From: Okeania sp. SIO2C9
Lineage (GTDB): Bacteria > Cyanobacteriota > Cyanobacteriia > Cyanobacteriales > Microcoleaceae
Length of the DNA: 64,000 nucleotides
Direction of reading: 5' to 3'
Assembly: GCF_010672455.1 (NCBI RefSeq)
Contig: NZ_JAAHGO010000039.1
Location: 1 to 64,000, forward strand
Below are positions 1 through 64,000 of the stretch, piece by piece. Position 1 is the stretch's first letter. Every line of letters begins with the position of its first letter. The notes under the pieces were generated by a model that did not search any database, was not told the DNA's origin, and was given only the letters and a program-made list of their open reading frames with translations. A program made the position numbers and the translations under genes.

Positions 1-1
1 C

Positions 2-88
2 GGAACTTGGATCGATGATCCTAACGCTTCGGGAAATTCTGGCACTACTGAGGTTGGAGAAATCCTGTCTCAGCAACCAGGGTCGTAG
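2..88 (+). CDS. C-terminal end of a TnpB-like protein (partial)
   Basis: An open frame enters from the left edge and stops at TAG 86-88, giving 28 residues containing DDPNASGNSGTTEVGEIL. The composition resembles the variable tail that follows the zinc finger in cyanobacterial TnpB proteins of IS200/IS605 elements. The IS-type right-end hairpin immediately downstream supports that reading. No catalytic motif lies inside the window, so the call rests on context. TnpB is an RNA-guided nuclease encoded by these elements. It could also be the tail of an unrelated gene next to a solo IS end. Confidence 0.4.
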   Translation, partial: GTWIDDPNASGNSGTTEVGEILSQQPGS

Positions 89-91
89 AAC

Positions 92-127
92 GAAGAATCC
101 TCCGCGCTTCAGCCGGAGGAGTGTCAA
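92..127 (+). mobile_element. IS200/IS605-type right-end hairpin
   Basis: The stem CCTCCG/CGGAGG is followed by AGTGTCAAT. The same arrangement, a GC-rich stem then GGAG-N2-TGTCAA, recurs at 5423-5465 and 63361-63409, and on the minus strand at 9141-9182 and 49051-49085. It follows a TnpB-like tail, as expected for the 3' end of such an element, a region that in active elements also supplies the guide RNA scaffold. Confidence 0.55.
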
Positions 128-176
128 TGAACTCATTAAGAAATTACCCATTAAACTATAGAGGCTAATAAAATTT

Positions 177-428
177 ATGCACATAGAAAAGCAATCTAGT
201 ATTGATTCTGCAGAACTAAGTCGTAGGTCTGAAGAGCTGATTAGAGCTGCATCTAATCGTTATCGCGTTGTGGTACAAGTAGCTAATCGTGCCAAACGCC
301 GTCGTTATGAAGATTTTGATAATATGGATGAACAATTAATGAAACCTGTTATCCGTGCTGTAGTCGAAATGTCCGACGAATTGATGCAGCCAGAAATAAT
401 TAGTGATGTAAGCAGTAGCATAGTATAG
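177..428 (+). CDS. rpoZ: RNA polymerase omega subunit
   Basis: This 83-residue protein matches the compact cyanobacterial omega subunit, which binds the beta-prime C-terminus and helps core RNA polymerase assemble. The diagnostic segment is [20 protein letters not shown] (residues 25-44), followed by YEDFDN and a conserved helix around [13 protein letters not shown] (residues 57-69). Length is normal for cyanobacteria. The start ATG at 177 gives the expected N-terminus. It heads a run of three same-strand genes, with about 32 bp to the next start, so co-transcription is likely. No oddities are seen. Confidence 0.95.
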
Positions 429-460
429 GTAAATATAATAGTAGTTATTTGATAATAGCC

Positions 461-1108
461 ATGAGCAAGAAGCGGTGGCTCAAATATTTCAAGATTATTA
501 TCATCACAGTAATGGTTTGCGCTAGTATCGAAGGGTTATGGACTTCTCTGGCGATTACAGCAAACCCTTCTGCTCATTATCTGTTAGAAACAGTTGCAGA
601 CCAAGAAAATTTTGAAGACTCAATTAAAATTGTCCAACGCCGAGTTAGACCCACAGAAGTATGGCCATTTGTATATGAAAAAATACCAGATTTGCCATTA
701 GAAAATAATTATATATCTCAAGAAACGGGTGAAGTAGATACTGAAGAAACTCTAGTGTCACGTTTAATTCGGTATCATCTATATGTTAAAGGGCGTGCTC
801 CCAATTATCGGTTTGACTGGAAATTAACATTAGCAGATTATCTTGGGGCGAATGATTATCTACAGTCATCGGTGTATCCAGGAAACGATGCTTTAACTAA
901 AAATCCAATGGAGGGCGATCGTGAAGCTATTCAAAGTTTAACTCGCTCTCAAAGGGAAACTTTAATTAATAGATTAGTAAATATTTTTAGTGGCGATCCT
1001 AACCCTCCATCAATACCAGATGTATATCAGAGAGATAACTCTGGACGTTCAGCTCCTAGAACGCCAATTATTCCCCAGCCAGGAGATGCAGATTTGCTGA
1101 GGCCATAA
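461..1108 (+). CDS. conserved hypothetical protein with N-terminal membrane segment
   Basis: A 215-residue protein starting at ATG 461 (MSKKRWLKYFK). A TTG at 449 would add four residues but is a poorer start. Residues 8-30 form one hydrophobic helix, either a signal anchor or an uncleaved signal peptide. The rest is polar, and the C-terminus is proline-rich and probably disordered. I recognise no domain. It stops two bases before the following DUF1818 gene, so the two are almost certainly co-transcribed and perhaps translationally coupled. Its fixed place after rpoZ suggests a cyanobacterial core gene of unknown role. Confidence 0.75.
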   Translation: MSKKRWLKYFKIIIITVMVCASIEGLWTSLAITANPSAHYLLETVADQENFEDSIKIVQRRVRPTEVWPFVYEKIPDLPLENNYISQETGEVDTEETLVSRLIRYHLYVKGRAPNYRFDWKLTLADYLGANDYLQSSVYPGNDALTKNPMEGDREAIQSLTRSQRETLINRLVNIFSGDPNPPSIPDVYQRDNSGRSAPRTPIIPQPGDADLLRP

Positions 1109-1110
1109 AA

Positions 1111-1476
1111 ATGGGACGGATAGTCAAAAGTGGAGCTGGTTGGCGGTTAGGGTTGAATCCTAAAGCAGAAAAATTTCAGGGTTTAGTTGCTGGAGATGAG
1201 TGGTCAATAGAACTAACAGAAAAAGAACTTGAGGATTTTTGCAGATTATTAGACCAGTTAAATAAAGCTATAAATCAGATTTCAGATGAGTTGATGGATC
1301 AAGAGAGAATAGTCTGCGAAGCTGAAAGTGATTTGCTCTGGATGCAGGTAGAAGGGTTTCCAGAAAGTTATACTGTTAAGTTCATTTTAAATCAAGGGCG
1401 CAGGGGAGAAGGAAAGTGGCCTGTACAAGCTGTGCCTGGTTTAGTCCAGGCCGCACAAATGTTAAAAGTTTTTTAA
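1111..1476 (+). CDS. DUF1818 family protein
   Basis: The 121-residue product matches the small cyanobacterial DUF1818 family. It begins MGRIVKSGAGWRLGLNP and carries YQ/FQGLVAGDEWSIELT-type and LLWMQVEGFP-type segments, with a C-terminal GEGKWPVQAVPGLVQA block (residues 98-113). There is no signal peptide or membrane segment, so it is probably cytosolic. The start ATG lies two bases after the preceding stop. Function is not established for the family. The gene ends the rpoZ cluster, and a repeat of family A begins 14 bp beyond its stop. Confidence 0.85.
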   Translation: MGRIVKSGAGWRLGLNPKAEKFQGLVAGDEWSIELTEKELEDFCRLLDQLNKAINQISDELMDQERIVCEAESDLLWMQVEGFPESYTVKFILNQGRRGEGKWPVQAVPGLVQAAQMLKVF

Positions 1477-1489
1477 CTCAACTGTTTCT

Positions 1490-1640
1490 TATAGCATAAG
1501 GAAGAAGGAAGAAGGAAGAAGGAAGACAAAAGAGTGAAGAGGGAAGAAGGCGTTTAGTTATCTAGGAGAGAGGTAAAAATCTTGCGTTGTCTGAGTTTTA
1601 AGCTTTTGAAATGTCCGCGCCCTCTCCTTCGACTGCTATA
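1490..1640 (+). repeat. MITE-like element, family A (TATAGCAG ends, GGAAGAA core)
   Basis: The element runs from TATAGCATAAGGAAGAAGG to CCTTCGACTGCTATA, giving inverted ends, with a (GGAAGAA)n heptamer tract inside one end. The interior carries TTGCGTTGTCTGAGTTTTAAG. That interior recurs in other copies near 2002, 6028, 7577, 47942 and 57341, in both orientations. Confidence 0.7.
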
Positions 1641-1728
1641 ATTATCCGATGTATAAGAAATATCCTTCTCACAATATAATAATTAATTGCAAAAGTGTAA
1701 TATAGTGTTATAGTATATAAATGGTTGT

Positions 1729-1802
1729 CGGGGCGTAGCGCAGCTTGGTAGCGCACCACTTTGGGGTAGTGGGGGTCGTGGGTTCAAATCCCGCCGCTCC
1801 GA
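1729..1802 (+). tRNA. tRNA-Pro (anticodon GGG)
   Basis: A complete cloverleaf can be folded. The acceptor arm is CGGGGCG/CGCTCCG with one G-U pair. The D stem is GCGC/GCGC. The anticodon stem CCACT/AGTGG encloses loop TTGGGGT, which puts GGG at positions 34-36 with G37. The T arm is GTGGG-TTCAAAT-CCCGC. The 3' CCA is not encoded, which is common in cyanobacteria. It reads proline CCC and CCU codons. Confidence 0.96.
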
Positions 1803-2204
1803 TTTTAACAGATATGATTGAAAAGTCCAACACTATCCTATAAGATTATGTTGGGTTAGGAAGAGGCTGTTAACGAAGTCAGAACTCAGAACTCAGAATT
1901 TAGTTATTTTTTTTACGTGGATTTTGAGCAACCCTCCAAAAATATTTCGCCAATGCTGGGTTATTAGATATAAGTTATTTTGATAAATATACGGAATTAA
2001 TTATAGCATTCAAAGGGAAGGACACAGACATATCAAAAGTTTAAATTTCAGACAATGCAAGATTCTTCCTTCTACTACACTTTGGCACAAAACTCCTAAT
2101 CAATTGTCAGCAAGAGATTGTTATTTCTTCAAAAAATCTTTTGTAATTGCCTACTCCGGATGGTAAATAATACTATCTGAATATTTATTTGATAGAATCT
2201 ACTT
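1803..2204. other. intergenic spacer with a partial family-A copy
   Basis: There is no convincing gene here. A family-A copy begins at 2002 (TATAGCATTCAAAGGGAAGG) and runs through ACAGACATATCAAAAG to about 2085, where the right inverted end is degraded. The remainder is AT-rich and gives no recognisable signal apart from the terminator-like hairpin that follows. Confidence 0.5.
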
Positions 2205-2232
2205 CCATCTGTAACACTACAGATGGTTTTTT
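2205..2232 (+). terminator. intrinsic terminator-like hairpin
   Basis: CCATCTG and CAGATGG form a perfect 7-bp stem around an 8-base loop and are followed directly by six T residues. The hairpin overlaps the first ATG (2223) of the downstream reading frame. Either it attenuates that gene, it ends a short upstream transcript, or the gene starts further down at 2235 or 2244. Confidence 0.6.
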
Positions 2233-2834
2233 ATGTGAAAGATATGGTGTTGAGGGTTGTTTCAAGTAAAAAATTATACAAAGAATTGAAGATTTCCCGC
2301 ATTTTCTGGTTTATAATAGGATTTATATTAACTTTTTGGATTAGTTATCAACAGTTTGCAGGTAGTTTAGAAACACCTCAAGCTTTATTTGTACTTGGTG
2401 GGGCCATAGAAAGAGAAGTTTTTGCGGCAGAATTTGCTCGCCAACATCCCCAGCTAGATATCTGGGTGTCTTCTGGCACTAACCCGGAATATGCCGACTG
2501 GTTATTCTCTAGGAGTGGTATTTCGCAAACTCGCTTACATTTAGATTATGATGCCGTAGACACTGTAACTAATTTTACTACAATGGTAGATAAATTAAAA
2601 TCTCACGGTATTACAAGTGTTTATTTAGTTACTTCTGATGACCATATGCTTCGTGCCCAAGTTATAGGGGAAATTGTTTTGGGTAGCAGGGGCATTAGTT
2701 TTGAGCCAATGCCTGTACCTTCTGGGCGATCGCCCGAACCCATTGAAAAAGTTATTAGAGATGGCATTAGAGCGATTTTATGGGTAACTACTGGTTATAC
2801 TGGTGCAGGACTGGTAGTTCCATTATCTTCTTGA
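2223..2834 (+). CDS. DUF218 (YdcF/ElyC-like) membrane-anchored protein
   Basis: A 203-residue protein with one N-terminal membrane helix (about residues 25-43) followed by a DUF218 domain. Visible landmarks are FVLGGAIERE near residue 58, VSSGTNPEYA, the central TRLHLDYDAVDTVTNF block and VYLVTSDDHMLRA (about residues 137-149). DUF218 proteins such as E. coli ElyC and SanA act in envelope integrity, but the biochemical reaction here is unknown. The ATG at 2223 sits inside a terminator-like hairpin; GTG 2235 or ATG 2244 are in-frame alternatives that keep the membrane helix. Its last 40 bases overlap the convergent DUF2288 gene. Confidence 0.85.
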   Translation: MVFYVKDMVLRVVSSKKLYKELKISRIFWFIIGFILTFWISYQQFAGSLETPQALFVLGGAIEREVFAAEFARQHPQLDIWVSSGTNPEYADWLFSRSGISQTRLHLDYDAVDTVTNFTTMVDKLKSHGITSVYLVTSDDHMLRAQVIGEIVLGSRGISFEPMPVPSGRSPEPIEKVIRDGIRAILWVTTGYTGAGLVVPLSS

Positions 2835-3127
2835 GTAGCATCAGATTCTTGTACTAAAACAAAAGGTTGTACTATCAAAGCATTAAATTTTTTACTATCA
2901 TTACTATTCCAAATTGACAACTGTTCGGCTGAGGGCTTATAAATAAGTTCTCGGCTAATCCAGTCTTGCACAGAAGATGTATTATCAGAAGCGATCGCTA
3001 CTCCCACATCTAATAAATCTAAATTTTTGCCGACAATTACTACCGCATCACGTTTTACATGGGGTACTAACCAATCCCATTCCGCTACATCCAAATTTTC
3101 GGCCAATTGTTCTCTAATGTCCTGCAT
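2795..3127 (-). CDS. DUF2288 family protein
   Basis: A 110-residue soluble protein. The signature run is EWDWLVPHVKRDAVVIV (residues 16-32), followed by LDLLDVGVAIASDN, WISRELIYKPS and FNALIVQPFVLVQE. This fits the small DUF2288 family found in cyanobacteria and proteobacteria, whose function is unknown. The C-terminal dozen residues are low complexity and are encoded by DNA shared with the 3' end of the convergent DUF218 gene. There are 34 bp between its start and the end of plsC upstream on the same strand, so it may be read on from plsC. Confidence 0.85.
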   Translation of the reverse strand: MQDIREQLAENLDVAEWDWLVPHVKRDAVVIVGKNLDLLDVGVAIASDNTSSVQDWISRELIYKPSAEQLSIWNSNDSKKFNALIVQPFVLVQESDATQEDNGTTSPAPV

Positions 3128-3161
3128 TTCTTTTTAACTAATTTTAACAAAACTCAATATA

Positions 3162-3797
3162 TCAACGTCCTAAATCGTGCATTTTGTTAATTATATCTGC
3201 ACATTTTTGACTTATTAATTCTAGCTCTTGTTTCTTAGTTGATTCTGGAGGTGGTATAAGTTCTCCAATTCTGACAGTTATTGGTACAGAATTAGCTATT
3301 AAACCTTGACGTTTCACTGCATGAGTACCCCAGATACAAACCGGTAATAATGGTACTTTTGCCTTTGCCGCAATTAAAGTCGCCCCCAATTTTGGTTCTG
3401 TAATTTTACCATCAGAAGTCCTAGTTCCTTGTAAAAATATACCTACTGCCCACCCCTGTTCTAAACTATTGAGTGCTGAACGAATAGCACTCCGGTCTGC
3501 CGACCCTCTTTTAACTGGATATGCTCCATATAATGTAATAATCTGCTTCAAAACGGGTACTTGAAATAATTCCTCCTTCGCCATATAAGCAACAGGTCTT
3601 TTCATACAAACAGAAACTATTGGAGGGTCTAAGTCACTGGCATGATTACTAACTACGACTAATGGCCTTTGTTGTGGAACATTTTCTGCACCATAAATAT
3701 TATTGCGAAAATAAAACTTAAGTATAGGAACTATTACTGACCATTTTAATAAGCGATAAAGAATTAAATTCTCGACTGGTTCACGATTTCTAGCCAC
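3162..3797 (-). CDS. plsC: 1-acyl-sn-glycerol-3-phosphate acyltransferase
   Basis: A 211-residue PlsC-family acyltransferase that moves an acyl chain from acyl-ACP to lysophosphatidic acid to make phosphatidic acid at the inner membrane. The catalytic NHASDLDPP motif (H52, D57) is the canonical NHX4D. Motif II lies in the PVKRGSADRSA region, and motif III reads LQGTRTSDG instead of the usual EGTRS, with Q in place of E. A motif IV proline occurs in KVPLLPVCIWG. A hydrophobic segment near residues 14-30 may anchor it. It lies on the same strand as fabD, fabH and plsX, although 2.8 kb of debris separates it from fabD. Confidence 0.9.
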   Translation of the reverse strand: MARNREPVENLILYRLLKWSVIVPILKFYFRNNIYGAENVPQQRPLVVVSNHASDLDPPIVSVCMKRPVAYMAKEELFQVPVLKQIITLYGAYPVKRGSADRSAIRSALNSLEQGWAVGIFLQGTRTSDGKITEPKLGATLIAAKAKVPLLPVCIWGTHAVKRQGLIANSVPITVRIGELIPPPESTKKQELELISQKCADIINKMHDLGR

Positions 3798-3843
3798 AAG
3801 ATATGACCTTGATTTTAGGTTAAGTTAGTTCATCATCATAACC

Positions 3844-3978
3844 TATAGCAGGCAACAGGCAACAGGCAACAGGTAACAGGTAACAGGCAACAGGCAACAG
3901 GTAACAGTGGGAAAATAATTTCTCTGTCTTAATATTCATCATCAACATAAGTCAAACACCAACTCGTTCCTTGCTATA
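3844..3978 (+). repeat. MITE-like element with (GGCAACA)n heptamer tract
   Basis: The ends are TATAGCAGGCAAC and GTTCCTTGCTATA, an inverted pair matching at 11 of 13 positions. From 3849 to about 3908 the heptamer GGCAACA/GGTAACA repeats about eight times. The architecture of TATAGC ends plus an internal heptamer satellite resembles family A, but the interior sequence differs. Confidence 0.55.
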
Positions 3979-4201
3979 TCAGTTTTTTGCTGCAGAAGGT
4001 TAAGCATTTCCTGCGGAATGCTGCGCAAACAGCTTTCAGCTTGCCTCATAAGGTTGGAACTACGTTATCTTTTCTTTTGCGAGTTTAATACCCCCATCGT
4101 CACTTGCGGTGCTTAAAATTGTTTGGGGGTATAAGAAACGGAGTGGCGTGTCAAGACTATCCATCAGCAATTTTCCCTTCTGCCTTTTGCCTTCTTCAAT
4201 C
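3979..4201. other. intergenic mosaic of short palindromes
   Basis: It contains GCATTTCCTGCGGAATGCTGCGCAAACAGC-type palindromic modules, which recur near 51084, 56741 and 59291. No gene is visible. Confidence 0.45.
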
Positions 4202-4960
4202 TCAAGGTATAAAATCTGCCTGTTGTACAAGTTGTTGACCTTGGGTTGATAAAGCTAATTCTAGAAAATTTTTTACCGCTAAACTTGTTTGATTTGGTAC
4301 TGCTAAAAACACACTACGACTCAGGGGATAATTATCATTATTAGGAGTAGTTTGATTTACAGGTGAAATTCCGTTTATTGGTACAATTCTAACGGTGGTT
4401 TGATTTTTTGCCTGAGCTACTGTGGTATAGCTAATTCCATTATTGTTCAATTCTCGTAAAATTGGAGTTGTGACATCTGTTTTATATGTAATAAAGTTTG
4501 AACTATCTGGAGCAAAAAATTTTCCTAATAAGACAACATCTTGAAAGAAATTGTAGCTGCCACTTTTGGGAGAACGGTTAATAACTTTTATCGGCAAATC
4601 ATCACCACCTACTTCTGACCAATTGATTATTTTTCCTTGATAAATATCTTTGAGTTGGTCTAATGTTAAGCTTCCTTTCTAGGGATTATTAATTCCGACT
4701 ACTACTGCTAAAGCATCTTTGGCAATAGGAATTAATTTAATGTTTCCTTGAAGGCTCTCTTCTGGTAGTAAAGTACGGGATGTTGCTGCTATTTGTACTC
4801 TATTTTCTTATAAATTTTTGATGCCTTGATTAGAGCCATTTGCTCTACCTTCAGGTACTCCATAAGTTATTGGAATATTAGGATATTTTTGTTCATAAGC
4901 ATTTTCCATCAGCTTGATTAATTTAACCATAGTCACACTACCATTGCCAATTGGGGAGAA
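4202..4960 (-). pseudogene. phosphate-binding-protein-like (PstS family) pseudogene
   Basis: On the minus strand a single frame reads [20 protein letters not shown], then VQIAATSRTLLPEE, IPIAKDALAVVVG, LTLDQLKDIYQGKIINW and a C-terminal PBP-like half. This is the order of a PstS-type periplasmic binding domain, including the FxxDALAVVV-like and INW segments. The frame is interrupted by TAA (4808-4810) and TAG (4679-4681) with no frameshift. The N-terminus, including any signal peptide, is missing: homology stops near 4960, where a TnpB fragment begins on the other strand. The final 131 residues remain open but have no plausible start. It is a dead gene truncated by a transposon remnant. Confidence 0.75.
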
Positions 4961-5445
4961 TTAGTCAGGCAATTAGATTATAAAGCCCAATGGTACGGCC
5001 GGGAATTAATCAAGATTGATAGATATTTTCCCAGTTCGCGCGGGTTGCTCTAATTGTGGGCATATAGTAGAAAAATTACCTTTAAATATTAGAGAGTGGG
5101 ATTGCCCAGAGTTTGCAGCTCACCATGACCGGGACATAAACGCTTCGGTAAATATTTTGCGGATGGGAACCCGCGCGGTGCGATAGACGCAAGCGGTCAG
5201 ACCCCGCGCCACCCACAGCTCGCTTGCGGAATGCTGACTCCTCTGAGGGAACGCCCACCCTCGAAGGCTGCGGGAGGAGCAGTGTCAGCGCCAGTCGCTC
5301 ATCGGGGAGACCCCCAAGACCGCGCTGGCTTGTCTGTGGAGCGCGCCTTTAGACCTTCTGGGACGGGAGTCTCGTTTATGCGGGTAGCTAAGAAACAGAA
5401 AGTCTCTAACAGTGATGCTAGGGAATCCCGCCCTGTCTCGTAGAG
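4950..5445 (+). pseudogene. TnpB (IS200/IS605) 3' remnant
   Basis: From about 4950 the plus strand reads [20 protein letters not shown] and [10 protein letters not shown], the end of the TnpB RuvC-like domain. A one-base shift near 5040 then moves to a frame reading [18 protein letters not shown] and DRDINASVNILRMGTRAVR. The zinc finger has lost a cysteine (CPEF where CPEC is expected). After a stop at 5184-5186 a block of about 180 bp of GC-rich palindromic repeat separates this from a tail-like VAKKQKVSNSDARESRPVS. It is inactive: frameshifted, point-mutated and repeat-invaded. Confidence 0.75.
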
Positions 5446-5465
5446 CAGCGTCGGGAGGATGTCAA
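5423..5465 (+). mobile_element. IS200/IS605-type right-end hairpin
   Basis: The stem TCCCG/CGGGA encloses a smaller hairpin and is followed by GGATGTCAAA. It sits directly after the TnpB tail, as expected for the element's right end. Confidence 0.55.
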
Positions 5466-6617
5466 ATTTGACGAATTAGGACTAGATATGCTCTGAGCAT
5501 AAGTATTTTTACGCTCCTCAAATGTCACAACTTAAAGATACCAATGAGAAGCAATATTATCAAAAGACCAAATAAATGAATGCCCTTCATAGAAAAAAAC
5601 CCGGCGTTGGTGGCGTTGGCAAATCACAGGATGAAATTTGTAGGGACAATTCCCCTGTGGTTGTCAATCATTCACCTGGGTAGGCACGAGGGCGCTACCC
5701 CAAAATATCAATCATCTCCTCAATTACCAACGCCCAAATTTCTGCTACGTTTCCAGTGTTCGATCTTGAATTTACACCTACAAACTACCACTTAGAAATA
5801 TTATTCGGTTGTCAAACCCAACTAGAATACACATTTTTGGTAAACCAAATATAAATTATCCAACTGTTTTAATTTAAATCCCACCCGGTTCATTGTATCT
5901 TCTAGAAATTGACCATATACCATCAAGAACTTATGGCGATCACCAGCCATTATTTCACTTCCTTTTTTGAAAATATATTCTTTTTCCCAAAAATACATTT
6001 TTTTCAGTGTTCCCTAACAGTTGAGAATATAGTAGCCGAAGGAAAGGTTAGGACAAATCAAAAGCTTAAAACTCAGACAACGTAAGATTTTTCGGTAGTG
6101 TGGCAAGTGTGGGGAAAATGGGAAGTTTGGGGAGGGGAGGGTAGGGAGACACAGAAAGTAGGAAGAATAATTGTACCTGTATCTTTGTTGTGCAACTCTT
6201 GCCTTTCATCCTAACTTTTTGGTCGCTCAAGCTTAAAAATTTGCACTTTTTTCGCTCCCTTTAATGCTAAAACCTCTATATATCAGTACTTTGAGATTAT
6301 ATTGGCCAGCCATACTTACTTAATCCCACACTTTGCTGATGCACAACCGATTTTTCTTTATTCTTTCTGGTAGATATCACAATTCAAATAGGATTGTTAT
6401 ATAGAAATCCCAAATTATGTGAATACCATGTGCTCCTTCCAGGGGAGCTACGCTATCGGTAGAACAGTTATAATAGGACTTCGCAGTTTTGCTCTAGCAA
6501 TAATACTAAGTATTTTAAGAGCTAAAGCCCAACTACAAACAAATCAAAAGTAATATCAAACTATCTACCTACATTTTTGACTAGAAATAATCAAAACATT
6601 GAGCCTATTCTTATTGT
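5466..6617. other. gene-free spacer holding two repeat copies
   Basis: I see no supportable gene. A family-A copy starts at 6028 (TATAGTAGCCGAAGGAAAGG) and continues through AAACTCAGACAACGTAAG to about 6105; its right end is replaced by a G-rich tract. A diverged family-D copy spans about 6166-6310, sharing GCTAAAACCT and the run into TTTGAGATTATATT with the copy at 17318-17541. The short open frame near 5580 has no coding signature. Confidence 0.5.
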
Positions 6618-7511
6618 TTAACTTTTAACTGTAACTTTAATATCCTTTAGACTACTTACATTTGCTAATTTAAAATCTGGGCAAGTTCGTTTAATTATAC
6701 CTGTGAGCACTTTTCCCGGACCAATTTCTATAACTTTTTCTACTTCTTCTTTTTGCATCTCTAAAGATGTTTCGCGCCACCGCACACCATTTGTCATTTG
6801 TCTATACAGACGTTGTTTTATTGTCGCTGCATCTGTAGTGGCAATTGGTTCAGAATTGGAAATTATGGGAATTTTTGCATCAGCAAATTTTACTGATTCT
6901 AATATTTGTTGAAATTCTATAGATGCCGACTCCATTAAATGAGAATGAAACGCCCCAGAAACATTTAATTTAACTTCACGTTTAACTTTAATTTTGCTGA
7001 GTAAAGTTGCGACTGCTTCTGGTGTACCAGATATTACAACTTGACCTGAATTATTATCATTTGCTAGAACAACATTTGGGGTTTGCTGAAGTTCCTCTTC
7101 AAGCTTTTCTCGATCGAATCCCATTAAAGCTTTCATCTGTCCACCAGTGGCATTATTCATAAATTCGGCACGTTTTTTAACTAATTTTAGTCCTGTCTCA
7201 AAATCGAATACTCCAGCAACGTAGAGGGCAACATATTCTCCTAAACTATGACCTGCAACAATGTCTGGTTGAAAAGAATGAGCAAACATTTCATCTGCTA
7301 ATAAACTTTCTACCACATATAAACAGGGTTGAGTATAAAGAGTTTGAGATAATTTTTCTTTTTGGGTTTCACAAATTTCTGTAATAGACCAACCTAAAAT
7401 TTCGTGAGCTTGCTTAAATTTTGCTTTAGCAGAAGGCAAGTCTAATAAATCTATTCCCATACCAATTTTTTGAGAACCTTGCCCTGGAAACACCCATGCT
7501 GTTTTTGTCAT
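6618..7511 (-). CDS. fabD: malonyl-CoA:ACP transacylase
   Basis: A 297-residue FabD that loads malonyl groups from CoA onto acyl carrier protein to feed type II fatty-acid synthesis in the cytosol. The N-terminal FPGQGSQKIGMG forms the oxyanion region, and GHSLGEYVA carries the nucleophile (S89). GAFHSHLM holds the catalytic histidine, and the C-terminal half includes the ferredoxin-like subdomain and IEIGPGKVLTGIIKR. Length and motifs are standard. It lies downstream of fabH on the same strand with a 600-bp spacer filled by repeats, so whether they still share a transcript is uncertain. Confidence 0.95.
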   Translation of the reverse strand: MTKTAWVFPGQGSQKIGMGIDLLDLPSAKAKFKQAHEILGWSITEICETQKEKLSQTLYTQPCLYVVESLLADEMFAHSFQPDIVAGHSLGEYVALYVAGVFDFETGLKLVKKRAEFMNNATGGQMKALMGFDREKLEEELQQTPNVVLANDNNSGQVVISGTPEAVATLLSKIKVKREVKLNVSGAFHSHLMESASIEFQQILESVKFADAKIPIISNSEPIATTDAATIKQRLYRQMTNGVRWRETSLEMQKEEVEKVIEIGPGKVLTGIIKRTCPDFKLANVSSLKDIKVTVKS

Positions 7512-7576
7512 TTTAATATGATAATTTTGACTATAATTTATCTCTAAAAGTTGTCAGCTATTCAGCCTTGAAAGTA

Positions 7577-7730
7577 TATAGTAGTCGAAGGAAAGGTTAG
7601 GACAGTTAAAAAGTTTAAAACTCAGACGACATAAGACTTTTTCTTTTTTCTTGTTTCTTTTTTCTTGTTTCTTTTTTCTTGTTTCTTTTTTCTTGTTTCT
7701 TTTTTCTTCTTCCTTCTTCCTTCTGTTATA
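7577..7730 (-). repeat. MITE-like element, family A, with 14-bp satellite
   Basis: The copy begins TATAGTAGTCGAAGGAAAGG and ends CTTCCTTCTGTTATA. Between them lies AAACTCAGACGACATAAG followed by about five units of CTTGTTTCTTTTTT, a 14-bp period that is twice seven. Confidence 0.65.
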
Positions 7731-8093
7731 TATCCCAATTTTTTGCAAAAGGAAATAGAGAGTATAAAATCATCAATGCCTTTTAACTTAAATTACATTA
7801 GACATCTGGCAATAATAAAAAATAAAATCAATTATCGCATATAAATAATCAATTTTTTCACCATACTCCCTACTGCCTACTTCCTACTCCCTCTTTTCCA
7901 GTTTTAAAGTATATATCCCAATTTTTTGTAAAAGGAAATAGAGAGTATAAAATCATCAATGCCTTTTAACTTAAATTATATTAGACATCTGGCGATCATA
8001 AAAAATAAAATCAATTATCGCATATAAATAACCAATTATTTCCTCCTACTTCCTACTCCCTACTGCCTACTGCCTCTTTTCCTGAGGGGTCTA
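7727..8093. repeat. direct duplication (184-bp period) containing two family-B elements
   Basis: The block starting ATATATCCCAATTTTTTG near 7727 is repeated from 7911 with few differences. Each copy contains TTAGACATCTGG...AATCAATTATCGCAT followed by a TACTCCC-type tract (7798-7903 and 7981-8093). A third element of this family at 54064-54174 has perfect ends TAGACATCTCCA/TGGAGATGTCTA. Confidence 0.75.
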
Positions 8094-8110
8094 TTTTAAT
8101 TCCTACTCAA

Positions 8111-9103
8111 TTAAATCCCCCATTCAAAAATTGCTGCTCCCCAAGTTAACCCTGCTCCAAAACCAGAAGCAGCAATAATATCTCCCGGTTTAACTTTACC
8201 CTCCCTAACAGCTTCATCTAAAGCTATAGGTATAGAAGCGGCAGAAGTATTGCCATAATTTTCGAGATTACTAATAACTTTTTCTGATGGAATTTTGAGT
8301 CTACTAGCAACAGAATCAAGAATTCTTTGATTAGCTTGATGTAATAATAACCAGTCAATTTTATCCGTACTCATATTAGCTTTAAATAATGCCTTTTCTA
8401 TCACTTCCGGAACTTTTTGAACCGCAAAACGATAGACTTCCTTCCCATTCATAGTGACTGGTTGATAAGTACCTTGACTAACAGTTACTCCCTCAATTAT
8501 TTGTTTTGCTTGGGGTTGATAAGAAAGATTTAAACAATTATTTTGACTACCATCACTGCGAAGTTCAAACCCAAAGAGTCGGTCTTGTTCTGAAGCTTGT
8601 AAAATTACAGCACCAGCACCATCTCCAAATAACACACAAGTGGTTCTATCTCCCCAGTCTACCCATCGGGACAAAATATCTGCCCCAATGAGTAAAACAT
8701 TCTGATACACTCCTGTACGGATAAATTGTGCTCCTGTTACCAGACCAAATAAAAATCCAGAACAAGCAGCAGTCAGATCGAAGGCCACTGCTTTCTGGGC
8801 ACCCAATTCTGCTTGAATTTGACTGGCAGTGCCAAATAAATCATCTGGAGTAGATGTGGCCAAAATTATGAGGTCAATATCTGCACAAGTAATGTTCGCT
8901 TGGGCGATCGCTGCTAGAGATGCTTGAGTCGCAAGAGTACATAATGATTCTGTTGTATCTGCCAGTCGTCTATTATGAATTCCTGTACGAGTGCCGATCC
9001 ATTCGTCAGAGGTCTCTACTATTTGGGATAACTTTTGGTTACTTAGGGAGACTTTTGGCGTAGCTGAACCGCTTCCTGTTATGGCAATACCGATATTTGT
9101 CAT
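8111..9103 (-). CDS. fabH: beta-ketoacyl-ACP synthase III
   Basis: A 330-residue KAS III that condenses acetyl-CoA with malonyl-ACP to start fatty-acid synthesis. The catalytic triad is visible: the cysteine in DLTAACSGFLFG (C114), the histidine in LLHQANQRI and the asparagine in NLENYGNTSAASIP. The glycine-rich C-terminus GFGAGLTWGAAIFEW is typical. The N-terminus contains TSDEWIGTRTGIHNRR, the CoA-binding signature. Length is standard for the family. It lies between plsX (upstream) and fabD on the minus strand, the usual cyanobacterial order. Confidence 0.95.
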   Translation of the reverse strand: MTNIGIAITGSGSATPKVSLSNQKLSQIVETSDEWIGTRTGIHNRRLADTTESLCTLATQASLAAIAQANITCADIDLIILATSTPDDLFGTASQIQAELGAQKAVAFDLTAACSGFLFGLVTGAQFIRTGVYQNVLLIGADILSRWVDWGDRTTCVLFGDGAGAVILQASEQDRLFGFELRSDGSQNNCLNLSYQPQAKQIIEGVTVSQGTYQPVTMNGKEVYRFAVQKVPEVIEKALFKANMSTDKIDWLLLHQANQRILDSVASRLKIPSEKVISNLENYGNTSAASIPIALDEAVREGKVKPGDIIAASGFGAGLTWGAAIFEWGI

Positions 9104-9140
9104 CTGTCAGTTTTTAAGCTCTTATTGGTTTAAACGTGAG

Positions 9141-9182
9141 TGACATACTCCCACACTAAGCTGACGCTATAGTGTGAGCTTC
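9141..9182 (-). mobile_element. IS200/IS605-type right-end hairpin (minus strand)
   Basis: Read on the minus strand, CTCACACT and AGTGTGGG form a stem followed by AGTATGTCA. It lies at the 3' side of the decayed TnpB gene that follows. Confidence 0.5.
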
Positions 9183-9239
9183 TCGTTTCGCAGCCCTGGT
9201 ATTCCGTCAGGCACGCGCGTGCTTCAAAGACGGAATGCC

Positions 9240-9875
9240 CTGCCGCCCTATTTTTGATATAGCAATGAGCGCTGGTATATTTACAAATTGCAGGAGAGAG
9301 CAAATAGCTAAAAGTCTTAATATTATCGGCAATTTATTTCCCCTGTTGCCTGTTGCCTGCGCACAGCGCTATATTTATTGCTGCATTCAAGTCGCGGTCT
9401 ATGACGATACCGCAGTGTGGGCAAGAATGAGTTCGTATGTTTAATTCTTTATCGACTTTTTCACTACAATTTGAGGAATCTTGGCTAGTATTTTTGGGGT
9501 TTACTGCTATAGTCTTCTGTCCAGCATTTCCGGCTTTGACAGTTAAAATAGTTAGAAATTGTCCCCATCCAGCATCGTTAAATTGATTTACTCAAACGGG
9601 TCTTTGCTAACCCTTTGATATTTAAGTTTGCCTCCGGCACGCCGCTCCGCGTCTGGGCAATAACTTCTGCTTTTAATAACAATTCATTGGCTGTTTTGAA
9701 ATTAAAACCTTTACGTTTATCAGCAACCTTTTATTGACTTGATTTTTTGGTAACATAATAACCATCAGCTTTACGACTAATAGTCACTGTTTTAATTATA
9801 AACCCTTCTGGTATTGGACGATATTGAATTAACTTTACCTTTCCAATTTTTGTTCAATAATTTTAGTAGCTTCTA
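9240..9875 (-). pseudogene. TnpB (IS891/IS1341-like) pseudogene
   Basis: The minus strand reads LIQYRPIPEGFIIKTVTISR, ADGYYVTKKSSQ-stop-KVADK, then [31 protein letters not shown]-stop-INDAGW, [20 protein letters not shown] and [19 protein letters not shown]. This is the beta-domain, RuvC and zinc-finger order of TnpB. Two in-frame stops, a foreign GC-rich insert at 9633-9660, and substitutions in the first zinc knuckle (SSNCSEK where CSNCG is expected) show it is dead. A GGCAACA-like tract interrupts the C-terminus. It sits in the gap between plsX and fabH. Confidence 0.8.
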
Positions 9876-9909
9876 ATCACAGTTAATCAATCTAAAATAT
9901 ATAGAAAAA

Positions 9910-10947
9910 TTACTGATTGCTGACTATTGATTTGTGATTTTCCGGTACATAGTTAGAATTAATTCGTTCAATTACTTTATTTTCCACTGCGTCCCTTGCT
10001 GAACGAATTGCATTAGATATAGCGATAGCTTTAGCAGAACCATGACTAATAATACAAATTCCTCCTACTCCTAATAGTAATCCACCTCCATGTTCTACAT
10101 GGTCTATTCTTTGCTTCATTCGTTTTAAATTAGGTCGTAATATTGCAGTACCTATTTTTCCACTCAGTCCTGGCGTTAATTCTTCTTTCATCATTTGCAA
10201 TACCGCATCACCCACTGCCTCAGCAAATTTTAATAAAACATTTCCAGCAAAACCATCACAGACTATCACATCAAAACTGCCAGATAAAACATCCCGACCT
10301 TCTGCATTACCAATAAACTTAATTTGATTATTTTCTTGCAGTATTTGATGAGTCCTGACTGATAAATCATTTCCTTTTGATGGTTCTTCCCCGATATTAA
10401 GTAGTCCCACTTTTGGTTCAGTAGTCCCCAGGACATATTCACTATAAATTGTCCCCATAACTGCAAACTGTTCTAAAAATTTAGGACGGCAGTCTACATT
10501 CGCCCCAACATCAAGAATCAGCACTGGTTTTTTGGGAACCATAGTTGGCAAAACTGCCCCAATTGCAGGGCGATCGATTCCTGATATTCGTCCCAAACGT
10601 AGTAAAGCGGAGGCCATGACTGCTCCTGAATGACCTGCAGATACCACAGCATCAGCCTCTTTTTGCTTGACTAACTTCATCGCCACGTTAATTGATGCTT
10701 TGGACTTACGTCGAATGGCAGTCAAAGGCTCTTCGTGCATTTCCACAATTTCCTCCGCAGGGACTATTTCTGGCAGAGGTTGATTTGACTTGTGATTAAT
10801 ACAGGCTTTTATTTGCTGAGGGTCGCCAACTAACAATACTTTTACACCATGAGTTTCTTGTGCTTGTATTGCTCCCTCAACAATTTCTGATGGGGCATAG
10901 TCCCCACCCATAGCATCGATTGCGATTCGTGTAGGTGTTATTACCAT
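9910..10947 (-). CDS. plsX: acyl-ACP:phosphate acyltransferase
   Basis: A 345-residue PlsX, which converts acyl-ACP to acyl-phosphate, the first committed step of the PlsX/PlsY/PlsC phospholipid route. RIAIDAMGGDYAP at residues 7-19 is the family N-terminal signature. LDVGANVDCRPKFLEQFA and the C-terminal HVEHGGGLLLGVGGICIISH (about residues 288-307) are further hallmarks. The enzyme is soluble and peripheral to the membrane. It is the first gene of the fabH-fabD-plsC strand. An insertion of TnpB debris has opened an 800-bp gap before fabH. Length is normal. Confidence 0.95.
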   Translation of the reverse strand: MVITPTRIAIDAMGGDYAPSEIVEGAIQAQETHGVKVLLVGDPQQIKACINHKSNQPLPEIVPAEEIVEMHEEPLTAIRRKSKASINVAMKLVKQKEADAVVSAGHSGAVMASALLRLGRISGIDRPAIGAVLPTMVPKKPVLILDVGANVDCRPKFLEQFAVMGTIYSEYVLGTTEPKVGLLNIGEEPSKGNDLSVRTHQILQENNQIKFIGNAEGRDVLSGSFDVIVCDGFAGNVLLKFAEAVGDAVLQMMKEELTPGLSGKIGTAILRPNLKRMKQRIDHVEHGGGLLLGVGGICIISHGSAKAIAISNAIRSARDAVENKVIERINSNYVPENHKSIVSNQ

Positions 10948-11162
10948 TGACCCAAGTTAGAGAAACCTTCAAGATTTTATCAGTTAATTGATATTTATTT
11001 ACTTTTGAATGAATGACTTTTGAAAAATTACTCTCTCGGACATTAATTCAATTGATAACAGCAAAAAAATATTTTCTATAAACACACAAAATATACAAGG
11101 TACAGTTTTATTAGTCGATTTACCAAGGTCTTAATTACTGATTTTTTTTGAATTAATAACTA

Positions 11163-11768
11163 TCAATTTATTTGATTAGCTGCCTCTTGCAATTTTTCGA
11201 CTATTTTTTTATTTTTTTGGCTACGGCTACCATATAATCTAGCACTAAAAACTTTGATTATTTCTAAGATATCTGTACCCAAATCTTCTTCTTCTGTAGA
11301 TTCAGAAAAGTGATTAATAATCACAATTTCTGTACCAAAAATCTCACAAATTGTAAAGATTAGTTCCGAACCAAATCTTACTAAACGGTCTTTATTCGTT
11401 AAAACTAAACGCTCTACTTTTTCTGAGCAGATCATTTTTATTAATCTTACTAACCCCCGTTTTCTATAGTTTATTCCGGAACCTAAATCTCGGATAATTT
11501 CTACTAGCCAACCCTGATTATTACAGTAGGCTTCTAGTACCATAATTTGTCTATCTAAATCGGCTGTTCGCTCAGAATTGGAAATGCAGGCATAACCAAT
11601 AGTTTTACGTTCTCCGGCTCTTAGTCCAAGAAGAGTGGTAACATCATATCGGCGATGTCCATTTTTAGTTCTTTCTGATTGGATTTTGCCTTCACGTTCC
11701 CATCTTCTTAGAGTACTTTCTGCTACTCCAAGTAGTTCTGCGGCTTTCCCTATAGAAATTTTGCTCAT
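11163..11768 (-). CDS. tnpA: IS607-type serine recombinase TnpA
   Basis: A 201-residue protein with a MerR-like winged helix at the N-terminus (ISIGKAAELLGVAESTLRRW, residues 4-23), then a small serine-resolvase domain, the IS607 arrangement. The nucleophile region reads IGYACISNSERTADLDRQ with the serine at about S63, but the usual arginine of YARVS is a cysteine here. The downstream conserved KDRLVRFGSE is intact. IS607 elements normally carry tnpB next to tnpA; none follows here, only a 200-bp gap before plsX. It may therefore be a solo or stranded copy, possibly inactive because of the R-to-C change. Confidence 0.85.
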   Translation of the reverse strand: MSKISIGKAAELLGVAESTLRRWEREGKIQSERTKNGHRRYDVTTLLGLRAGERKTIGYACISNSERTADLDRQIMVLEAYCNNQGWLVEIIRDLGSGINYRKRGLVRLIKMICSEKVERLVLTNKDRLVRFGSELIFTICEIFGTEIVIINHFSESTEEEDLGTDILEIIKVFSARLYGSRSQKNKKIVEKLQEAANQIN

Positions 11769-11929
11769 TTTCAGAACTTAGCATATTCAATAAACAAGTT
11801 TAGCAAATAATTTAGTAAAATTTTGTAAACCTTTAATCTTTTATTTTCTCAGTAATTTCAGTAATTATAGTAAAAAATAATACTTGAAATATGTAAGTTT
11901 TAAGAAGGCAGAAGGCAGAAAGGAACATT

Positions 11930-13270
11930 ACTTATGGATAGTCAACGACTGCGTCTGCCAAAATAGTAATGAATAAATTTTCTTTTTTCGATTCCATAAT
12001 TAGCCAATCTCCAGAGCAATAAATTTTCTACCTCCTCAGTAGAAGTCTTCAAATTCATTATTGCCAGATGTTTGATGTCTTACTGTTGCGTATGGCAAAA
12101 CAGTAATGAATGAATTTTCTATTTTCGATTCCATAATTAGCCAATCTCCAGAGCAATAAATTTTCTACCTCCTCAGTAGAAGTCTTCAAATTCATAATTG
12201 CCAGATGTTTGATGTCTTACTGTTGCGTATGACAAAATAGTAATGAATAAATTTTCTATTTTTGATTCCATAATTAGCCAATCTCCAGAGCAATAAATTT
12301 TCTGCCTCCTCAGTAGAAGTCTTCAAATTCATAATTGCCAGATGTTTGATGTCTTACTGTTGCGTATGGCAAAACAGTAATGAATAAATTTTCTATTTTT
12401 GATTCAATAATTAGCCAATCTCCAGAGCAATAAATTTTCTACCTACTCAGTAGAAGTCTTCAAATTCATAATTGCCAGATGTTTGATGTCTTACTGTTGC
12501 GTATGTCAAAACAGTAATGAATAAATTTTCTATTTTTGATTCAATAATTACACCAGCTTCCGAGCAATAAACTTTCTGCCTCCCCAGTAGGAGTATTCAA
12601 ATTCATTATTGTCAGGTGTTTGATGTCTTACTGTTGCGTATGACAAAATAGTAATGAATAAATTTTCTATTTTTGATTCAATAATTAGTCAAGCTCCCGA
12701 ACAATAAATTTTCTGTTTCCTCAATAGGAAATTCCAAATTAATGGCTGGCAAAGATTTGATGTCTTACTATTGCGTATGACAAAATAGTAATGAATAAAT
12801 TTTCTATTTTTGATTCAATAATTACACCAGCTTCCGAGCAATAAATTTTCTGCCTCCTCAGTAGGAGTCTTCAAATTCATAATTGCCAGATGTTTGATGT
12901 CTTACTGTTGCGTATGGCAAAACAGTAATTAATAAATTTTCTTTTTTTGATTCAATAATTACACAAGCTCCCGAACAATAAATTTTCTGCCTCCTCAGTA
13001 GAAGTCTTCAAATTAATGATTGGCAGATGTTTAATGTCTTACTGTTGCGTATGGAAAAACAGTAATGAATAAATTTTCTTTTTTTGATTCAATAATTACA
13101 CAAGCTCCAGAGCAATAAATTTCCTGTCTCCTCAGTAGAAGTCTTCAAATTCATAATTGGCAGATGTTTAATGTCTTACTGTTGCGTATGTCAAAACAGT
13201 AATGAATAAATTTTCTTTTTTTGATTCAATAATTAGTCAAGCTCCCGAACAATAAATTTTCTGTTTCCTA
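11930..13270 (+). repeat. tandem array of about ten 137-bp units
   Basis: The landmark (G/A)ATGTCTTACT(G/A)TTGCGTATG occurs at 12074, 12211, 12348, 12485, 12622, 12759, 12896, 13033 and 13170, exactly 137 bp apart each time. A degenerate unit begins near 11937. Because 137 is not a multiple of three, the array is unlikely to be translated as a repeat protein. Each unit carries two hairpins: TTACTGTT/AACAGTAA and TTCTAC/GTAGAA around loop CTCCTCA. Paired positions change together between units. The array ends about 100 bp before the carboxypeptidase gene. Confidence 0.9.
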
Positions 13271-13371
13271 TCCCTAAAAACATAATCTTTGTATGATGAA
13301 GTGCGGAATGTGGGATATATATGATTGAAGTCCACTATGATAGAAAAACTTGAAAAAAATTGAATTGATTT

Positions 13372-14679
13372 ATGTGGGATTTGTTCAGCTATGGAATTAT
13401 ATCTCTATGGCTAGAAATGGCAGGCATACAAACTATTGGGCAAAATACTCTAACGATAATGAAATGGCAAGCAGGTCTACCTCAATTAATTTCACCTGAA
13501 AATTCCGATCAAATATTAACTATAAAAGTAGATGAATACTTGAAAGGTTTGGCAGCCAAGAGATTACTAACTTCCGATGCTCAGGGTATATGGATACAGT
13601 CAGAATTTAAACTTTTGCATGGCCACGAAGGCACAGTTCCCATGCCTGGTGCTTCCTTAACAAAAATCGCCACATCCTTAGCTGCACTAGAAACTTGGGG
13701 ACCTCAACATCAATTTGAAACCTCTATCAGTACCACAGGCCCAATTACAAATGGAATATTGCGAGGAGATTTAGTAATTAATGGTGGCAATGACCCATAT
13801 TTTGTCTGGGAAGAAGCGATCGCCCTGGGTAATGCCATCCAAAAATTGGGAATTAATCAAGTCACAGGTAATTTGATTGTAGTAGGTGATTTCTGGATGA
13901 ACTATCAGACTAACCCTATAGTTGCAGGCCAATTATTGCGAGAAGGTATAAATTCAGCCACTTGGTCTAATAATGTGAGAAATATCTACAACCGAATGCC
14001 ACCAGGAACACTTCAGCCAAAAGTGGCGATCGCTGGTTCTGTGATATCCCAAAAATCTGTATCTACAGAAATTCCAATTGTTCGACACAAGTCTTTGCCA
14101 CTTATCTATATTCTCAAAACTATGAATGTGGAAAGTAATAATGAATTGGCTGAAATCATAGCTAGTAATTTGGGTGGAGCAAAAGTTGTTCAACAAAAAG
14201 CTGCCTGGACTGCGGGAGTGCCTCAAGCAGAAATTCAGTTAATTAATGGTTCTGGGTTGGGAGTGGAAAATAAAATTTCTCCAAGAGCAGTGAGTGGGAT
14301 GTTAATAGCTATTCAAAGGTATCTTCAAACTTCTGAGTGGGTTATTGCTGACTTGTTTCCGGTATCTGGTTATGATAGAGGAACTTTAGTAGACCAGTCG
14401 AGGAATATTCCCCAGGGTTCGGCGGTGAAAACTGGTACTCTGAATGATGTGATTGCTTTAGCTGGAGTTATTCCTACCCGTGAAGAGGGTTTGGTTTGGT
14501 TTACAATGATCAACCGAAGTCCTTACTGGGAGGTAACACGGGTGGAGCAAGATAAATTTTTACAGCAATTAGTAAATCTTTGGGGAGTTACAAAAGCACC
14601 CAAAGTTATTACTCCTCAGATTAATGGCGATAGGTTGGGTTTGGGAGCTAGCGATCGAAATCAGATTTTGGGAAAATAG
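13372..14679 (+). CDS. D-alanyl-D-alanine carboxypeptidase (PBP4/DacB family)
   Basis: A 435-residue serine-type D,D-carboxypeptidase/endopeptidase of the S13 family, which trims or opens cross-links in peptidoglycan. The three active-site motifs are in order: SLTK (S95, K98) in PMPGASLTKIATSLAAL, ESNNELAEII (SxN) and VKTGTLNDVIALAG (KTG). The N-terminus (MWDLFSYGIISLWLEMAG) is hydrophobic but is not a textbook signal peptide, a form I associate with cyanobacterial members. The sequence between SxxK and SxN is short for an S13 enzyme. The gene stands alone, with the 137-bp array upstream and 300-bp repeats downstream. Confidence 0.9.
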   Translation: MWDLFSYGIISLWLEMAGIQTIGQNTLTIMKWQAGLPQLISPENSDQILTIKVDEYLKGLAAKRLLTSDAQGIWIQSEFKLLHGHEGTVPMPGASLTKIATSLAALETWGPQHQFETSISTTGPITNGILRGDLVINGGNDPYFVWEEAIALGNAIQKLGINQVTGNLIVVGDFWMNYQTNPIVAGQLLREGINSATWSNNVRNIYNRMPPGTLQPKVAIAGSVISQKSVSTEIPIVRHKSLPLIYILKTMNVESNNELAEIIASNLGGAKVVQQKAAWTAGVPQAEIQLINGSGLGVENKISPRAVSGMLIAIQRYLQTSEWVIADLFPVSGYDRGTLVDQSRNIPQGSAVKTGTLNDVIALAGVIPTREEGLVWFTMINRSPYWEVTRVEQDKFLQQLVNLWGVTKAPKVITPQINGDRLGLGASDRNQILGK

Positions 14680-14689
14680 AATTAAGGCG

Positions 14690-15470
14690 TTGCTAGACAA
14701 GGACTTGGTCACGGATACACGGATGATTAATCTGCATTCTGTGAAGCTCCAAAAAAACGGCAAGGTTTTTCCTCTTGCATTCCCCAAAAAAATTATGATA
14801 CGATTTTATTATTAGGTGCTGTTCGCCCGTACGCATGACTTTTTATTCAACTAAAAAACAGCATATGGTCACTGAATACATATAAAAGAGATACTCACAC
14901 CATCAAAGCACCAGAAAAATCATCATCCTGTGAAGCATTTTGCAAGAAAAGTAACGATCAGAAAATTTTTCATCCCATCAACAATATCAATAATATTATT
15001 CATGCAGAAGCGATCGCTATATTCATAAATCCAGCACATTATCATTTTGTGAAGCTCTAAAAAAGGCAAGGCTTTTTCCCTTGCATCGCCAAAAAAATCA
15101 TGATATGATTTTATTATTGGGTGCTGCTCGCCCGTACGCATGACTTTTTATTCAACTAAAAAACAGCATATGGTCACTGAATACATATAGAAGAGATACT
15201 AACGCCATCAAAGCACCAGAAAAATTATCATCCTGTGAAGACTTTGCTGGAAAAGTAACGATCAGAAAATTTTTCACCCCATCAACAGTATCAATATTAT
15301 TCATGTAGAAGCGATCGCTATATTCACAAATCCAGCACATTATCATTTTGTGAAGCTCTAAAAAAAGGCAAGGTTTTTCCCCTTGCATCGCCAAAAAAAT
15401 CATGATATGATTTTATTATTGGGTGCTGCTCGCCCGTACGCATGACTTTTTATTCAACTCAAAATGGGGT
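14690..15470 (-). repeat. three tandem copies of a ~304-bp element-L repeat
   Basis: GCCCGTACGCATGAC lies at 14825, 15130 and 15432, giving periods of 305 and 302 bp. Each unit also contains a GTGAAGCTC(C/T)AAAAAA block, and the two complete units add an AGCGATCGCTATATTCA segment. On the minus strand each reads GTTGAATAAAAAGTCATGCG followed by GGGCGA, the start signature of the repeat family seen at 26760-28640, 32557, 34906 and 43325. The open frames crossing these copies are incidental. Confidence 0.8.
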
Positions 15471-15579
15471 GAAAACTTACCACTAATTGAATTTCATACA
15501 TCAAATTAACAAAACCACAATTAAGGATAATTTTTTTTCATAACTTTGGAAGAACGTGCTTATCAAAATAAAACATATT

Positions 15580-16443
15580 CTAATTATTTGGATTAACTGC
15601 CGAAAATAAAGCAGAATAATCCACATCTGATAAACCTAATTCAATAGTTTTCTCCAAAACTTTACGGACTCCTTCTTGAATACTTACATCAAGTCCTAAT
15701 GATTCTGTAGCATTAATAAATATATTCGTATCCTTCAATAAATGTTTAGCTGGAAAATTAGGATTTTCATAATTTCTGTCTAACATTCGTTGTAATTTTT
15801 TATCAAATGTTGGAGCATATAAAGCGCTATCCCGAACAATTTGCATAAACAAATCTACATTTATTCCTTCCCTAACTATCAACCCTAAACTCAAAGCAAA
15901 AGCAGTTGTTAAAGAACCAATTAATTGATTCATTGCCAACTTAATTGCAGCACCACTACCTACCGCGCCAATATGTAATGGTTCGGGACCAAATATCTTT
16001 AATAGACCACACCATTTTTCATATTGTTCTGATGAAGCTCCCACCATAACAATTAAACTACCAGATTTCACTTGAGGAATACTACCCAAAACAGGAGCTT
16101 CTAAATATTCACCGCCACAAGCAACAACTTCATCTCTAATTTCTTTACTTTCAGTGGGGGAGATAGTTCCCATTTGAATTACTGTTCGACCCGATAATTC
16201 CGCTTTTGAACTGTCAGATAAAAGTACATTTTTAATAGCTTCATAATTTGTCAACATCAAAATTAAACATTCAGAACTTTGAATAGCTTCTGCCGGAGAG
16301 TTAGCAATTTTAGCCCCTGCTTTTTGCAGAGGTTCTAGTTTTGATTGAGTCCGATTATAAGCAGTTACAATATGATTAGCTTCTAACAATTTTTGAGCCA
16401 TTGGTAAACCCATTAAACCCGTACCTAAAAACCCAATTTTCAT
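15580..16443 (-). CDS. NAD(P)-dependent beta-hydroxyacid dehydrogenase
   Basis: A 287-residue member of the 3-hydroxyisobutyrate dehydrogenase / glyoxylate reductase family. The Rossmann motif is KIGFLGTGLMGLPMAQKLL at the N-terminus. YNRTQSKLEPL follows, with an NR pair typical of NADPH preference. APVLGSIPQVKSGSLIVMVG holds the substrate-binding S/GG-like region, and the catalytic lysine lies in AAIKLAMNQLIG (about K171). The C-terminal all-helical domain is complete. The likely reaction is reduction of glyoxylate or succinic semialdehyde, or oxidation of a 3-hydroxy acid; the sequence alone does not decide which. Confidence 0.88.
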   Translation of the reverse strand: MKIGFLGTGLMGLPMAQKLLEANHIVTAYNRTQSKLEPLQKAGAKIANSPAEAIQSSECLILMLTNYEAIKNVLLSDSSKAELSGRTVIQMGTISPTESKEIRDEVVACGGEYLEAPVLGSIPQVKSGSLIVMVGASSEQYEKWCGLLKIFGPEPLHIGAVGSGAAIKLAMNQLIGSLTTAFALSLGLIVREGINVDLFMQIVRDSALYAPTFDKKLQRMLDRNYENPNFPAKHLLKDTNIFINATESLGLDVSIQEGVRKVLEKTIELGLSDVDYSALFSAVNPNN

Positions 16444-16614
16444 TAGTCATTTCCTCTAAAATTTCATATTTAAATACCATAATTTTTGATATTTGTCAAA
16501 AAAAATGACAGTTATAGAATGGTTAAGTCAGGAGGAGTCAACCCGCCCCTAACCCCTAACAGGAGGGGGAGGACTGAGTCAGGTTGTAATCGTGTATGGC
16601 ATGAGAACTAGTAG

Positions 16615-16917
16615 GAAAATTGTTTACTACCAAAATTACAACCAGAGCAAGTGATCATATTGGATAACACAACGTTTCATAAGTCAGTTTATATTGAAGA
16701 ATTACGGGCCAAGCAAGAGTGTGAAATCTGGTATTTACCAACATACTCACCAGATTTTAATAAGATAGAACGCTGGTGGTTTGTGTTAAAAAATTGGATC
16801 AGACAAACACTCAAAGCATTTGATAATTTTAGAGACTGTGTGGATGCAGCTTTTATGGAAAATCCTCAAGTTTTTCACGCTTTGGTGAAAGATATCAATT
16901 ATTCCTATCGGATTTAG
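16615..16917 (+). pseudogene. IS630-family transposase, C-terminal remnant
   Basis: The frame reads CLLPKLQPEQVIILDNTTFH, then EIWYLPTYSPDFNKIERWW and the C-terminal helices. ILDN and YLPTYSPDFNKIE are the second and third acidic motifs of the DDE transposase of IS630 elements, which insert at TA. The first aspartate and the N-terminal helix-turn-helix are missing: a TAG at 16612-16614 marks the upstream limit and no homology is visible above it. A 137-bp TA-flanked MITE begins 86 bp downstream. It could be the relic of the enzyme that moved such elements, but that is inference. Confidence 0.8.
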
Positions 16918-17003
16918 TCGCTCAAGGAAGCGATCGCTGAAAAAATCATAGCCTTAGGGGAGCTTTGCCTCAGCAATCGCTCTATTCTCCATGAGCTATA
17001 GTA

Positions 17004-17140
17004 GAGTTGTTGGGAATTAAGCTAAAAAAATGGCTAAAACCCTTATTAGTCAACGTTTATAGTATTTTTGAAGCCTCCAATGCTGAAAATCTTATATAGT
17101 AAGCTTTTGAGGCTTTTGAATTTTTATTTCCCAACAACTC
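17004..17140 (-). mobile_element. 137-bp MITE, family C, flanked by TA
   Basis: The perfect inverted ends GAGTTGTTGGGAA and TTCCCAACAACTC are flanked on each side by TA (17002-17003 and 17141-17142). The interior contains GCTTTTGAGGCTTTTGAA-type sequence and CCCTTATTAGTCAACGTTTA. A second copy of exactly the same length, in the other orientation, lies at 32019-32155. Confidence 0.88.
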
Positions 17141-17317
17141 TAGTGTATTTGCGTAAGTCTTTTGTCTGTTAAATCACGCGTCAAACGCGCGAGTCTATCA
17201 AACTTTAAGGTAGGCGCGATCGCATGGTTTGTGAAAAATATCTGTCATGTACCAGAGCTTTGTACTATGTCAAATACAATAGTAGTATGTAAATACACCA
17301 GCGCTCATTGCTATAAT

Positions 17318-17541
17318 TAGGGTGTGCTGAAAAAGTCTTTTTGCTCTTTGTAGGAGACAGGAGAAATGGGAATGTAGAGGAGGTAGCAGCGGGCGTTTTG
17401 TCCCAAAATTGTTCTGCCCAACTCTTGCACAAAATGCTAGTTTTTTGAGCAATCTTTAACGAAAACAGGCGCACTTTTTTCAACCTAAAACAGCTAAAAC
17501 CTTTATCTATCAATGCTTTGATATTTAATCAGCAAGCCCTA
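17318..17541 (+). mobile_element. MITE-like element, family D
   Basis: The ends are TAGGGTGTGCTGA and TCAGCAAGCCCTA (11 of 13 match). Just inside are AAAAGTCTTTTT on the left and GCTAAAACCTTTATCT on the right. The copy at 53061-53246 has perfect 13-bp ends; a decayed copy is near 6166-6310. Confidence 0.75.
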
Positions 17542-17840
17542 ATTAATAATTAATTGTTGAATCCCCACTTTCTTATACCAATTTTGTATGAGGTTGCATA
17601 GAATTACGAAATTCATTCATTAATCTATATTTATCTATGCCTATCTACAGTCAATTGTGCTTTACAGCGGTTTTCATTTGGGTAGACCACAGTAGGGGCG
17701 ATTCGCGAATCGCCCCTACAAAGTTTTGCTTGTGAAGATGTGGTTCATCAATTTGAAAAGCGCTTTAAGTATTATTCTATGCAGCTTCATTTCAATTTGG
17801 TATTACTATCCTAATAGTAACTATTCAACCGCACATGATA

Positions 17841-19163
17841 TTACTCTAAACTCGAATAATTGTTGCGCCCAGATTTTTTGGCATTGTACAATGCTTTATC
17901 GGCACACCGAAGCAATGTGCTACTATCTAAACCATCCTCAGGATACAGAGCAATTCCAATACTAATTGTTACCCTGAGACAATGGCCTTCGAGGATAAAT
18001 TCGGGTTGCAGCACTTCAATCAATCTCTTGGCAATCTCACTAGCATTTTGTCGATAGTGAATTTGCGGTAAGATGATGGCAAATTCATCTCCTCCCCAGC
18101 GCGCGATCAAATCAATTTCCCTGAGACAGGCGACAAGACGCTTAGTCACACTCTGTAACAATAGGTCTCCTACTGAATGACCAAATGTATCATTAACTTC
18201 CTTAAACAGATCTAAATCAAGAAACATTAGTGCCACGATTTCTGAGTGATAGGTGGCATGGGTTAGGACTTCAGAAAGTTTCTGATCGAATAAAGATCTA
18301 TTCGGCAGGTTCGTGAGAGGATCGTGCAATGCTTGATGTTTGAAGGTTTCTTCTGTTTGCTTTTCCTGAGTTACATCTCGAAAACTCCAGACCTGACCGA
18401 CAATTTTACCTGCCAACTGTTGAGGCTGTAAATAATACTCAATCACACTACCATTTTTTAATCTTAATAAATCCCGTTTTTTGATATTCTCTTGCACAAG
18501 TAATGCTTTAAAGGCGATCGCATCTGCTTCTATCAAAGATTCTAAAATCAAATCAACTAACTTTTGGCTATCATCCGTTGAGGTTGATCCTGGCAAATTC
18601 CAAATTGCAGCAAACTTTTGATTAAAACTGACCACTTTTCCCGCAAAGTCCAAAACAAGAACTCCATCAATTGTTGCTTCTAGAGTAGCTAATAGTAATG
18701 ATAAAGAGCTTTCTAACTTGGCATTAATTTCTTTGAGTAGCGCATTTTGATAAGCAAGTTGTTGTTCTTGCTCAAAGCTTCGCAAGGCTTCAGCAACTGT
18801 GAGAATTAGATCGGTTTCATCCCAAGGTTTACGGATATAGCGGTATAAAGCGGCAGCATTGACAACATTCCCTACTGAATCAGCATCAGCTTGCCCAGTC
18901 AGCATAATTTTTAACATTTTGGGATAAAGTTTGTGGAGTTGAATTAACAATGTATCCCCTTCCATTCCTTGCATTCGCTGATCGGAAATCACTAGAGGAA
19001 TTTCTAAACCTTCTGCTGTCAATTCTGCACATAGTGCAAGTGTCTCTGCGCCACTATTGGCTAACTCAATTTCATAGTCTTTGCCAAAATAGCGCTTGAG
19101 TTGTTGTCCCAAAGTTGTAAGTATTGTCCATTCATCATCAACACAAATAATTGCTGCTTTCAT
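17841..19163 (-). CDS. receiver-PAS-GGDEF diguanylate cyclase
   Basis: A 440-residue response regulator that should make cyclic di-GMP from two GTP when its receiver is phosphorylated. Receiver: CVDDE near the N-terminus, phospho-acceptor D61 in VISDQRM, IMLTGQAD and the conserved lysine in IRKPW. A PAS domain follows (about residues 150-265; VLDFAGKVVSFNQKFAAIWN). The GGDEF domain covers about residues 275-440, with LTNLPNRSLFDQ, RWGGDEFAIILPQ as the active site and an RxxD inhibitory site (REID) exactly five residues before it, so product inhibition is expected. It is the last gene of a minus-strand set after a histidine kinase and a single-domain receiver. Confidence 0.93.
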   Translation of the reverse strand: MKAAIICVDDEWTILTTLGQQLKRYFGKDYEIELANSGAETLALCAELTAEGLEIPLVISDQRMQGMEGDTLLIQLHKLYPKMLKIMLTGQADADSVGNVVNAAALYRYIRKPWDETDLILTVAEALRSFEQEQQLAYQNALLKEINAKLESSLSLLLATLEATIDGVLVLDFAGKVVSFNQKFAAIWNLPGSTSTDDSQKLVDLILESLIEADAIAFKALLVQENIKKRDLLRLKNGSVIEYYLQPQQLAGKIVGQVWSFRDVTQEKQTEETFKHQALHDPLTNLPNRSLFDQKLSEVLTHATYHSEIVALMFLDLDLFKEVNDTFGHSVGDLLLQSVTKRLVACLREIDLIARWGGDEFAIILPQIHYRQNASEIAKRLIEVLQPEFILEGHCLRVTISIGIALYPEDGLDSSTLLRCADKALYNAKKSGRNNYSSLE

Positions 19164-19679
19164 TTTCTAAAGCTTTTGTTAGTCTTAATTTTTTTTAAGC
19201 GCCTTACACTTTTTGTTAACTAGCTATTAGCTTTTAGGATTCAGTTATCCTCTTGCAGAGAAACTGCTTCTTGCCTCCTCCGGAGGAGCTTTCCTATGGT
19301 CATGCTGCGCAAACGCTTTTCATGTCGCGAAGCGAAACGTTAACAGCTTGTAGGGGAAAATGGCCATTCGCCCCTACTTGGGTTTAAATCCCCGGTTTCT
19401 ATAAACCGGAAGGTGCGCGGAGGGGTTTAAATCACCTTCTAAAGTTTTACTGCTGAGTGCTGAGTGCTGACCACTTTTTTGGCGTTGCACAGTGACGAAT
19501 GATTTGAGATTTTTGATTGAATTGGATTGTGGATTTGAGAATTGCTAGAATGATTAATATTAGGTTTTTTTTAGTCAAAATCTCAACCAATTTTTGGCAG
19601 TATCATTCCATAATGTGCAACCCCGCTTTTTTAATTAAATAATATACTATGCCCATTTCAAAATTAAATGCTGAACAGC
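19164..19679. other. intergenic mosaic of GC-rich palindromes
   Basis: It contains CCTCCGGAGGAGC, a CATGCTGCGCAAACGC module, TGTCGCGAAGCGAAACG and CCCCGGTTTCTATAAACCGG. All are short palindromes of types that recur across the window. No gene is seen. The spacing weakens the case that the two receiver genes share one transcript. Confidence 0.45.
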
Positions 19680-20072
19680 TTACTGATTTAAAGCTGTACT
19701 AATAATTTGCTGCAATTGTTCTTCTGTCCAGGGTTTATGAAGGCAAGCATAAAGGTTGGCTTGTTGTCTAGCTCGCTCAATGGCAGCCTCGTCAGCTTGT
19801 CCGGTCAGCATCACGGTAACTATGTTTGGAAAACGTTTATGGACCTGGGTTAAAAACACATCACCTTTGACATTAGGCATCAGCCAATCAGAAACAATGG
19901 CCAGAATTTTAATATCTTCCTCTTCTAACTCATCAATTACAATCCAAGCTTCTTCAGCACTTTGAGCAACCTCATAAATATACTTGTTGCCAAAGCAACG
20001 TTGTAGTTGTTCCTTGAGAACCTTGAGAATAGGCATTTCATCATCCACACAGAGAATCGCTGTATCACACAT
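19680..20072 (-). CDS. single-domain response regulator
   Basis: A 130-residue stand-alone receiver. It starts MCDTAILCVDDEMPILKVL, with the acidic pair at about D10/D11, phospho-acceptor D62 in IVSDWLMP, TVMLTGQAD with the conserved threonine, and lysine in CLHKPW. There is no output domain, so it should act as a phosphotransfer shuttle or bind a partner. It is closely similar to the receiver of the GGDEF protein downstream (TGQAD and KPW are shared), suggesting duplication and a common kinase, presumably the one encoded upstream. About 360 bp containing an element-R copy separates it from that kinase gene. Confidence 0.9.
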   Translation of the reverse strand: MCDTAILCVDDEMPILKVLKEQLQRCFGNKYIYEVAQSAEEAWIVIDELEEEDIKILAIVSDWLMPNVKGDVFLTQVHKRFPNIVTVMLTGQADEAAIERARQQANLYACLHKPWTEEQLQQIISTALNQ

Positions 20073-20226
20073 ATTTAATCTTGCTGCTGCTCCATAAAAG
20101 CGTGTCAGTCCAGGAATTTAACCCTATTGAGCTCCGATCGTTGACTCTTGAGGCTATTTAATCTTTTATGATCACATACATTGTTAGATTATATCAATAT
20201 TCACCTTCAACAATTAATAATGAATA

Positions 20227-20325
20227 ATTACCTCTCCATGAATTGAAGAGGATTGACAAATTCATGAAAATTTTTTTTTATTATACCCTTAAAAGGGGAG
20301 GCGCATACCCACAATTTTTCGGTAA
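20227..20325 (+). repeat. element R, short form
   Basis: It begins ATTACCTCTCCATGAATTGA, continues GAGGATTGACAAATTC, then CCCTTAAAAGGGGAGGC, and ends CAATTTTTCGGTAA. It is preceded by AATAATGAATAATTA, a short heptamer tail. It lies just downstream of the histidine kinase gene on the shared transcript path. Confidence 0.75.
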
Positions 20326-20434
20326 TTTCTGGAGACCATATGACTATATTTAACTATTATATGACTATATTTGTGTTGAGTGTTTATAGTACCGTGATTT
20401 GTTGATTAAGTCAATATCTCCACAGATTAAAAAG

Positions 20435-22054
20435 TTAAGGAGAACTAATAGGCAACTCTATACAGAATAATGTATATCCTGGCTTGCTGTCCACTCTTAT
20501 ATTTCCTTGATGTTTGTTAATTATTTTCTGACAAATATGCAGTCCTAAACCACTTCCTTCACCTGCTGACTTGGTGGTGAAAAAGGCATCAAAGATTTTG
20601 GACTGTACTTCTGGTGGAATCCCTGCTCCGGTGTCCTTAATATTCACCTGAATACCATTTTCCTGTTTATGAGTGGCAATGGTTAGTGTTCCTCCAGATT
20701 CCATTGCTTGAATGGCATTGTGTACTAGGTTTGTCCATACCTGAATCAGCTCGTCGGTATATCCCCAGATATCAGGAATTTCCTGATAGTCTCGAATTAC
20801 ATGGATATTACGTTTGAGTTGATTATTATAAATTTCTAATACAGTTTCTAGGCCATTAACTACTTTTACCAACTGCTTCTTTCCAGAAGGCTGAAAACGA
20901 GCATAGCTTTTGAGGGCAAAAATGGTTTTGGAGCAGCGTTCAACGGCACGGAGGATAATCTGATTGTTATTACAGGAGGAGGCTAAGTTATAGGCAAATT
21001 CGATGGCCCATTCTCCCTGTTCGCTCTTGAGTATGGGTAGCCACAGCTCGGGGGTTTCAGGAACTCCCATATCTGCTAGGAGGTCTGCTATATATCGAGC
21101 ATTTTTAATGTTATGTTCTCGAAGTTGAGCTGTAATTCTACGCTTGAGGGCGCGAGTTTCTTGAGAGGCAATAGAAGATTTATTTTTGAGTACCTGATCG
21201 ATGAGCTGAAAAAGATTGTTTTGTTCTTCGTCACTGAGAAATTGATGTAAATGGGGGAGTTGATGAAGGAATTCTTTTAAAGCTTTATCGGTATTGTTTG
21301 CTGAGGCTTGAATTGCACCGAGGGGGTTATTAATTTCATGGGCAATTCCGGCAATTAGTTGTCCTAAAGCGGCCATTTTTTCTTGTTGAATTAATTGATT
21401 TTGTGCTTGTTGGAGATTGATTAAAGCAACTTCTAATTCCTGATTTTTGTTCAACAATCTTTTACTAAATATGTAGGATAAAATACCAATCACAAGGGCT
21501 GCCATAATTAAAGTAAAGGTGGTTCCAATATCGGCAAGTTTTCGGGTTTGTTGATACTGCTCTATATAGCCTTCTTCTAAAGTTTTAATTTCATCATATA
21601 GTTCATCATAAATTTCATCAATTTTATGGGCATTAATCTCTATTGCTGCCTGAACTTTTCTCTGAGCAATTAGTTCCAGGGAAGTTTCCATTTCAGTTTG
21701 ATAACTGGTATATAGTTCCCAAAGACTTTTCAGATATTCCTGTTCTTCAAGTTCTTGAATTCCTTGAATAATTGCATCGGTATTTTCTTTATTTTCAGCA
21801 AGTTCTTCAGTTAAATTTTGATCTATTTCTCCTTTAGAAATACCTTCCCATTCTAGAGAATTAAGTCGGCTAACTTGCTCTTTTAATTGAGTTAAGAGTA
21901 GTCTGGCATTACTACTCGTTTCTGTTATATGATTGAGTTGATAAATTACACTTGCACTGGCGATCGCTACTACCATTGCAGCTCCAAATACAAATCCTGT
22001 TGATAATGTAGACTTGAACTTGGGTAAAGAGGAAATCTTTGTTATGTTTAACAT
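20435..22054 (-). CDS. membrane sensor histidine kinase
   Basis: A 539-residue kinase with two membrane helices (about residues 19-39 and 176-197) bracketing a helical periplasmic sensor region of about 135 residues rich in Glu and Leu. A short coiled coil leads to the phospho-acceptor H239 in MAALGQLIAGIAHEINNPLG. A helical insert of some 110 residues separates it from the ATPase domain, whose boxes are NLVHNAIQAM (N), DTGAGIPPEV (G1), FFTTK and GSGLGLHICQKI (G2). It lies upstream of two receiver genes on the same strand and is the obvious partner for both. The long insert between H-box and N-box is unusual. Confidence 0.92.
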   Translation of the reverse strand: MLNITKISSLPKFKSTLSTGFVFGAAMVVAIASASVIYQLNHITETSSNARLLLTQLKEQVSRLNSLEWEGISKGEIDQNLTEELAENKENTDAIIQGIQELEEQEYLKSLWELYTSYQTEMETSLELIAQRKVQAAIEINAHKIDEIYDELYDEIKTLEEGYIEQYQQTRKLADIGTTFTLIMAALVIGILSYIFSKRLLNKNQELEVALINLQQAQNQLIQQEKMAALGQLIAGIAHEINNPLGAIQASANNTDKALKEFLHQLPHLHQFLSDEEQNNLFQLIDQVLKNKSSIASQETRALKRRITAQLREHNIKNARYIADLLADMGVPETPELWLPILKSEQGEWAIEFAYNLASSCNNNQIILRAVERCSKTIFALKSYARFQPSGKKQLVKVVNGLETVLEIYNNQLKRNIHVIRDYQEIPDIWGYTDELIQVWTNLVHNAIQAMESGGTLTIATHKQENGIQVNIKDTGAGIPPEVQSKIFDAFFTTKSAGEGSGLGLHICQKIINKHQGNIRVDSKPGYTLFCIELPISSP

Positions 22055-22239
22055 AGTTTAAATTTTTGTCAAATAGCTCATATAGCAATGTTATTTCAGT
22101 TGTAACATTTTTGAGGTGGCTAGAAGTCAGATTTGCGATGTACTGCTGTTATGATTTTAATTTTTTTCAGTTAATATTGATGTAAGCATTTAGCTGTAAG
22201 CTATCAGCTATCAGCCATTAATTTTGGGTCTGCTTCAAC

Positions 22240-22380
22240 AATGAATAATGAATAATGAATAATGAATAATGAATAATGAATAATGAATAATGAATAATGA
22301 ATAATGAATAATGAATAATTAATAATTAATAATGAATAATGAATAATGAATAATTAATAATTAATAATTAATAATTACCT
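22240..22380 (+). repeat. heptanucleotide satellite (AATAATG)n
   Basis: About 19 consecutive seven-base units of AATAATG, drifting to AATAATT near the right end, run into an element-R copy. Such short tandemly repeated heptamers (STRRs) are known from cyanobacteria; here the tract forms the tail of an element. Confidence 0.9.
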
Positions 22381-22553
22381 CTCCTTGAGAATAAATTGAA
22401 GAGGATTGACAAAGAGATGAAAATTTTTCTTCACAGGAGTCGATTGGATATGGCTCCTTTGACCTCGCCATCCCATCCTAGGTCATGCTGCGCAAACGAC
22501 CGCTTATTATCCCCTATCCAAGGGGAGGCGCATACCCACAATTTTTCGGTAAA
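22376..22553 (+). repeat. element R, long form
   Basis: TACCTCTCCTTGAGAATAAA, GAGGATTGACAAAG, then GAGTCGATTGGATATGG, a CATGCTGCGCAAACGACCGC palindromic module, a CCCC/GGGG stem and CAATTTTTCGGTAAAA. The GTCG/CGAC inner pairing is kept. The heptamer tract lies immediately on its left. Confidence 0.8.
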
Positions 22554-22764
22554 AGCAACCTTTGAAATTTAATTTGAATAAACAGTTACTGCTAAATTCC
22601 CCGGAATAAACCTGAGAAGTAATTATTCATTACTAATTGCTGTTTGCGTAGTATCCCGTAGGGAAGCGCTGACTTCTCATGGCTGAATGCTTACCATCTA
22701 CTTAATCTTTAATGTCTGACTTTGTTCAATATTTATGGTATAAATAAATTGTTCATTAATTGAT

Positions 22765-22976
22765 AATTACCTCTGGTTAAAACCGTTACGCAATTGAATA
22801 TAAGGAAATATTATTTCTTCTCTTGGTCGATTGGATATGGTTAGGAAACTCATCCATTCCACCCTTCGGTAAGCTGCGAATATCGACCGCTGTTTTCCCC
22901 TTAAAAGGCGAGGCTTTAAACCAGAATTATTTAATTATTTAGTTATTAATTATTAATTATTCGGTAAAACTATTGA
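22765..22976 (+). repeat. element R, long form
   Basis: It starts GATAATTACCTCTGG and contains the inverted pair GGTCGAT/ATCGACC, CCCCTTAAAAGGCGAGGC and TTTAAACCAGAATTA. It ends in ATTAATTATTCGGTAAAA with heptamer-like AT tracts. Confidence 0.75.
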
Positions 22977-23178
22977 TAATTTGTTTCTAAGTCGGTAAAA
23001 TTATTCCATGGCTTACCAATATCAACAAAGATAATAGTAGTATCTTAACCCTATTTCAGTTATCAGTTATCAAAATAATAATGGGTCTAAAACCTCGCCT
23101 TTTAAGGCGCAATATTTTTGGAGCCTTGCTCAAATCCCCGTTACAAAAATAACTTTCGTTAACAGTACCTCTGGAGTG

Positions 23179-23282
23179 ATACCATTTCTCCATGAAGTTG
23201 CGCTTAATAAAAGATAACAGCTATTAGTAAAATTCAGGTTTTGGTAAGAATTATTAAGCGCATTGTTACAGAGAAATGGTAT
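23179..23282 (+). mobile_element. MITE-like element, family E
   Basis: ATACCATTTCTC pairs with GAGAAATGGTAT at the outer ends and GCGCTTAATAA with TTATTAAGCGC just inside, giving imperfect inverted repeats of about 30 bp each in a 104-bp element. Only one copy is seen in the window. Confidence 0.7.
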
Positions 23283-23299
23283 GAGGAGGCTTAACATAA

Positions 23300-23365
23300 G
23301 AAATACGCTCTTTTTTTTATATCCTTAAAAGGGAAGGCTTTAGACCACAATTTTTCGGTAAAAGT
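23300..23365 (+). repeat. element R, right half only
   Basis: TTATATCCTTAAAAGGGAAG followed by GCTTTAGACC and CAATTTTTCGGTAAAAG matches the right end of the element. The TACCTCT half is absent or has been replaced. Confidence 0.6.
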
Positions 23366-23472
23366 TTTAGGATTTTTATATATCTTGAGATTTTTTACAA
23401 ATCATTTGGGATGGCTATAGCAAAAAAAATTACTCCTTTATCCGTTTATCTGTATTTTAACAAACTCAAATT

Positions 23473-24684
23473 ATGGAAGATATCAACGATAAGATAATCA
23501 ATATAGTGGCAGAGTTTTTTGCCTATTTTGCTCAAAAAGAAACATTTACTCTGCTACTAGCAATAGACCGAGAAAAAGTATATAACGATTTCTTAAAAGC
23601 TGAGGCTGGTTTTAACAGTTATAAACTAGCTTTTCTGGATAAAGGTATTAAAAATTCTCCCTATCAAAACCAGGTAGAAAATTATCCAAAACATTTAACT
23701 ATGCTGCCTAGTTTAGCAATCCCTGGAGCAAAAGTTTTTCCCAATGTTGGCGAATTTCCTGATATTGATGAACAGGCTCTTAATTTTATTCATCCTGATA
23801 TTAAAGAGGCTTGCATTTGTCTAGCTGGTACTGCTGGCGGACCGTTGAAATCTCGTTGGTTAGGCAGAAATTCTTTGGATAAATGTCAATATTGGAGTTC
23901 TACTAAAATTATCGCAATCTTAAATGTTATTTGTTCTATTAATGGCAATATTAATACTTGTCAAATTCGAGGAGATGGAAAAAATTTAGACTTTAATGAA
24001 GTTGTGGAAGATATTTTTACTTATGGAAATAAAATTGGTAGTTCAAATGCTTTAGCCGCAATGTTTAAATGTTTTCAGATTTATGTAGATTTAGAATCAT
24101 GGATCAAGGAAATTACAGGTAATAATCATACGGAATTTCAAGGTTTATATGGTGAGGAACCGTTTATTTTTTATCCCCAAATAACACAAGAAAACCGGGT
24201 GTTATTAAGTGCAGTATCGGAAAGTAAAAAGCGAGCAGAACAACCTGGAGAAAATACTGTCGCTACTTATGATTTAACTAGAATTATGTCAATGGTTGGT
24301 TGCTATTATCATTTACCAGAATCAGCAAAACTGCCAGGAATGTCTGGGGAAAATTTACAATCTTTTATTCGTAATGCGGGTAAAGATACTGCCCGTTATG
24401 TTGATGTTGCTCTGGAAAAATTGGGTATTCAAAATAGTATTAAATATCCTGTTATTCTATCTAAATTAGGTTTTGGATATAGTAGTAGTCGCAAACGTAC
24501 AGAACTTACTTATACTTGTTTTACCCAGTTTGAATATCAGCAAAAATTTAGGTCTATAGCGATGACTTTGCGAGGAGCAAGAGCTTTAGGAAATTTTGAT
24601 AAAGAAGCAGTAGAAATAGATGCTCGAATGGCAACGGAAGTTACGGAAATTTTGAGGCGTTTAATAACTGATGAACTAGCATAA
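23473..24684 (+). CDS. protein of unknown function, possible serine-hydrolase fold
   Basis: A 403-residue protein I do not recognise. It has no signal peptide and no clear membrane helix. An SSTK motif (S142-K145) begins a hydrophobic helix (KIIAILNVICSI), and some 50 residues later comes SSNALAAMFK. That is the SxxK-then-SxN order and spacing seen in penicillin-binding and beta-lactamase-fold enzymes. A KTG-like strand is not obvious; RKRTELTYTCFTQF is the nearest candidate. A serine acyl-hydrolase is therefore a hypothesis only. The coding frame is clean and full length. The gene is flanked on both sides by element-R copies. Confidence 0.75.
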   Translation: MEDINDKIINIVAEFFAYFAQKETFTLLLAIDREKVYNDFLKAEAGFNSYKLAFLDKGIKNSPYQNQVENYPKHLTMLPSLAIPGAKVFPNVGEFPDIDEQALNFIHPDIKEACICLAGTAGGPLKSRWLGRNSLDKCQYWSSTKIIAILNVICSINGNINTCQIRGDGKNLDFNEVVEDIFTYGNKIGSSNALAAMFKCFQIYVDLESWIKEITGNNHTEFQGLYGEEPFIFYPQITQENRVLLSAVSESKKRAEQPGENTVATYDLTRIMSMVGCYYHLPESAKLPGMSGENLQSFIRNAGKDTARYVDVALEKLGIQNSIKYPVILSKLGFGYSSSRKRTELTYTCFTQFEYQQKFRSIAMTLRGARALGNFDKEAVEIDARMATEVTEILRRLITDELA

Positions 24685-24966
24685 TTTCCAATCAATAAAA
24701 TATATATTATTCAATAAAAAAACAGGAATTATAAGAAAAAATGCAGATTTTTTTCGCTCAAATAAAGTAATAATTTTTCTCTTTATTTTGTTTCTTCTTT
24801 GAGCAGGAAAGCAGAAGTTTAAACAATTAACAATTACTTCTTGTTTTCAAAAATAGCATTAACTAATACCAAGAGTAATAAGTTTTTGTTATATCATTTC
24901 CGATAGCATGGTTTGTGTATAGAATTAAGTCGGAATTGGAAGAAACATTTAAACATAAGTGCCTTT

Positions 24967-25140
24967 TACCGAAAAATTGTGGTTTAAAGCCTCCCCTTTT
25001 AAGGGGATAATAAGCGGTCGGGGGATGGCGAGGTCTCCTCGCCATATCCAATCGACTCCTGTGAAGAAAAATTTTCATGAATTTGTCAATCCTCTTCAAT
25101 TCATAGAGAGGTAATTATTCATTATTCATTATTCATTATT
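24967..25140 (-). repeat. element R, long form (minus strand)
   Basis: Plus-strand sequence TACCGAAAAATTGTGG, GCCTCCCCTTTTAAGGGG, a GCGGTCGGGGG...CCAATCGACTC inner pair, GTCAATCCTCTTCAATTC and GAGGTAATT, then a (ATTATTC)n heptamer tail. It is a mirror image of the copy at 22376. Confidence 0.8.
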
Positions 25141-25556
25141 CATTATTCATTGTTGAACCTCTGCTTTCCTTCCAGCAAAGTATAAATCCAAGGATTTATT
25201 GAGGTCGAAAAAAAAATTAAACAGAAGTTGCTTTAACCAAAGTATAATATGTTTTTCCGGAAATCCCACAGCTAAAATTATTGTAATTCTCTGTCTCCTC
25301 TCAATAATTTGGATTTGTTTTGCCAAAAGTATATTGCTGTTAAAATTATGAGGTATTAAAGATTAAAAAATATCATTAATTCCTGGCTTTTGAAATCATC
25401 AACTTACGCCAAAGTAAGTTGAAAATTAGAGATGATATAATGTGCGTTTAATGAGTAATAAAAAACTTCCTTATTCTTTCCTCCTGACCCCTGACTGCTC
25501 CGTAGTTATTTATTAAGTCTTCAACCGGGTATGATCTGAGAGTAAATCTGGAAAAT
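25141..25556. other. gene-free spacer
   Basis: AT-rich, and I see no gene or RNA signature. It separates two same-orientation element-R copies. Confidence 0.4.
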
Positions 25557-25755
25557 TTACCGAAAAATTGTGGGTATGCGCCTCCCCTTTTAAGGGGATA
25601 ATAAGCGGTCGTTTGCGGAGCATGACCTTAGGATGGGATGGCGAGGTCTCGGAGGCATATCCAATCGACTCCTGTGAAGAAAAAATTTTCATGAATTTGT
25701 CAATCCTCTTCAATTCATGGAGAGGTAATTATTCATTATTCATTATTCATTATTA
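25557..25755 (-). repeat. element R, long form (minus strand) with heptamer tail
   Basis: It runs TACCGAAAAATTGTGGGTAT through AAGCGGTCGTTTGCGGAGC to CAATCCTCTTCAATTCATGG, then GAGGTAATT and (ATTATTC)n. It is nearly identical to the copy at 22376 read on the other strand. Confidence 0.8.
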
Positions 25756-25933
25756 ATTTTTGAAGCTATAACATATCTGCTTGGAGGTACAAGAAACATA
25801 AAATAAAAAAAATTGTATCTCATAAATAATTTATTTCCCAACACAAAATACTCGAAATAATTTTTAGATTTCTATATCGGGTGCTATAGCTGTTAATATA
25901 TTTTATGTAAACTATTTTTATGAAAAACTAATA

Positions 25934-26710
25934 ATGAACATTAATCGGCGCAATTTCTTAATCTTAACGAGTGTCACTTTAGGGTCTATTACTCTAGGTG
26001 CTTGCCAAACATCAGGAGATAATTCTTCTTCATCTGTAACTCCTTCTACTTCAGTAAATGATACTAAATTAGTAGAAAATTCTGGGGTTTTTCAATTAAC
26101 ACCTCTACCTTATGGATATGATGCTTTGGAACCTTATATTGATAAAGAAACTATGCAGTTTCACCATGATAAACATTATGCTGGTTATATTAAAAATTTG
26201 AATGGAGCGATCGCTAAGTATCCTGAACTTAAGGACAAAAATGCAGAAGATTTATTGCGTAGTTTGAATGCTTTGCCGGAGGATATTCGTACTGCTGTAC
26301 AAAACAATGGTGGTGGTTATGTAAATCATAAAATGTTTTGGGAAATTATGACTCCTAATGGTGGGGGTGAACCTGATGGAAAAATAGCTGCTGCTATTGA
26401 TGAAAGTTTTGGTAATTTTGATAGTTTTAAGGAAAAGTTTAATGCTTCTGGTGGTGGTCGTTTTGGTAGTGGTTGGGTATGGTTGGTTTTGGGTAAAGAT
26501 GGAAAGTTAAAGGTGACAAGCACCCCTAATCAAGATAGTCCTTTTTTCCAAGGGGATTATCCGATTATGGGTAATGATGTTTGGGAACACGCTTATTATT
26601 TGAACTATCAAAATCGTCGTGGTGATTATTTGAAGGCTTGGTGGAATGTTGTTAATTGGCCGGAAATTAATCGCAGGTATGAATTGGCGATCGCTTCAAA
26701 TACTAAGTAA
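25934..26710 (+). CDS. exported lipoprotein-type Fe/Mn superoxide dismutase
   Basis: A 258-residue superoxide dismutase that converts superoxide to oxygen and hydrogen peroxide. The leader [20 protein letters not shown] contains a twin-arginine-like RRNF, and LGAC (residues 21-24) is a lipobox, so the mature protein is probably lipid-anchored outside the cytoplasm. Metal ligands are visible: His in [10 protein letters not shown], His in YVNHKMFW, and Asp and His in [16 protein letters not shown]. Residues near the metal ([11 protein letters not shown]) resemble manganese enzymes more than iron ones, but metal choice is not certain. The gene stands alone between element-R copies and element-L repeats. 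Confidence 0.93.
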
Positions 26711-26759
26711 TGCTTAATTGCTCAGAGCTGATTGGTTTATCTAGTGTTAAAGATTATAT

Positions 26760-28640
26760 TTTTAGTTGAATAAATAGTCATGCATAGGGGCGGACGAACC
26801 CCAATAAGTTAATAGTATCAAAATTTTTTTGGGGATGCAATGGGAATTTCTGCCGTTTTTTTTTTGAGCTTCACAGAATGATAATTTTTGTGCTCAGGAG
26901 TTATAGGTGGGAATTATCCAAATGATATTAATTTGATAATTTGAGAAATTTGGTGGTTATATTTATTTGATTTTTGATGACTGATAAAATGAGTGAATTT
27001 TGTGGAGTGGAAATTGTGCGAAGAGTAAGAAGCGATATTGCTTGGCAAGGTTGAGGCGATCGCTACAAAACAAAGATGTGGTTGTTTTTAGGTGCTTCAA
27101 AGAATGATTTTCTCTGGTTTTAAGTGAACGTGTATCTTCTGCTCTTTCTAGGAGTTTTATCTGCTGTTGACAATAAGGCTGATGCCACGCTTCGCGATCG
27201 CTACAATCTCTTGATATCCGAATCTTAGTTTCTTTTGTTGAATAAATAGTCATGTATAGGGGCGGACGAACCCCAATAAGTTAATAGTATCAAAATTTTT
27301 TTGAGGATGCAATGGGAATTTCTGCCGTTTTTAGGAGCTTCACAAGATGACAATTTTTGTGGTGAGGAGTTGTAGGTGGGAATTATCGGAATGATATTAA
27401 TTTGATAATTTGAGAAATTTGGCGGTTATATTTATTTGATTTTTGATAGCTGAGAAAATGAGTGAATTTCGTGGAGTGGAAATTGTGAGAAGAGTAGGGA
27501 ACAATATTGCTTGGAAGGGTTGAGGCGATCGCTCTTAAAACAACTACATATGTTTTTTTAAGAGCTGAACAGAATGATTATTTCTCTGGTTTTAATATGA
27601 GCGTGCATCTTTTGCTATGTCTAGGAGTTTTATATCCTGTTGGCGATACGGCTGACGCCACGCTCCGCGATCGCTACAATCTCTTAGTATGCTAACCTTA
27701 CTTTCTTGGTTGAATAAAAATTCATGACCAGGGGCGAACGAACCCCACTAAGTAAATACTATCACAATTTTTTTGAGGATGCAATTAGAAATTCTTTCGA
27801 GCGCCGATTTTTTAGAAGCTTCACAGAATGATAATTTTTGTGGTCAGGAGTTATAGGTGGGAATTATGGAAAAGACATTAATTGAATGAATTGAAAAATT
27901 TGGTGGTTATATTTATTTGATTTTTGATAGCTGAGAAAATGAGTGAATTTCGTGGAGTGGAAATTGTGGGAAGAGTAGGAAGCGATATTGCTTGGCAAGG
28001 TTGGGGTGATCGCTACAAAACAAAGATGTGGTTGTTTTTTAGGAGCTTCACAGAATGATTTTCTCGGGTTTTAAGTGAACCTCTATCTTCTGCTCTTTCT
28101 AGGAGCTTTATCTGCTGTTGACGATACGGCTGATGCCACGCTTCGCGATCGCTAAAATCTCTATAATATCCTAACCTTACTTTTTTAGTTGAATAAAAAG
28201 TCATGCGTAGGGGCGAATAAACCCCACTAAGTAAATACTATCACAATTTTTTTGAGGATGCAATGGGAAATCCTTCCGAGCGCCGATTTTTTTAGAAGCT
28301 TCACAGGATGATGTTTTTTGTGGTGAGGAGTTGTAGATGGGAATCATGGAAAGAAAAGACATTAATTGAATGAATTGAAAAATTTGGCGGTATTTTTATT
28401 TTTCGGCGAGAAAATGAGTGAATTTCGTGGAGTGAAAATTTTGGGGAGAATAGGGAGGCATATTGCTTGGCAAAGTTGAGGCGATCGCTAGAAAAAATAG
28501 ACCTATAATTTTTAATTTTTATTAGAGCTTCACAGAATGAAAATCCTTGTAGTTTTTGGATAATAGATGGGAATAATAGAGAAGAAATTAATTTCATGAT
28601 TAGATATTTAGTTGTTTGAGCTATTTGGTAAATCAAATAC
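26760..28640 (+). repeat. four tandem copies of a ~472-bp element-L repeat
   Basis: GTTGAATAAA(T/A)A followed by TCATG recurs near 26765, 27237, 27709 and 28187, giving periods of about 471, 472 and 478 bp. Each unit holds GGGGCG(G/A)A, a block GAGCTTCACA(G/A)(A/G)ATGA and GAGTGAATTT(C/T)GTGGAGTG, plus CGATCGCT in most units. The last unit is truncated. Short open frames within it are shadows of the repeat. Confidence 0.85.
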
Positions 28641-29014
28641 AGAAATAGTACTATTGCAACTCTAACCTTTGAACTTAGCTCACCTTCTCATAAGTCATTC
28701 CCTACCAGAAAAAATTATTCGATATTGTAAATATACTCAACTAATTTAAAACTTATAGAATCAAGAGAAAATACTAATACCCAAAGAAGCTTACTAGGAA
28801 TAGGAATTAGTCATCAAATTATCTGCATAATTAAAGAGCAAGCTAAAGTTGCAGGAGTAATAACTGAATATCTATACAAGTTACTATACTTGTTCCATGA
28901 AATAGGTTAATTTTGTCAGATAAAAATTGTTTCCTATGACAAAAGCAATATTCCTCCGCAACCTTGGGAAAACCATTTTTTTAATTGCTTGAAAAATAAA
29001 GTAGGTCACAGAAT

Positions 29015-31177
29015 ATGAAAAATTTTCCAGATTTTACTAATTACGGTTATCAAGTTAGCAAAGAACTAGGGCGTAATTTACAAGGTGGAAGGATTACATA
29101 TTTAGCTTCCTCCCTCACCTCAAATAAACAGGTTGTAATTAAGGAATTTAGATTTGCTATTGCTGATGGAAGTTGGTCAGCTTTTAAGAATTATCAACGG
29201 GAAATTTCAGCTCTCAAACAATTAAAACATTCTCAAATTCCTTGTTATTTAAATTCTTTTGAAACTGAGTCTGGTTTTTGTTTGGTAACAGAATATATTG
29301 ATGCTCCATCTTTGGCGGAAAGACATATTTTCACTCCTGAAGAGGTGAAAAAAATTGCTATTTCTGTTTTGGAAATTTTGGTATATTTGCAAAATTTTCA
29401 ACCTCCAATAATTCATCGGGATATTAAACCGGAGAATATTTTAGTGGATGAAAATTTGCAGGTTTATTTGGTAGATTTTGGTTTGGCAAGATTGCGAGGA
29501 GGGGAGTTAGCTTTGAGTAGTATTGCGGCAGGAACTCCAGGATTTATGCCACCGGAGGAAATGTTTAATCGACCTTTGACAACTGGTTCAGATTTATATA
29601 GTTTGGGGGCTACTTTAATTTGTTTATTGACGGGAACTAGGAGTGTAGAAGTTGATAGGTTATTGGGTGAAGATTATCGATTTAAGTTTGAAGGTTTGGT
29701 TCCTAATTTACATTGGCGTTTTACTCAGTGGTTGAGAAAAATGGTGGAACTTCATCAGAATAAGCGTTATGAAAATGCTGTTTTGGCTTTGCAAGAATTA
29801 AAGGGAGTTCCTGTTGTTGGAAGTGGGAAAATATTTGGTTTTTTGGAGGATGAAGTTAAGGTTGATGGAAAATTTGTTGCTAGGGAAATTCCTGTTGTTG
29901 GGGGTAAAGAAAGATTTGCTTTTCTGGAGGATGAAGTTAGGGTTAATGAAAAATTTATTGGTGTTGCGGATAAGGGAGAAATTTTTGCTACTCGTAGGGG
30001 AGAAATTAAAAATAATAAAAAAGTTGCTGGTTTTGTAGGAACTATAGTAGCTCTTGTTGCTATATTTAGTATTGGATCAGTGATTAGTTTACGAGATAAA
30101 ATATTAGTAAAAAATCAAATTCCAGCAAGTCACACTTTGGTAAAAAATTATTCAGTAATTGAACGTATTCAAATCCCAAGAGAATATAGTAATAGGGAAT
30201 ATAGTAATTCAGCATTAACAATAAATAAATATAGTGATTTAGTACACAGAATTCTCGCAGAAGGTTTAGCCATGAAACTTTTGGAGATGTGGAAGTCTGA
30301 TAAATCATTTTGGTACTGGACCTCAAATTGTACGTTCTATTGGCCAGATAAATATGGCTATGCTAATCATCCGTGTAAGGAAGAAGTTGCTTTAAACATA
30401 AAGCAACTTCAGATTAGAAAGGAATGTATAAATTGCTCTCTTTTAGGTGCAAATCTAGAAAATACCAATCTTGAAAATGCTAATTTACAGGGAGCATTCT
30501 TAGTAAATGCTAATTTACAAAATGCTAATCTAAAAAATGCAAATTTAAAACTTACTAATCTCCGACGTACATCAATTAATGAGCAAACTATTTTGAATCC
30601 TAAATGGCGTTTAGTTTGGAAAATTGTTAATAACAAATATCAGGATTTGAATCTGAAAAAGGCTGATTTATCTAATGCTTTTCTAGTGGGAAATTTAGAA
30701 AATATTGACTTAGAGGGAGCTAACCTAGAAAACAGTAATCTCACAAATAGCATATTAGCCGGTGCAAACTTAAAAAATGCTAATCTCAAGGGTGCTAAAA
30801 TTAATAAAACAACGTATGGCGATAGTTCTCCTCATTTACGGCAGGTCAATTTAGAAAATGCCAATTTAGAAACTGCCGACTTAATATTTTCCTTCCTACA
30901 AGATGCTAATTTGCAGGGAACCAATTTCAGGAAGGCTAAGTTAGTAGCTGCTTTCTTAGAAAATACAAATTTAAAGGAAGCAAATTTAGAAAATGCTTGG
31001 CTAGAACTAGCAATCCTAAAAAATGCCAACCTAGAAAATGCTAATCTTAAAAATGCTAATCTCAAAAATGCTGACCTTACAGGAGCAAATATTAAAGGTG
31101 CTGATTTTACTGGTGCAAATCTAGATGGTGCAACTATGCCGGATGGGAGCATATATAATGGCAAAATAGATCAATAA
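29015..31177 (+). CDS. Ser/Thr protein kinase with C-terminal pentapeptide repeats
   Basis: A 720-residue membrane kinase. Kinase domain about residues 10-270: K43 in VVIKEF, catalytic HRDIKPEN (D136), VDFGLAR (D154) and GTPGFMPPEE as the activation segment and APE-like motif. It is followed by two near-repeats of KF-ATPase-like FGFLEDEVKVDGKF / FAFLEDEVRVNEKF and then one membrane helix (about residues 335-355, GFVGTIVALVAIFSIG). The remainder is a long run of A(N/D)LxNANL pentapeptides forming a right-handed beta-helix, interrupted by two loops. The kinase faces the cytosol, so the pentapeptide part would lie outside the membrane. A broken TPR paralogue lies at 33246. Confidence 0.93.
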   Translation: MKNFPDFTNYGYQVSKELGRNLQGGRITYLASSLTSNKQVVIKEFRFAIADGSWSAFKNYQREISALKQLKHSQIPCYLNSFETESGFCLVTEYIDAPSLAERHIFTPEEVKKIAISVLEILVYLQNFQPPIIHRDIKPENILVDENLQVYLVDFGLARLRGGELALSSIAAGTPGFMPPEEMFNRPLTTGSDLYSLGATLICLLTGTRSVEVDRLLGEDYRFKFEGLVPNLHWRFTQWLRKMVELHQNKRYENAVLALQELKGVPVVGSGKIFGFLEDEVKVDGKFVAREIPVVGGKERFAFLEDEVRVNEKFIGVADKGEIFATRRGEIKNNKKVAGFVGTIVALVAIFSIGSVISLRDKILVKNQIPASHTLVKNYSVIERIQIPREYSNREYSNSALTINKYSDLVHRILAEGLAMKLLEMWKSDKSFWYWTSNCTFYWPDKYGYANHPCKEEVALNIKQLQIRKECINCSLLGANLENTNLENANLQGAFLVNANLQNANLKNANLKLTNLRRTSINEQTILNPKWRLVWKIVNNKYQDLNLKKADLSNAFLVGNLENIDLEGANLENSNLTNSILAGANLKNANLKGAKINKTTYGDSSPHLRQVNLENANLETADLIFSFLQDANLQGTNFRKAKLVAAFLENTNLKEANLENAWLELAILKNANLENANLKNANLKNADLTGANIKGADFTGANLDGATMPDGSIYNGKIDQ

Positions 31178-31773
31178 ATAAGTAGGCAAAATTAAATAGA
31201 AGATTATTTTTTGACAGATAAAAGAGAATAGAAAGAAAGCAATCTTTCTTACCTTATTTTTTAGCTCTACTTACTTAGTTAGATAGATAATAAAATTATC
31301 TAACTGCTGTTTATTCAATACCTTACGGTCGTTACAGTGGTTAAAATTATACCAAAATTAAAAAAAGTTAATTACATCTTAATTTGTGATTTATTCGTAC
31401 AATAAAAAAAATATAAATCCCATAAATTCTAAAAAATCAACTTTTTGCCCTCTTTATTTATTATGTTTTTCTTTCCCAGTTAAGTTTTCCCTATGTCGTG
31501 ACTGTAGCAATATTTTATGAAATTGGTATTAGTTCTGGTGATAATCCTTCCTTCTGCCTTTTTTAATCAGTGGGATGACAAACCAAAAGATAATCAAATT
31601 CCCCCACTAAATTAACCAGAGATTTTTCCTATTTACAGGTAGAGGTAGGTTTAATTATACAAAAGAGAAATTACTGGGTAAGTGTTATGTCAGATTATGA
31701 ATTTCTCAATACTAAAATTCACTCATAGATTACTTCTGACTTCTAACTTCTGACTTGCACGCAGCGCTATATC
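31178..31773. other. gene-free spacer
   Basis: AT-rich; no coding signature is seen. A TGACTTGCACGCAGCGCTATA sequence near 31748-31770 resembles one end of family G (45776 and 59724). Confidence 0.4.
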
Positions 31774-32425
31774 TCATCCTAATATTTCATCCACTTGAAT
31801 ATTAATATCTGGAAACCTTTGAATAGAAAAAATTTCACCGCGTTCTAACTTTTGTACTTCCTTATAACTACTACCAATAGGTTGTCGATACACCTCCAAA
31901 CATTCCCCATTAATATCTACCAACCAAACCTCAATTACATTATTTTCTGCATAAAGAGGAATTTTTACTTCACGGTCGAATTTAATCGTACTATCTGCCA
32001 CTTCAACTATCAAAAATAGAGTTGTTGGGAAATAAAAATTCAAAAGCCTCAAAAGCTTACTATATAAGCTTTTGAGGCTTTTAGGCTTAAAAAACACTAT
32101 AAACTTTGACTAATAAGGGTTTTAGCCATTTTTTTAGCTTAATTCCCAACAACTCTAATAAATCCTGAGACTGGGGATGTCCTGATTCATAAAAATCTGC
32201 TTTTAGCTCTAACAAAGCTATATCTGGTTCTGGTTCAGAATAATCATCTAATTCAACAGGGTTTTGAACGCTGACTAAAACTCGATCGCCTAACTTTTGA
32301 GAAAATAATCTATTTAAACGATTTACACAAGCTGCATGGTGACGACCTACTGGGGACATTTTGAGAATTTCTCCTCGGATTAGTTCTACTCGCTCATCTT
32401 CTTTCAGGATGCCTACTTCAGGCAT
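31774..32425 (-). pseudogene. Uma2-family nuclease gene split by a MITE
   Basis: The minus strand begins MPEVGILKEDERVELIRGEI, with LVSVQNPVELDDYSEPEPDI as the core PD-(D/E)XK region, and reaches SQDLL before the 137-bp element at 32019-32155. After it the same protein resumes with LFLIVEVADSTIKFDREVKI, IPLYAENNVIEVWLVD and the C-terminus. Removing the element plus one TA restores a continuous frame across SQDLL-FLIVEVADS, about 170 residues, close to normal for Uma2 (DUF820). These proteins are widespread putative endonucleases of unclear role in cyanobacteria. The N-terminal 30-40 residues typical of the family may also be missing. Confidence 0.88.
32019..32155 (+). mobile_element. 137-bp MITE, family C, inside the Uma2 gene
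   Basis: Ends GAGTTGTTGGGAA and TTCCCAACAACTC, flanked by TA at 32017-32018 and 32156-32157. It has the same length as the copy at 17004-17140. The host reading frame is restored when it is removed with one TA, which fixes the element boundaries and the TA target duplication. Confidence 0.93.
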
Positions 32426-32556
32426 TTTGTTATATTCTTTGACGTTAAATTATCGTTTTAGCAGTTGGACTGACATGGCACACAAGTTTTTGAGAGTAGC
32501 ATTCCGCTTTCCTACGGAATGGAGTTCTATCGCTGAGAAGCTATACTATGATTTTA

Positions 32557-32995
32557 GTTGAATAAAAAGTCATGTGCATAGGCGAGTAACCACCAACGAT
32601 TCTTATAATATCAAAATTTTTATCAGGATGCAACCAAAAATCCTTTGACGCGCGATTTTTTCAGGAGCTTCACAAGATGAAAATATTAGTGATTTTTCAC
32701 GCTAGGAGAGATGGATGGGAAAATTTTGAGAACAACAAGCATATATTCATGAGTGCTTCACAGAATGAAAATATTCTGCCATTGCTTCTGGGGAAGATTC
32801 TTGAAAATCCTTTGACGCGCGATTTTTTCAGGAGCTTCACAAGATGAAAATGTTGGTAATTTTTCACGCTAGGAGAGATGGATGGAAAGATTTGATAATG
32901 GGAAAAAATTTGGCAGTTATCTATAATTTTTGATAAGTGGGAAAATTACTTAATTTTCAAGAGGTTGAAGAGCGATCGCTCTTTTTCAGAGCTAC
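32557..32995 (+). repeat. element-L repeat with two 167-bp sub-units
   Basis: It starts GTTGAATAAAAAGTCATG, includes GACGCGCGATTTTTTCAGG twice, and GAGCTTCACAAGATGAAAAT at about 32665 and 32832. It ends in an AGCGATCGCTCTTTTT tract before the kinase pseudogene. The units match those of the array at 35017-36195. Confidence 0.75.
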
Positions 32996-33245
32996 ATCTA
33001 TCAACCATCAAAAATCATTTGATATAATTGCAAATATACTTAACTAAAAGTAGTCTAATTAGAACAGTCATCAAAGCATTGCCACAGTTAAAGACAAAGG
33101 TAAAGTTGCAGAATTAATAACAGAATATATACACAAACTGCTATAATTTTTTCTGCAAAATTGGTGAATTTTTTCCAATCAAAAATGCTTGACTTGATAA
33201 GAGTGATCGCTTGTGAAAAATTTTGAAAAAATAAAGCCAAAAAAG

Positions 33246-34808
33246 ATGAAAAAATATCCAGACTTTACCCAATATGGCTATCAAATTATCAAAGTATTAG
33301 GTGATAATATCCAGGGTGGAAGAGTAACCTACCTAGCTACTAAAATTGAATCAAATAGAAAAGTAATTATTAAAGAATTCCGTTTTGCTAGTGCAGATGC
33401 AAATTGATCTGGTTTTAAAGCATATCAAAGAGAAATTGAAGTGCTACGACAACTCAACCATCCTCGGATTCCTCCATATCTTAAGACTATTGAAACACCA
33501 TCAGGTTTTTGTCTAGTAACTAAATATATAAATGCACCATCCCTCGCACAAAAATATACTTTTACACCAGAATAAATCAAACAAATTGCTGTCTCAATCT
33601 TAGAGATATTAGTAGATTTGCAAAAGTATAGTCCGCCGATTATTCATAGGGATATTAAACCAGAAAATATTTTGATTAATAAAAATTTGAATGTTTATCT
33701 AATTGATTTTGGTTTAGCCAGAATTCGACCTATGGGAAAACAAGCATTGAGTAGTATAGCAGCAGGTACGCCAGGATTTATGCCACCAGAAGAAATGTTT
33801 AATCTGCCACTCACAGAAGCATCAGATTTATATAGTTTAGGAGCTACATTAATCTGTTTATTAACTGGTACAAAGAGTGGAGAAATTAGTAATTTAATTG
33901 GTGAAGACTATCGTTTTAAATTCAAGCATTTAATCCCTAAAAAAGTTAATCAAAGTTTTGTTTATTGGTTGGAAAAACTTGTAGAATCAAATGTTAAACG
34001 ACGTTATCCTAATGCTAGTATTGCCTTAAAAAAATTAAAACCAATTGTGCCTACAAAAACTAATAATTTTATAGGGATAGATAAAGTTAAACCTTTAGCT
34101 CTAACTACTCTGTTGATGATTGTCGCTGGCATTAATATTAAAGTTTTTCAAGATTTTTCCAGACAACAAAAAACTGCTGCCTCATTTCCCAAAGCTAACA
34201 AACAAGAAAGTAAACAATCAGTTTCTAACCCTCTTTCTCAAGCTGTAAAACTGGAAAAACAAGGTGATAAATTATTTAATAGTGGTAAATATGATAAAGC
34301 TTTACTAGCATAGGATCAAGCAATAGAATTAAACCCTAATTATGCCGCAGCATGGTATGGTCGCTGTAGAGTATTGCGACGATTCGCTCTTTACCAAGAA
34401 TCTCTTCAAGCTTGCGATAAAGTTTTAGAAATTAATCCCAATGCTTATTGGGCTTGGAATGTTCGAGGTAATGTTTTGAATAGTTTGATGAGAATAGAGG
34501 AAGCATTAGAATCGTATAACAAATCTTTGGAAATTAAACCAGACTATTACTATGCTTGGAATGGTCGTTGCTGGGCATTTAATGATTTACAAAAATATCA
34601 AGAAGCATTAAATTCCTGTGACAAGGCTATAGAAATTGCTCCCAATAGTGTCTGGCCTTGGAATAACCGAGGGGTTTCACTACAAGGATTAAAACGTTAT
34701 GATGAAGCGCTTGATTCTTTTGATAAAGCAATTGAAATTGACCCTAACAACCAAAAAGCTATTAATAACCGTAAAGAACTCTTAGATAATTTCAAACAAA
34801 AACTTTAG
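33246..34808 (+). pseudogene. Ser/Thr kinase-TPR gene broken by three stops
   Basis: One frame of about 520 codons encodes a kinase (YPDFTQYGYQIIKVLGDNIQ start, KVIIKEFRFA lysine, HRDIKPENILIN, LIDFGLAR, GTPGFMPPEE), a membrane helix near PLALTTLLMIVAGIN, and at least four TPR units (AWNVRGNVLNSLMRIEEALE and similar). It contains TGA (33405-33407), TAA (33573-33575) and TAG (34311-34313), all in phase with no indel. The TGA sits where the paralogue at 29015 has tryptophan (GSWSAF). The upstream GTG at 33213 is an alternative start. It has probably been dead a short time, since all motifs are intact. Confidence 0.88.
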
Positions 34809-34899
34809 TGTTTATCAGTTAAATAACTGATTAATTCAAGTGAGATTTCCTTTAGGGTTGGGAAATCTTTAAGCAGTTGAGATTCATATCTGAGCCAGA

Positions 34900-36195
34900 A
34901 AATTTAGTTGAATAAAAAGTCATGCGTAGGGGCGAACAGCCCCCAACTGTTTTTATGATATCAAAATTTTTATCAGGATACAACCAAAAATCCTTTGACG
35001 CGCGAATTTTTATCATGAGCTTTAGAGAATGAAAATGTTGGTGATTTTCCACGCTAGTAGGAATGGGTGGAAAAATTTTGAGAACCACAAGCATATATTT
35101 ATTGAAGCTTCACAGAATGAAAAAATTCTGCCATTGCTTCTGGGGAAGATTCTGGAAAATCCTTTGACAGGGCTAATTTTTCCGGAGCTTCACAAGATAA
35201 AAATGTTGGTAATATTTCACGCTAGTAGGAATGGGTGGAAAAATTTTGAGAACAACAAGCATATATTTATAGGTGCTTCGCAGAATGAAAATATTCTGGC
35301 ATTGCTCCTGGGGAAGATTCCTGAAAATCCTTTGACAGGGCTAATTTTTCCGGAGCTTCACAAGATGAAAATATTGGTAATATTTCACGCTAGTAGGAAT
35401 GGGTGGAAAAATTTTGAGAACAACAAGCATATATTTATAGGTGCTTCGCAGAATGAAAATATTCTGGCATTGCTCCTGGGGAAGATTCCTGAAAATCCTT
35501 TGACAGGGCTAATTTTTCCGGAGCTTCACAAGATGAAAATATTGGTAATATTTCACGCTAGTAGGAATGGGTGGAAAAATTTTGAGAACAACAAGCATAT
35601 ATTTATAGGTGCTTCGCAGAATGAAAATATTCTGACATTGCTCCTGGGGAAGATTCCTGAAAATCCTTTGACAGGGCTAATTTTTCCGGAGCTTCACAAG
35701 ATAAAAATGTTGGTGATTTTCCACGCTAGTAGGAATGGGTGGAAAAATTTTGAGAACCACAAGCATATATTTATAGGTGCTTCGCAGAATGAAAAATATT
35801 CTGGCATTGCTCCTGGGGAAGATTCCTGAAAATCCTTTGACAGGGCTAATTTTTTCGGAGCTTCACAAGATGAAAATATTGGTAATTTTTCACGCTAGGA
35901 GAGATGGATGGGAAAATTTTGAGAATAACAAGCATATCTTTAATGAGTGCTTCACACAATGAAAATATTCTGGCATTGCTCATGGGGAAGATTCTTGGAA
36001 ATCCTTCGACAGGGCTAATTTTTTCGGAGCTTCACAAGATGAAAAAAATGGTGATTTTCCACTGGGAGAGATGGATGGAAAGATTTTGAGAACAACAAGC
36101 ATATCTTTATAGGTGCTTCACACAATGAAAATATTCTGGCATTGCTCATGGGGAAGATTCTTGGAAATCCTTTGACAGAACTAATTTTCCGATAA
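34900..36195 (+). repeat. element-L leader plus seven tandem 168/169-bp units
   Basis: A GTTGAATAAAAAGTCATGCG leader (about 34906) is followed by units starting GAGCTT at 35017, 35185, 35353, 35521, 35689, 35858 and 36027: four periods of 168 then two of 169. Each unit is itself dimeric, with GAGCTTCACAAGATGAAAAT and GTGCTTCGCAGAATGAAAAT halves. Because 168 is divisible by three, a 266-codon frame (35029-35829) with a 56-residue period stays open through the first units. I regard it as incidental, since the same DNA occurs elsewhere without an open frame. Confidence 0.85.
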
Positions 36196-36224
36196 TTGAT
36201 AACTGATTTAGATGTGTCATAACA

Positions 36225-36280
36225 CTACAAATTTTGCTGATAACCGATAATTGATAACTGATAACTGATAACTGATAACT
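36225..36280 (+). repeat. heptamer satellite (TAACTGA)n upstream of uvrA
   Basis: TGATAACTGATAACTGATAA-type units of seven bases run up to within a few bases of the uvrA start codon, so they occupy its leader. Confidence 0.7.
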
Positions 36281-36283
36281 GAA

Positions 36284-39244
36284 ATGACCATCCGCATCCG
36301 AGGTGCCAGACAACATAACCTCAAAAACATTGACCTCGAATTACCACGCGATCGCCTAATTATTTTCACAGGAGTTTCTGGCTCTGGCAAATCCTCCCTT
36401 GCCTTCGACACAATATTCGCCGAAGGGCAACGTCGCTACGTCGAATCCCTCAGTGCCTATGCCCGACAATTTCTCGGACAACTCGACAAACCAGACGTAG
36501 ACTCCATCGAAGGATTAAGCCCTGCCATTTCCATCGACCAAAAATCTACATCTCATAATCCTCGCTCTACAGTCGGCACTGTCACGGAAATTTATGACTA
36601 TCTGAGATTACTGTTTGGTAGAGCAGGAGAACCCCATTGCCCAATTTGCCACCATAATATTGCTCCCCAAACTATAGATGAAATGTGTGACAGAATTATG
36701 GCTCTTCCGGACCGGACTAAATTTCATATCTTAGCTCCCGTGGTTCGAGGAAAAAAGGGGACTCATAAGAAACTTTTGTCTAGTTTAGCCGCTCAAGGAT
36801 TTATTCGTTTGAGGGTTGATGGAGAGGTTGTAGAAATTGCCGAAAACATCAAATTAGATAAAAATCATACACATACGATAGAAGTTGTTATTGACAGACT
36901 GATTAAAAAGCCAGGTATAGAGGAACGTTTAGCGGATTCTCTCAGTACTTGTCTACGTCAATCTACTGGAATTGCTTTAATTGACGTATTAAATCATACA
37001 TCAGCAGAGGTAGGTGCAGTGCAGAGTTTTAATAAGTATAACCTAACCTCGGCAAAAATAGCAACTTCAGCTAATTCTAAATCTGCTAATAATTCGACTA
37101 ATTCTAGTCAGGAACTAGATACAGAAATAGAAAAATCTCATACTCAAATAGTATTTTCGGAAAATTTTGCCTGTCCGGAACATGGAGCAGTGATGGAAGA
37201 ACTCTCACCTCGGTTATTTTCCTTCAACTCTCCCTACGGTGCTTGTCCTACTTGTCATGGCTTGGGTAGTCTGAAGCAGTTTTCCCAAGAGTTAATCGTA
37301 CCCGACCCCAATGCACCCTTATATTCAGCGATCGCTCCTTGGTCGAATAAGGAAAATCCCTATTATTTTTCTCTGCTTTATAGTTTGGCTGAAGCTTATG
37401 GGTTTGAGATAGAAACTCCCTGGAATAAATTGAGCAAGAAGGAGCAAAAGTTAGTACTTGAAGGTAGCGACGAACCTATTTGGATAGAAAGGAAAAATGG
37501 AGAAGGAGATTATCGTTACTATCCTGGAGTTATCCCGACTTTGGAAAAGCAATATAAGGAGACTGGTTCGGATTTAATTAAGCAAAAATTAGAACAATAT
37601 TTAGTCAATCAAACCTGCGAAACTTGCCAAGGGAAAAGACTAAAACCAGAGGCTCTTTCGGTAGAAGTAGGGCAATACAGAATTACAGATTTTACAGAAG
37701 TTTCGATTCGGGAGTGTTTGGAGAAAATCAATAATTTACAACTGAGCGAACGGCAAGCAAAAATTGCCGAATTAGTATTGAGAGAAATTCGGGCAAGATT
37801 ACAATTTCTGTTGGATGTTGGCTTAGATTATCTAACATTAGACCGAGCAACAATGACACTTTCTGGGGGAGAAGCTCAAAGAATTAGATTAGCAACACAA
37901 ATTGGTTCTGGTTTAACAGGAGTTCTCTATGTTTTAGATGAACCAAGTATTGGTTTACATCAGAGAGATAATAGTCGTCTTTTGCAGACTTTAATCAAAC
38001 TTCGAGATTTAGGAAATACTTTAATAGTCGTGGAACATGACGAAGAAACTATTAGAACAGCCGACCATATTATTGATATTGGTCCGGGGGCTGGAGTGCA
38101 TGGGGGGCGGATAGTTTCTCAGGGAAATTTTCAGACATTATTAGCAACAGTAGAGTCAGTAACTGGTGCTTATTTATCTGGCAAAAAAGTTATTGCTACT
38201 CCAGCAGAAAGAAGGGAGGGAAATGGAAAGTCTTTACTGCTGAAAAATTGTCATAGAAATAATCTCAAAAATATAGATGTAGAAATTCCTTTGGGAAAAT
38301 TGGTCTGTATTACTGGAGTTTCTGGTTCGGGAAAATCTACCTTAATTAATGAATTACTTTATCCAGCTTTGCAAAATTATCTGAGTCGAAAAATTCCTTT
38401 TCCCAAACAGTTAGAAAAAATCAAAGGATTAAAAGCAATAGATAAGGCAGTTGTAATTGACCAATCACCTATTGGTAGAACTCCCCGTTCTAATCCGGCA
38501 ACTTATACAGGAGTATTTGATGTAATTCGAGGAATTTTTGCTGAAACTATAGAAGCAAAAGCTAGAGGTTATAAACCAGGGCAATTTTCTTTTAATGTTA
38601 AAGGTGGCAGATGTGAAGCTTGTAGCGGACAAGGTGTAAATGTAATTGAAATGAATTTTCTACCAGATGTTTATGTGCAATGTGATGTTTGTAAGGGTGC
38701 AAGATATAGTAGAGAAACTTTACAGGTGAAATATAAAGATAAGTCAATTGCTGATGTTTTGAATATGACTGTAGAGGAAAGTTTAGAAGTATTTAAAAAT
38801 ATTCCGAGGGCAGCAAGTCGATTACAAACTTTAGTAGATGTAGGGTTAGGTTATGTCAGATTAGGTCAACCCGCACCGACTCTTTCTGGTGGGGAAGCAC
38901 AGAGAGTAAAATTAGCCTCTGAATTATCTCGACGAGCAACTGGAAAAACTATTTATTTAATAGATGAACCAACAACTGGTTTATCTTTTTATGACGTTCA
39001 TCAGTTATTGAATATTTTGCAAAGATTAGTAGATAAAGGAAATTCCATTGTAGTAATTGAGCATAATTTAGATGTGATTCGTTGTGCCGACTGGGTAATA
39101 GATTTAGGTCCGGAAGGTGGAGATAAAGGAGGAGAAATAATTGTTTGTGGAACACCGGAAGATGTAGCAGAGAATTCAGACTCTTATACTGGGAAATATT
39201 TGCGAGAAGTATTAGAAAAGTATCCGCCGAAAATTGAAAATTAA
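36284..39244 (+). CDS. uvrA: excinuclease ABC subunit A
   Basis: A 986-residue UvrA, the damage-sensing ATPase of nucleotide excision repair, which loads UvrB at lesions. Two ABC modules are present: Walker [16 protein letters not shown] (about residues 28-42) and [16 protein letters not shown], with signatures [19 protein letters not shown] and [19 protein letters not shown]. The zinc modules show CPICHHN near residue 125, [19 protein letters not shown] then CPTCHGLG, and [11 protein letters not shown] with [10 protein letters not shown] Ser/Asn-rich insert of about 40 residues (around 255-295) precedes the second zinc module. The start ATG at 36284 begins [16 protein letters not shown] as in other cyanobacteria. 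Confidence 0.97.
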
Positions 39245-39256
39245 CAAAAAGTAAGC

Positions 39257-39352
39257 GTGCATCTCAATTTTTGCCTTTATTCAAAAATTTATCTCTTTTA
39301 GGCAACAGGGAATATATAGGAAAAAAGTATTTTTGCTTGCTATGAGATGCAC
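39257..39352 (+). mobile_element. 96-bp inverted-end element, family H
   Basis: Perfect 10-bp ends GTGCATCTCA/TGAGATGCAC enclose an AT-rich interior with AGGCAACAGGGAATA, 12 bp after the uvrA stop. It could also work as a large terminator stem. Confidence 0.6.
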
Positions 39353-39471
39353 CCAAAAGTAAATTTAGAAAAAAAATCAATCAATATCCATAATTTATTA
39401 GTAAATTGATTTGAAATTTAATCTAAGTTATACTCTTTCTATCAATTTTAATTTCAAGAGAAGAAAAATTT

Positions 39472-41715
39472 ATGGAATTTATTTGGTCGGATTCTGAAGA
39501 TAATAATCGTGCAGAAAAGATGATGTGGCAAAGCCTCAAAAATGCTTTATTTGAAGATGAAGGAATTTGTTATCATCGCTATCCTATATTTTCCCCAGAT
39601 AGATCGAGAAGAGAACCAGATATTCTCATGCTTCATAAAAATTGGGGATTATATATTATTGAAACAAAGGGATGCAAAATCGAAAATATTGAAAAGATTA
39701 ATGGGCAAGTTTGGGAAATGAAAGATTGGTATTCTACCCAAGAAACTCCTTACTCTCAGGCAGAAGACCAGATGTTTTCAATACTAGGAAAATTTAAAAA
39801 TGAGCGTAAGTTACGTAAAGGAAAATATGATGTAATTCAAGGTCATGTATTTATTGGTTTACCTTTAATATCTGAGTCTGAATGGAAAAGAAAAGGTCTT
39901 GATTTATCTCCTGCTGCTCCATTAACTATTATCTTTGCAGATGATTTACAAAAGCCTGATAGTTTGAGAAAGAGATTAACTAAAATACCTGCTGAAGAAA
40001 AACAAGAATTTATAACAGATGAACAATGGAAACTCGCATTGAGTATTCTCCAAGGCGCCCCTACTTTACGTCGTGAAATTAGACCGGAACCAAAGAAAAA
40101 TTCATCAAAAGCTGCTTTACTTAGGCAAGTTGAATTACAAATGGAAGGTCTAGATAGAGAGCAGCACAAAATAGCAGTTCAAATACCAAATGGTCCTCAA
40201 AGAATTAGAGGTTTAGCAGGTTCAGGAAAAACAGTTGTAATGTGTATGAAAGCAGCATGGATGCACAATAAACATCCTAATTGAGATATTGCTTATACTT
40301 TTTACACCAGAAGTTTATATGAACAAATTAAGAGTAACATTACTCGTTTTTACCGTTGGTGGGCTGATGTAGATCCAAACTGGAATAAAATTCATATACT
40401 TCATGCTTGGGGAAGGAAAGATCAGGAAGGTCTATATCGTTTTGTTTCTAAAAAAATGGGGCGTAATTCACGCACATATCTAGAAGCAAAAAATGCTTTT
40501 ACTCATAAAGAGTACAGTCAAATACTCGGTAATTGCTGTAAAGAACTTAGAGAACTTGAGGATAAAACTCCTCAGTTATTTGATGCAATTCTTATTGATG
40601 AAGCCCAAGACTTTAACTTTGAGTTTTATAAATTGTGCTATGACATTTTGCGCGAACCTAAACGTTTAATCTGGGCATACGATGAAGTTCAAAGTTTAGA
40701 AAGTCTTTCTATACCAACAGCCATTGAAATTTTTGGTACTCATACAGATGGAACGCCTGTTGTAGAACTTGAAGGTAATTATCCAGATAGTGAAATAGAA
40801 AAAGATATGATTCTCTATCATTGTTATCGCACTCCTCGTCCTATTATGGTTACTGCTCATTTCTTTGGAATGGGGTTACTAAGAAATAAGGGAGCAGTTC
40901 AATTTATTCCCACACCAGGAGGATGGGAAGATATTGGATATGAAGTAGTTTCAGGAGAATTTCAACCAGGGAAAAAAGTAACAATAAAAAGACCAGAAAA
41001 AAATTCTCCTCATAGTCTAGAAAAATTAGTACCACAAGGAGAGAAGTTAGTTCAATACAAAACTTTTAATCAGAGAAGTCAAGAGCTTAATTGGGTAGCT
41101 GCACAAATAAAGAAAAATGTTTATGAGGACGAACTAAAGCCAGAAGAAATAGTAGTTATATCTCTAGATTGGAAGAATATGGAGAGAGACTTTGGAGAAT
41201 TGCAAGGTTTACTTAAGCCAGAGGTAAAAGCGATAATATCTAAGAATGAAATTTTCCGACAATCTAACAATGTGACACTCGCTGGTATTTTCCGAGCTAA
41301 AGGAAATGAGGCATCTATTGTTTATGTAATTGGATTTGAACAAGTAGATAGCAATCCTCAATTAATTGTTCAAGAAAGGAACCAAGCTTTTACAGCTATG
41401 ACCAGAGCTAGGGGGTGGTGTATTTTAACTGGGATAAGTTCAAAAGCTCATATTTTATTCCATGAAATTCAGAAGATATTAGCAAGTTATGAAGAAATTA
41501 CATTTACAGTACCAGAACCAAAAACTATTCAAAGAAATCTAGATAATCTGGAGTACGAAAAACGTCGTAATCGTCTCAAGAAAGGTAAAGAGTTAACAAG
41601 TAAGTTAGTAGAGGCTATGAATGAGTATGGTAATCCAGAAATTTTAGAAAAAGCGAAGGAGATTGAAGAGCTAATTAAAAAAGAGCAACAAAAAATAAAT
41701 AAGTTAGGAAATTGA
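39472..41715 (+). pseudogene. NERD-domain nuclease / SF1 helicase, interrupted by TGA
   Basis: The frame encodes 747 residues with one TGA at 40282-40284. Residues 1-120 look like a NERD nuclease domain: EPDILMLHKNWGLYIIETKG carries the D...E-x-K residues of a PD-(D/E)XK fold. Next comes a UvrD/PcrA-like helicase: Walker A RGLAGSGKTVVM (247-254), Walker B FDAILIDEAQDF, motif IV-VI-like TLAGIFRAKGNEASIVYV and NQAFTAMTRARGW. The stop falls between PN and DIAYTFYTRSLYE, where tryptophan (TGG) would fit. A plausible second start exists at 40456 but would lack Walker A. Family members are suspected or known in phage defence; here that is inference. Confidence 0.85.
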
Positions 41716-41769
41716 AAATCTAAATTGGTGATGGCTAGAAATATTTCTGCATATTAGTTATTGAATATA

Positions 41770-43115
41770 ATAGCGATCGCCTCTTGTATCTCTTCGACTT
41801 TTTACCAGTTTTTTTCACAGATGAAAATTTCACTCCTATATATAGATACTTGAAAATTTGTCAGAGATTTTTCCATAATATTTGGTTTACCTAGAGGTAA
41901 GTAGATATTTTCTGAAGTGGAGCAATCACCTCTTGTATCTCTTCGACTTTTTACCAGTTTTTTTCACAGATGAAAATTTCACTCCTATATATAGATACTT
42001 GAAAATTTGTCAGAGATTTTTCCATAATATTTGGTTTACCTAGAGGTAAGTAGATATTTTCTGAAGTGGAGCAATCACCTCTTGTATCTCTTCGACTTTT
42101 TACCAGTTTTTTTCACAGATGAAAATTTCACTGACCTATATAGATAGTCGAAAATTTATCAGAGACTTTTCTAGACTATCTCCTCTACCTAGAAGTAAGT
42201 AGATATTTTCTGAAGTAGAGCGATCACCTCTTGTCTCTCTTCGACTTTTTGCTAGTTTTTTTCACAGATGAAAATTTCACTCCTATATATAGATAGTCGC
42301 AAATTTGTCAGAGAATTTTTCCAGATGTCTGGTCTGCCTAGAAGTAAGTAGATATTTTCTGAAGTAGAGCGATCGCCTCTTACTTCCCATCGACTTTTTA
42401 CCAGTTTTCCTCACCGATGAAAATTTTACTTCCAGGTATAGGTAGTCGAAAATTTGTTAGATAATTTGACCAAATGTCTGGTCTACCTAGAAGTAAGTAT
42501 ATATTTTCTGAAGTAGAGCGATCGCCTCTTAACTACCTTCGACTTTTTACCAGTTTTTGGAACAAATGAAAATTTCAATGACCTATATAGATACTTGAAA
42601 ATTTGTCAGAAAATTTTCCCAAATATTTCCTCTACCTAGAAGTAAGTATATATTTTCTGAAGTAGAGCGATCGCCTCTTAACTACCTTCGACTTTTTACC
42701 AGTTTTTGGAACAAATGAAAATTTCAATGACCTATATAGATACTTGAAAATTTGTCAGAAAATTTTCCCAAATATTTCCTCTACCTAGAAGTAAGTATAT
42801 ATTTTCTGAAGTAGAGCGATCGCCTCTTACCTACCCTCGACTTTTTACCAGTTTTCGGAGCAGATGAAAATTTCACTCTTATATATAGATAGTCGCAAAT
42901 TTGTCAGATAATTTTTCCAGATGTCTGGTCTATCTAGAGGAAAGTAGATATTTTCTGAAGTAGAGCGATCGCCTCTTAACTCCCTTCGACTTTTTAACAG
43001 TTTTCGGAGCAAATGAAAATTTCACTCTTATATATAGATAGTCAAAAATTTGTCAGAAATTTTTCCAGATGTCTGGTCTATCTAGAGGAAAGTAGATATT
43101 TTCTGAAATTGTCAT
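41770..43115 (+). repeat. tandem array of nine 149-bp units
   Basis: CGACTTTTT(A/G)(C/A) occurs at 41795, 41944, 42093, 42242, 42391, 42540, 42689, 42838 and 42987, every step exactly 149 bp. Each unit contains GATGAAAATTTCA-type and ATTTTCTGAAGT(A/G)GAGC blocks; later units carry GCGATCGC next to the latter. Most units keep a TCTAC...GTAGA-type stem with wobble changes. The array follows the helicase gene by 55 bp and ends in an element-L copy. Confidence 0.92.
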
Positions 43116-43335
43116 CCTGTGAAGCTTTAGTCAAGATATATGCTTGTTTTTCCCTCATCAAATCTTTCCATCCATCCCTCCTCAGTGGAAAAGCATCAAG
43201 AATTTCATTCTCTTAAGCTCAAAAAAAATCGCGCGTCAAAGGATTTTCGGTTGCATCTCCACAAAAATTTTGATATAGTAGGAACTGATAGGAGTCGTTC
43301 GCCCCTACGCATGACTTTTTATTCAACTAAATTTA
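43110..43335 (-). repeat. element-L copy (minus strand)
   Basis: On the plus strand it reads CATCCTGTGAAGCTT, CGCGCGTCAAAGGATTTTCG, then CGCCCCTACGCATGACTTTT and TATTCAACT, the reverse of the unit at 32557 and 34906. It caps the 149-bp array. Confidence 0.75.
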
Positions 43336-43527
43336 TTGGCTAAATATTATAATTACTTCAGTAAATTACTTTCTAGGTTCTCTCAATTATTCCATCTCTC
43401 AAAATACTAAAAAGCTCTTCCAAAGGAGACAAATTTTTATAGGTAAGCCAAGAGTAATATCTGTCAACCTTCCTCTCTTTCTATCTCTACATAAATTTCT
43501 CTAATTTTTTGCTAATTAATTTCCTTT

Positions 43528-43713
43528 TCAATCTAGATTTTTAGCAGGCATCAAAAATGCAGTTATCAAAGCAATAGTACCCCCCAAGAAACCCCAACCT
43601 AGCCAAATATTAAAATTCCTACCTCTACTTTTTGCCACAAAAGCAGCAGCAGTACCAATAACACAATGCAAAATCATTAATATCCAGAATAATTGCCAGT
43701 TAATTTCATTCAT
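43528..43713 (-). CDS. small two-helix membrane protein
   Basis: A 61-residue protein with two hydrophobic helices (about residues 6-27 and 35-56) joined by a basic loop KSRGRNFNIW. A purine-rich GAAAG lies just upstream of the ATG. I do not recognise the family. The even distribution of charged residues at the loop and tail (positive-inside type) and a clean frame support a real gene. It is followed, on the same strand upstream, by the methyltransferase remnant. Confidence 0.6.
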   Translation of the reverse strand: MNEINWQLFWILMILHCVIGTAAAFVAKSRGRNFNIWLGWGFLGGTIALITAFLMPAKNLD

Positions 43714-43739
43714 AATTGTCTTTCAAGTATTAGTTATTT

Positions 43740-44300
43740 GAGAATAAAGTCCTAAAAATTTTTCCGCATCAAAATGAATTATATGGTCTGGTGCATCAGC
43801 AATGCAAACTTATGTTTCCCAAGGAATATCAGCAGCAAACTTGCGAAAAGTATGATGGTCTAGAAAAGCTGTGATAAAAATTAAATCAGCTCTAAAACTT
43901 GAAGAAATTTCAACTCACCTTTATGCCTAATAACTATTACTCGTTGACGATTTTGAGGCACACCAAAATAAACATAAGTAGGTCGGTGTTGAAAATTATC
44001 GTTATGAAAAGGCAGGAGACAGAGGGCAGAAGGCAGAAGGGAAGAGAGTTTTTAGCAAATTTACTTTTCGTTACATACTTCTGTTTTTTTGCACCGTTCT
44101 ACTTAATTTAACAATTTAAGCTCAATAATATAACCCAAAGATTGAAGTGCTGGAGTAATTTCATCCAAATACCATTTATTCCGATAAACCAACCCTCTTA
44201 CGTTTTCAAATAACCAAATTTACGGCTTTAATTTTGCCACTGCATGAATCAAAATAGGAAAGCTATCTCGCGAATCTTGCAAACATTTGAACAGATAGTT
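43740..44300 (-). pseudogene. DNA cytosine-5 methyltransferase remnant
   Basis: On the minus strand from about 44300: FKCLQDSRDSFPILIHAVAK, KP-stop-IWLFENVRGLVYRNKW, YLDEITPALQSLGYIIELKL, then, after about 110 bp of unrelated sequence with a GGCAGAA-type tract (about 43990-44110), YFGVPQNRQRVIVIRHKGEL. ENVRG corresponds to the motif IV neighbourhood and GVPQNRQR to motif VIII of C5 methylases. The N-terminal AdoMet motif and the catalytic PC motif are not found, and stops interrupt the frame. It was probably part of a lost restriction or regulatory methylation system. Confidence 0.7.
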
Positions 44301-45261
44301 TAAGTAAATGATTGATTTTATTTATGAAGTTCATATATGTTATGCGAATGATTATAATGCTTGTATAGAATACATAGGCCAAATTAGGAAAAAAGGGTGA
44401 ATTTTTCTGTTTTTTATACCAAATTTGCTTATAAAAAGGTACTGATTAACTATCTATAAGTCTATTACATCCTAACTTATGATTGAAATAGAGCGCCCAT
44501 ATCAATAGTATTTAGTATTACTTTATTTTTAATTGCTGAGAAAGCAAATCATTTAAAGCAATTTGATTAATCTATAGTTGTTTTATTTGTTGATTCGTAA
44601 AATTCATATAGGCATACTATTATATAGTAACAATATTTAATTCGTAAAATAAAGAGCAGATATTAGATTATTTCTGTTTCATTTCATGGCATTTATAAAT
44701 ATAGCGTTTCTCAGTCTAATGAGGTACACCTATCTTTATTTATCTTCTATTCCCTGTTGCCTATTGCCTTTCGGAGCTGTTGCCTAAAACCTACGAATCC
44801 CCGTACCTCAAGCTTCTTGGGAATTGCTATATATTAAAAAAATATTACTTATTTTTCCCTTTTAATTATTAGGATTTAATATCCCAAGACCAAAGTCATT
44901 ACTTGTTTAGCACTAGCAATTTTATCACTTAAACACTTCTTGATGTAGCTATAAAGTTTTTAGGTAATTTATGATAATAGATTGTTATTTTAAAAAATAA
45001 CAAAAACTCTATTATTACCTGATACTATTCTCAATTAATATGTTCTATCAAAGATTTAATTCTCTCTTCACATTTCAAATGTAAATGCTATACACCAATA
45101 AAGAACTTAATGAATAACTTGAAATTTGAGATTTTTCTTGAAAATCTAAATATGCCTCCCTCCTAAAATATCGCATCTGCTAGATATGAGATTTGCCAAA
45201 TTGAATAAAAAGCGTTATATACTTATAAGTCAATTTATGATTAAACAATAAATAATTAACA
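44301..45261. other. gene-free spacer with one MITE-like element
   Basis: AT-rich sequence without a supportable gene. A family-F element occupies 44700-44831 (listed separately). Nothing else stands out. Confidence 0.4.
44700..44831 (+). repeat. MITE-like element, family F
   Basis: From TATAGCGTTTCTCAGTCTAA to GGGAATTGCTATA, with inner GAGGTACACC and GTACCTCAAGC and a TGTTGCC-type heptamer tract. The inverted copy at 47630-47751 shares the same blocks in reverse order. Confidence 0.7.
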
Positions 45262-45474
45262 ATGTCAGAAAATCAGCAAGAAATTTGCCCAGTCTGCCTA
45301 GTTAAAATAGTAGGTGGAGATCGGGTGTTGTTTTCTTCTGGACCACCTGGTACTAAAGCAAAGTTATGGGCTCGTGTTTGTCAATATGCTCAAAGACAAG
45401 GTTGTATAAATCAAGATCTAGATGAAGTTGGAAAGGTCAAATCTGAAGATTACTATAACCCTGAGATTTCCTAG
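45262..45474 (+). CDS. small conserved cyanobacterial protein with Cys pairs
   Basis: A 70-residue soluble protein. EICPVCLVKIVGGDRVLFSS (residues 7-26) has a CPxC knuckle, and two later cysteines (VCQYA and GCINQD) could complete a zinc site. The GPPGTKAKLWARVCQYAQ block looks strongly conserved in style and is what I recall from unannotated cyanobacterial proteins. No function is known to me. The ATG at 45262 is preceded by an AT-rich leader. The gene stands alone in a long non-coding region. Confidence 0.75.
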   Translation: MSENQQEICPVCLVKIVGGDRVLFSSGPPGTKAKLWARVCQYAQRQGCINQDLDEVGKVKSEDYYNPEIS

Positions 45475-46476
45475 CATCTTTTCATTTTTTCTTCTAACTT
45501 ACTTGTTCTTTAATAAATAGGAAAAACAGAGGCCATTATTAAAAGAAAATTATTAATTCGCTTAATTAATATGTTAAGAGTCAATATGTTACCAAAAATA
45601 TATAAGGTACTAAATCCCTGTATCTATAAATATAAGAACAACAAAACTCTTAAGTTTAACATATCTTGTGGTATAAATCAGATATGATTTCTATCACCCC
45701 TTGAGTTTTTGATAGATTTTTCTTACCTTATAACCCTTGACTTTTAATTTTTGATTTCTTACTTCCGTGAAATAGTATAGCGCTACTCAAATACGCTCTT
45801 GACATTCCTTTGTTTCCTCACAGGAGTGCCCATTACCTCTGTTAGTAGGCATTCCCATGGCGAGGAGACCTCCCCGGGTTCCGACCGCTTGCCTCTGTTG
45901 CACCCCACGGGGTTGTACCCCTATTCCCAGATCCGGTGTTCCCTTACAACCTAAATTTATTGTCAAACGCCAAAAGACGTAGTGCTATACAGAAATAAGA
46001 AAGGAAAGGAAAGGACAAGAAAAGAAAGGCAGCTTTGCTAAAAAAGGGGGGAGTGATTTTCTACCAAGATTTTTTTCTCCTAATCTTCTGCCACGCTGCT
46101 ATTTGCTTTTCTGTGGTAAAAATATTTTTCAGATTATTTCCTAGAAGAAAACTTCGAAGTCCAAGACAAATGTTGTTAGATCGAGGTAGCATCAAAATAC
46201 TAATTGTCGTAGGATCTTATCTCAAAGTCCGTATATTTCTATATTAATTTTTTCTAGAAACCAGTGCAGTATGCCCAACAGATCCTACTCTTAACAGAAG
46301 GTTAAACATTTGAAACTCAGAATAACTGAGATAATTTTAACTTGACGTAAATACAGTAGTGATGTTTTTGATTTTTGTTGCATAAGCTTGGTTATGATAT
46401 TAATCGGCATTAGAGAATAGATTCTCTATATGATTTGTCAAATAGTCCTGGTTTAACCATCAAGTGAAATTAAATA
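45475..46476. other. gene-free spacer with a family-G element
   Basis: It includes a family-G element at 45776-45989. The open frame near 46035 lacks coding character and is not called. Confidence 0.4.
45776..45989 (+). repeat. MITE-like element, family G
   Basis: Ends TATAGCGCTACTC and GTAGTGCTATA. The interior is GC-rich with palindromes such as GGAGACCTCC. A second element with ends TATAGCACTACGC/GCGTAGTGCTATA lies at 59724-59896. Confidence 0.65.
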
Positions 46477-47256
46477 ATGAATCAGACTGCAGCGTTTATA
46501 GGAGGATGTATTCTGACGGGGATATTGATTGTCCTCTTGCTCATGGGTTGGATTGTATTTGGCAAGTCTTCTCCTGATTATCGGACGGAAGCGCCAAAAG
46601 CATCCCCTTCTCCCTCAATCACATTTTCTCCTTCTCCAAAAGTATATCCTTCTCCTTTAGTAACTGTCTCACCTCAGCCACTACCACCCCCACCAATTTC
46701 AGTCCCTTCAGTTCCTGACTTTAAGGACTATCAGTTGGAACAACAAATTAAAAATCAATCAGAGAAACAACGTTCAGCTTATGAGCAACTGAAAACTCAA
46801 CTACAGCAGCAATTACTTGATATGCGACAGTTGAAAACTCAGTTAGAGCAACAATGGGCAGAGACACAACAACTTAGACTGCAACAAGATCAACTGAGGC
46901 TACAAAATGACCGATTGTTGATTCAAGTCCAGCAGCAAGAACGTTTGATTTCTGGCTTGAGTCTACAACAGGGGATGGATAATTATAGCAGAAGATCTTC
47001 AGGTAGTTCTGCGAATTATTTAGAAAAAGGTATACTGTGGTTTATTGGAGGAATAGTCTTAGCTATTTTACTTCTTGGCGGTGGTATTATTTTAGTCGGA
47101 ATGATTATTTTATTAGCTCAACCCCAACGTCGATCTTCTTACAATGGTAAGAGTACGGCTCACGATATTAATGTTCCTTGGCAATATACTATTTATGAGG
47201 AGGAGGAAACTAAATTTTTACCTCCTTATATTGATAGGAAAAGAAAACAAAAATAA
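46477..47256 (+). CDS. membrane protein with proline-rich and coiled-coil regions
   Basis: A 259-residue protein of unknown family. A first membrane helix spans about residues 6-29 (GGCILTGILIVLLLMGW). A Ser/Pro-rich linker follows (about 38-80), then a Gln-rich coiled coil (about 88-160) and a second membrane helix (about 187-215, FIGGIVLAILLLGGGIILVG), ending in a basic cytosolic tail. Two helices put the Pro-rich and coiled-coil region on one side, probably the periplasm. A structural or tethering role is possible but not shown. It stands alone; the ATG at 46477 is the only reasonable start. Confidence 0.8.
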   Translation: MNQTAAFIGGCILTGILIVLLLMGWIVFGKSSPDYRTEAPKASPSPSITFSPSPKVYPSPLVTVSPQPLPPPPISVPSVPDFKDYQLEQQIKNQSEKQRSAYEQLKTQLQQQLLDMRQLKTQLEQQWAETQQLRLQQDQLRLQNDRLLIQVQQQERLISGLSLQQGMDNYSRRSSGSSANYLEKGILWFIGGIVLAILLLGGGIILVGMIILLAQPQRRSSYNGKSTAHDINVPWQYTIYEEEETKFLPPYIDRKRKQK

Positions 47257-47629
47257 TCAAATAAATTTCAATAAATAAGAAAAAATAAAAAGGTAAACAA
47301 TGATAGAAATAGGTGAGTAATAGAATTGAGTATTGTCCTTTGAGGCATAAATTTCCAATTTCTTTTTTGTAGTATTATTTTTGGTAATTGCTATAGATAG
47401 AGCAAGAAAATTTTAACTTTTTTAGCTAAAGGAGCAAATATTTCTTTCACTGTCTGAGTATTTAGTGTGCTAACCTAGAATTTTTTATAAATTTCTCTAG
47501 CTCTCTAGATGGATATTACTTAATTTGGCATCTATTTATAGCAATTTCAGAAGACAAAAGCGGGAAAAATACTTTCTTGTCTAAGGTTGATTATTAGTCT
47601 ATGTTATACCAAATTAAGATATAGCAATT

Positions 47630-47751
47630 CCTAAGAAGCGTGAGGTACGGACATTCGTTGGTTTTAGGCAAGAGCCCCGAAAGGCAACAGGCAACAGGGA
47701 ATAGAAGATAAATAAAGATAGGTGTACCTCATTAGACTGAGAAAGGCTATA
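47630..47751 (-). repeat. MITE-like element, family F (inverted copy)
   Basis: It begins TATAGCAATTCCTAAGAAGC and ends AGACTGAGAAAGGCTATA, containing GTGAGGTACG and GGTGTACCTC with a GGCAACA tract. It is the reverse of 44700-44831. Confidence 0.7.
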
Positions 47752-47941
47752 AAGTTGTATAGAATAAAATTTTAATCAGAGTTGACTGTATATCAAGACA
47801 GACAAGTTAATTAATTTCATAATTCTGTTCAGCCTTACATAACATTGGTATCAGCAACTCTTTATTTCCTATATGAATATGTTATTTAATAGATTTTAGT
47901 ATTAATAATTTTTGCCCAGTTAGGATTACCAGCAGCTAATT

Positions 47942-48057
47942 TATAGGAGAAGGAAGAAGGAAGAAAGCGTTTAGTTATCTACCAAAGAAGGAAAAATCTG
48001 GCGTTGTCTGAGTTTTAAGTTTTTGATATGTCTGTGCCCTTTCCTTCCACTGCTATA
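47942..48057 (+). repeat. MITE-like element, family A
   Basis: From TATAGGAGAAGGAAGAAGG through GGCGTTGTCTGAGTTTTAAG to CCTTCCACTGCTATA. It has the same layout as 1490-1640 and 57341-57467, with a shorter heptamer tract. Confidence 0.7.
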
Positions 48058-48574
48058 CCCTTGATATCTGAAATATCAAACTAGAATTGAAGAATGGAGT
48101 TATTTATAATTGTTACTTCGTGTTAGTTGGTAGTTAATTTTATGGATAAGTTTATTGCTTTACTATAGTTAGATGCTACTATTATTATTTAATGGATTTG
48201 AGGGTCAAAAAAAAATTATTATTTTGGTGATTAAATATCCTTGATTATTGATATTATTGATGTACCTATTATGAAAAAGCATTTCCTGAGGTCATGCTCC
48301 TTCAATAATTGATAATTGATAATGGATAATTGATAATTACCTCTCCCTAAAAGCTATCCCTGATAAGGAACTCCTGAAAACCTTCTGGATAGTAGGGGAG
48401 AAGGGAGCAGGGGAGAAGGGAGAAATAGTCAATAAAGCTTGGCAAAACTACTTAACTTATCCAAATAAATGTGCTTTTAAATACATTTTTTCTCAGGAAA
48501 AAGCCTTTTGAAGGCTTAAACATAATTTGTTTATTTTGTCAAGTTTTATGTTAAGAAAGATGCTTACAAAGTAT

Positions 48575-48738
48575 AGCCCTAAAAGGAAGGGGATTGAATA
48601 AAAGGAAAATTTTTTCTTCTCTTGGTCGATTGGATATGGCGCAGGTTTCCTCGCCATCCCACCCTACCCGAAGCTCCGAAGATCGACCGCTGTTTCTCCA
48701 CGGCGAGTGAGAGGCTTTAAACCTTAATTATTCGGTAA
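48575..48738 (+). repeat. element R, long form
   Basis: AGGGGATTGAATAAAAGG, then TTGGTCGATTGGATATGG pairing with AGATCGACCGCT, GAGAGGCTTTAAACC and TTATTCGGTAAA. The GGTCGAT/ATCGACC inner stem is perfect. Confidence 0.75.
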
Positions 48739-49050
48739 ACAGCGAGTGGTAAACAGCGAGTGATAAATAGCTGAAACCGATAAAAATGCAATTTAAAAGA
48801 GGATTTAAACCACTCTTAAACTATCTGGCATTTATATGCCGGAGATTTCAACTAAAGCTAAAAGCTCTTAGCCCAGAGCTAGTTAACACTACAAAAAAAA
48901 TTAATTGCTACAGTTTATCATTGGATATTCTGAGCTTCATTAACTTTTACTATTCTAATAGTTGTATTTGCCTCTCCAATTTTAAAATTTTTGGTACAGA
49001 GTTTGTAGAAGCAAAAGAGGAAATGATTGTTCTGATTTTAGAGTAGTTAT

Positions 49051-49085
49051 TGACATCCTCCCCGGCCTAAACACAGGGATTACTA
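49051..49085 (-). mobile_element. solo IS200/IS605-type right end (minus strand)
   Basis: TGACATCCTCCCCGG on the plus strand is the reverse of the CGGGGAGGATGTCA right-end signature. No tnpA or tnpB is attached; GC-rich palindromic sequence follows to about 49220. The frame at 48786-49046 on its left lacks coding character and is not called. Confidence 0.5.
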
Positions 49086-49254
49086 CTGAGCCGTAGCTCC
49101 TCGGCGGGTTAACGCTTGGCTTCGCATAGCTGCCGCTAACACAGGGTGCTGCTTCCTTGGCGGTAGTCTAACGCTTCCCTCCACGTCCGCGCACGAGTTT
49201 CCGAGTGCCCCCCGGCAACTAATAACACTATAGCATATATTCAATTCACTTACA

Positions 49255-49313
49255 AATAAAATAAAAAGTCGCCCTACAAGGGCGAGGCTTTAAACCCAAT
49301 TTTTCGGTAAATA
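49255..49313 (+). repeat. element R, right half only
   Basis: GTCGCCCTACAAGGGCGAGG then CTTTAAACCC and AATTTTTCGGTAAAT. The hairpin CGCCC/GGGCG replaces the CCCC/GGGG of other copies, so the stem is preserved with different bases. Confidence 0.65.
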
Positions 49314-49619
49314 CAGGAATTAGTTCTGTAGATTAGTTAATGATTATGACTGGATATCAAAGTACATTGATTTTGATGTTTTGATTTAGCGTGGCGATAA
49401 ATATATTTTAAATAATAATCTTAATAGCAAATTTTAGTATCGTCGGAGCAGCGATCGCCACAGTAATAACAATGATTATGTGGAATATTTTACTACTAGA
49501 ATATGTAGTAGAATAGTTGAATTTATATCGATATATAATTTATCGCATCATCAGAAAATGATAGAATGAAGTGTGAAGTTCAACTATTTAAACTTACTGT
49601 AATTATTCCGGAGGTATCA

Positions 49620-50495
49620 ATGTCAATCAAAGAAAATACTTGGTGTAGCAATTTTATCACAGTAAATAGTATTAAGATTCATTATGTGACTCAAGGTTCA
49701 GGTCCTTTAATGTTAATGTTACATGGATTTCCTGAATTTTGGTATTCTTGGCGACACCAAATCCCTGAATTTGCTCAAGATTATAAAGTAGTTGCCTTAG
49801 ATTTAAGGGGCTACAATGAAAGTGATAAACCAGAAGATAAATCTGCTTATGTAATGTCAGAATTTATTAAAGATATAGAAGGAGTAATCAAAGAATTAGG
49901 TTATGAAAAATGTGTTTTAGTAGGACATGATTGGGGAGGGGGAATAGCTTGGTCTTTTGCTTATGCAAATCCTGAAATGGTAGAAAAATTAATTGTAATG
50001 AATATTCCTCATCCGGCAAAATTTAGGGAGGGATTAGGTACTCCAGAGCAACTTTTGAGAAGTTGGTATATGTTTTTTTTCCAGTTACCTTTTTTGCCAG
50101 AATTAATGCTTGAATTTGATGATTATCAAGCTATTGGTTCTATTTTTCAAAGTATGGTAAATAAATCTGCTGTTACTGATGCTGATATAGAAGCTTACAA
50201 GGACGCTGTGGCTAAACGAGGTGCTTTAACTTCAATGATTAATTATTATCGTAATATATTTTCTGGATTTTTCAATCAACAAGAATGGGGAATATTGCGA
50301 ATTCCTACTTTAATGCTTTGGGGTGAAGAGGATACGGCTTTAGGAAAAGAATTAACTTATGGTACAGAAGAATATGTGGAAAATTTTCAGATTCGCTATA
50401 TTCCTAATTGTGGTCATTCGGTACAACAAGAACAGCCTCAATTGGTTAATCAATATATGCGAGAATTTTTGAGTAATGATAATGATTTAAATTGA
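49620..50495 (+). CDS. alpha/beta-hydrolase, epoxide-hydrolase-like
   Basis: A 291-residue hydrolase. The start ATG 49620 is chosen because a strong GGAGG lies seven bases upstream; an in-frame start at 49566 would place that site inside the gene. MLHGFPEFWYSWRHQ gives the oxyanion hole with the HGxP of epoxide hydrolases. The nucleophile is D104 in VGHDWGGGIAW. The acid is probably in LWGEEDTAL, and the base His in NCGHSVQQEQP. The cap domain lies between about residues 130 and 215. An aspartate nucleophile fits epoxide hydrolases and dehalogenases; the substrate is unknown. Confidence 0.9.
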   Translation: MSIKENTWCSNFITVNSIKIHYVTQGSGPLMLMLHGFPEFWYSWRHQIPEFAQDYKVVALDLRGYNESDKPEDKSAYVMSEFIKDIEGVIKELGYEKCVLVGHDWGGGIAWSFAYANPEMVEKLIVMNIPHPAKFREGLGTPEQLLRSWYMFFFQLPFLPELMLEFDDYQAIGSIFQSMVNKSAVTDADIEAYKDAVAKRGALTSMINYYRNIFSGFFNQQEWGILRIPTLMLWGEEDTALGKELTYGTEEYVENFQIRYIPNCGHSVQQEQPQLVNQYMREFLSNDNDLN

Positions 50496-51312
50496 AATAA
50501 GTGCAGAGATAAGATTGATTTTATGCCATGGAAGAAGGAAAAAGGAAGAAGGAAGAAGAAGGAAGAAAAAAGTGGATGGTAGAGACTAAAAGAAGCCACT
50601 CTGCTCCCTTAAACTCCCACAAGCTTGTAGACACCGCTGATCATGTGCGTGGGTATTAAACCCATAAGGGAAAAGATAAAATTTAAGAGAAGATAGACAA
50701 AGAATTAGTATTATTACTAATTTATAATTTCCCTTAAATGATGTGAATAGAGAATTAAAATGTTTGAGGAAATAGGAAGCAGTTTCAGGTAATTAGCTAG
50801 TTTTGGGCAGAAGCAAAAATGACGCTTTAGTTTTCCAATATAGTTAGGAAGTAGTAATTATTGTCAGATTTGTCAAACACTCAAAAATAGATAGAATAAA
50901 GGAGCATTAAGCCATCAGCCATCAGCTATTGTTTCTGGTTTTAGATAACAGTTTTATTAATTAACGCCAAATTAGAGCTTACTACAAAAACTGAGTCTTA
51001 TTGCTGTTTGCGTAGCATCCCGCAGGGAAGCGCTTTCAGCAACAAGACTTTATCTTTAAAAACAGTGTTTAAATTAATAGTAAGCATTTCCTTCGGAATG
51101 CTTACTTATAACTGCGTCGAATATTACTAAATAAGAAGAATAAGCTGCAAAAAAACTTAAGTATTTGACGAAAAGAAAGTTTGTCAAAAATTTATTTCCT
51201 TGTGCCCTTTGTAACTTTACAAATTCAACAGTTACCCTATTTGTCTTGTCATAACAATAATTTTTAACGCCAACCTGCTTATATAATTAATGTCACTCAA
51301 ATTACTCTAATA
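50496..51312. other. gene-free spacer
   Basis: It holds a GGAAGAA tract (about 50525-50570) and palindromic modules such as TTTGCGTAGCATCCCGCAGG (51007) and CATTTCCTTCGGAATG (51087). No gene is seen. Confidence 0.45.
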
Positions 51313-52776
51313 ATGATTAATCAATTAAGTAATACGATGAGGAATAGCCTAATAGTAATAACTATCCTAATTATTATAAATTGGTTATTGCTATCTTCTA
51401 ATACTTTAGCTCAACCGATTGATAATAGTCGGCGCGAACAACAAGTATTACAATCAATTGAATTAAATACGGATTTAATTTTAGAAAATGCAAATCCGGT
51501 GGAAAAACAACAGTTAAAAAACGAAAAGTATGCTCGAATGCAAGAGTCAGAATTTAAATTCTACAGAGCAACAAATTATCTATTTTGGCAAGATTTTGCT
51601 AATGATAGTAGAATCATAAAATTTGGTAATGCTAATACAAAAACTTGGATTTTAGGAGATTGTCATATTGATAATTTTGGTGCTTTTAATAACGATAAAG
51701 GAGAAATTATCTTCGATATGAATGATTTTGACGAATCAATTATTGCTGATTATCAATATGATTTATGGCGTTTAGCAGTCAGTATTATTTTAGTGACTAA
51801 TGATTCTACCCTATCTAAATCAGAACAAGAAGAAGTTGTTGATAACCTTAGTGAAACTTATCTAGATACCTTAGCTTTTTATGTAGGAAATGATGAAGAA
51901 ACTAAAATATATTTTACAGAAACTAATACTAAAGGAGAGCTAAAAAAAACCATAGAAAAAGCTGCTAAAAAAACACGACAAGGAATGTTAGATAAGTGGA
52001 GTAAAGTTATAGAAAATCAAAGAATGTTTGATTTTTCCAGTGAAAAATTAAGTCTTGCCACTGATGTTAAAAACGCTATTGAATCAGGAATGCTAGATTA
52101 TGGTAAAACCCTTTCCGGCAACCTAAATTATGACCCAGAATATTTTAAAGTTAAAGATGTTGCCCAAAGATTAAATGCCGGATTAGGTTCCTTAGGAACA
52201 CCACGTTATTATGTATTGATAGAAGGGAAAACTGATGCTTTAGATGATGACCATATCCTAGATATTAAACATCAGTTTCAACCGACACCTACTTATGAAT
52301 TGTTCAGCTTATATGACCGCATTAATTATCGGAAAATATTTAATAATAGTGCTCAACGTCATGCTCTAGCTTATAAAGCACTGATTAAGCACGCTGATGA
52401 TTTTTTAGGATGGATAAAACTTGTAGATAATAATCCTATTGATGGAGATTTTTCTGGTGATTATTCTGTTAGAGAAATATCTCCCTATAAAAAATCTCTC
52501 AAAATTAAAAATTTAACAGATAAAAATAGTTTGATAGAAGTTGCTAAACAATGGGGAAAAATTCTGGCTACCGACCATGCTAGAGCAGATAAAGATTTTG
52601 ATAAAAAATTAGTTTCTAATTCCTTTGAAAAACAAGTCAAAAAAATTACTGATGGTAAGCATCAAGAATTTAGAGAATTAGTGCGTGAAATAGCTTTTAA
52701 ATATGCGCAGCAAGTTAAAGTTGATTATGATAATTTTGTAATTGAACAAATAGAGAATAAAGGGAATAGGGAGTAG
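51313..52776 (+). CDS. exported DUF2252 family protein
   Basis: A 487-residue protein with an N-terminal hydrophobic leader (about residues 12-33, ending NTLAQP), so it is probably secreted or periplasmic. The body is DUF2252: FYRATNYLFW, then WILGDCHIDNFGAFNND, IIFDMNDFDESIIADYQYD and LWRLAVSIIL. GDxHxxNFG and FDxNDFDE resemble the catalytic and metal-binding loops of kinase-like aminoglycoside-phosphotransferase folds. A later TDHARAD-like segment is also typical. An ATP-type enzyme outside the cytoplasm would be odd, so another nucleotide-free role is possible. It ends in a GGGGAGTA tract. Confidence 0.85.
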   Translation: MINQLSNTMRNSLIVITILIIINWLLLSSNTLAQPIDNSRREQQVLQSIELNTDLILENANPVEKQQLKNEKYARMQESEFKFYRATNYLFWQDFANDSRIIKFGNANTKTWILGDCHIDNFGAFNNDKGEIIFDMNDFDESIIADYQYDLWRLAVSIILVTNDSTLSKSEQEEVVDNLSETYLDTLAFYVGNDEETKIYFTETNTKGELKKTIEKAAKKTRQGMLDKWSKVIENQRMFDFSSEKLSLATDVKNAIESGMLDYGKTLSGNLNYDPEYFKVKDVAQRLNAGLGSLGTPRYYVLIEGKTDALDDDHILDIKHQFQPTPTYELFSLYDRINYRKIFNNSAQRHALAYKALIKHADDFLGWIKLVDNNPIDGDFSGDYSVREISPYKKSLKIKNLTDKNSLIEVAKQWGKILATDHARADKDFDKKLVSNSFEKQVKKITDGKHQEFRELVREIAFKYAQQVKVDYDNFVIEQIENKGNRE

Positions 52777-53060
52777 GGGAGTAGGGGAGTAGGGGAGTAA
52801 GGGAGAAATAAAGATATGAATAATTAACATTAACTGAGCTGCTAATTAGCAAAAAAGTTATTCTGCTATTTTTAATTACTTAATAACTGAAGTATTACCT
52901 AAATTAAGCATTAATGAATGGGAATTGGTATCAACTTTTGAGTTTATTTTCTAGATGTTTTTGACTAAATTCCCGATCTAGTTTTTTGCTCTGGAATGTG
53001 GAGATCAAGTGCTACGAAATAGGGAATAGAGAATATTAAAGGAGGGAAAACAGCATTAAA

Positions 53061-53246
53061 TAGGGTTTGCTGAAAAAGTCTTTTTTAAGGAGTAGTGGAG
53101 TAGGGGAGAATTTTTTTGCCCAACTATGCGCTAAAAATGCGCTCCATGCATGAGCATGAAGAGCTGAAAACCATGTACTTTTTCAATACCTAAAAAGGCT
53201 AAAACCTTTATCTGGTAATTATTTAATATTTAATCAGCAAACCCTA
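53061..53246 (+). mobile_element. MITE-like element, family D, perfect ends
   Basis: TAGGGTTTGCTGA and TCAGCAAACCCTA are perfect 13-bp inverted ends. AAAAGTCTTTTTT and GCTAAAACCTTTATCT lie inside, as in 17318-17541. Confidence 0.8.
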
Positions 53247-53564
53247 AATAGTAGCAAAGATAAGAATATAAGTTACTCGAACGGCACACTTTTTTTATCA
53301 GAAAAAAAAATCAATCTAGATTTACATTTTAAATAAAAACACTATAGTTATCAAAAAGTCATAAATTTTACAAAATAATTAAATTTGAAAGTCTCTCCTT
53401 CTCAGAATAAAAAAGAGAAAAAAATAACTTTAATTGACTCTTCTCTTTTAAAGAGAAGTAATTATTATAGGACTTACGAATTACAACACATTTTTGTCAT
53501 TCCAACCCACAGGGAAACAATCTCACACTCAAATCCTAGTTTTTCCTGCCTCATCGTTCAGCAA

Positions 53565-53690
53565 TTAACAATTAACAATTAATAATTAACAATTAATAAT
53601 TACCTCTTCTTAAAAGAAGAGGATTGACTAAAATAATTTTTTTTATTTTATCCCTTTAAAAGGGAAGGCTTTAAACCTGAATTGTTGAAT
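53565..53690 (+). repeat. element R, short form with heptamer tail
   Basis: An (AACAATTAATAATT)-type tail precedes TACCTCTTCTTAAAAGAAGA, GAGGATTGAC, CCCTTTAAAAGGGAAGGC and TTTAAACCTGAATTG. The TCTTC/GAAGA arm and the CCCTT/AAGGG stem differ from other copies while still pairing. Confidence 0.75.
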
Positions 53691-54063
53691 AAATAATTAT
53701 TAACTATCAACTCTTAATTATTCATTATTAGGCAAGTCCTGTAGTAAGCATTCAGCTATTAGCAAACAGCTATCAGCTTTTTAAAGAATCAAGCAAATAC
53801 TAAGGTTAGCGGACAGAAATATTTCATTTCGTGCGGAATGCGGAGCTAACATAACTTTTAATTCTCCTTGACTACTAATTCCTTCTTCCCAGATAATAAG
53901 TTAATAACTCATAGCTGATAGCTGATAGCTGACCGCTGAATGCTTACGTCCTGTATTAATTATTGAATATTAGCCATGAATATAAATTCATTACGATATT
54001 TGAGTCTTAATATTTTGCTTATAAATGTTCTATAATTCCAATTTGAAAAAAGAATGTTACGAA

Positions 54064-54174
54064 TAGACATCTCCAATAATAAAAAATTAAATCAATTATC
54101 GCACAGAAATTATCAATTATTTCCCCCTACTCCCTACTCCCTACTCCCTACTCCCTCTTTTCTGGAGATGTCTA
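54064..54174 (+). mobile_element. MITE-like element, family B, perfect ends
   Basis: TAGACATCTCCA and TGGAGATGTCTA are perfect 12-bp inverted ends. The interior carries AATCAATTATCGCA and a (TACTCCC)n heptamer tract. Confidence 0.85.
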
Positions 54175-54364
54175 ATAATAAGTGCGGTTAAAAGACAAGT
54201 TCAGGAAGTTTTCCTTTGACAAAAAAGAGAATTTACGACCTAAAAACTGTTATTGAAACTATTCCCATAGGACTCCTGACTCCTGACTCCTGACTCCTAA
54301 GAAATAGCCTAGCTATTTGCACCAAACATTTATCAAATTGGTATAATACTTAATATCACTATCA

Positions 54365-54631
54365 TTATTCCTCTAATTCTTGCGTTGCTTTTCTTTCTTT
54401 TCTCCTTCTTTGAATAATTTTTAGTGCGGAAGCTGCTCCAGCACTTATTGCAGCGGCTCCTAATATTGGACTTGATGCAGCTATTACTCCTATTCCCGCT
54501 CCAATTAGAGATGCTGTAACCATTGCTGTACTAGCTATTGTTGTAGAAGTATTTTCATTTTCTGTACTAGATGTTTCTGTACTAGATGCTGCTTCATTTT
54601 TTTGATAACTGTTGTTAGCTTCTTCTTTCAT
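54365..54631 (-). CDS. small Ala/Gly-rich membrane protein
   Basis: An 88-residue protein with a polar Ser/Thr/Glu-rich N-terminal third, a hydrophobic Ala/Gly/Ile-rich centre (about residues 32-68, able to form one or two membrane helices) and a basic tail RRRKERKATQELEE. AAGAGG, which lies within the end of the preceding gene, serves as a ribosome site. Its start is 11 bp after the stop of the interrupted membrane-protein gene, so the two belonged to one transcript. No family is recognised. Confidence 0.65.
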   Translation of the reverse strand: MKEEANNSYQKNEAASSTETSSTENENTSTTIASTAMVTASLIGAGIGVIAASSPILGAAAISAGAASALKIIQRRRKERKATQELEE

Positions 54632-54799
54632 AACTAAAATTGTTACCTCTTAATTCCAAACACAAATAAACTCATTAATCCTATACCTATTATATTAGAA
54701 AAGAAAATCAACCAAAAAGATTGTTCTCTCGGTGTAGCGTCTTGCAATTCTTGATGCAAACTTAAAACGTAAATAAAAAGTCCAAAAGATATCTTAGAC

Positions 54800-54935
54800 A
54801 ATTAATAATTAACAATTAATAATTAATAATTAATAATTAATAATTAAATTTTCTTGTCAACTAAGAGGATTTGCTAAAAGTTTTTTTCTTTTGTTTCCAT
54901 GAATGGAGAGGCTTTATACCTTGATTTTTATGTAA
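54800..54935 (+). repeat. element R inside the interrupted membrane gene
   Basis: A heptamer tail (AATTAATA)-like run, then TTGTCAACTAAGAGGATTTG, a TTCCATGAATGGAGAGGC arm and TTTATACCTTGATTTT. The stem CCAT/ATGG replaces the CCCC/GGGG of other copies. Confidence 0.7.
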
Positions 54936-55019
54936 TAAATAGTCTTGTTGTTGAGCGTCATCAGCATTAATATTAGTGTCAAACAATAGTGTTAAACCTC
55001 CATAAATGAGAAAATAAAT

Positions 55020-55150
55020 TCATTAATTGATAATGGATAATTACCTCTGCTTAAAACTGTTACGAAACGGAATCGAATATAAGGAAATCTGATTTTTTTT
55101 ATCCTTAAAAGGAGAGGCTTTAAACTTTTGGTGATTAATTATCAATTATC
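55020..55150 (+). repeat. element R inside the interrupted membrane gene (second)
   Basis: ATTGATAATGGATAATTACC leads into CTCTGCTTAAAACTG, TATCCTTAAAAGGAGAGGC and TTTAAACTTTTGG, closed by (ATTATCA)n and ATTATCCATT. Heptamer tracts flank it on both sides and are inverted copies of each other. Confidence 0.75.
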
Positions 55151-55453
55151 AATTATCAATTATCCATTGGTAAGTTCTATTCCCCAAAAGAAATCTTGTC
55201 TTTCCCAACCTTTCCCTCTTGCTAAATTCTTAGCAATAGAACCTATAAATATAATTACTAAAGGAATAAATAGGGCTTCAAATAAAAGAACTAAACTAAC
55301 ATTTTTCATATTTGCCACTTACTTTTTTAAAATCTCCAGATGACTTTTAATTTTCGACTCTTGACTAATAAGATTGACAAATTATATGGCAATCTAAAAT
55401 ATAGGACAAAAAATATTACTCAAATTTTCTCTACAGAAGTATAAAAGTAAATT

Positions 55454-56674
55454 ATGCAAACCTTGCCAAACCCAATCAAAACTTCTGCAAATCAACCCGC
55501 CTTTGACACAACTATCCATAGACGAAAAACTCGCCCCGTCAAAGTAGGTGATGTAACTATCGGTGGTGGCCATCCAGTCGTAGTCCAGTCAATGATCAAT
55601 GAAGACACCCTTGACATTGACGGTTCCGTAGCTGCCATTCGTCGTTTACATGAAATTGGGTGCGAAATAGTCCGCGTTACCGTTCCCAGTATGGCTCATG
55701 CAAAATCCTTAGCAGAGATTAAACAGAAATTAATAGAGACCTACAAACCCATACCACTGGTAGCGGACGTCCACCATAATGGTATGAAAATTGCTCTAGA
55801 AGTTGCCAAACACGTTGATAAAGTCAGAATTAATCCTGGATTATATGTATTCGAGAAACCTCAATCTGGTAGAAATGAATATACCAAAGCAGAATTTGAG
55901 GAAATAGGCAAAAAAATCCGCCAAACCCTCGAACCTTTAGTAATTTCTTTACGAGACCAAAATAAAGCCATGCGAATTGGAGTTAATCATGGCTCCTTAG
56001 CAGAAAGGATGTTATTTACTTATGGAGATACCCCAGAAGGCATGGTAGAATCTGCCCTGGAATTTCTCAAAATTTGTGAATCCTTAGACTACTACAATTT
56101 GGTAATTTCTCTAAAGGCATCGCGGGTACCAGTAATGCTTGCCGCTTACCGATTAATGGTAAAACGGATGGACGAACTAGACATGGCCTATCCTCTACAT
56201 TTGGGTGTAACTGAAGCAGGTGACGGAGAATATGGTCGGATTAAATCTACTGCTGGTATAGGTACACTTTTAGCAGACGGAATAGGGGATACAATTCGCG
56301 TATCTTTAACTGAAGCACCCGAAAAAGAGATACCAGTTTGCTACAGTATTCTTCAAGCTTTGGGTCTGCGGAAAACAATGGTAGAGTATGTTGCCTGTCC
56401 CTCCTGTGGCCGAACTCTATTTAATCTGGAAAATGTTCTGCATCAAGTGCGAGAGGCGACAAAACATTTAACAGGATTGGACATTGCTGTTATGGGTTGT
56501 ATTGTCAATGGTCCTGGAGAAATGGCAGATGCAGATTATGGTTATGTAGGTAAACAACCAGGGTATATTTCTTTATACCGTGGACGGGAAGAAATTAAAA
56601 AAGTTCCTGAGTATCAAGGTGTTGAAGAATTAATTAATTTAATTAAAGCTGATGGGCGTTGGGTTGAACCCTAG
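55454..56674 (+). CDS. ispG: 4-hydroxy-3-methylbut-2-en-1-yl diphosphate synthase
   Basis: A 406-residue IspG (GcpE), the iron-sulfur enzyme that converts 2-C-methyl-erythritol cyclodiphosphate to HMBPP in the MEP isoprenoid pathway; in cyanobacteria it draws electrons from ferredoxin. The TIM-barrel N-terminus shows [20 protein letters not shown] and VQSMINEDT. Cluster ligands are C315 and C318 in [13 protein letters not shown] and C349 in [11 protein letters not shown]. This is the short bacterial form without the plant-type insert. The start ATG follows an AT-rich leader. The ctp gene lies 1.1 kb downstream on the same strand. Confidence 0.97.
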
Positions 56675-56694
56675 TTTATAATTAACATTTAATT

Positions 56695-56720
56695 GGGAGT
56701 GTATTCTTAATTACACTCCT
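56695..56720 (+). terminator. stem-loop after ispG
   Basis: GGAGTGTA (56696-56703) and TACACTCC (56712-56719) form a perfect 8-bp stem with an 8-base loop, 21 bp after the ispG stop. No T tract follows, so it is either a weak terminator or a 3' stabilising stem. Confidence 0.45.
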
Positions 56721-57750
56721 TGGTTAACTAGTGATCAGCATTTTCCGTACCGGAATGCTCCGCAAACAGCATTTCCTTAGGAAAAAGTGGAGCATTCCGG
56801 ACTGAAACGCTTTTTAAATTAACAATTGATAGATGGAGCTTTTCTTTTTGTTAGCTATGAGGAATCTAATAAGAATCTAAATTAGTTAATTTGGATACAG
56901 ATAAAATATCAATGTTTTAGTTGGAATATTGGAAATAAATTTACTATTTTTCTTAACTAGAAAAGCTGGTACAGAAAATTTTAGAAAGCGTGAGGTAAAG
57001 TTTAAGACTAATCTATAATTTTTATTCATTCCTATGTTCCCTCATACCGAGTGTGCTACCAAATACGTCTGTCGCCGACGTGGGGTCGCACCGCTGTTCC
57101 CTAAAAGCATAAAACTTTTTACCTTATCAACTAGAAAACTGCTGTAATTAATAGACGAGAGTAAGCCTAATATTATTTTTAACTATCTCTGCTAAAAATA
57201 ATATTCAAGAACTGTACAAATAAATCATAATTTTATATACCCCTAAAAAATGGTTAACACTAAATTTAAATTTATATTAAGGAGAGTAAAAAAAAGAGTT
57301 ATCGATGCACACCTTTACTAATACTAGGAAAATCAACAGTTATAGTAGAAGGAAGAAGGAAGAAGGAAGAAGGAAGAAGGAAGAAGGAAGAAGGAAGAAG
57401 GAAAAATCTGGTGTTGTCTGAATTTTAAGCTTTTGATATATCTTAGACCTTTGCTTCGACTGCTATAAATTTTCATAATTTGATATCTGTTAATAAGGTA
57501 TTAGTGCTGAAGTTTGACCAAGCTCCTAAAGTTAGATAAGAATATTTTTTTCTAGACATACACCATAAGAAAAAAATAAAGTATTCGCTTTAAATATCCT
57601 AAATTTATTGATGAACATTTACCTGATTCCCTTTTCCATTCTTGATTTTTAGATATCAAAAACCTAACTACAAGCATTATATTACTTATGCTAAATTAGG
57701 CATAGTAGTAGTGATGTAGTAATTATTGTTTAAATTAATTCAACAAACAA
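56721..57750. other. gene-free spacer with a family-A element
   Basis: It contains a GGAATGCTCCGCAAACAGC palindromic module (about 56751-56769), a GTGAGGTAAAG fragment of family F near 56990, and a family-A element at 57341-57467. No gene is seen. Confidence 0.45.
57341..57467 (+). repeat. MITE-like element, family A, long heptamer tract
   Basis: TATAGTAGAAGGAAGAAGG extends to about eight GGAAGAA units, then GTGTTGTCTGAATTTTAAGC and GCTTCGACTGCTATA. It has the longest heptamer tract of the family here. Confidence 0.75.
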
Positions 57751-59043
57751 ATGGTTATAGCAAAACGTGGGCTAATTCTTGGTGCAACAGCATTGATGTT
57801 AACAGGCGTTACTGTCATAGGTGCTGGTATTCATCTTTCCTCTCAAGCATCATTAAATAATAATGACCCTAAAGAATTAATCGACCAAGTTTGGCAAATT
57901 ATTGATAAAACTTATGTTGATGGTACTTTCAATCAAGTAGACTGGAAAGCTACTCGCACTGAATATCTCGATAAAACTTATACAACTGATGAAGAAGCTT
58001 ATGATGCAATTAGGGAAATGCTAGAAAAGCTAGGAGACCCTTATACTCGCTTCATGGACCCAGAAGAGTTTAAAAATATGCAAATAGACACTTCTGGAGA
58101 ACTCACAGGTGTAGGTATTCAACTAACCCAAGACCAGGATACCAAAAAATTGGTAGTAATTTCACCAATAGAAGATACTCCGGCTTTTAAAGCAGGAGTT
58201 CAAGCTAAAGATATTATTAGCAAAATAGATGGTCAAAGTACTGAGGGAATGGATATAAATCAGGCAGTAAGTTTGATCCGCGGTCCTATCGGTTCTCAAG
58301 TAACTCTAACCATTAAACGAGAAGGTCGGGAAATAGAGTTTCCTATTACCAGAGCCAAAATTGAAATTCATCCTGTAAAGTATTCTCAAAAAGAAAGTTC
58401 TCTGGGCAAAGTTGGTTATATCCGATTAAATCAGTTTAGTGCTAATGCTGCTGGTGAAATGCAAGAGGCGATAGATGAGTTAGAGACTCAGAATGTATCG
58501 GGTTATATTTTAGATTTACGTTCTAACCCTGGTGGCTTACTTTATGCTAGCGTAGAAATTGCTCGGATGTGGCTCGAACGTGGAGATATTGTTTCTACTG
58601 TAAACCGTAGTGGTATTACCGATCGCCAGAAAGCTACTAATAGGTCTTTGACAGATAAGCCATTGGTGATTATGGTGGATGGGGGTTCGGCAAGTGCAAG
58701 TGAGATTCTTTCTGGCGCTCTACAAGATAATCAACGGGCGACATTAGTAGGTACTAAGACATTTGGTAAAGGGTTGGTGCAGTCTGTCCGTGGTGTGGGT
58801 AAAGGTGCAGGTTTAGCAGTGACGATCGCTAAATATTTTACCCCGAGCGGTCGTGATATTAACCATGAGGGAATTAAACCAGATATAGAAATTTCTCTCA
58901 CAGATGAACAAAAAGAGGCTTTGCGGAAAAGTCGTGACAAAATAGGTACTCTTGACGATCCTCAATATGCAAAAGCATTGGAAATCTTGAATCAAGAGAT
59001 TGCAAAACTCCAAAATAATAAAGCTCAGTCAACAACAAAGTAG
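57751..59043 (+). CDS. ctp: carboxyl-terminal processing protease (S41)
   Basis: A 430-residue S41 protease exported by an N-terminal hydrophobic segment (about residues 8-27). A PDZ domain (about residues 105-195; GELTGVGIQLTQDQ, AGVQAKDIISKIDG) recognises substrate C-termini. The Ser-Lys dyad is visible: S315 in VDGGSASASEILSGAL and K340 in GTKTFGKGLVQ, 25 residues apart as usual. It acts in the periplasm or thylakoid lumen; cyanobacterial paralogues include CtpA, which matures the D1 protein of photosystem II, and CtpB/CtpC. I cannot assign which paralogue this is from sequence alone. Confidence 0.92.
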   Translation: MVIAKRGLILGATALMLTGVTVIGAGIHLSSQASLNNNDPKELIDQVWQIIDKTYVDGTFNQVDWKATRTEYLDKTYTTDEEAYDAIREMLEKLGDPYTRFMDPEEFKNMQIDTSGELTGVGIQLTQDQDTKKLVVISPIEDTPAFKAGVQAKDIISKIDGQSTEGMDINQAVSLIRGPIGSQVTLTIKREGREIEFPITRAKIEIHPVKYSQKESSLGKVGYIRLNQFSANAAGEMQEAIDELETQNVSGYILDLRSNPGGLLYASVEIARMWLERGDIVSTVNRSGITDRQKATNRSLTDKPLVIMVDGGSASASEILSGALQDNQRATLVGTKTFGKGLVQSVRGVGKGAGLAVTIAKYFTPSGRDINHEGIKPDIEISLTDEQKEALRKSRDKIGTLDDPQYAKALEILNQEIAKLQNNKAQSTTK

Positions 59044-59065
59044 ATTGATAAATTAATTATATTAA

Positions 59066-59257
59066 TTATTCTGGCTGACATTTTCCCGCTCGAATCAATC
59101 CTACACGACGGGCGATCGCTTCTTCAAAAGTATTAAATGGACCCCATGTTTCTATAAAGTCGGGGTCTTTTTTTTGTTCGACTTGTGTACTAGGCAAAAT
59201 TTCACAGGTTTTCTCTAGTTTCTTGATAATATAGTATTTTTGTGATGAGTCATTCAT
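59066..59257 (-). CDS. small conserved cyanobacterial protein
   Basis: A 63-residue soluble protein. YYIIKKLEKTCEI at the start and DPDFIETWGPFNTFEEAIAR, then RVGLIRAGKCQPE, are well formed and resemble a short unannotated cyanobacterial family with a SPOR-like WGPF-TFEEA segment. Function is unknown. It lies tail to tail with ctp, 22 bp away, and no ribosome site is obvious. The alternation of aromatic and charged residues and the clean frame support a real gene. Confidence 0.72.
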   Translation of the reverse strand: MNDSSQKYYIIKKLEKTCEILPSTQVEQKKDPDFIETWGPFNTFEEAIARRVGLIRAGKCQPE

Positions 59258-59526
59258 AGTAATTGGAAATTGGTAATTGTTAACTAGCTATCAGCATTTT
59301 CCGTACCGGAATGCTCTGCAAACAGCACTCAGCTTTCAGCGCGCTAAAAGCTTGGGTTTAAATCCCCGACTTCTAGCTTGTCGTTTAATTTTATAGAACC
59401 CCTAAGCGTATCTTCATAAATATTAAATTTTTCTAGCTAGGAGACAGGAGACAGGAGACAGGAGGGAAGATGTGGGGAGAAATAATACAAAAAATTCAAC
59501 ACTCCTTTTCAGATTTTTCCTCACTC

Positions 59527-59668
59527 ATATCATGTCCGGTAGCATCGGTCTTGTATAGTAAATAGGCAACAGGCAACAGCTCATCTGGCAACAGGCAAGA
59601 AAAAAACTTAAATTTCCTGCAAATATCCACGCCAACTTTTACACAAACGATACCAACGGACATGATAT
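59527..59668 (+). repeat. MITE-like element, family I
   Basis: ATATCATGTCCGGTAGCATC pairs with GATACCAACGGACATGATAT at the other end (17 of 20 match). The interior has GGCAACA repeats. Confidence 0.65.
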
Positions 59669-59723
59669 CATTGATGCGCGAAAAGACTTGGCTACCATAA
59701 TTATATAGATCTCAAATGGGTTC

Positions 59724-59896
59724 TATAGCACTACGCAAATAGGGTGCGGACATTTATAAATGCGGATGAACCCAGCGACGACGTTAGCTTTAGCTCCTAT
59801 GGAAGAGACTAGTCGCAACTGGTAGCGCACCAAGTAGCTCAAAGTTAGTCAGGGATTACTGTGACTTTTGACTTGTGACTTGCGCGTAGTGCTATA
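59724..59896 (+). repeat. MITE-like element, family G
   Basis: TATAGCACTACGCAAAT and ACTTGCGCGTAGTGCTATA are inverted ends, perfect over the first 13 bases. A diverged partner is at 45776-45989. Confidence 0.75.
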
Positions 59897-60374
59897 GGAG
59901 GGGTCCTGTATCTCCGATAGCGCAAAGCTGATTGCTAAACGCCGAGCGGCTTACAGCTCCCCATTCCAGACCGAAACACTTTCAAAAAAAATATTGTTAT
60001 CAAGTATGAGGTTGCTAGGAGTCAGAATTCAATTTCCTATCAAACAAGCGTTGGTAAAGCGCGTGTATGATATTAATCTTAATTGCTTAGAAGTCAACCC
60101 ACCCGCGCGCCTCTCCCAGGAGGGGGAAGACCGAGTCAGGAGGAAAGAAAGAAGAAAAAACCCCGAGTAGAAGGATAAAGTTTTTTGGTCGCGTAAAGGT
60201 CATGGAGTTCTATCGCGCTCTTATCCGGACATGATATCATACCTCAAATTACCAACGCCATAAAACCTACTACCTACCACCTATCAACTACCACCTAATT
60301 AATATATAAAGTCAAAAACCATATTAAGATAATAATGTTTTTTGTACTTCCAGTAAAATTATCAAACTGAAAAT

Positions 60375-62141
60375 ATGGGACGTAAGTTTTATGGTGTAGT
60401 ATTCCCATTCATTTTAGGCATAGGATTTGTCTTATCTATTACTCCAAGTAGTAAAGCCCAGAAACCACAATCAAGTGAAGGTCTTGACCAAACTGCTCAG
60501 ATTTTAGACAAAATAGAGGAATACAACCCACTCAAGCAACCTCCACAGACATCGAAACCATTTGAAGAGTTAGACCAAAAAAAAACAAAAATCGTTACGG
60601 ACAAAAATGATAATACTTTAGGACAAATAGAACAATACAATCAACTCGATCGGCCTCCCGAAGTACCACCCCCCCTAGAACGAGTTAACTCTGTCAATCA
60701 ACTTAGTGATGTTCTACCCACAGATTGGGCCTATAGTGCCTTACAAGGATTAGCAGAACGCTACGGTTGTCTATTGGCCTCACCAAATGGTACATTTAGT
60801 GGAAATAGAGCCATCAGTCGTTATGAATTTGCTGCTAATCTCAATGAATGTTTAGAAGTTATTCAAAGTCTAATTGAAGAATTCGGTGAAGGTTATATTA
60901 GTCAAGAAGACTTAGCTAAAAGTCAACGATTACAAGCAGATTTTGCCGTCGAAATTGCTGATACTAAATCCCGCCTGAATGCTCTAGAAACACGGACAGA
61001 TATTCTCGAAGCTAATCAGTTCTCTACCACAACCTTACTCAAAGGGCAAGTGGCTATGGCTCTTTATGATGCCTTTGGTAATGATGGAGAAGATGGTGCT
61101 ACCGTGAGTGCCGATGATAGCCAAATGGGGTTTGGTCATGCCTTGACATTTAACTTCGATACCAGTTTTACAGGCAGAGACTTCCTCAGAACAAGGATAA
61201 GCGCTGGAGACCTCCCTGGAGTAAATACAGGTACCGCTATGACCTTCTTGAACGCAGGCTCTCCACCTAACGACATAGCTAGACTAACAGAAGTATACTA
61301 TATTTTTCCCCTCAATAACGAAATGAGTCTTTATTTTGGAGCTGCTGGACTTGACTTCGATTTGATGGCTCCTGCTCTTAATCCGAAACTAATCAGTGGT
61401 AGTATAGGAAGCCTGGCCTTGTATCCAGCTTATAACCCTACCATATACATCCAAGTAGGGGGTGCAGGTTTAGGTTATAGTTATCAAATTAATGACAACT
61501 TCAGGTTAGATTTGGCTTACCTCGGAGGTGGTCCTGGTGGTGGAACAGGTAGAGTCAACGATCCGAATGAGGGTGGTGGACTTTTTAATGGTACAAATAG
61601 TGCTTATGCTCAGTTAACAGTCTCACCTACTCTAGATTTTGATTTTTCTTTTGCTTATGTAAGAGCATATTATACGGCGGATTTAGTTAATGTAGCAGGT
61701 TTTACAGGTAGCCAAAATGCTCAACGACCTTTTGGTAGAGTGGCAACTTCAGCAGACCATTTTGGATTTCAAACTAGCTATCGTTGGGCACCGTTTACTA
61801 TTTCTGGTTGGGTTGGATACAGTAATGCTGAAGCAGAAGCAGGCGATCGCGAAGGGGATGAAGCAGATATTTGGCATTGGGCAGTAACGGTAGCCATAGA
61901 TGACTTGGTGTTTGAAAATGGAATGTTAGGTCTTTCAGTTGGTCAGCAACCAAAAGTGACAGATATTGACAACGGTGAAGATGACCCAGATACTTCGATA
62001 CAATTTCAAATTTTCTACAGTTATCGAGTTTCCAATAATATAGATATAACGTCTGGTTTTTTCGTAGAAACACAACCAGAACATAATGATAAAAATGACC
62101 CAATTTTGGTATTTGTGACTCGAAGTGTTTGGAGATTTTAA
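60375..62141 (+). CDS. outer-membrane porin with SLH domain (OprB-like)
   Basis: A 588-residue porin. The signal peptide covers about residues 1-29 (FILGIGFVLSITPSSKAQ). A low-complexity linker is followed by one SLH domain (about 107-160; DVLPTDWAYSALQGLAERYG, ISRYEFAANLNECL), which binds the peptidoglycan-linked polymer. A short coiled coil (about 185-215) leads to an OprB-type beta-barrel ending in VTRSVWRF with a terminal aromatic, the usual outer-membrane insertion signal. These are the major cyanobacterial porins, some tied to iron or other ion uptake. The solute-binding gene starts 17 bp after its stop, so the pair is likely an uptake operon. Confidence 0.93.
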   Translation: MGRKFYGVVFPFILGIGFVLSITPSSKAQKPQSSEGLDQTAQILDKIEEYNPLKQPPQTSKPFEELDQKKTKIVTDKNDNTLGQIEQYNQLDRPPEVPPPLERVNSVNQLSDVLPTDWAYSALQGLAERYGCLLASPNGTFSGNRAISRYEFAANLNECLEVIQSLIEEFGEGYISQEDLAKSQRLQADFAVEIADTKSRLNALETRTDILEANQFSTTTLLKGQVAMALYDAFGNDGEDGATVSADDSQMGFGHALTFNFDTSFTGRDFLRTRISAGDLPGVNTGTAMTFLNAGSPPNDIARLTEVYYIFPLNNEMSLYFGAAGLDFDLMAPALNPKLISGSIGSLALYPAYNPTIYIQVGGAGLGYSYQINDNFRLDLAYLGGGPGGGTGRVNDPNEGGGLFNGTNSAYAQLTVSPTLDFDFSFAYVRAYYTADLVNVAGFTGSQNAQRPFGRVATSADHFGFQTSYRWAPFTISGWVGYSNAEAEAGDREGDEADIWHWAVTVAIDDLVFENGMLGLSVGQQPKVTDIDNGEDDPDTSIQFQIFYSYRVSNNIDITSGFFVETQPEHNDKNDPILVFVTRSVWRF

Positions 62142-62158
62142 TTTTAAAACTAACAATT

Positions 62159-63025
62159 ATGAACAAGAAACTGAAAATTATTATTGCTTCATCCCTAGCA
62201 TTTCTAGGGACTATTTTTACTCAAAAAATAAGTCAAGCACAAACACAAGAAAAAATTATTAGAAAAGAGCAGATAGTAGTAGGAGTTAGGGAAGATTCCT
62301 ATTGGTTTGGTTCCAGGAATGATAAGGGAGAACGGGAAGGATATTGTATAGATATTGCCTATGCATTACGTGAACGTCTCAGTGCTAATCAACTTGAGCC
62401 AATCAGGGTAAGATTTGTGACATCAACTGTCCAAAGTCGTTGGGATATGGTAAAAAGTGGTATGGTAGATTTAGAGTGTGGCCCTAATACTATTAGTACC
62501 GAACGTGAAGAAATACATGGTATTAATTTTTCTGCACCTTTTTTTATCACAGCAACACAAGTTTTAGCTCAAAGAGGCAGGATAGAAGAAGATGTGAATG
62601 CAGGTAATGCCATAGTTGGTGTAGTTAGGAATACTAGCAATGAAAGTGATTTAAAGAGTGCTTATCCTGAAGAACAAATTGAGGATAAATTTTTAACTAG
62701 AGAACAAGGTATTAAAGCTTTAGTGGATGGTGAAGTTAATGGTTTTGCCAGTGATGGAACTCTTTTGTTAGGTATAGCGTGGGGTATGAACCTGGACCTG
62801 GAAAAAGATTATACTTTTATTACTATCAATCAGGAAAATGGCCGTCCATTTTGTGCGGGTTATGGGTTCATCCTGCCTGGAGGGGAAGAAAATTCTAGTT
62901 GGCAAAGCTATGTTAATGACTTTCTTGCTAACGACAAAAAAGCTCAAAGAATTCAAAGAAAATGGTTGTTGGATGGCTTAAGTGAAAATAGTCAAATGCT
63001 TTATGATGCTTGTGCTCAGGAGTAG
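62159..63025 (+). CDS. family-3 extracellular solute-binding protein
   Basis: A 288-residue periplasmic binding protein. The start ATG 62159 is preferred over an in-frame ATG at 62129, which would overlap the porin stop; it gives a clean signal peptide (MNKKLKIIIASSLAFLGTIF to about residue 28). Family-3 landmarks: IVVGVREDSYWFGSRND, EGYCIDIAYALRERL, MVDLECGPNTISTEREE with the arginine that holds an amino-acid carboxylate, and GINFSAPFFITATQVL. An amino-acid or similar anionic ligand is likely. No permease or ATPase follows; its direct coupling to a porin gene is notable. Confidence 0.9.
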   Translation: MNKKLKIIIASSLAFLGTIFTQKISQAQTQEKIIRKEQIVVGVREDSYWFGSRNDKGEREGYCIDIAYALRERLSANQLEPIRVRFVTSTVQSRWDMVKSGMVDLECGPNTISTEREEIHGINFSAPFFITATQVLAQRGRIEEDVNAGNAIVGVVRNTSNESDLKSAYPEEQIEDKFLTREQGIKALVDGEVNGFASDGTLLLGIAWGMNLDLEKDYTFITINQENGRPFCAGYGFILPGGEENSSWQSYVNDFLANDKKAQRIQRKWLLDGLSENSQMLYDACAQE

Positions 63026-63125
63026 GGAGTAGGGAGTGTAGGGAGTGTGGGGGGTGTGGGGAGTGTGGGAGGGGTGGGAAGTGTGGGAGGTGTGGGGAGT
63101 GTGGGGGGTGTGGGAGGTGGGGAAT
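63022..63125 (+). repeat. G-rich microsatellite
   Basis: Units of GGGAGTA, GGGAGTGT and GGGGTGT run for about 100 bp directly over the stop codon of the binding-protein gene. The many G3-G6 runs could form a G-quadruplex on the plus strand. Confidence 0.75.
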
Positions 63126-63360
63126 TCACAAGATTCGGTAGGGTGCGTATTTACGGCTAAAATTTAACTTCCCTGGCGGGAAGTCCCGCGCTCTCCCGCA
63201 CCTTTAGCGTCGTATGGTCAAGCCAGGGCCAAGATTCGGATACCTTCATAAGCTAAACGTTCATATGCCCTTGACAAGCTAGGTACATTTTGTTATTGTA
63301 AGGTCCAACACAGGGGGAGGACATCACCTCTGTCTAAACAGCGGTCAGGGTTTCCCAGAC

Positions 63361-63409
63361 TGAAGAATCCCGCGTTGTCCCATAAGGGCAACGTCGGGAG
63401 TATGTCAAT
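63361..63409 (+). mobile_element. solo IS200/IS605-type right end
   Basis: GAAGAATCCCGCGTTG, a hairpin, then CAACGTCGGGAGTATGTCAA, the window's common right-end signature. No transposase is attached; the left flank (63170-63360) holds palindromic GC-rich sequence only. Confidence 0.55.
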
Positions 63410-63586
63410 AAGTGGTGAAAGTTATTTAGCAATTCGCCCCAGGGCACTATTGAATATGTGTCACTGCGCTACAGGAATTTTTTATATTTGGTTGCATAGA
63501 AGTCAAAACCTTAGACAAACATAAAATATAGAGGGAAAAAAATAAAGCTCCTCTATAGTTAGCTTTGTATTTTTGACCAAATCATT

Positions 63587-64000
63587 ATGACCAAAATCAA
63601 ACAAATATTCACGGGTATTGTGGTAGCTACCTCTGTATGTGTATTGCCCAATCATTCAGTTAATGCAGCGTCTCTGATTAATTTTGAACCTGTGGATGGT
63701 AAATTTCCTGATGGCAGTGTCGCTGTAGATAATATGCCAATTACAGATCAGTTTTCATCTTTGAGTGTAACTTTTGGCATCGACCGTAACCTTGATGGTT
63801 TACCGGATGCCGGACTTTTCCCCAGGTTGGAGGCGGTTGGTAATTCAGATCCTGTAGTAGGTTTTGTATCAACAAAAGGAGGAGGAAATGATATAGCTGC
63901 TCCTGGTTTTGAAAACAGGTTAGGTAGTTTTTTCCTACGGGGAGTTGGTTCGCTAACTAATGGTGAATCTCTTCTAATTTCTTATACTTCCCCAACAAAT
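63587..64000 (+). CDS. secreted protein, truncated by window end
   Basis: From ATG 63587 the frame stays open for 138 codons to the edge. It has a signal peptide (MTKIKQIFTGIVVATSVCVL, cleavage after HSVNA at about residue 27). The mature part begins SLINFEPVDGKFPDGSVAVD and contains an Asp-rich FGIDRNLDGLPDAG that looks like a calcium-binding type 3 motif, then GFENRLGSFFLRG. This resembles exported cyanobacterial PEP-CTERM-type proteins, but the diagnostic C-terminus is outside the window. Confidence 0.8.
   Translation, partial: MTKIKQIFTGIVVATSVCVLPNHSVNAASLINFEPVDGKFPDGSVAVDNMPITDQFSSLSVTFGIDRNLDGLPDAGLFPRLEAVGNSDPVVGFVSTKGGGNDIAAPGFENRLGSFFLRGVGSLTNGESLLISYTSPTN

Follow-up and report, generated by a model that had tools for sequence, protein, structure and literature searches.

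The tandem array and its neighbourhood

The window analysed in this study is a 64,000-nucleotide stretch of the Okeania sp. SIO2C9 genome (contig NZ_JAAHGO010000039.1, positions 1 to 64,000). It contains a regular tandem array upstream of a cell-wall gene, and a lone IS607-type gene is located between plsX and the array. The features of the locus are as follows:

11163..11768 (-): lone IS607-family serine recombinase with MerR HTH and resolvase domain (NF033518, E = 1.7e-56)
11950..13263 (+): tandem array, 9.6 x 137 bp
11943..12079 (+): degenerate first unit, left half-site lost (CAACGACTGCGTCTGCC), remainder intact
12080..12106 (+): dyad 1 (hairpin 1), TTACTGTTGCGTATGGCAAAACAGTAA; left half CTGTTGCG intact, right half degenerate (CAAAACAG versus CGCAAYAG)
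12163..12181 (+): hairpin 2 of the first full unit, TTCTACCTCCTCAGTAGAA, within the array-specific spacer
12217..12243 (+): dyad 2, G/T at pair 6:22
12354..12380 (+): dyad 3
12491..12517 (+): dyad 4
12628..12654 (+): dyad 5, G/T at pair 6:22; its unit has the T-A closing pair of hairpin 2
12765..12791 (+): dyad 6, A/T at pair 6:22; the sole ACTATTGCG half-site in the window array
12902..12928 (+): dyad 7
13039..13065 (+): dyad 8
13176..13202 (+): dyad 9
13372..14679 (+): downstream cell-wall gene, putative D-alanyl-D-alanine carboxypeptidase/PBP4-like, named from its own sequence

Tandem Repeats Finder (TRF) described positions 11950-13263 as 9.6 copies of a 137-bp period with 90% match and 0% indel. 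Nine intact hairpin-1 landmarks are found at 12080+137n (n = 0-8; 12080, 12217 ... 13176), separated by eight exact 137-bp intervals without indel, and their consensus is TTACTRTTGCGTATGnnAAAAYAGTAA. The exact spacing reported in an earlier note on this DNA was thus borne out by both TRF and the landmark positions. The last unit breaks off inside hairpin 2. The units repeat as a whole, spacer included, unlike a CRISPR array with its short repeats and unique spacers.

Each unit is composed of a conserved core of ~70 bp, consisting of TTTGATGTC, the dyad and an AT-rich AATGAATAAATTTTCTATTTTTGATTCAATAATTA, and an array-specific spacer of ~68 bp. Among three species, 50 of the 70 core columns were invariant versus 26 of 68 in the spacer (p = 1.5e-4). 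The earlier note had assigned two hairpins to each unit. The first is a real inverted repeat; the second is only part of the array-specific spacer, being absent from the other arrays that contain the dyad and broken in several orthologous units. All nine units have an intact left half-site of the dyad together with a degenerate right half-site (CAAAACAG), and affinity for a binding protein may therefore be reduced in this array.

Variation in the two arms of the dyad

In the earlier note, paired changes in the hairpins were interpreted as evidence of selection on RNA structure. The three states given for pair 6:22 of hairpin 1 (G-C, G-U and A-U) were indeed present, with G-U in units 12217 and 12628 and A-U in unit 12765 (the note's positions were 6 lower). 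The T-A closing pair of hairpin 2, which had been placed in the A-U unit, actually belongs to unit 12628 and not to 12765, and the two paired changes are therefore in different units. Within the window, pair 6:22 was GC in six units, GT in two and AT in one (Fisher p = 0.33). When 23 orthologous units from three Okeania species were used for a covariation test, 452 of 500 shuffles reached the observed score, and the pair was unpaired in 8 of the 22 distinct rows. The orthologous arrays of Okeania sp. SIO1I7 and O. hirsuta retain both hairpin arms, and 8 of the 10 units in SIO1I7 have A·C at pair 6:22. Among 214 distinct related cores (GC 13, GT 45, AT 116, AC 40; Fisher p = 0.72), the left base (A/G) was independent of the right base (C/T). 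A G-T on one strand corresponds to A·C on its complement, and as both occur frequently, the RNA of neither strand is protected. In addition, folding of the unit RNA showed no excess over shuffled sequences (z between -0.56 and 0.04).

The claim of selection on RNA structure thus failed in the orthologous arrays as well as family-wide, and an RNA-structure array was dismissed because the arms are independent, A·C is found in orthologs and the folds match those of shuffles. The R/Y variation is most simply explained by each arm being a predicted protein half-site, CTRTTGC, accepting either purine.

A further proposal of the earlier note was a tandem small-RNA array, in which, as in NsiR1, each 137-bp unit would have its own promoter and give rise to a structured sRNA. 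Cyanobacteria offer a precedent in NsiR1, a tandem array of 12 sRNA copies of about 60 nt each with individual promoters (PMC9045159), and the window repeats are also intergenic, regular and equipped with hairpins. On the other hand, a scan limited to sigma-70-like sites detected 0 promoters in 11760-13372 versus 9.0 in shuffles, no terminator-like site was found in the array, and both the near-zero fold z-scores and the missing covariation in orthologs and family-wide argue against structured transcripts. The arrays of a second motif (see below) keep a 12-mer and mostly have no hairpin, which implies that sequence recognition is separable from RNA structure. Moreover, the gene contexts of the arrays are convergent, co-directional or mixed, with both orientations relative to genes. 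No Rfam match at gathering score was found in the array, the only one in the window being a tRNA at 1729-1802. Based on these observations, an sRNA array is very unlikely.

Distribution of the dyad in the genome and the clade

To search beyond the window, two window units were used as queries against the whole genome (10.88 Mb, 317 contigs). More arrays were found, with different periods and spacers, and they have in common with the window array only the stretch around hairpin 1. What stays constant among the arrays is a dyad of 21 bp, CTRTTGCG-N5-CGCAAYAG, whose right half is weaker in the window array; in its best form, the site reads CTATTGCG-N5-CGCAATAG. In the window genome, the dyad is present in at least 11 tandem arrays with periods of 70-168 bp (44-168 bp over the clade), including 70 (contig C289), 74 (C28), 121 (C68), 128 (C316), 137 (the window), 145 (C273), 147 (C255) and 168 bp (C285), among others. 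Exact CTRTTGCGTAT was found 70 times, mostly in tandem arrays, versus twice for the reversed control, and the full dyad 134 times versus 0. Each array has different neighbouring genes, whose arrangement is co-directional, convergent or mixed.

Marine cyanobacteria akin to Okeania and Trichodesmium have dozens of such arrays, and hundreds of copies of the dyad were detected in Okeania, Trichodesmium and Hydrocoleum. Among named genomes, the pattern was restricted to Okeania, Hydrocoleum and one Trichodesmium metagenome-assembled genome, apart from two single hits, in Clostridiales and Bacilli, which we attribute to chance. In the 62 genomes of the family (one mismatch allowed), Okeania has 105-154 dyads per genome and the genus g7 up to 285; other genera have 0-1 copies, except genome G011 with 57, and the reversed control gave 0 in all 62 genomes. 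Comparison with phage DNA revealed no match to the array. Thirteen viral contigs (L098-L110) contain one match each to the dyad pattern, which may reflect either chance or carriage by cyanophages.

The positions of the loci are conserved across Okeania species, and the spacer drifts faster than the core. At the locus orthologous to the window array, SIO2B3 and SIO3B5 have only one dyad left, with an IS200/IS605-type element inside (L030:1500-1580 with L045:1480-1510 in SIO2B3; L029:540-640 in SIO3B5). This implies that tandem copies are gained or lost at a fixed locus, and the copy number at one locus ranges from about 1 to 11 between species. In the 168-bp array of contig C285, the dyad core of one unit is inverted (TACTGTTGCGACATACGCAACAGT versus TACTGTTGCGTATGTCGCAACAGT; L022:7558-7582), an arrangement that template switching or recombination between the arms would be expected to produce. 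A shortened perfect palindrome, ACTATTGCGCAATAGT, is present at some loci (L040, L052 and L192). A tnpB gene (G000:C281) that seemed to be interrupted by the dyad proved in the alignment to be a truncated copy with an array remnant fused to it, and the reading as an insertion was rejected.

The dyad upstream of an expanded HTH_17 family

The dyad was also seen as a single copy immediately upstream of an ATG in O. hirsuta and Hydrocoleum. The gene that follows encodes a protein of ~160-180 aa (range seen 158-184 aa) with an N-terminal HTH_17 (excisionase/MerR-like) domain (PF12728, E = 7.5e-7) and a C-terminal domain matching phrog_8676, a phage family of unknown function. In the AlphaFold model (mean pLDDT 81, pTM 0.51), the winged helix-turn-helix (wHTH) resembles BldC (6ama), Xis (4j2n and 2og0), RacA (5i44) and RdfS (8dgl) in Foldseek, with high probability over about 42 residues and no PDB match reaching E 0.001, and the C-terminal domain resembles a protein of an uncultured phage (E = 1.1e-6). 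Phage matches to the protein are partial and mostly cover the C-terminal domain. A sequence search of solved structures found no relative, and no match was present among PLSDB plasmids.

Okeania genomes have 21-30 members of this family each, with up to 47 in g7, and array-rich genomes in general have 15-47 paralogs. In the close subfamily with a QRVR recognition helix, nearly all genes have the dyad upstream of the ATG, in both orientations and in several unrelated upstream contexts. Counted across subfamilies, 26 of 40 genes have an exact ACTATnnCG no more than 45 nt from the ATG, versus 4 of 40 with one in the 115 nt before that; the exact site is missing from five STARVRV genes and one QRVR gene. 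In some HTH genes the dyad follows or overlaps a putative promoter -10, TGTTATACT or GTATTATT. HTH genes from three genera outside the clade (L263-L265) have no upstream site, and their genomes have no arrays. The number of sites was correlated with the number of HTH genes among 62 genomes (Pearson 0.97), within the clade (rho 0.82; 12 genomes with at least 3 HTH genes) and in g7 (rho 0.99), although neither the 62 genomes nor those of the clade are phylogenetically independent.

These genes bear on another proposal of the earlier note, namely that the array is bound by a protein or a recombinase. The protein-binding part is favoured, because the dyad is also upstream of HTH_17 genes; the recombinase part is not, because an IS607-like neighbour is unique to this locus among the arrays inspected in the window genome. 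An array serving the adjacent serine recombinase for binding or recombination would be in line with the position of the MerR/resolvase gene about 180 bp upstream and with its synteny in at least four of five Okeania species. However, the other arrays with the same motif that were inspected in the window genome have no such neighbour, and the motif is found upstream of HTH_17/phrog_8676 genes instead, which makes this explanation extremely improbable. No tnpB lies beside the IS607-type tnpA gene, which is intact in several Okeania species and is possibly a domesticated recombinase. It is a syntenic neighbour, as is the cell-wall gene in Okeania, and is not considered part of the array system.

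Motifs of other HTH subfamilies

If one subfamily has the dyad as its operator, the others would be expected to have their own motifs and arrays. Four motifs were derived solely from the upstream sequences of other HTH subfamilies and then counted genome-wide. Motif 2, AACGTTRTAGTT (GRLR subfamily), had 87 sites in the window genome versus 11 for the control; most of them belong to nine additional arrays with periods of 53-170 bp, and the motif is confined to the same clade. Motif 3, ACTRTTGKMCAAYAGT (RQRLL subfamily, one mismatch allowed), had 304 sites versus 0 in the window genome and 457 in SIO3B5 (control 0-2 across genomes), forms several arrays of 71-76-bp period, and was found once in each of three genomes of other genera. 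The remaining two motifs showed no such enrichment and were not found in arrays: TTYCGNAATAGTTT (ARLR subfamily) had 12 sites versus 10 in the control, and AACGATCTAGTT had 5 sites, three of them at HTH genes. In the AACGATCTAGTT group, two of three window-genome genes and one Hydrocoleum relative also carry ACTATAACG. Thus, two of the four predictions succeeded strongly, and a second and a third pair of matching motif and paralogs were observed in the sequence. The two bases after ACTAT also follow the recognition helix, being TG in the QRVR type (16), AA in the GRLR type (10) and TC or TT in the ARLR type (6, with one exception).

Some motif-3 sites are located in mobile-looking repeats. In O. 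hirsuta (L291, L292 and L294), the motif-3 dyad AACTATTGTCCAATAGTT is inside ~85-bp MITE-like elements with AGGACTTACGCA / TGCGTAAGTCCT ends, and G011 has a dispersed ~230-bp repeat with two motif-3 dyads 96 bp apart (L283-L286 and L293). Mobility therefore explains part of the copy number of this motif. A more general explanation of this kind is that all dyads are selfish or neutral repeats spread by slippage and transposition, and that the HTH genes obtained the motif from repeats landing nearby. Both the AGGACTTACGCA-ended elements and dispersed repeat and the variation in tandem copy number at the same locus between species are in line with it. On the other hand, many paralogs keep the short distance between motif and ATG although their upstream sequences are unrelated and the motif occurs in either orientation, three motif types pair with their own subfamilies, and loci are conserved across Okeania species with a spacer that drifts faster than the core. 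We regard the general form of this explanation as unlikely. Neither terminal inverted repeats nor target duplications were seen at the window-array ends in the five Okeania species compared; elsewhere, motif-3 dyads are inside the MITE-like elements described above.

The window also contains further tandem arrays at 26762-28495 (481 bp x 3.7), 34987-36188 (168 bp x 7.1) and 41772-43107 (149 bp x 9). No ACTATnnCG was found in the window arrays starting at 7727, 26762, 34987 and 41772. A GAGCTTCACA(G/A)ATGA-like box is common to those at 34987-36188 and 26762-28495. Several arrays that contain the dyad (L172, L174 and L177) have a similar box, TTCATTTTnTGAAGCA, situated about 25 bp away from the dyad. 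Such boxes possibly represent another site class.

Proposed function of the arrays

Considering the sequence evidence together, it is likely that the arrays are rows of predicted operator sites serving a wHTH family that is autoregulated, expanded in this lineage and diverged in its specificities, and not an RNA-structure array. We infer that a dimer of a QRVR-subfamily HTH_17 protein would bind the dyad, with one wHTH per half-site. Binding at the promoter or start of an HTH gene would repress that gene, and as the same site is present at the QRVR genes' own promoter or start, the protein should repress itself. Related folds offer models for such behaviour: BldC oligomerises cooperatively on repeated sites (PMC5859096), and RdfS, an oligomeric member of the wHTH class, acts as a repressor of its own promoter (PMC11963761). 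The most likely role predicted for the arrays is that of a reservoir of bound protein, which would act by titrating the autoregulator, by building nucleoprotein clusters locally, or both, and array copy number may be tuned by unequal recombination. A broader scheme, which we consider possible though somewhat doubtful, is that the 15-47 wHTH paralogs with their subfamily sites (ACTATTGCG, ACTATAACG and ACTATTGGCCAATAGT), each autoregulated and provided with its own set of tandem arrays, might act as orthogonal chromosome-organising or repeat-silencing systems, with a logic comparable to that by which animal zinc-finger proteins and transposons co-diversify.

The genomes of Okeania, Hydrocoleum and Trichodesmium are unusually rich in repeats and non-coding DNA, and this non-coding DNA is poorly explained. 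Should the arrays prove to be operators for an expanded family of regulators, a definable share of this DNA would be functional and testable. Several specificity classes (type of recognition helix versus half-site) would then be available for studying the evolution of wHTH specificity, and the clade would provide a bacterial example of DNA-binding paralogs co-diversifying with repeats. The new part is the paired arrangement of paralogs and arrays; an array of binding sites alone is a variant of known operator clusters. Our literature search, which was partial in coverage, found no paper linking these motifs or the tandem arrays of Okeania/Trichodesmium to a protein, and we know of no named bacterial system with such a paired arrangement.

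Comparison with known systems

Grouped sites of a regulator that can sequester it or organise DNA are well known, such as datA-like titration sites, iterons and parS clusters. These involve one or few loci and one conserved protein, whereas here at least 20 arrays are present in one genome and several motif types are matched to paralogs. REP/BIME and MITE repeats are also intergenic palindromes that are sometimes clustered, and motif 3 is partly in MITE-like elements. In contrast to such repeats, the window array has no terminal inverted repeats visible at its ends, the period varies between loci, and the sites are paired with predicted HTH gene operators. Tandem repeats are common in filamentous cyanobacteria, including STRRs and LTRRs, of which the former are heptanucleotide repeats; STRRs are also present in the window but do not contain the dyad.

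NsiR1 of Nostoc is similar in being a cyanobacterial intergenic tandem array of near-identical units. Its units are transcribed sRNAs with their own promoters, whereas no promoter or structure signal was found in the window array, whose constant element is a protein-type dyad that is also present at HTH gene starts.

The HTH proteins belong to the same wHTH fold class as BldC, Xis and RdfS, which bind repeated sites and can oligomerise (PMC5859096; PMC11963761). They differ from these in their extra C-terminal phage-type domain (phrog_8676) and in the 15-47 paralogs per array-rich genome. Membership in BldC itself was rejected: BldC is a single-domain protein of about 70 residues, and the proteins described here, with 158-184 aa and an additional domain, are BldC-like in fold and not a BldC. 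The sites also differ in layout, as those of the BldC type are direct repeats spaced by one helical turn at one promoter, whereas the sites of the array-rich clade are dyads placed every 44-168 bp at many loci.
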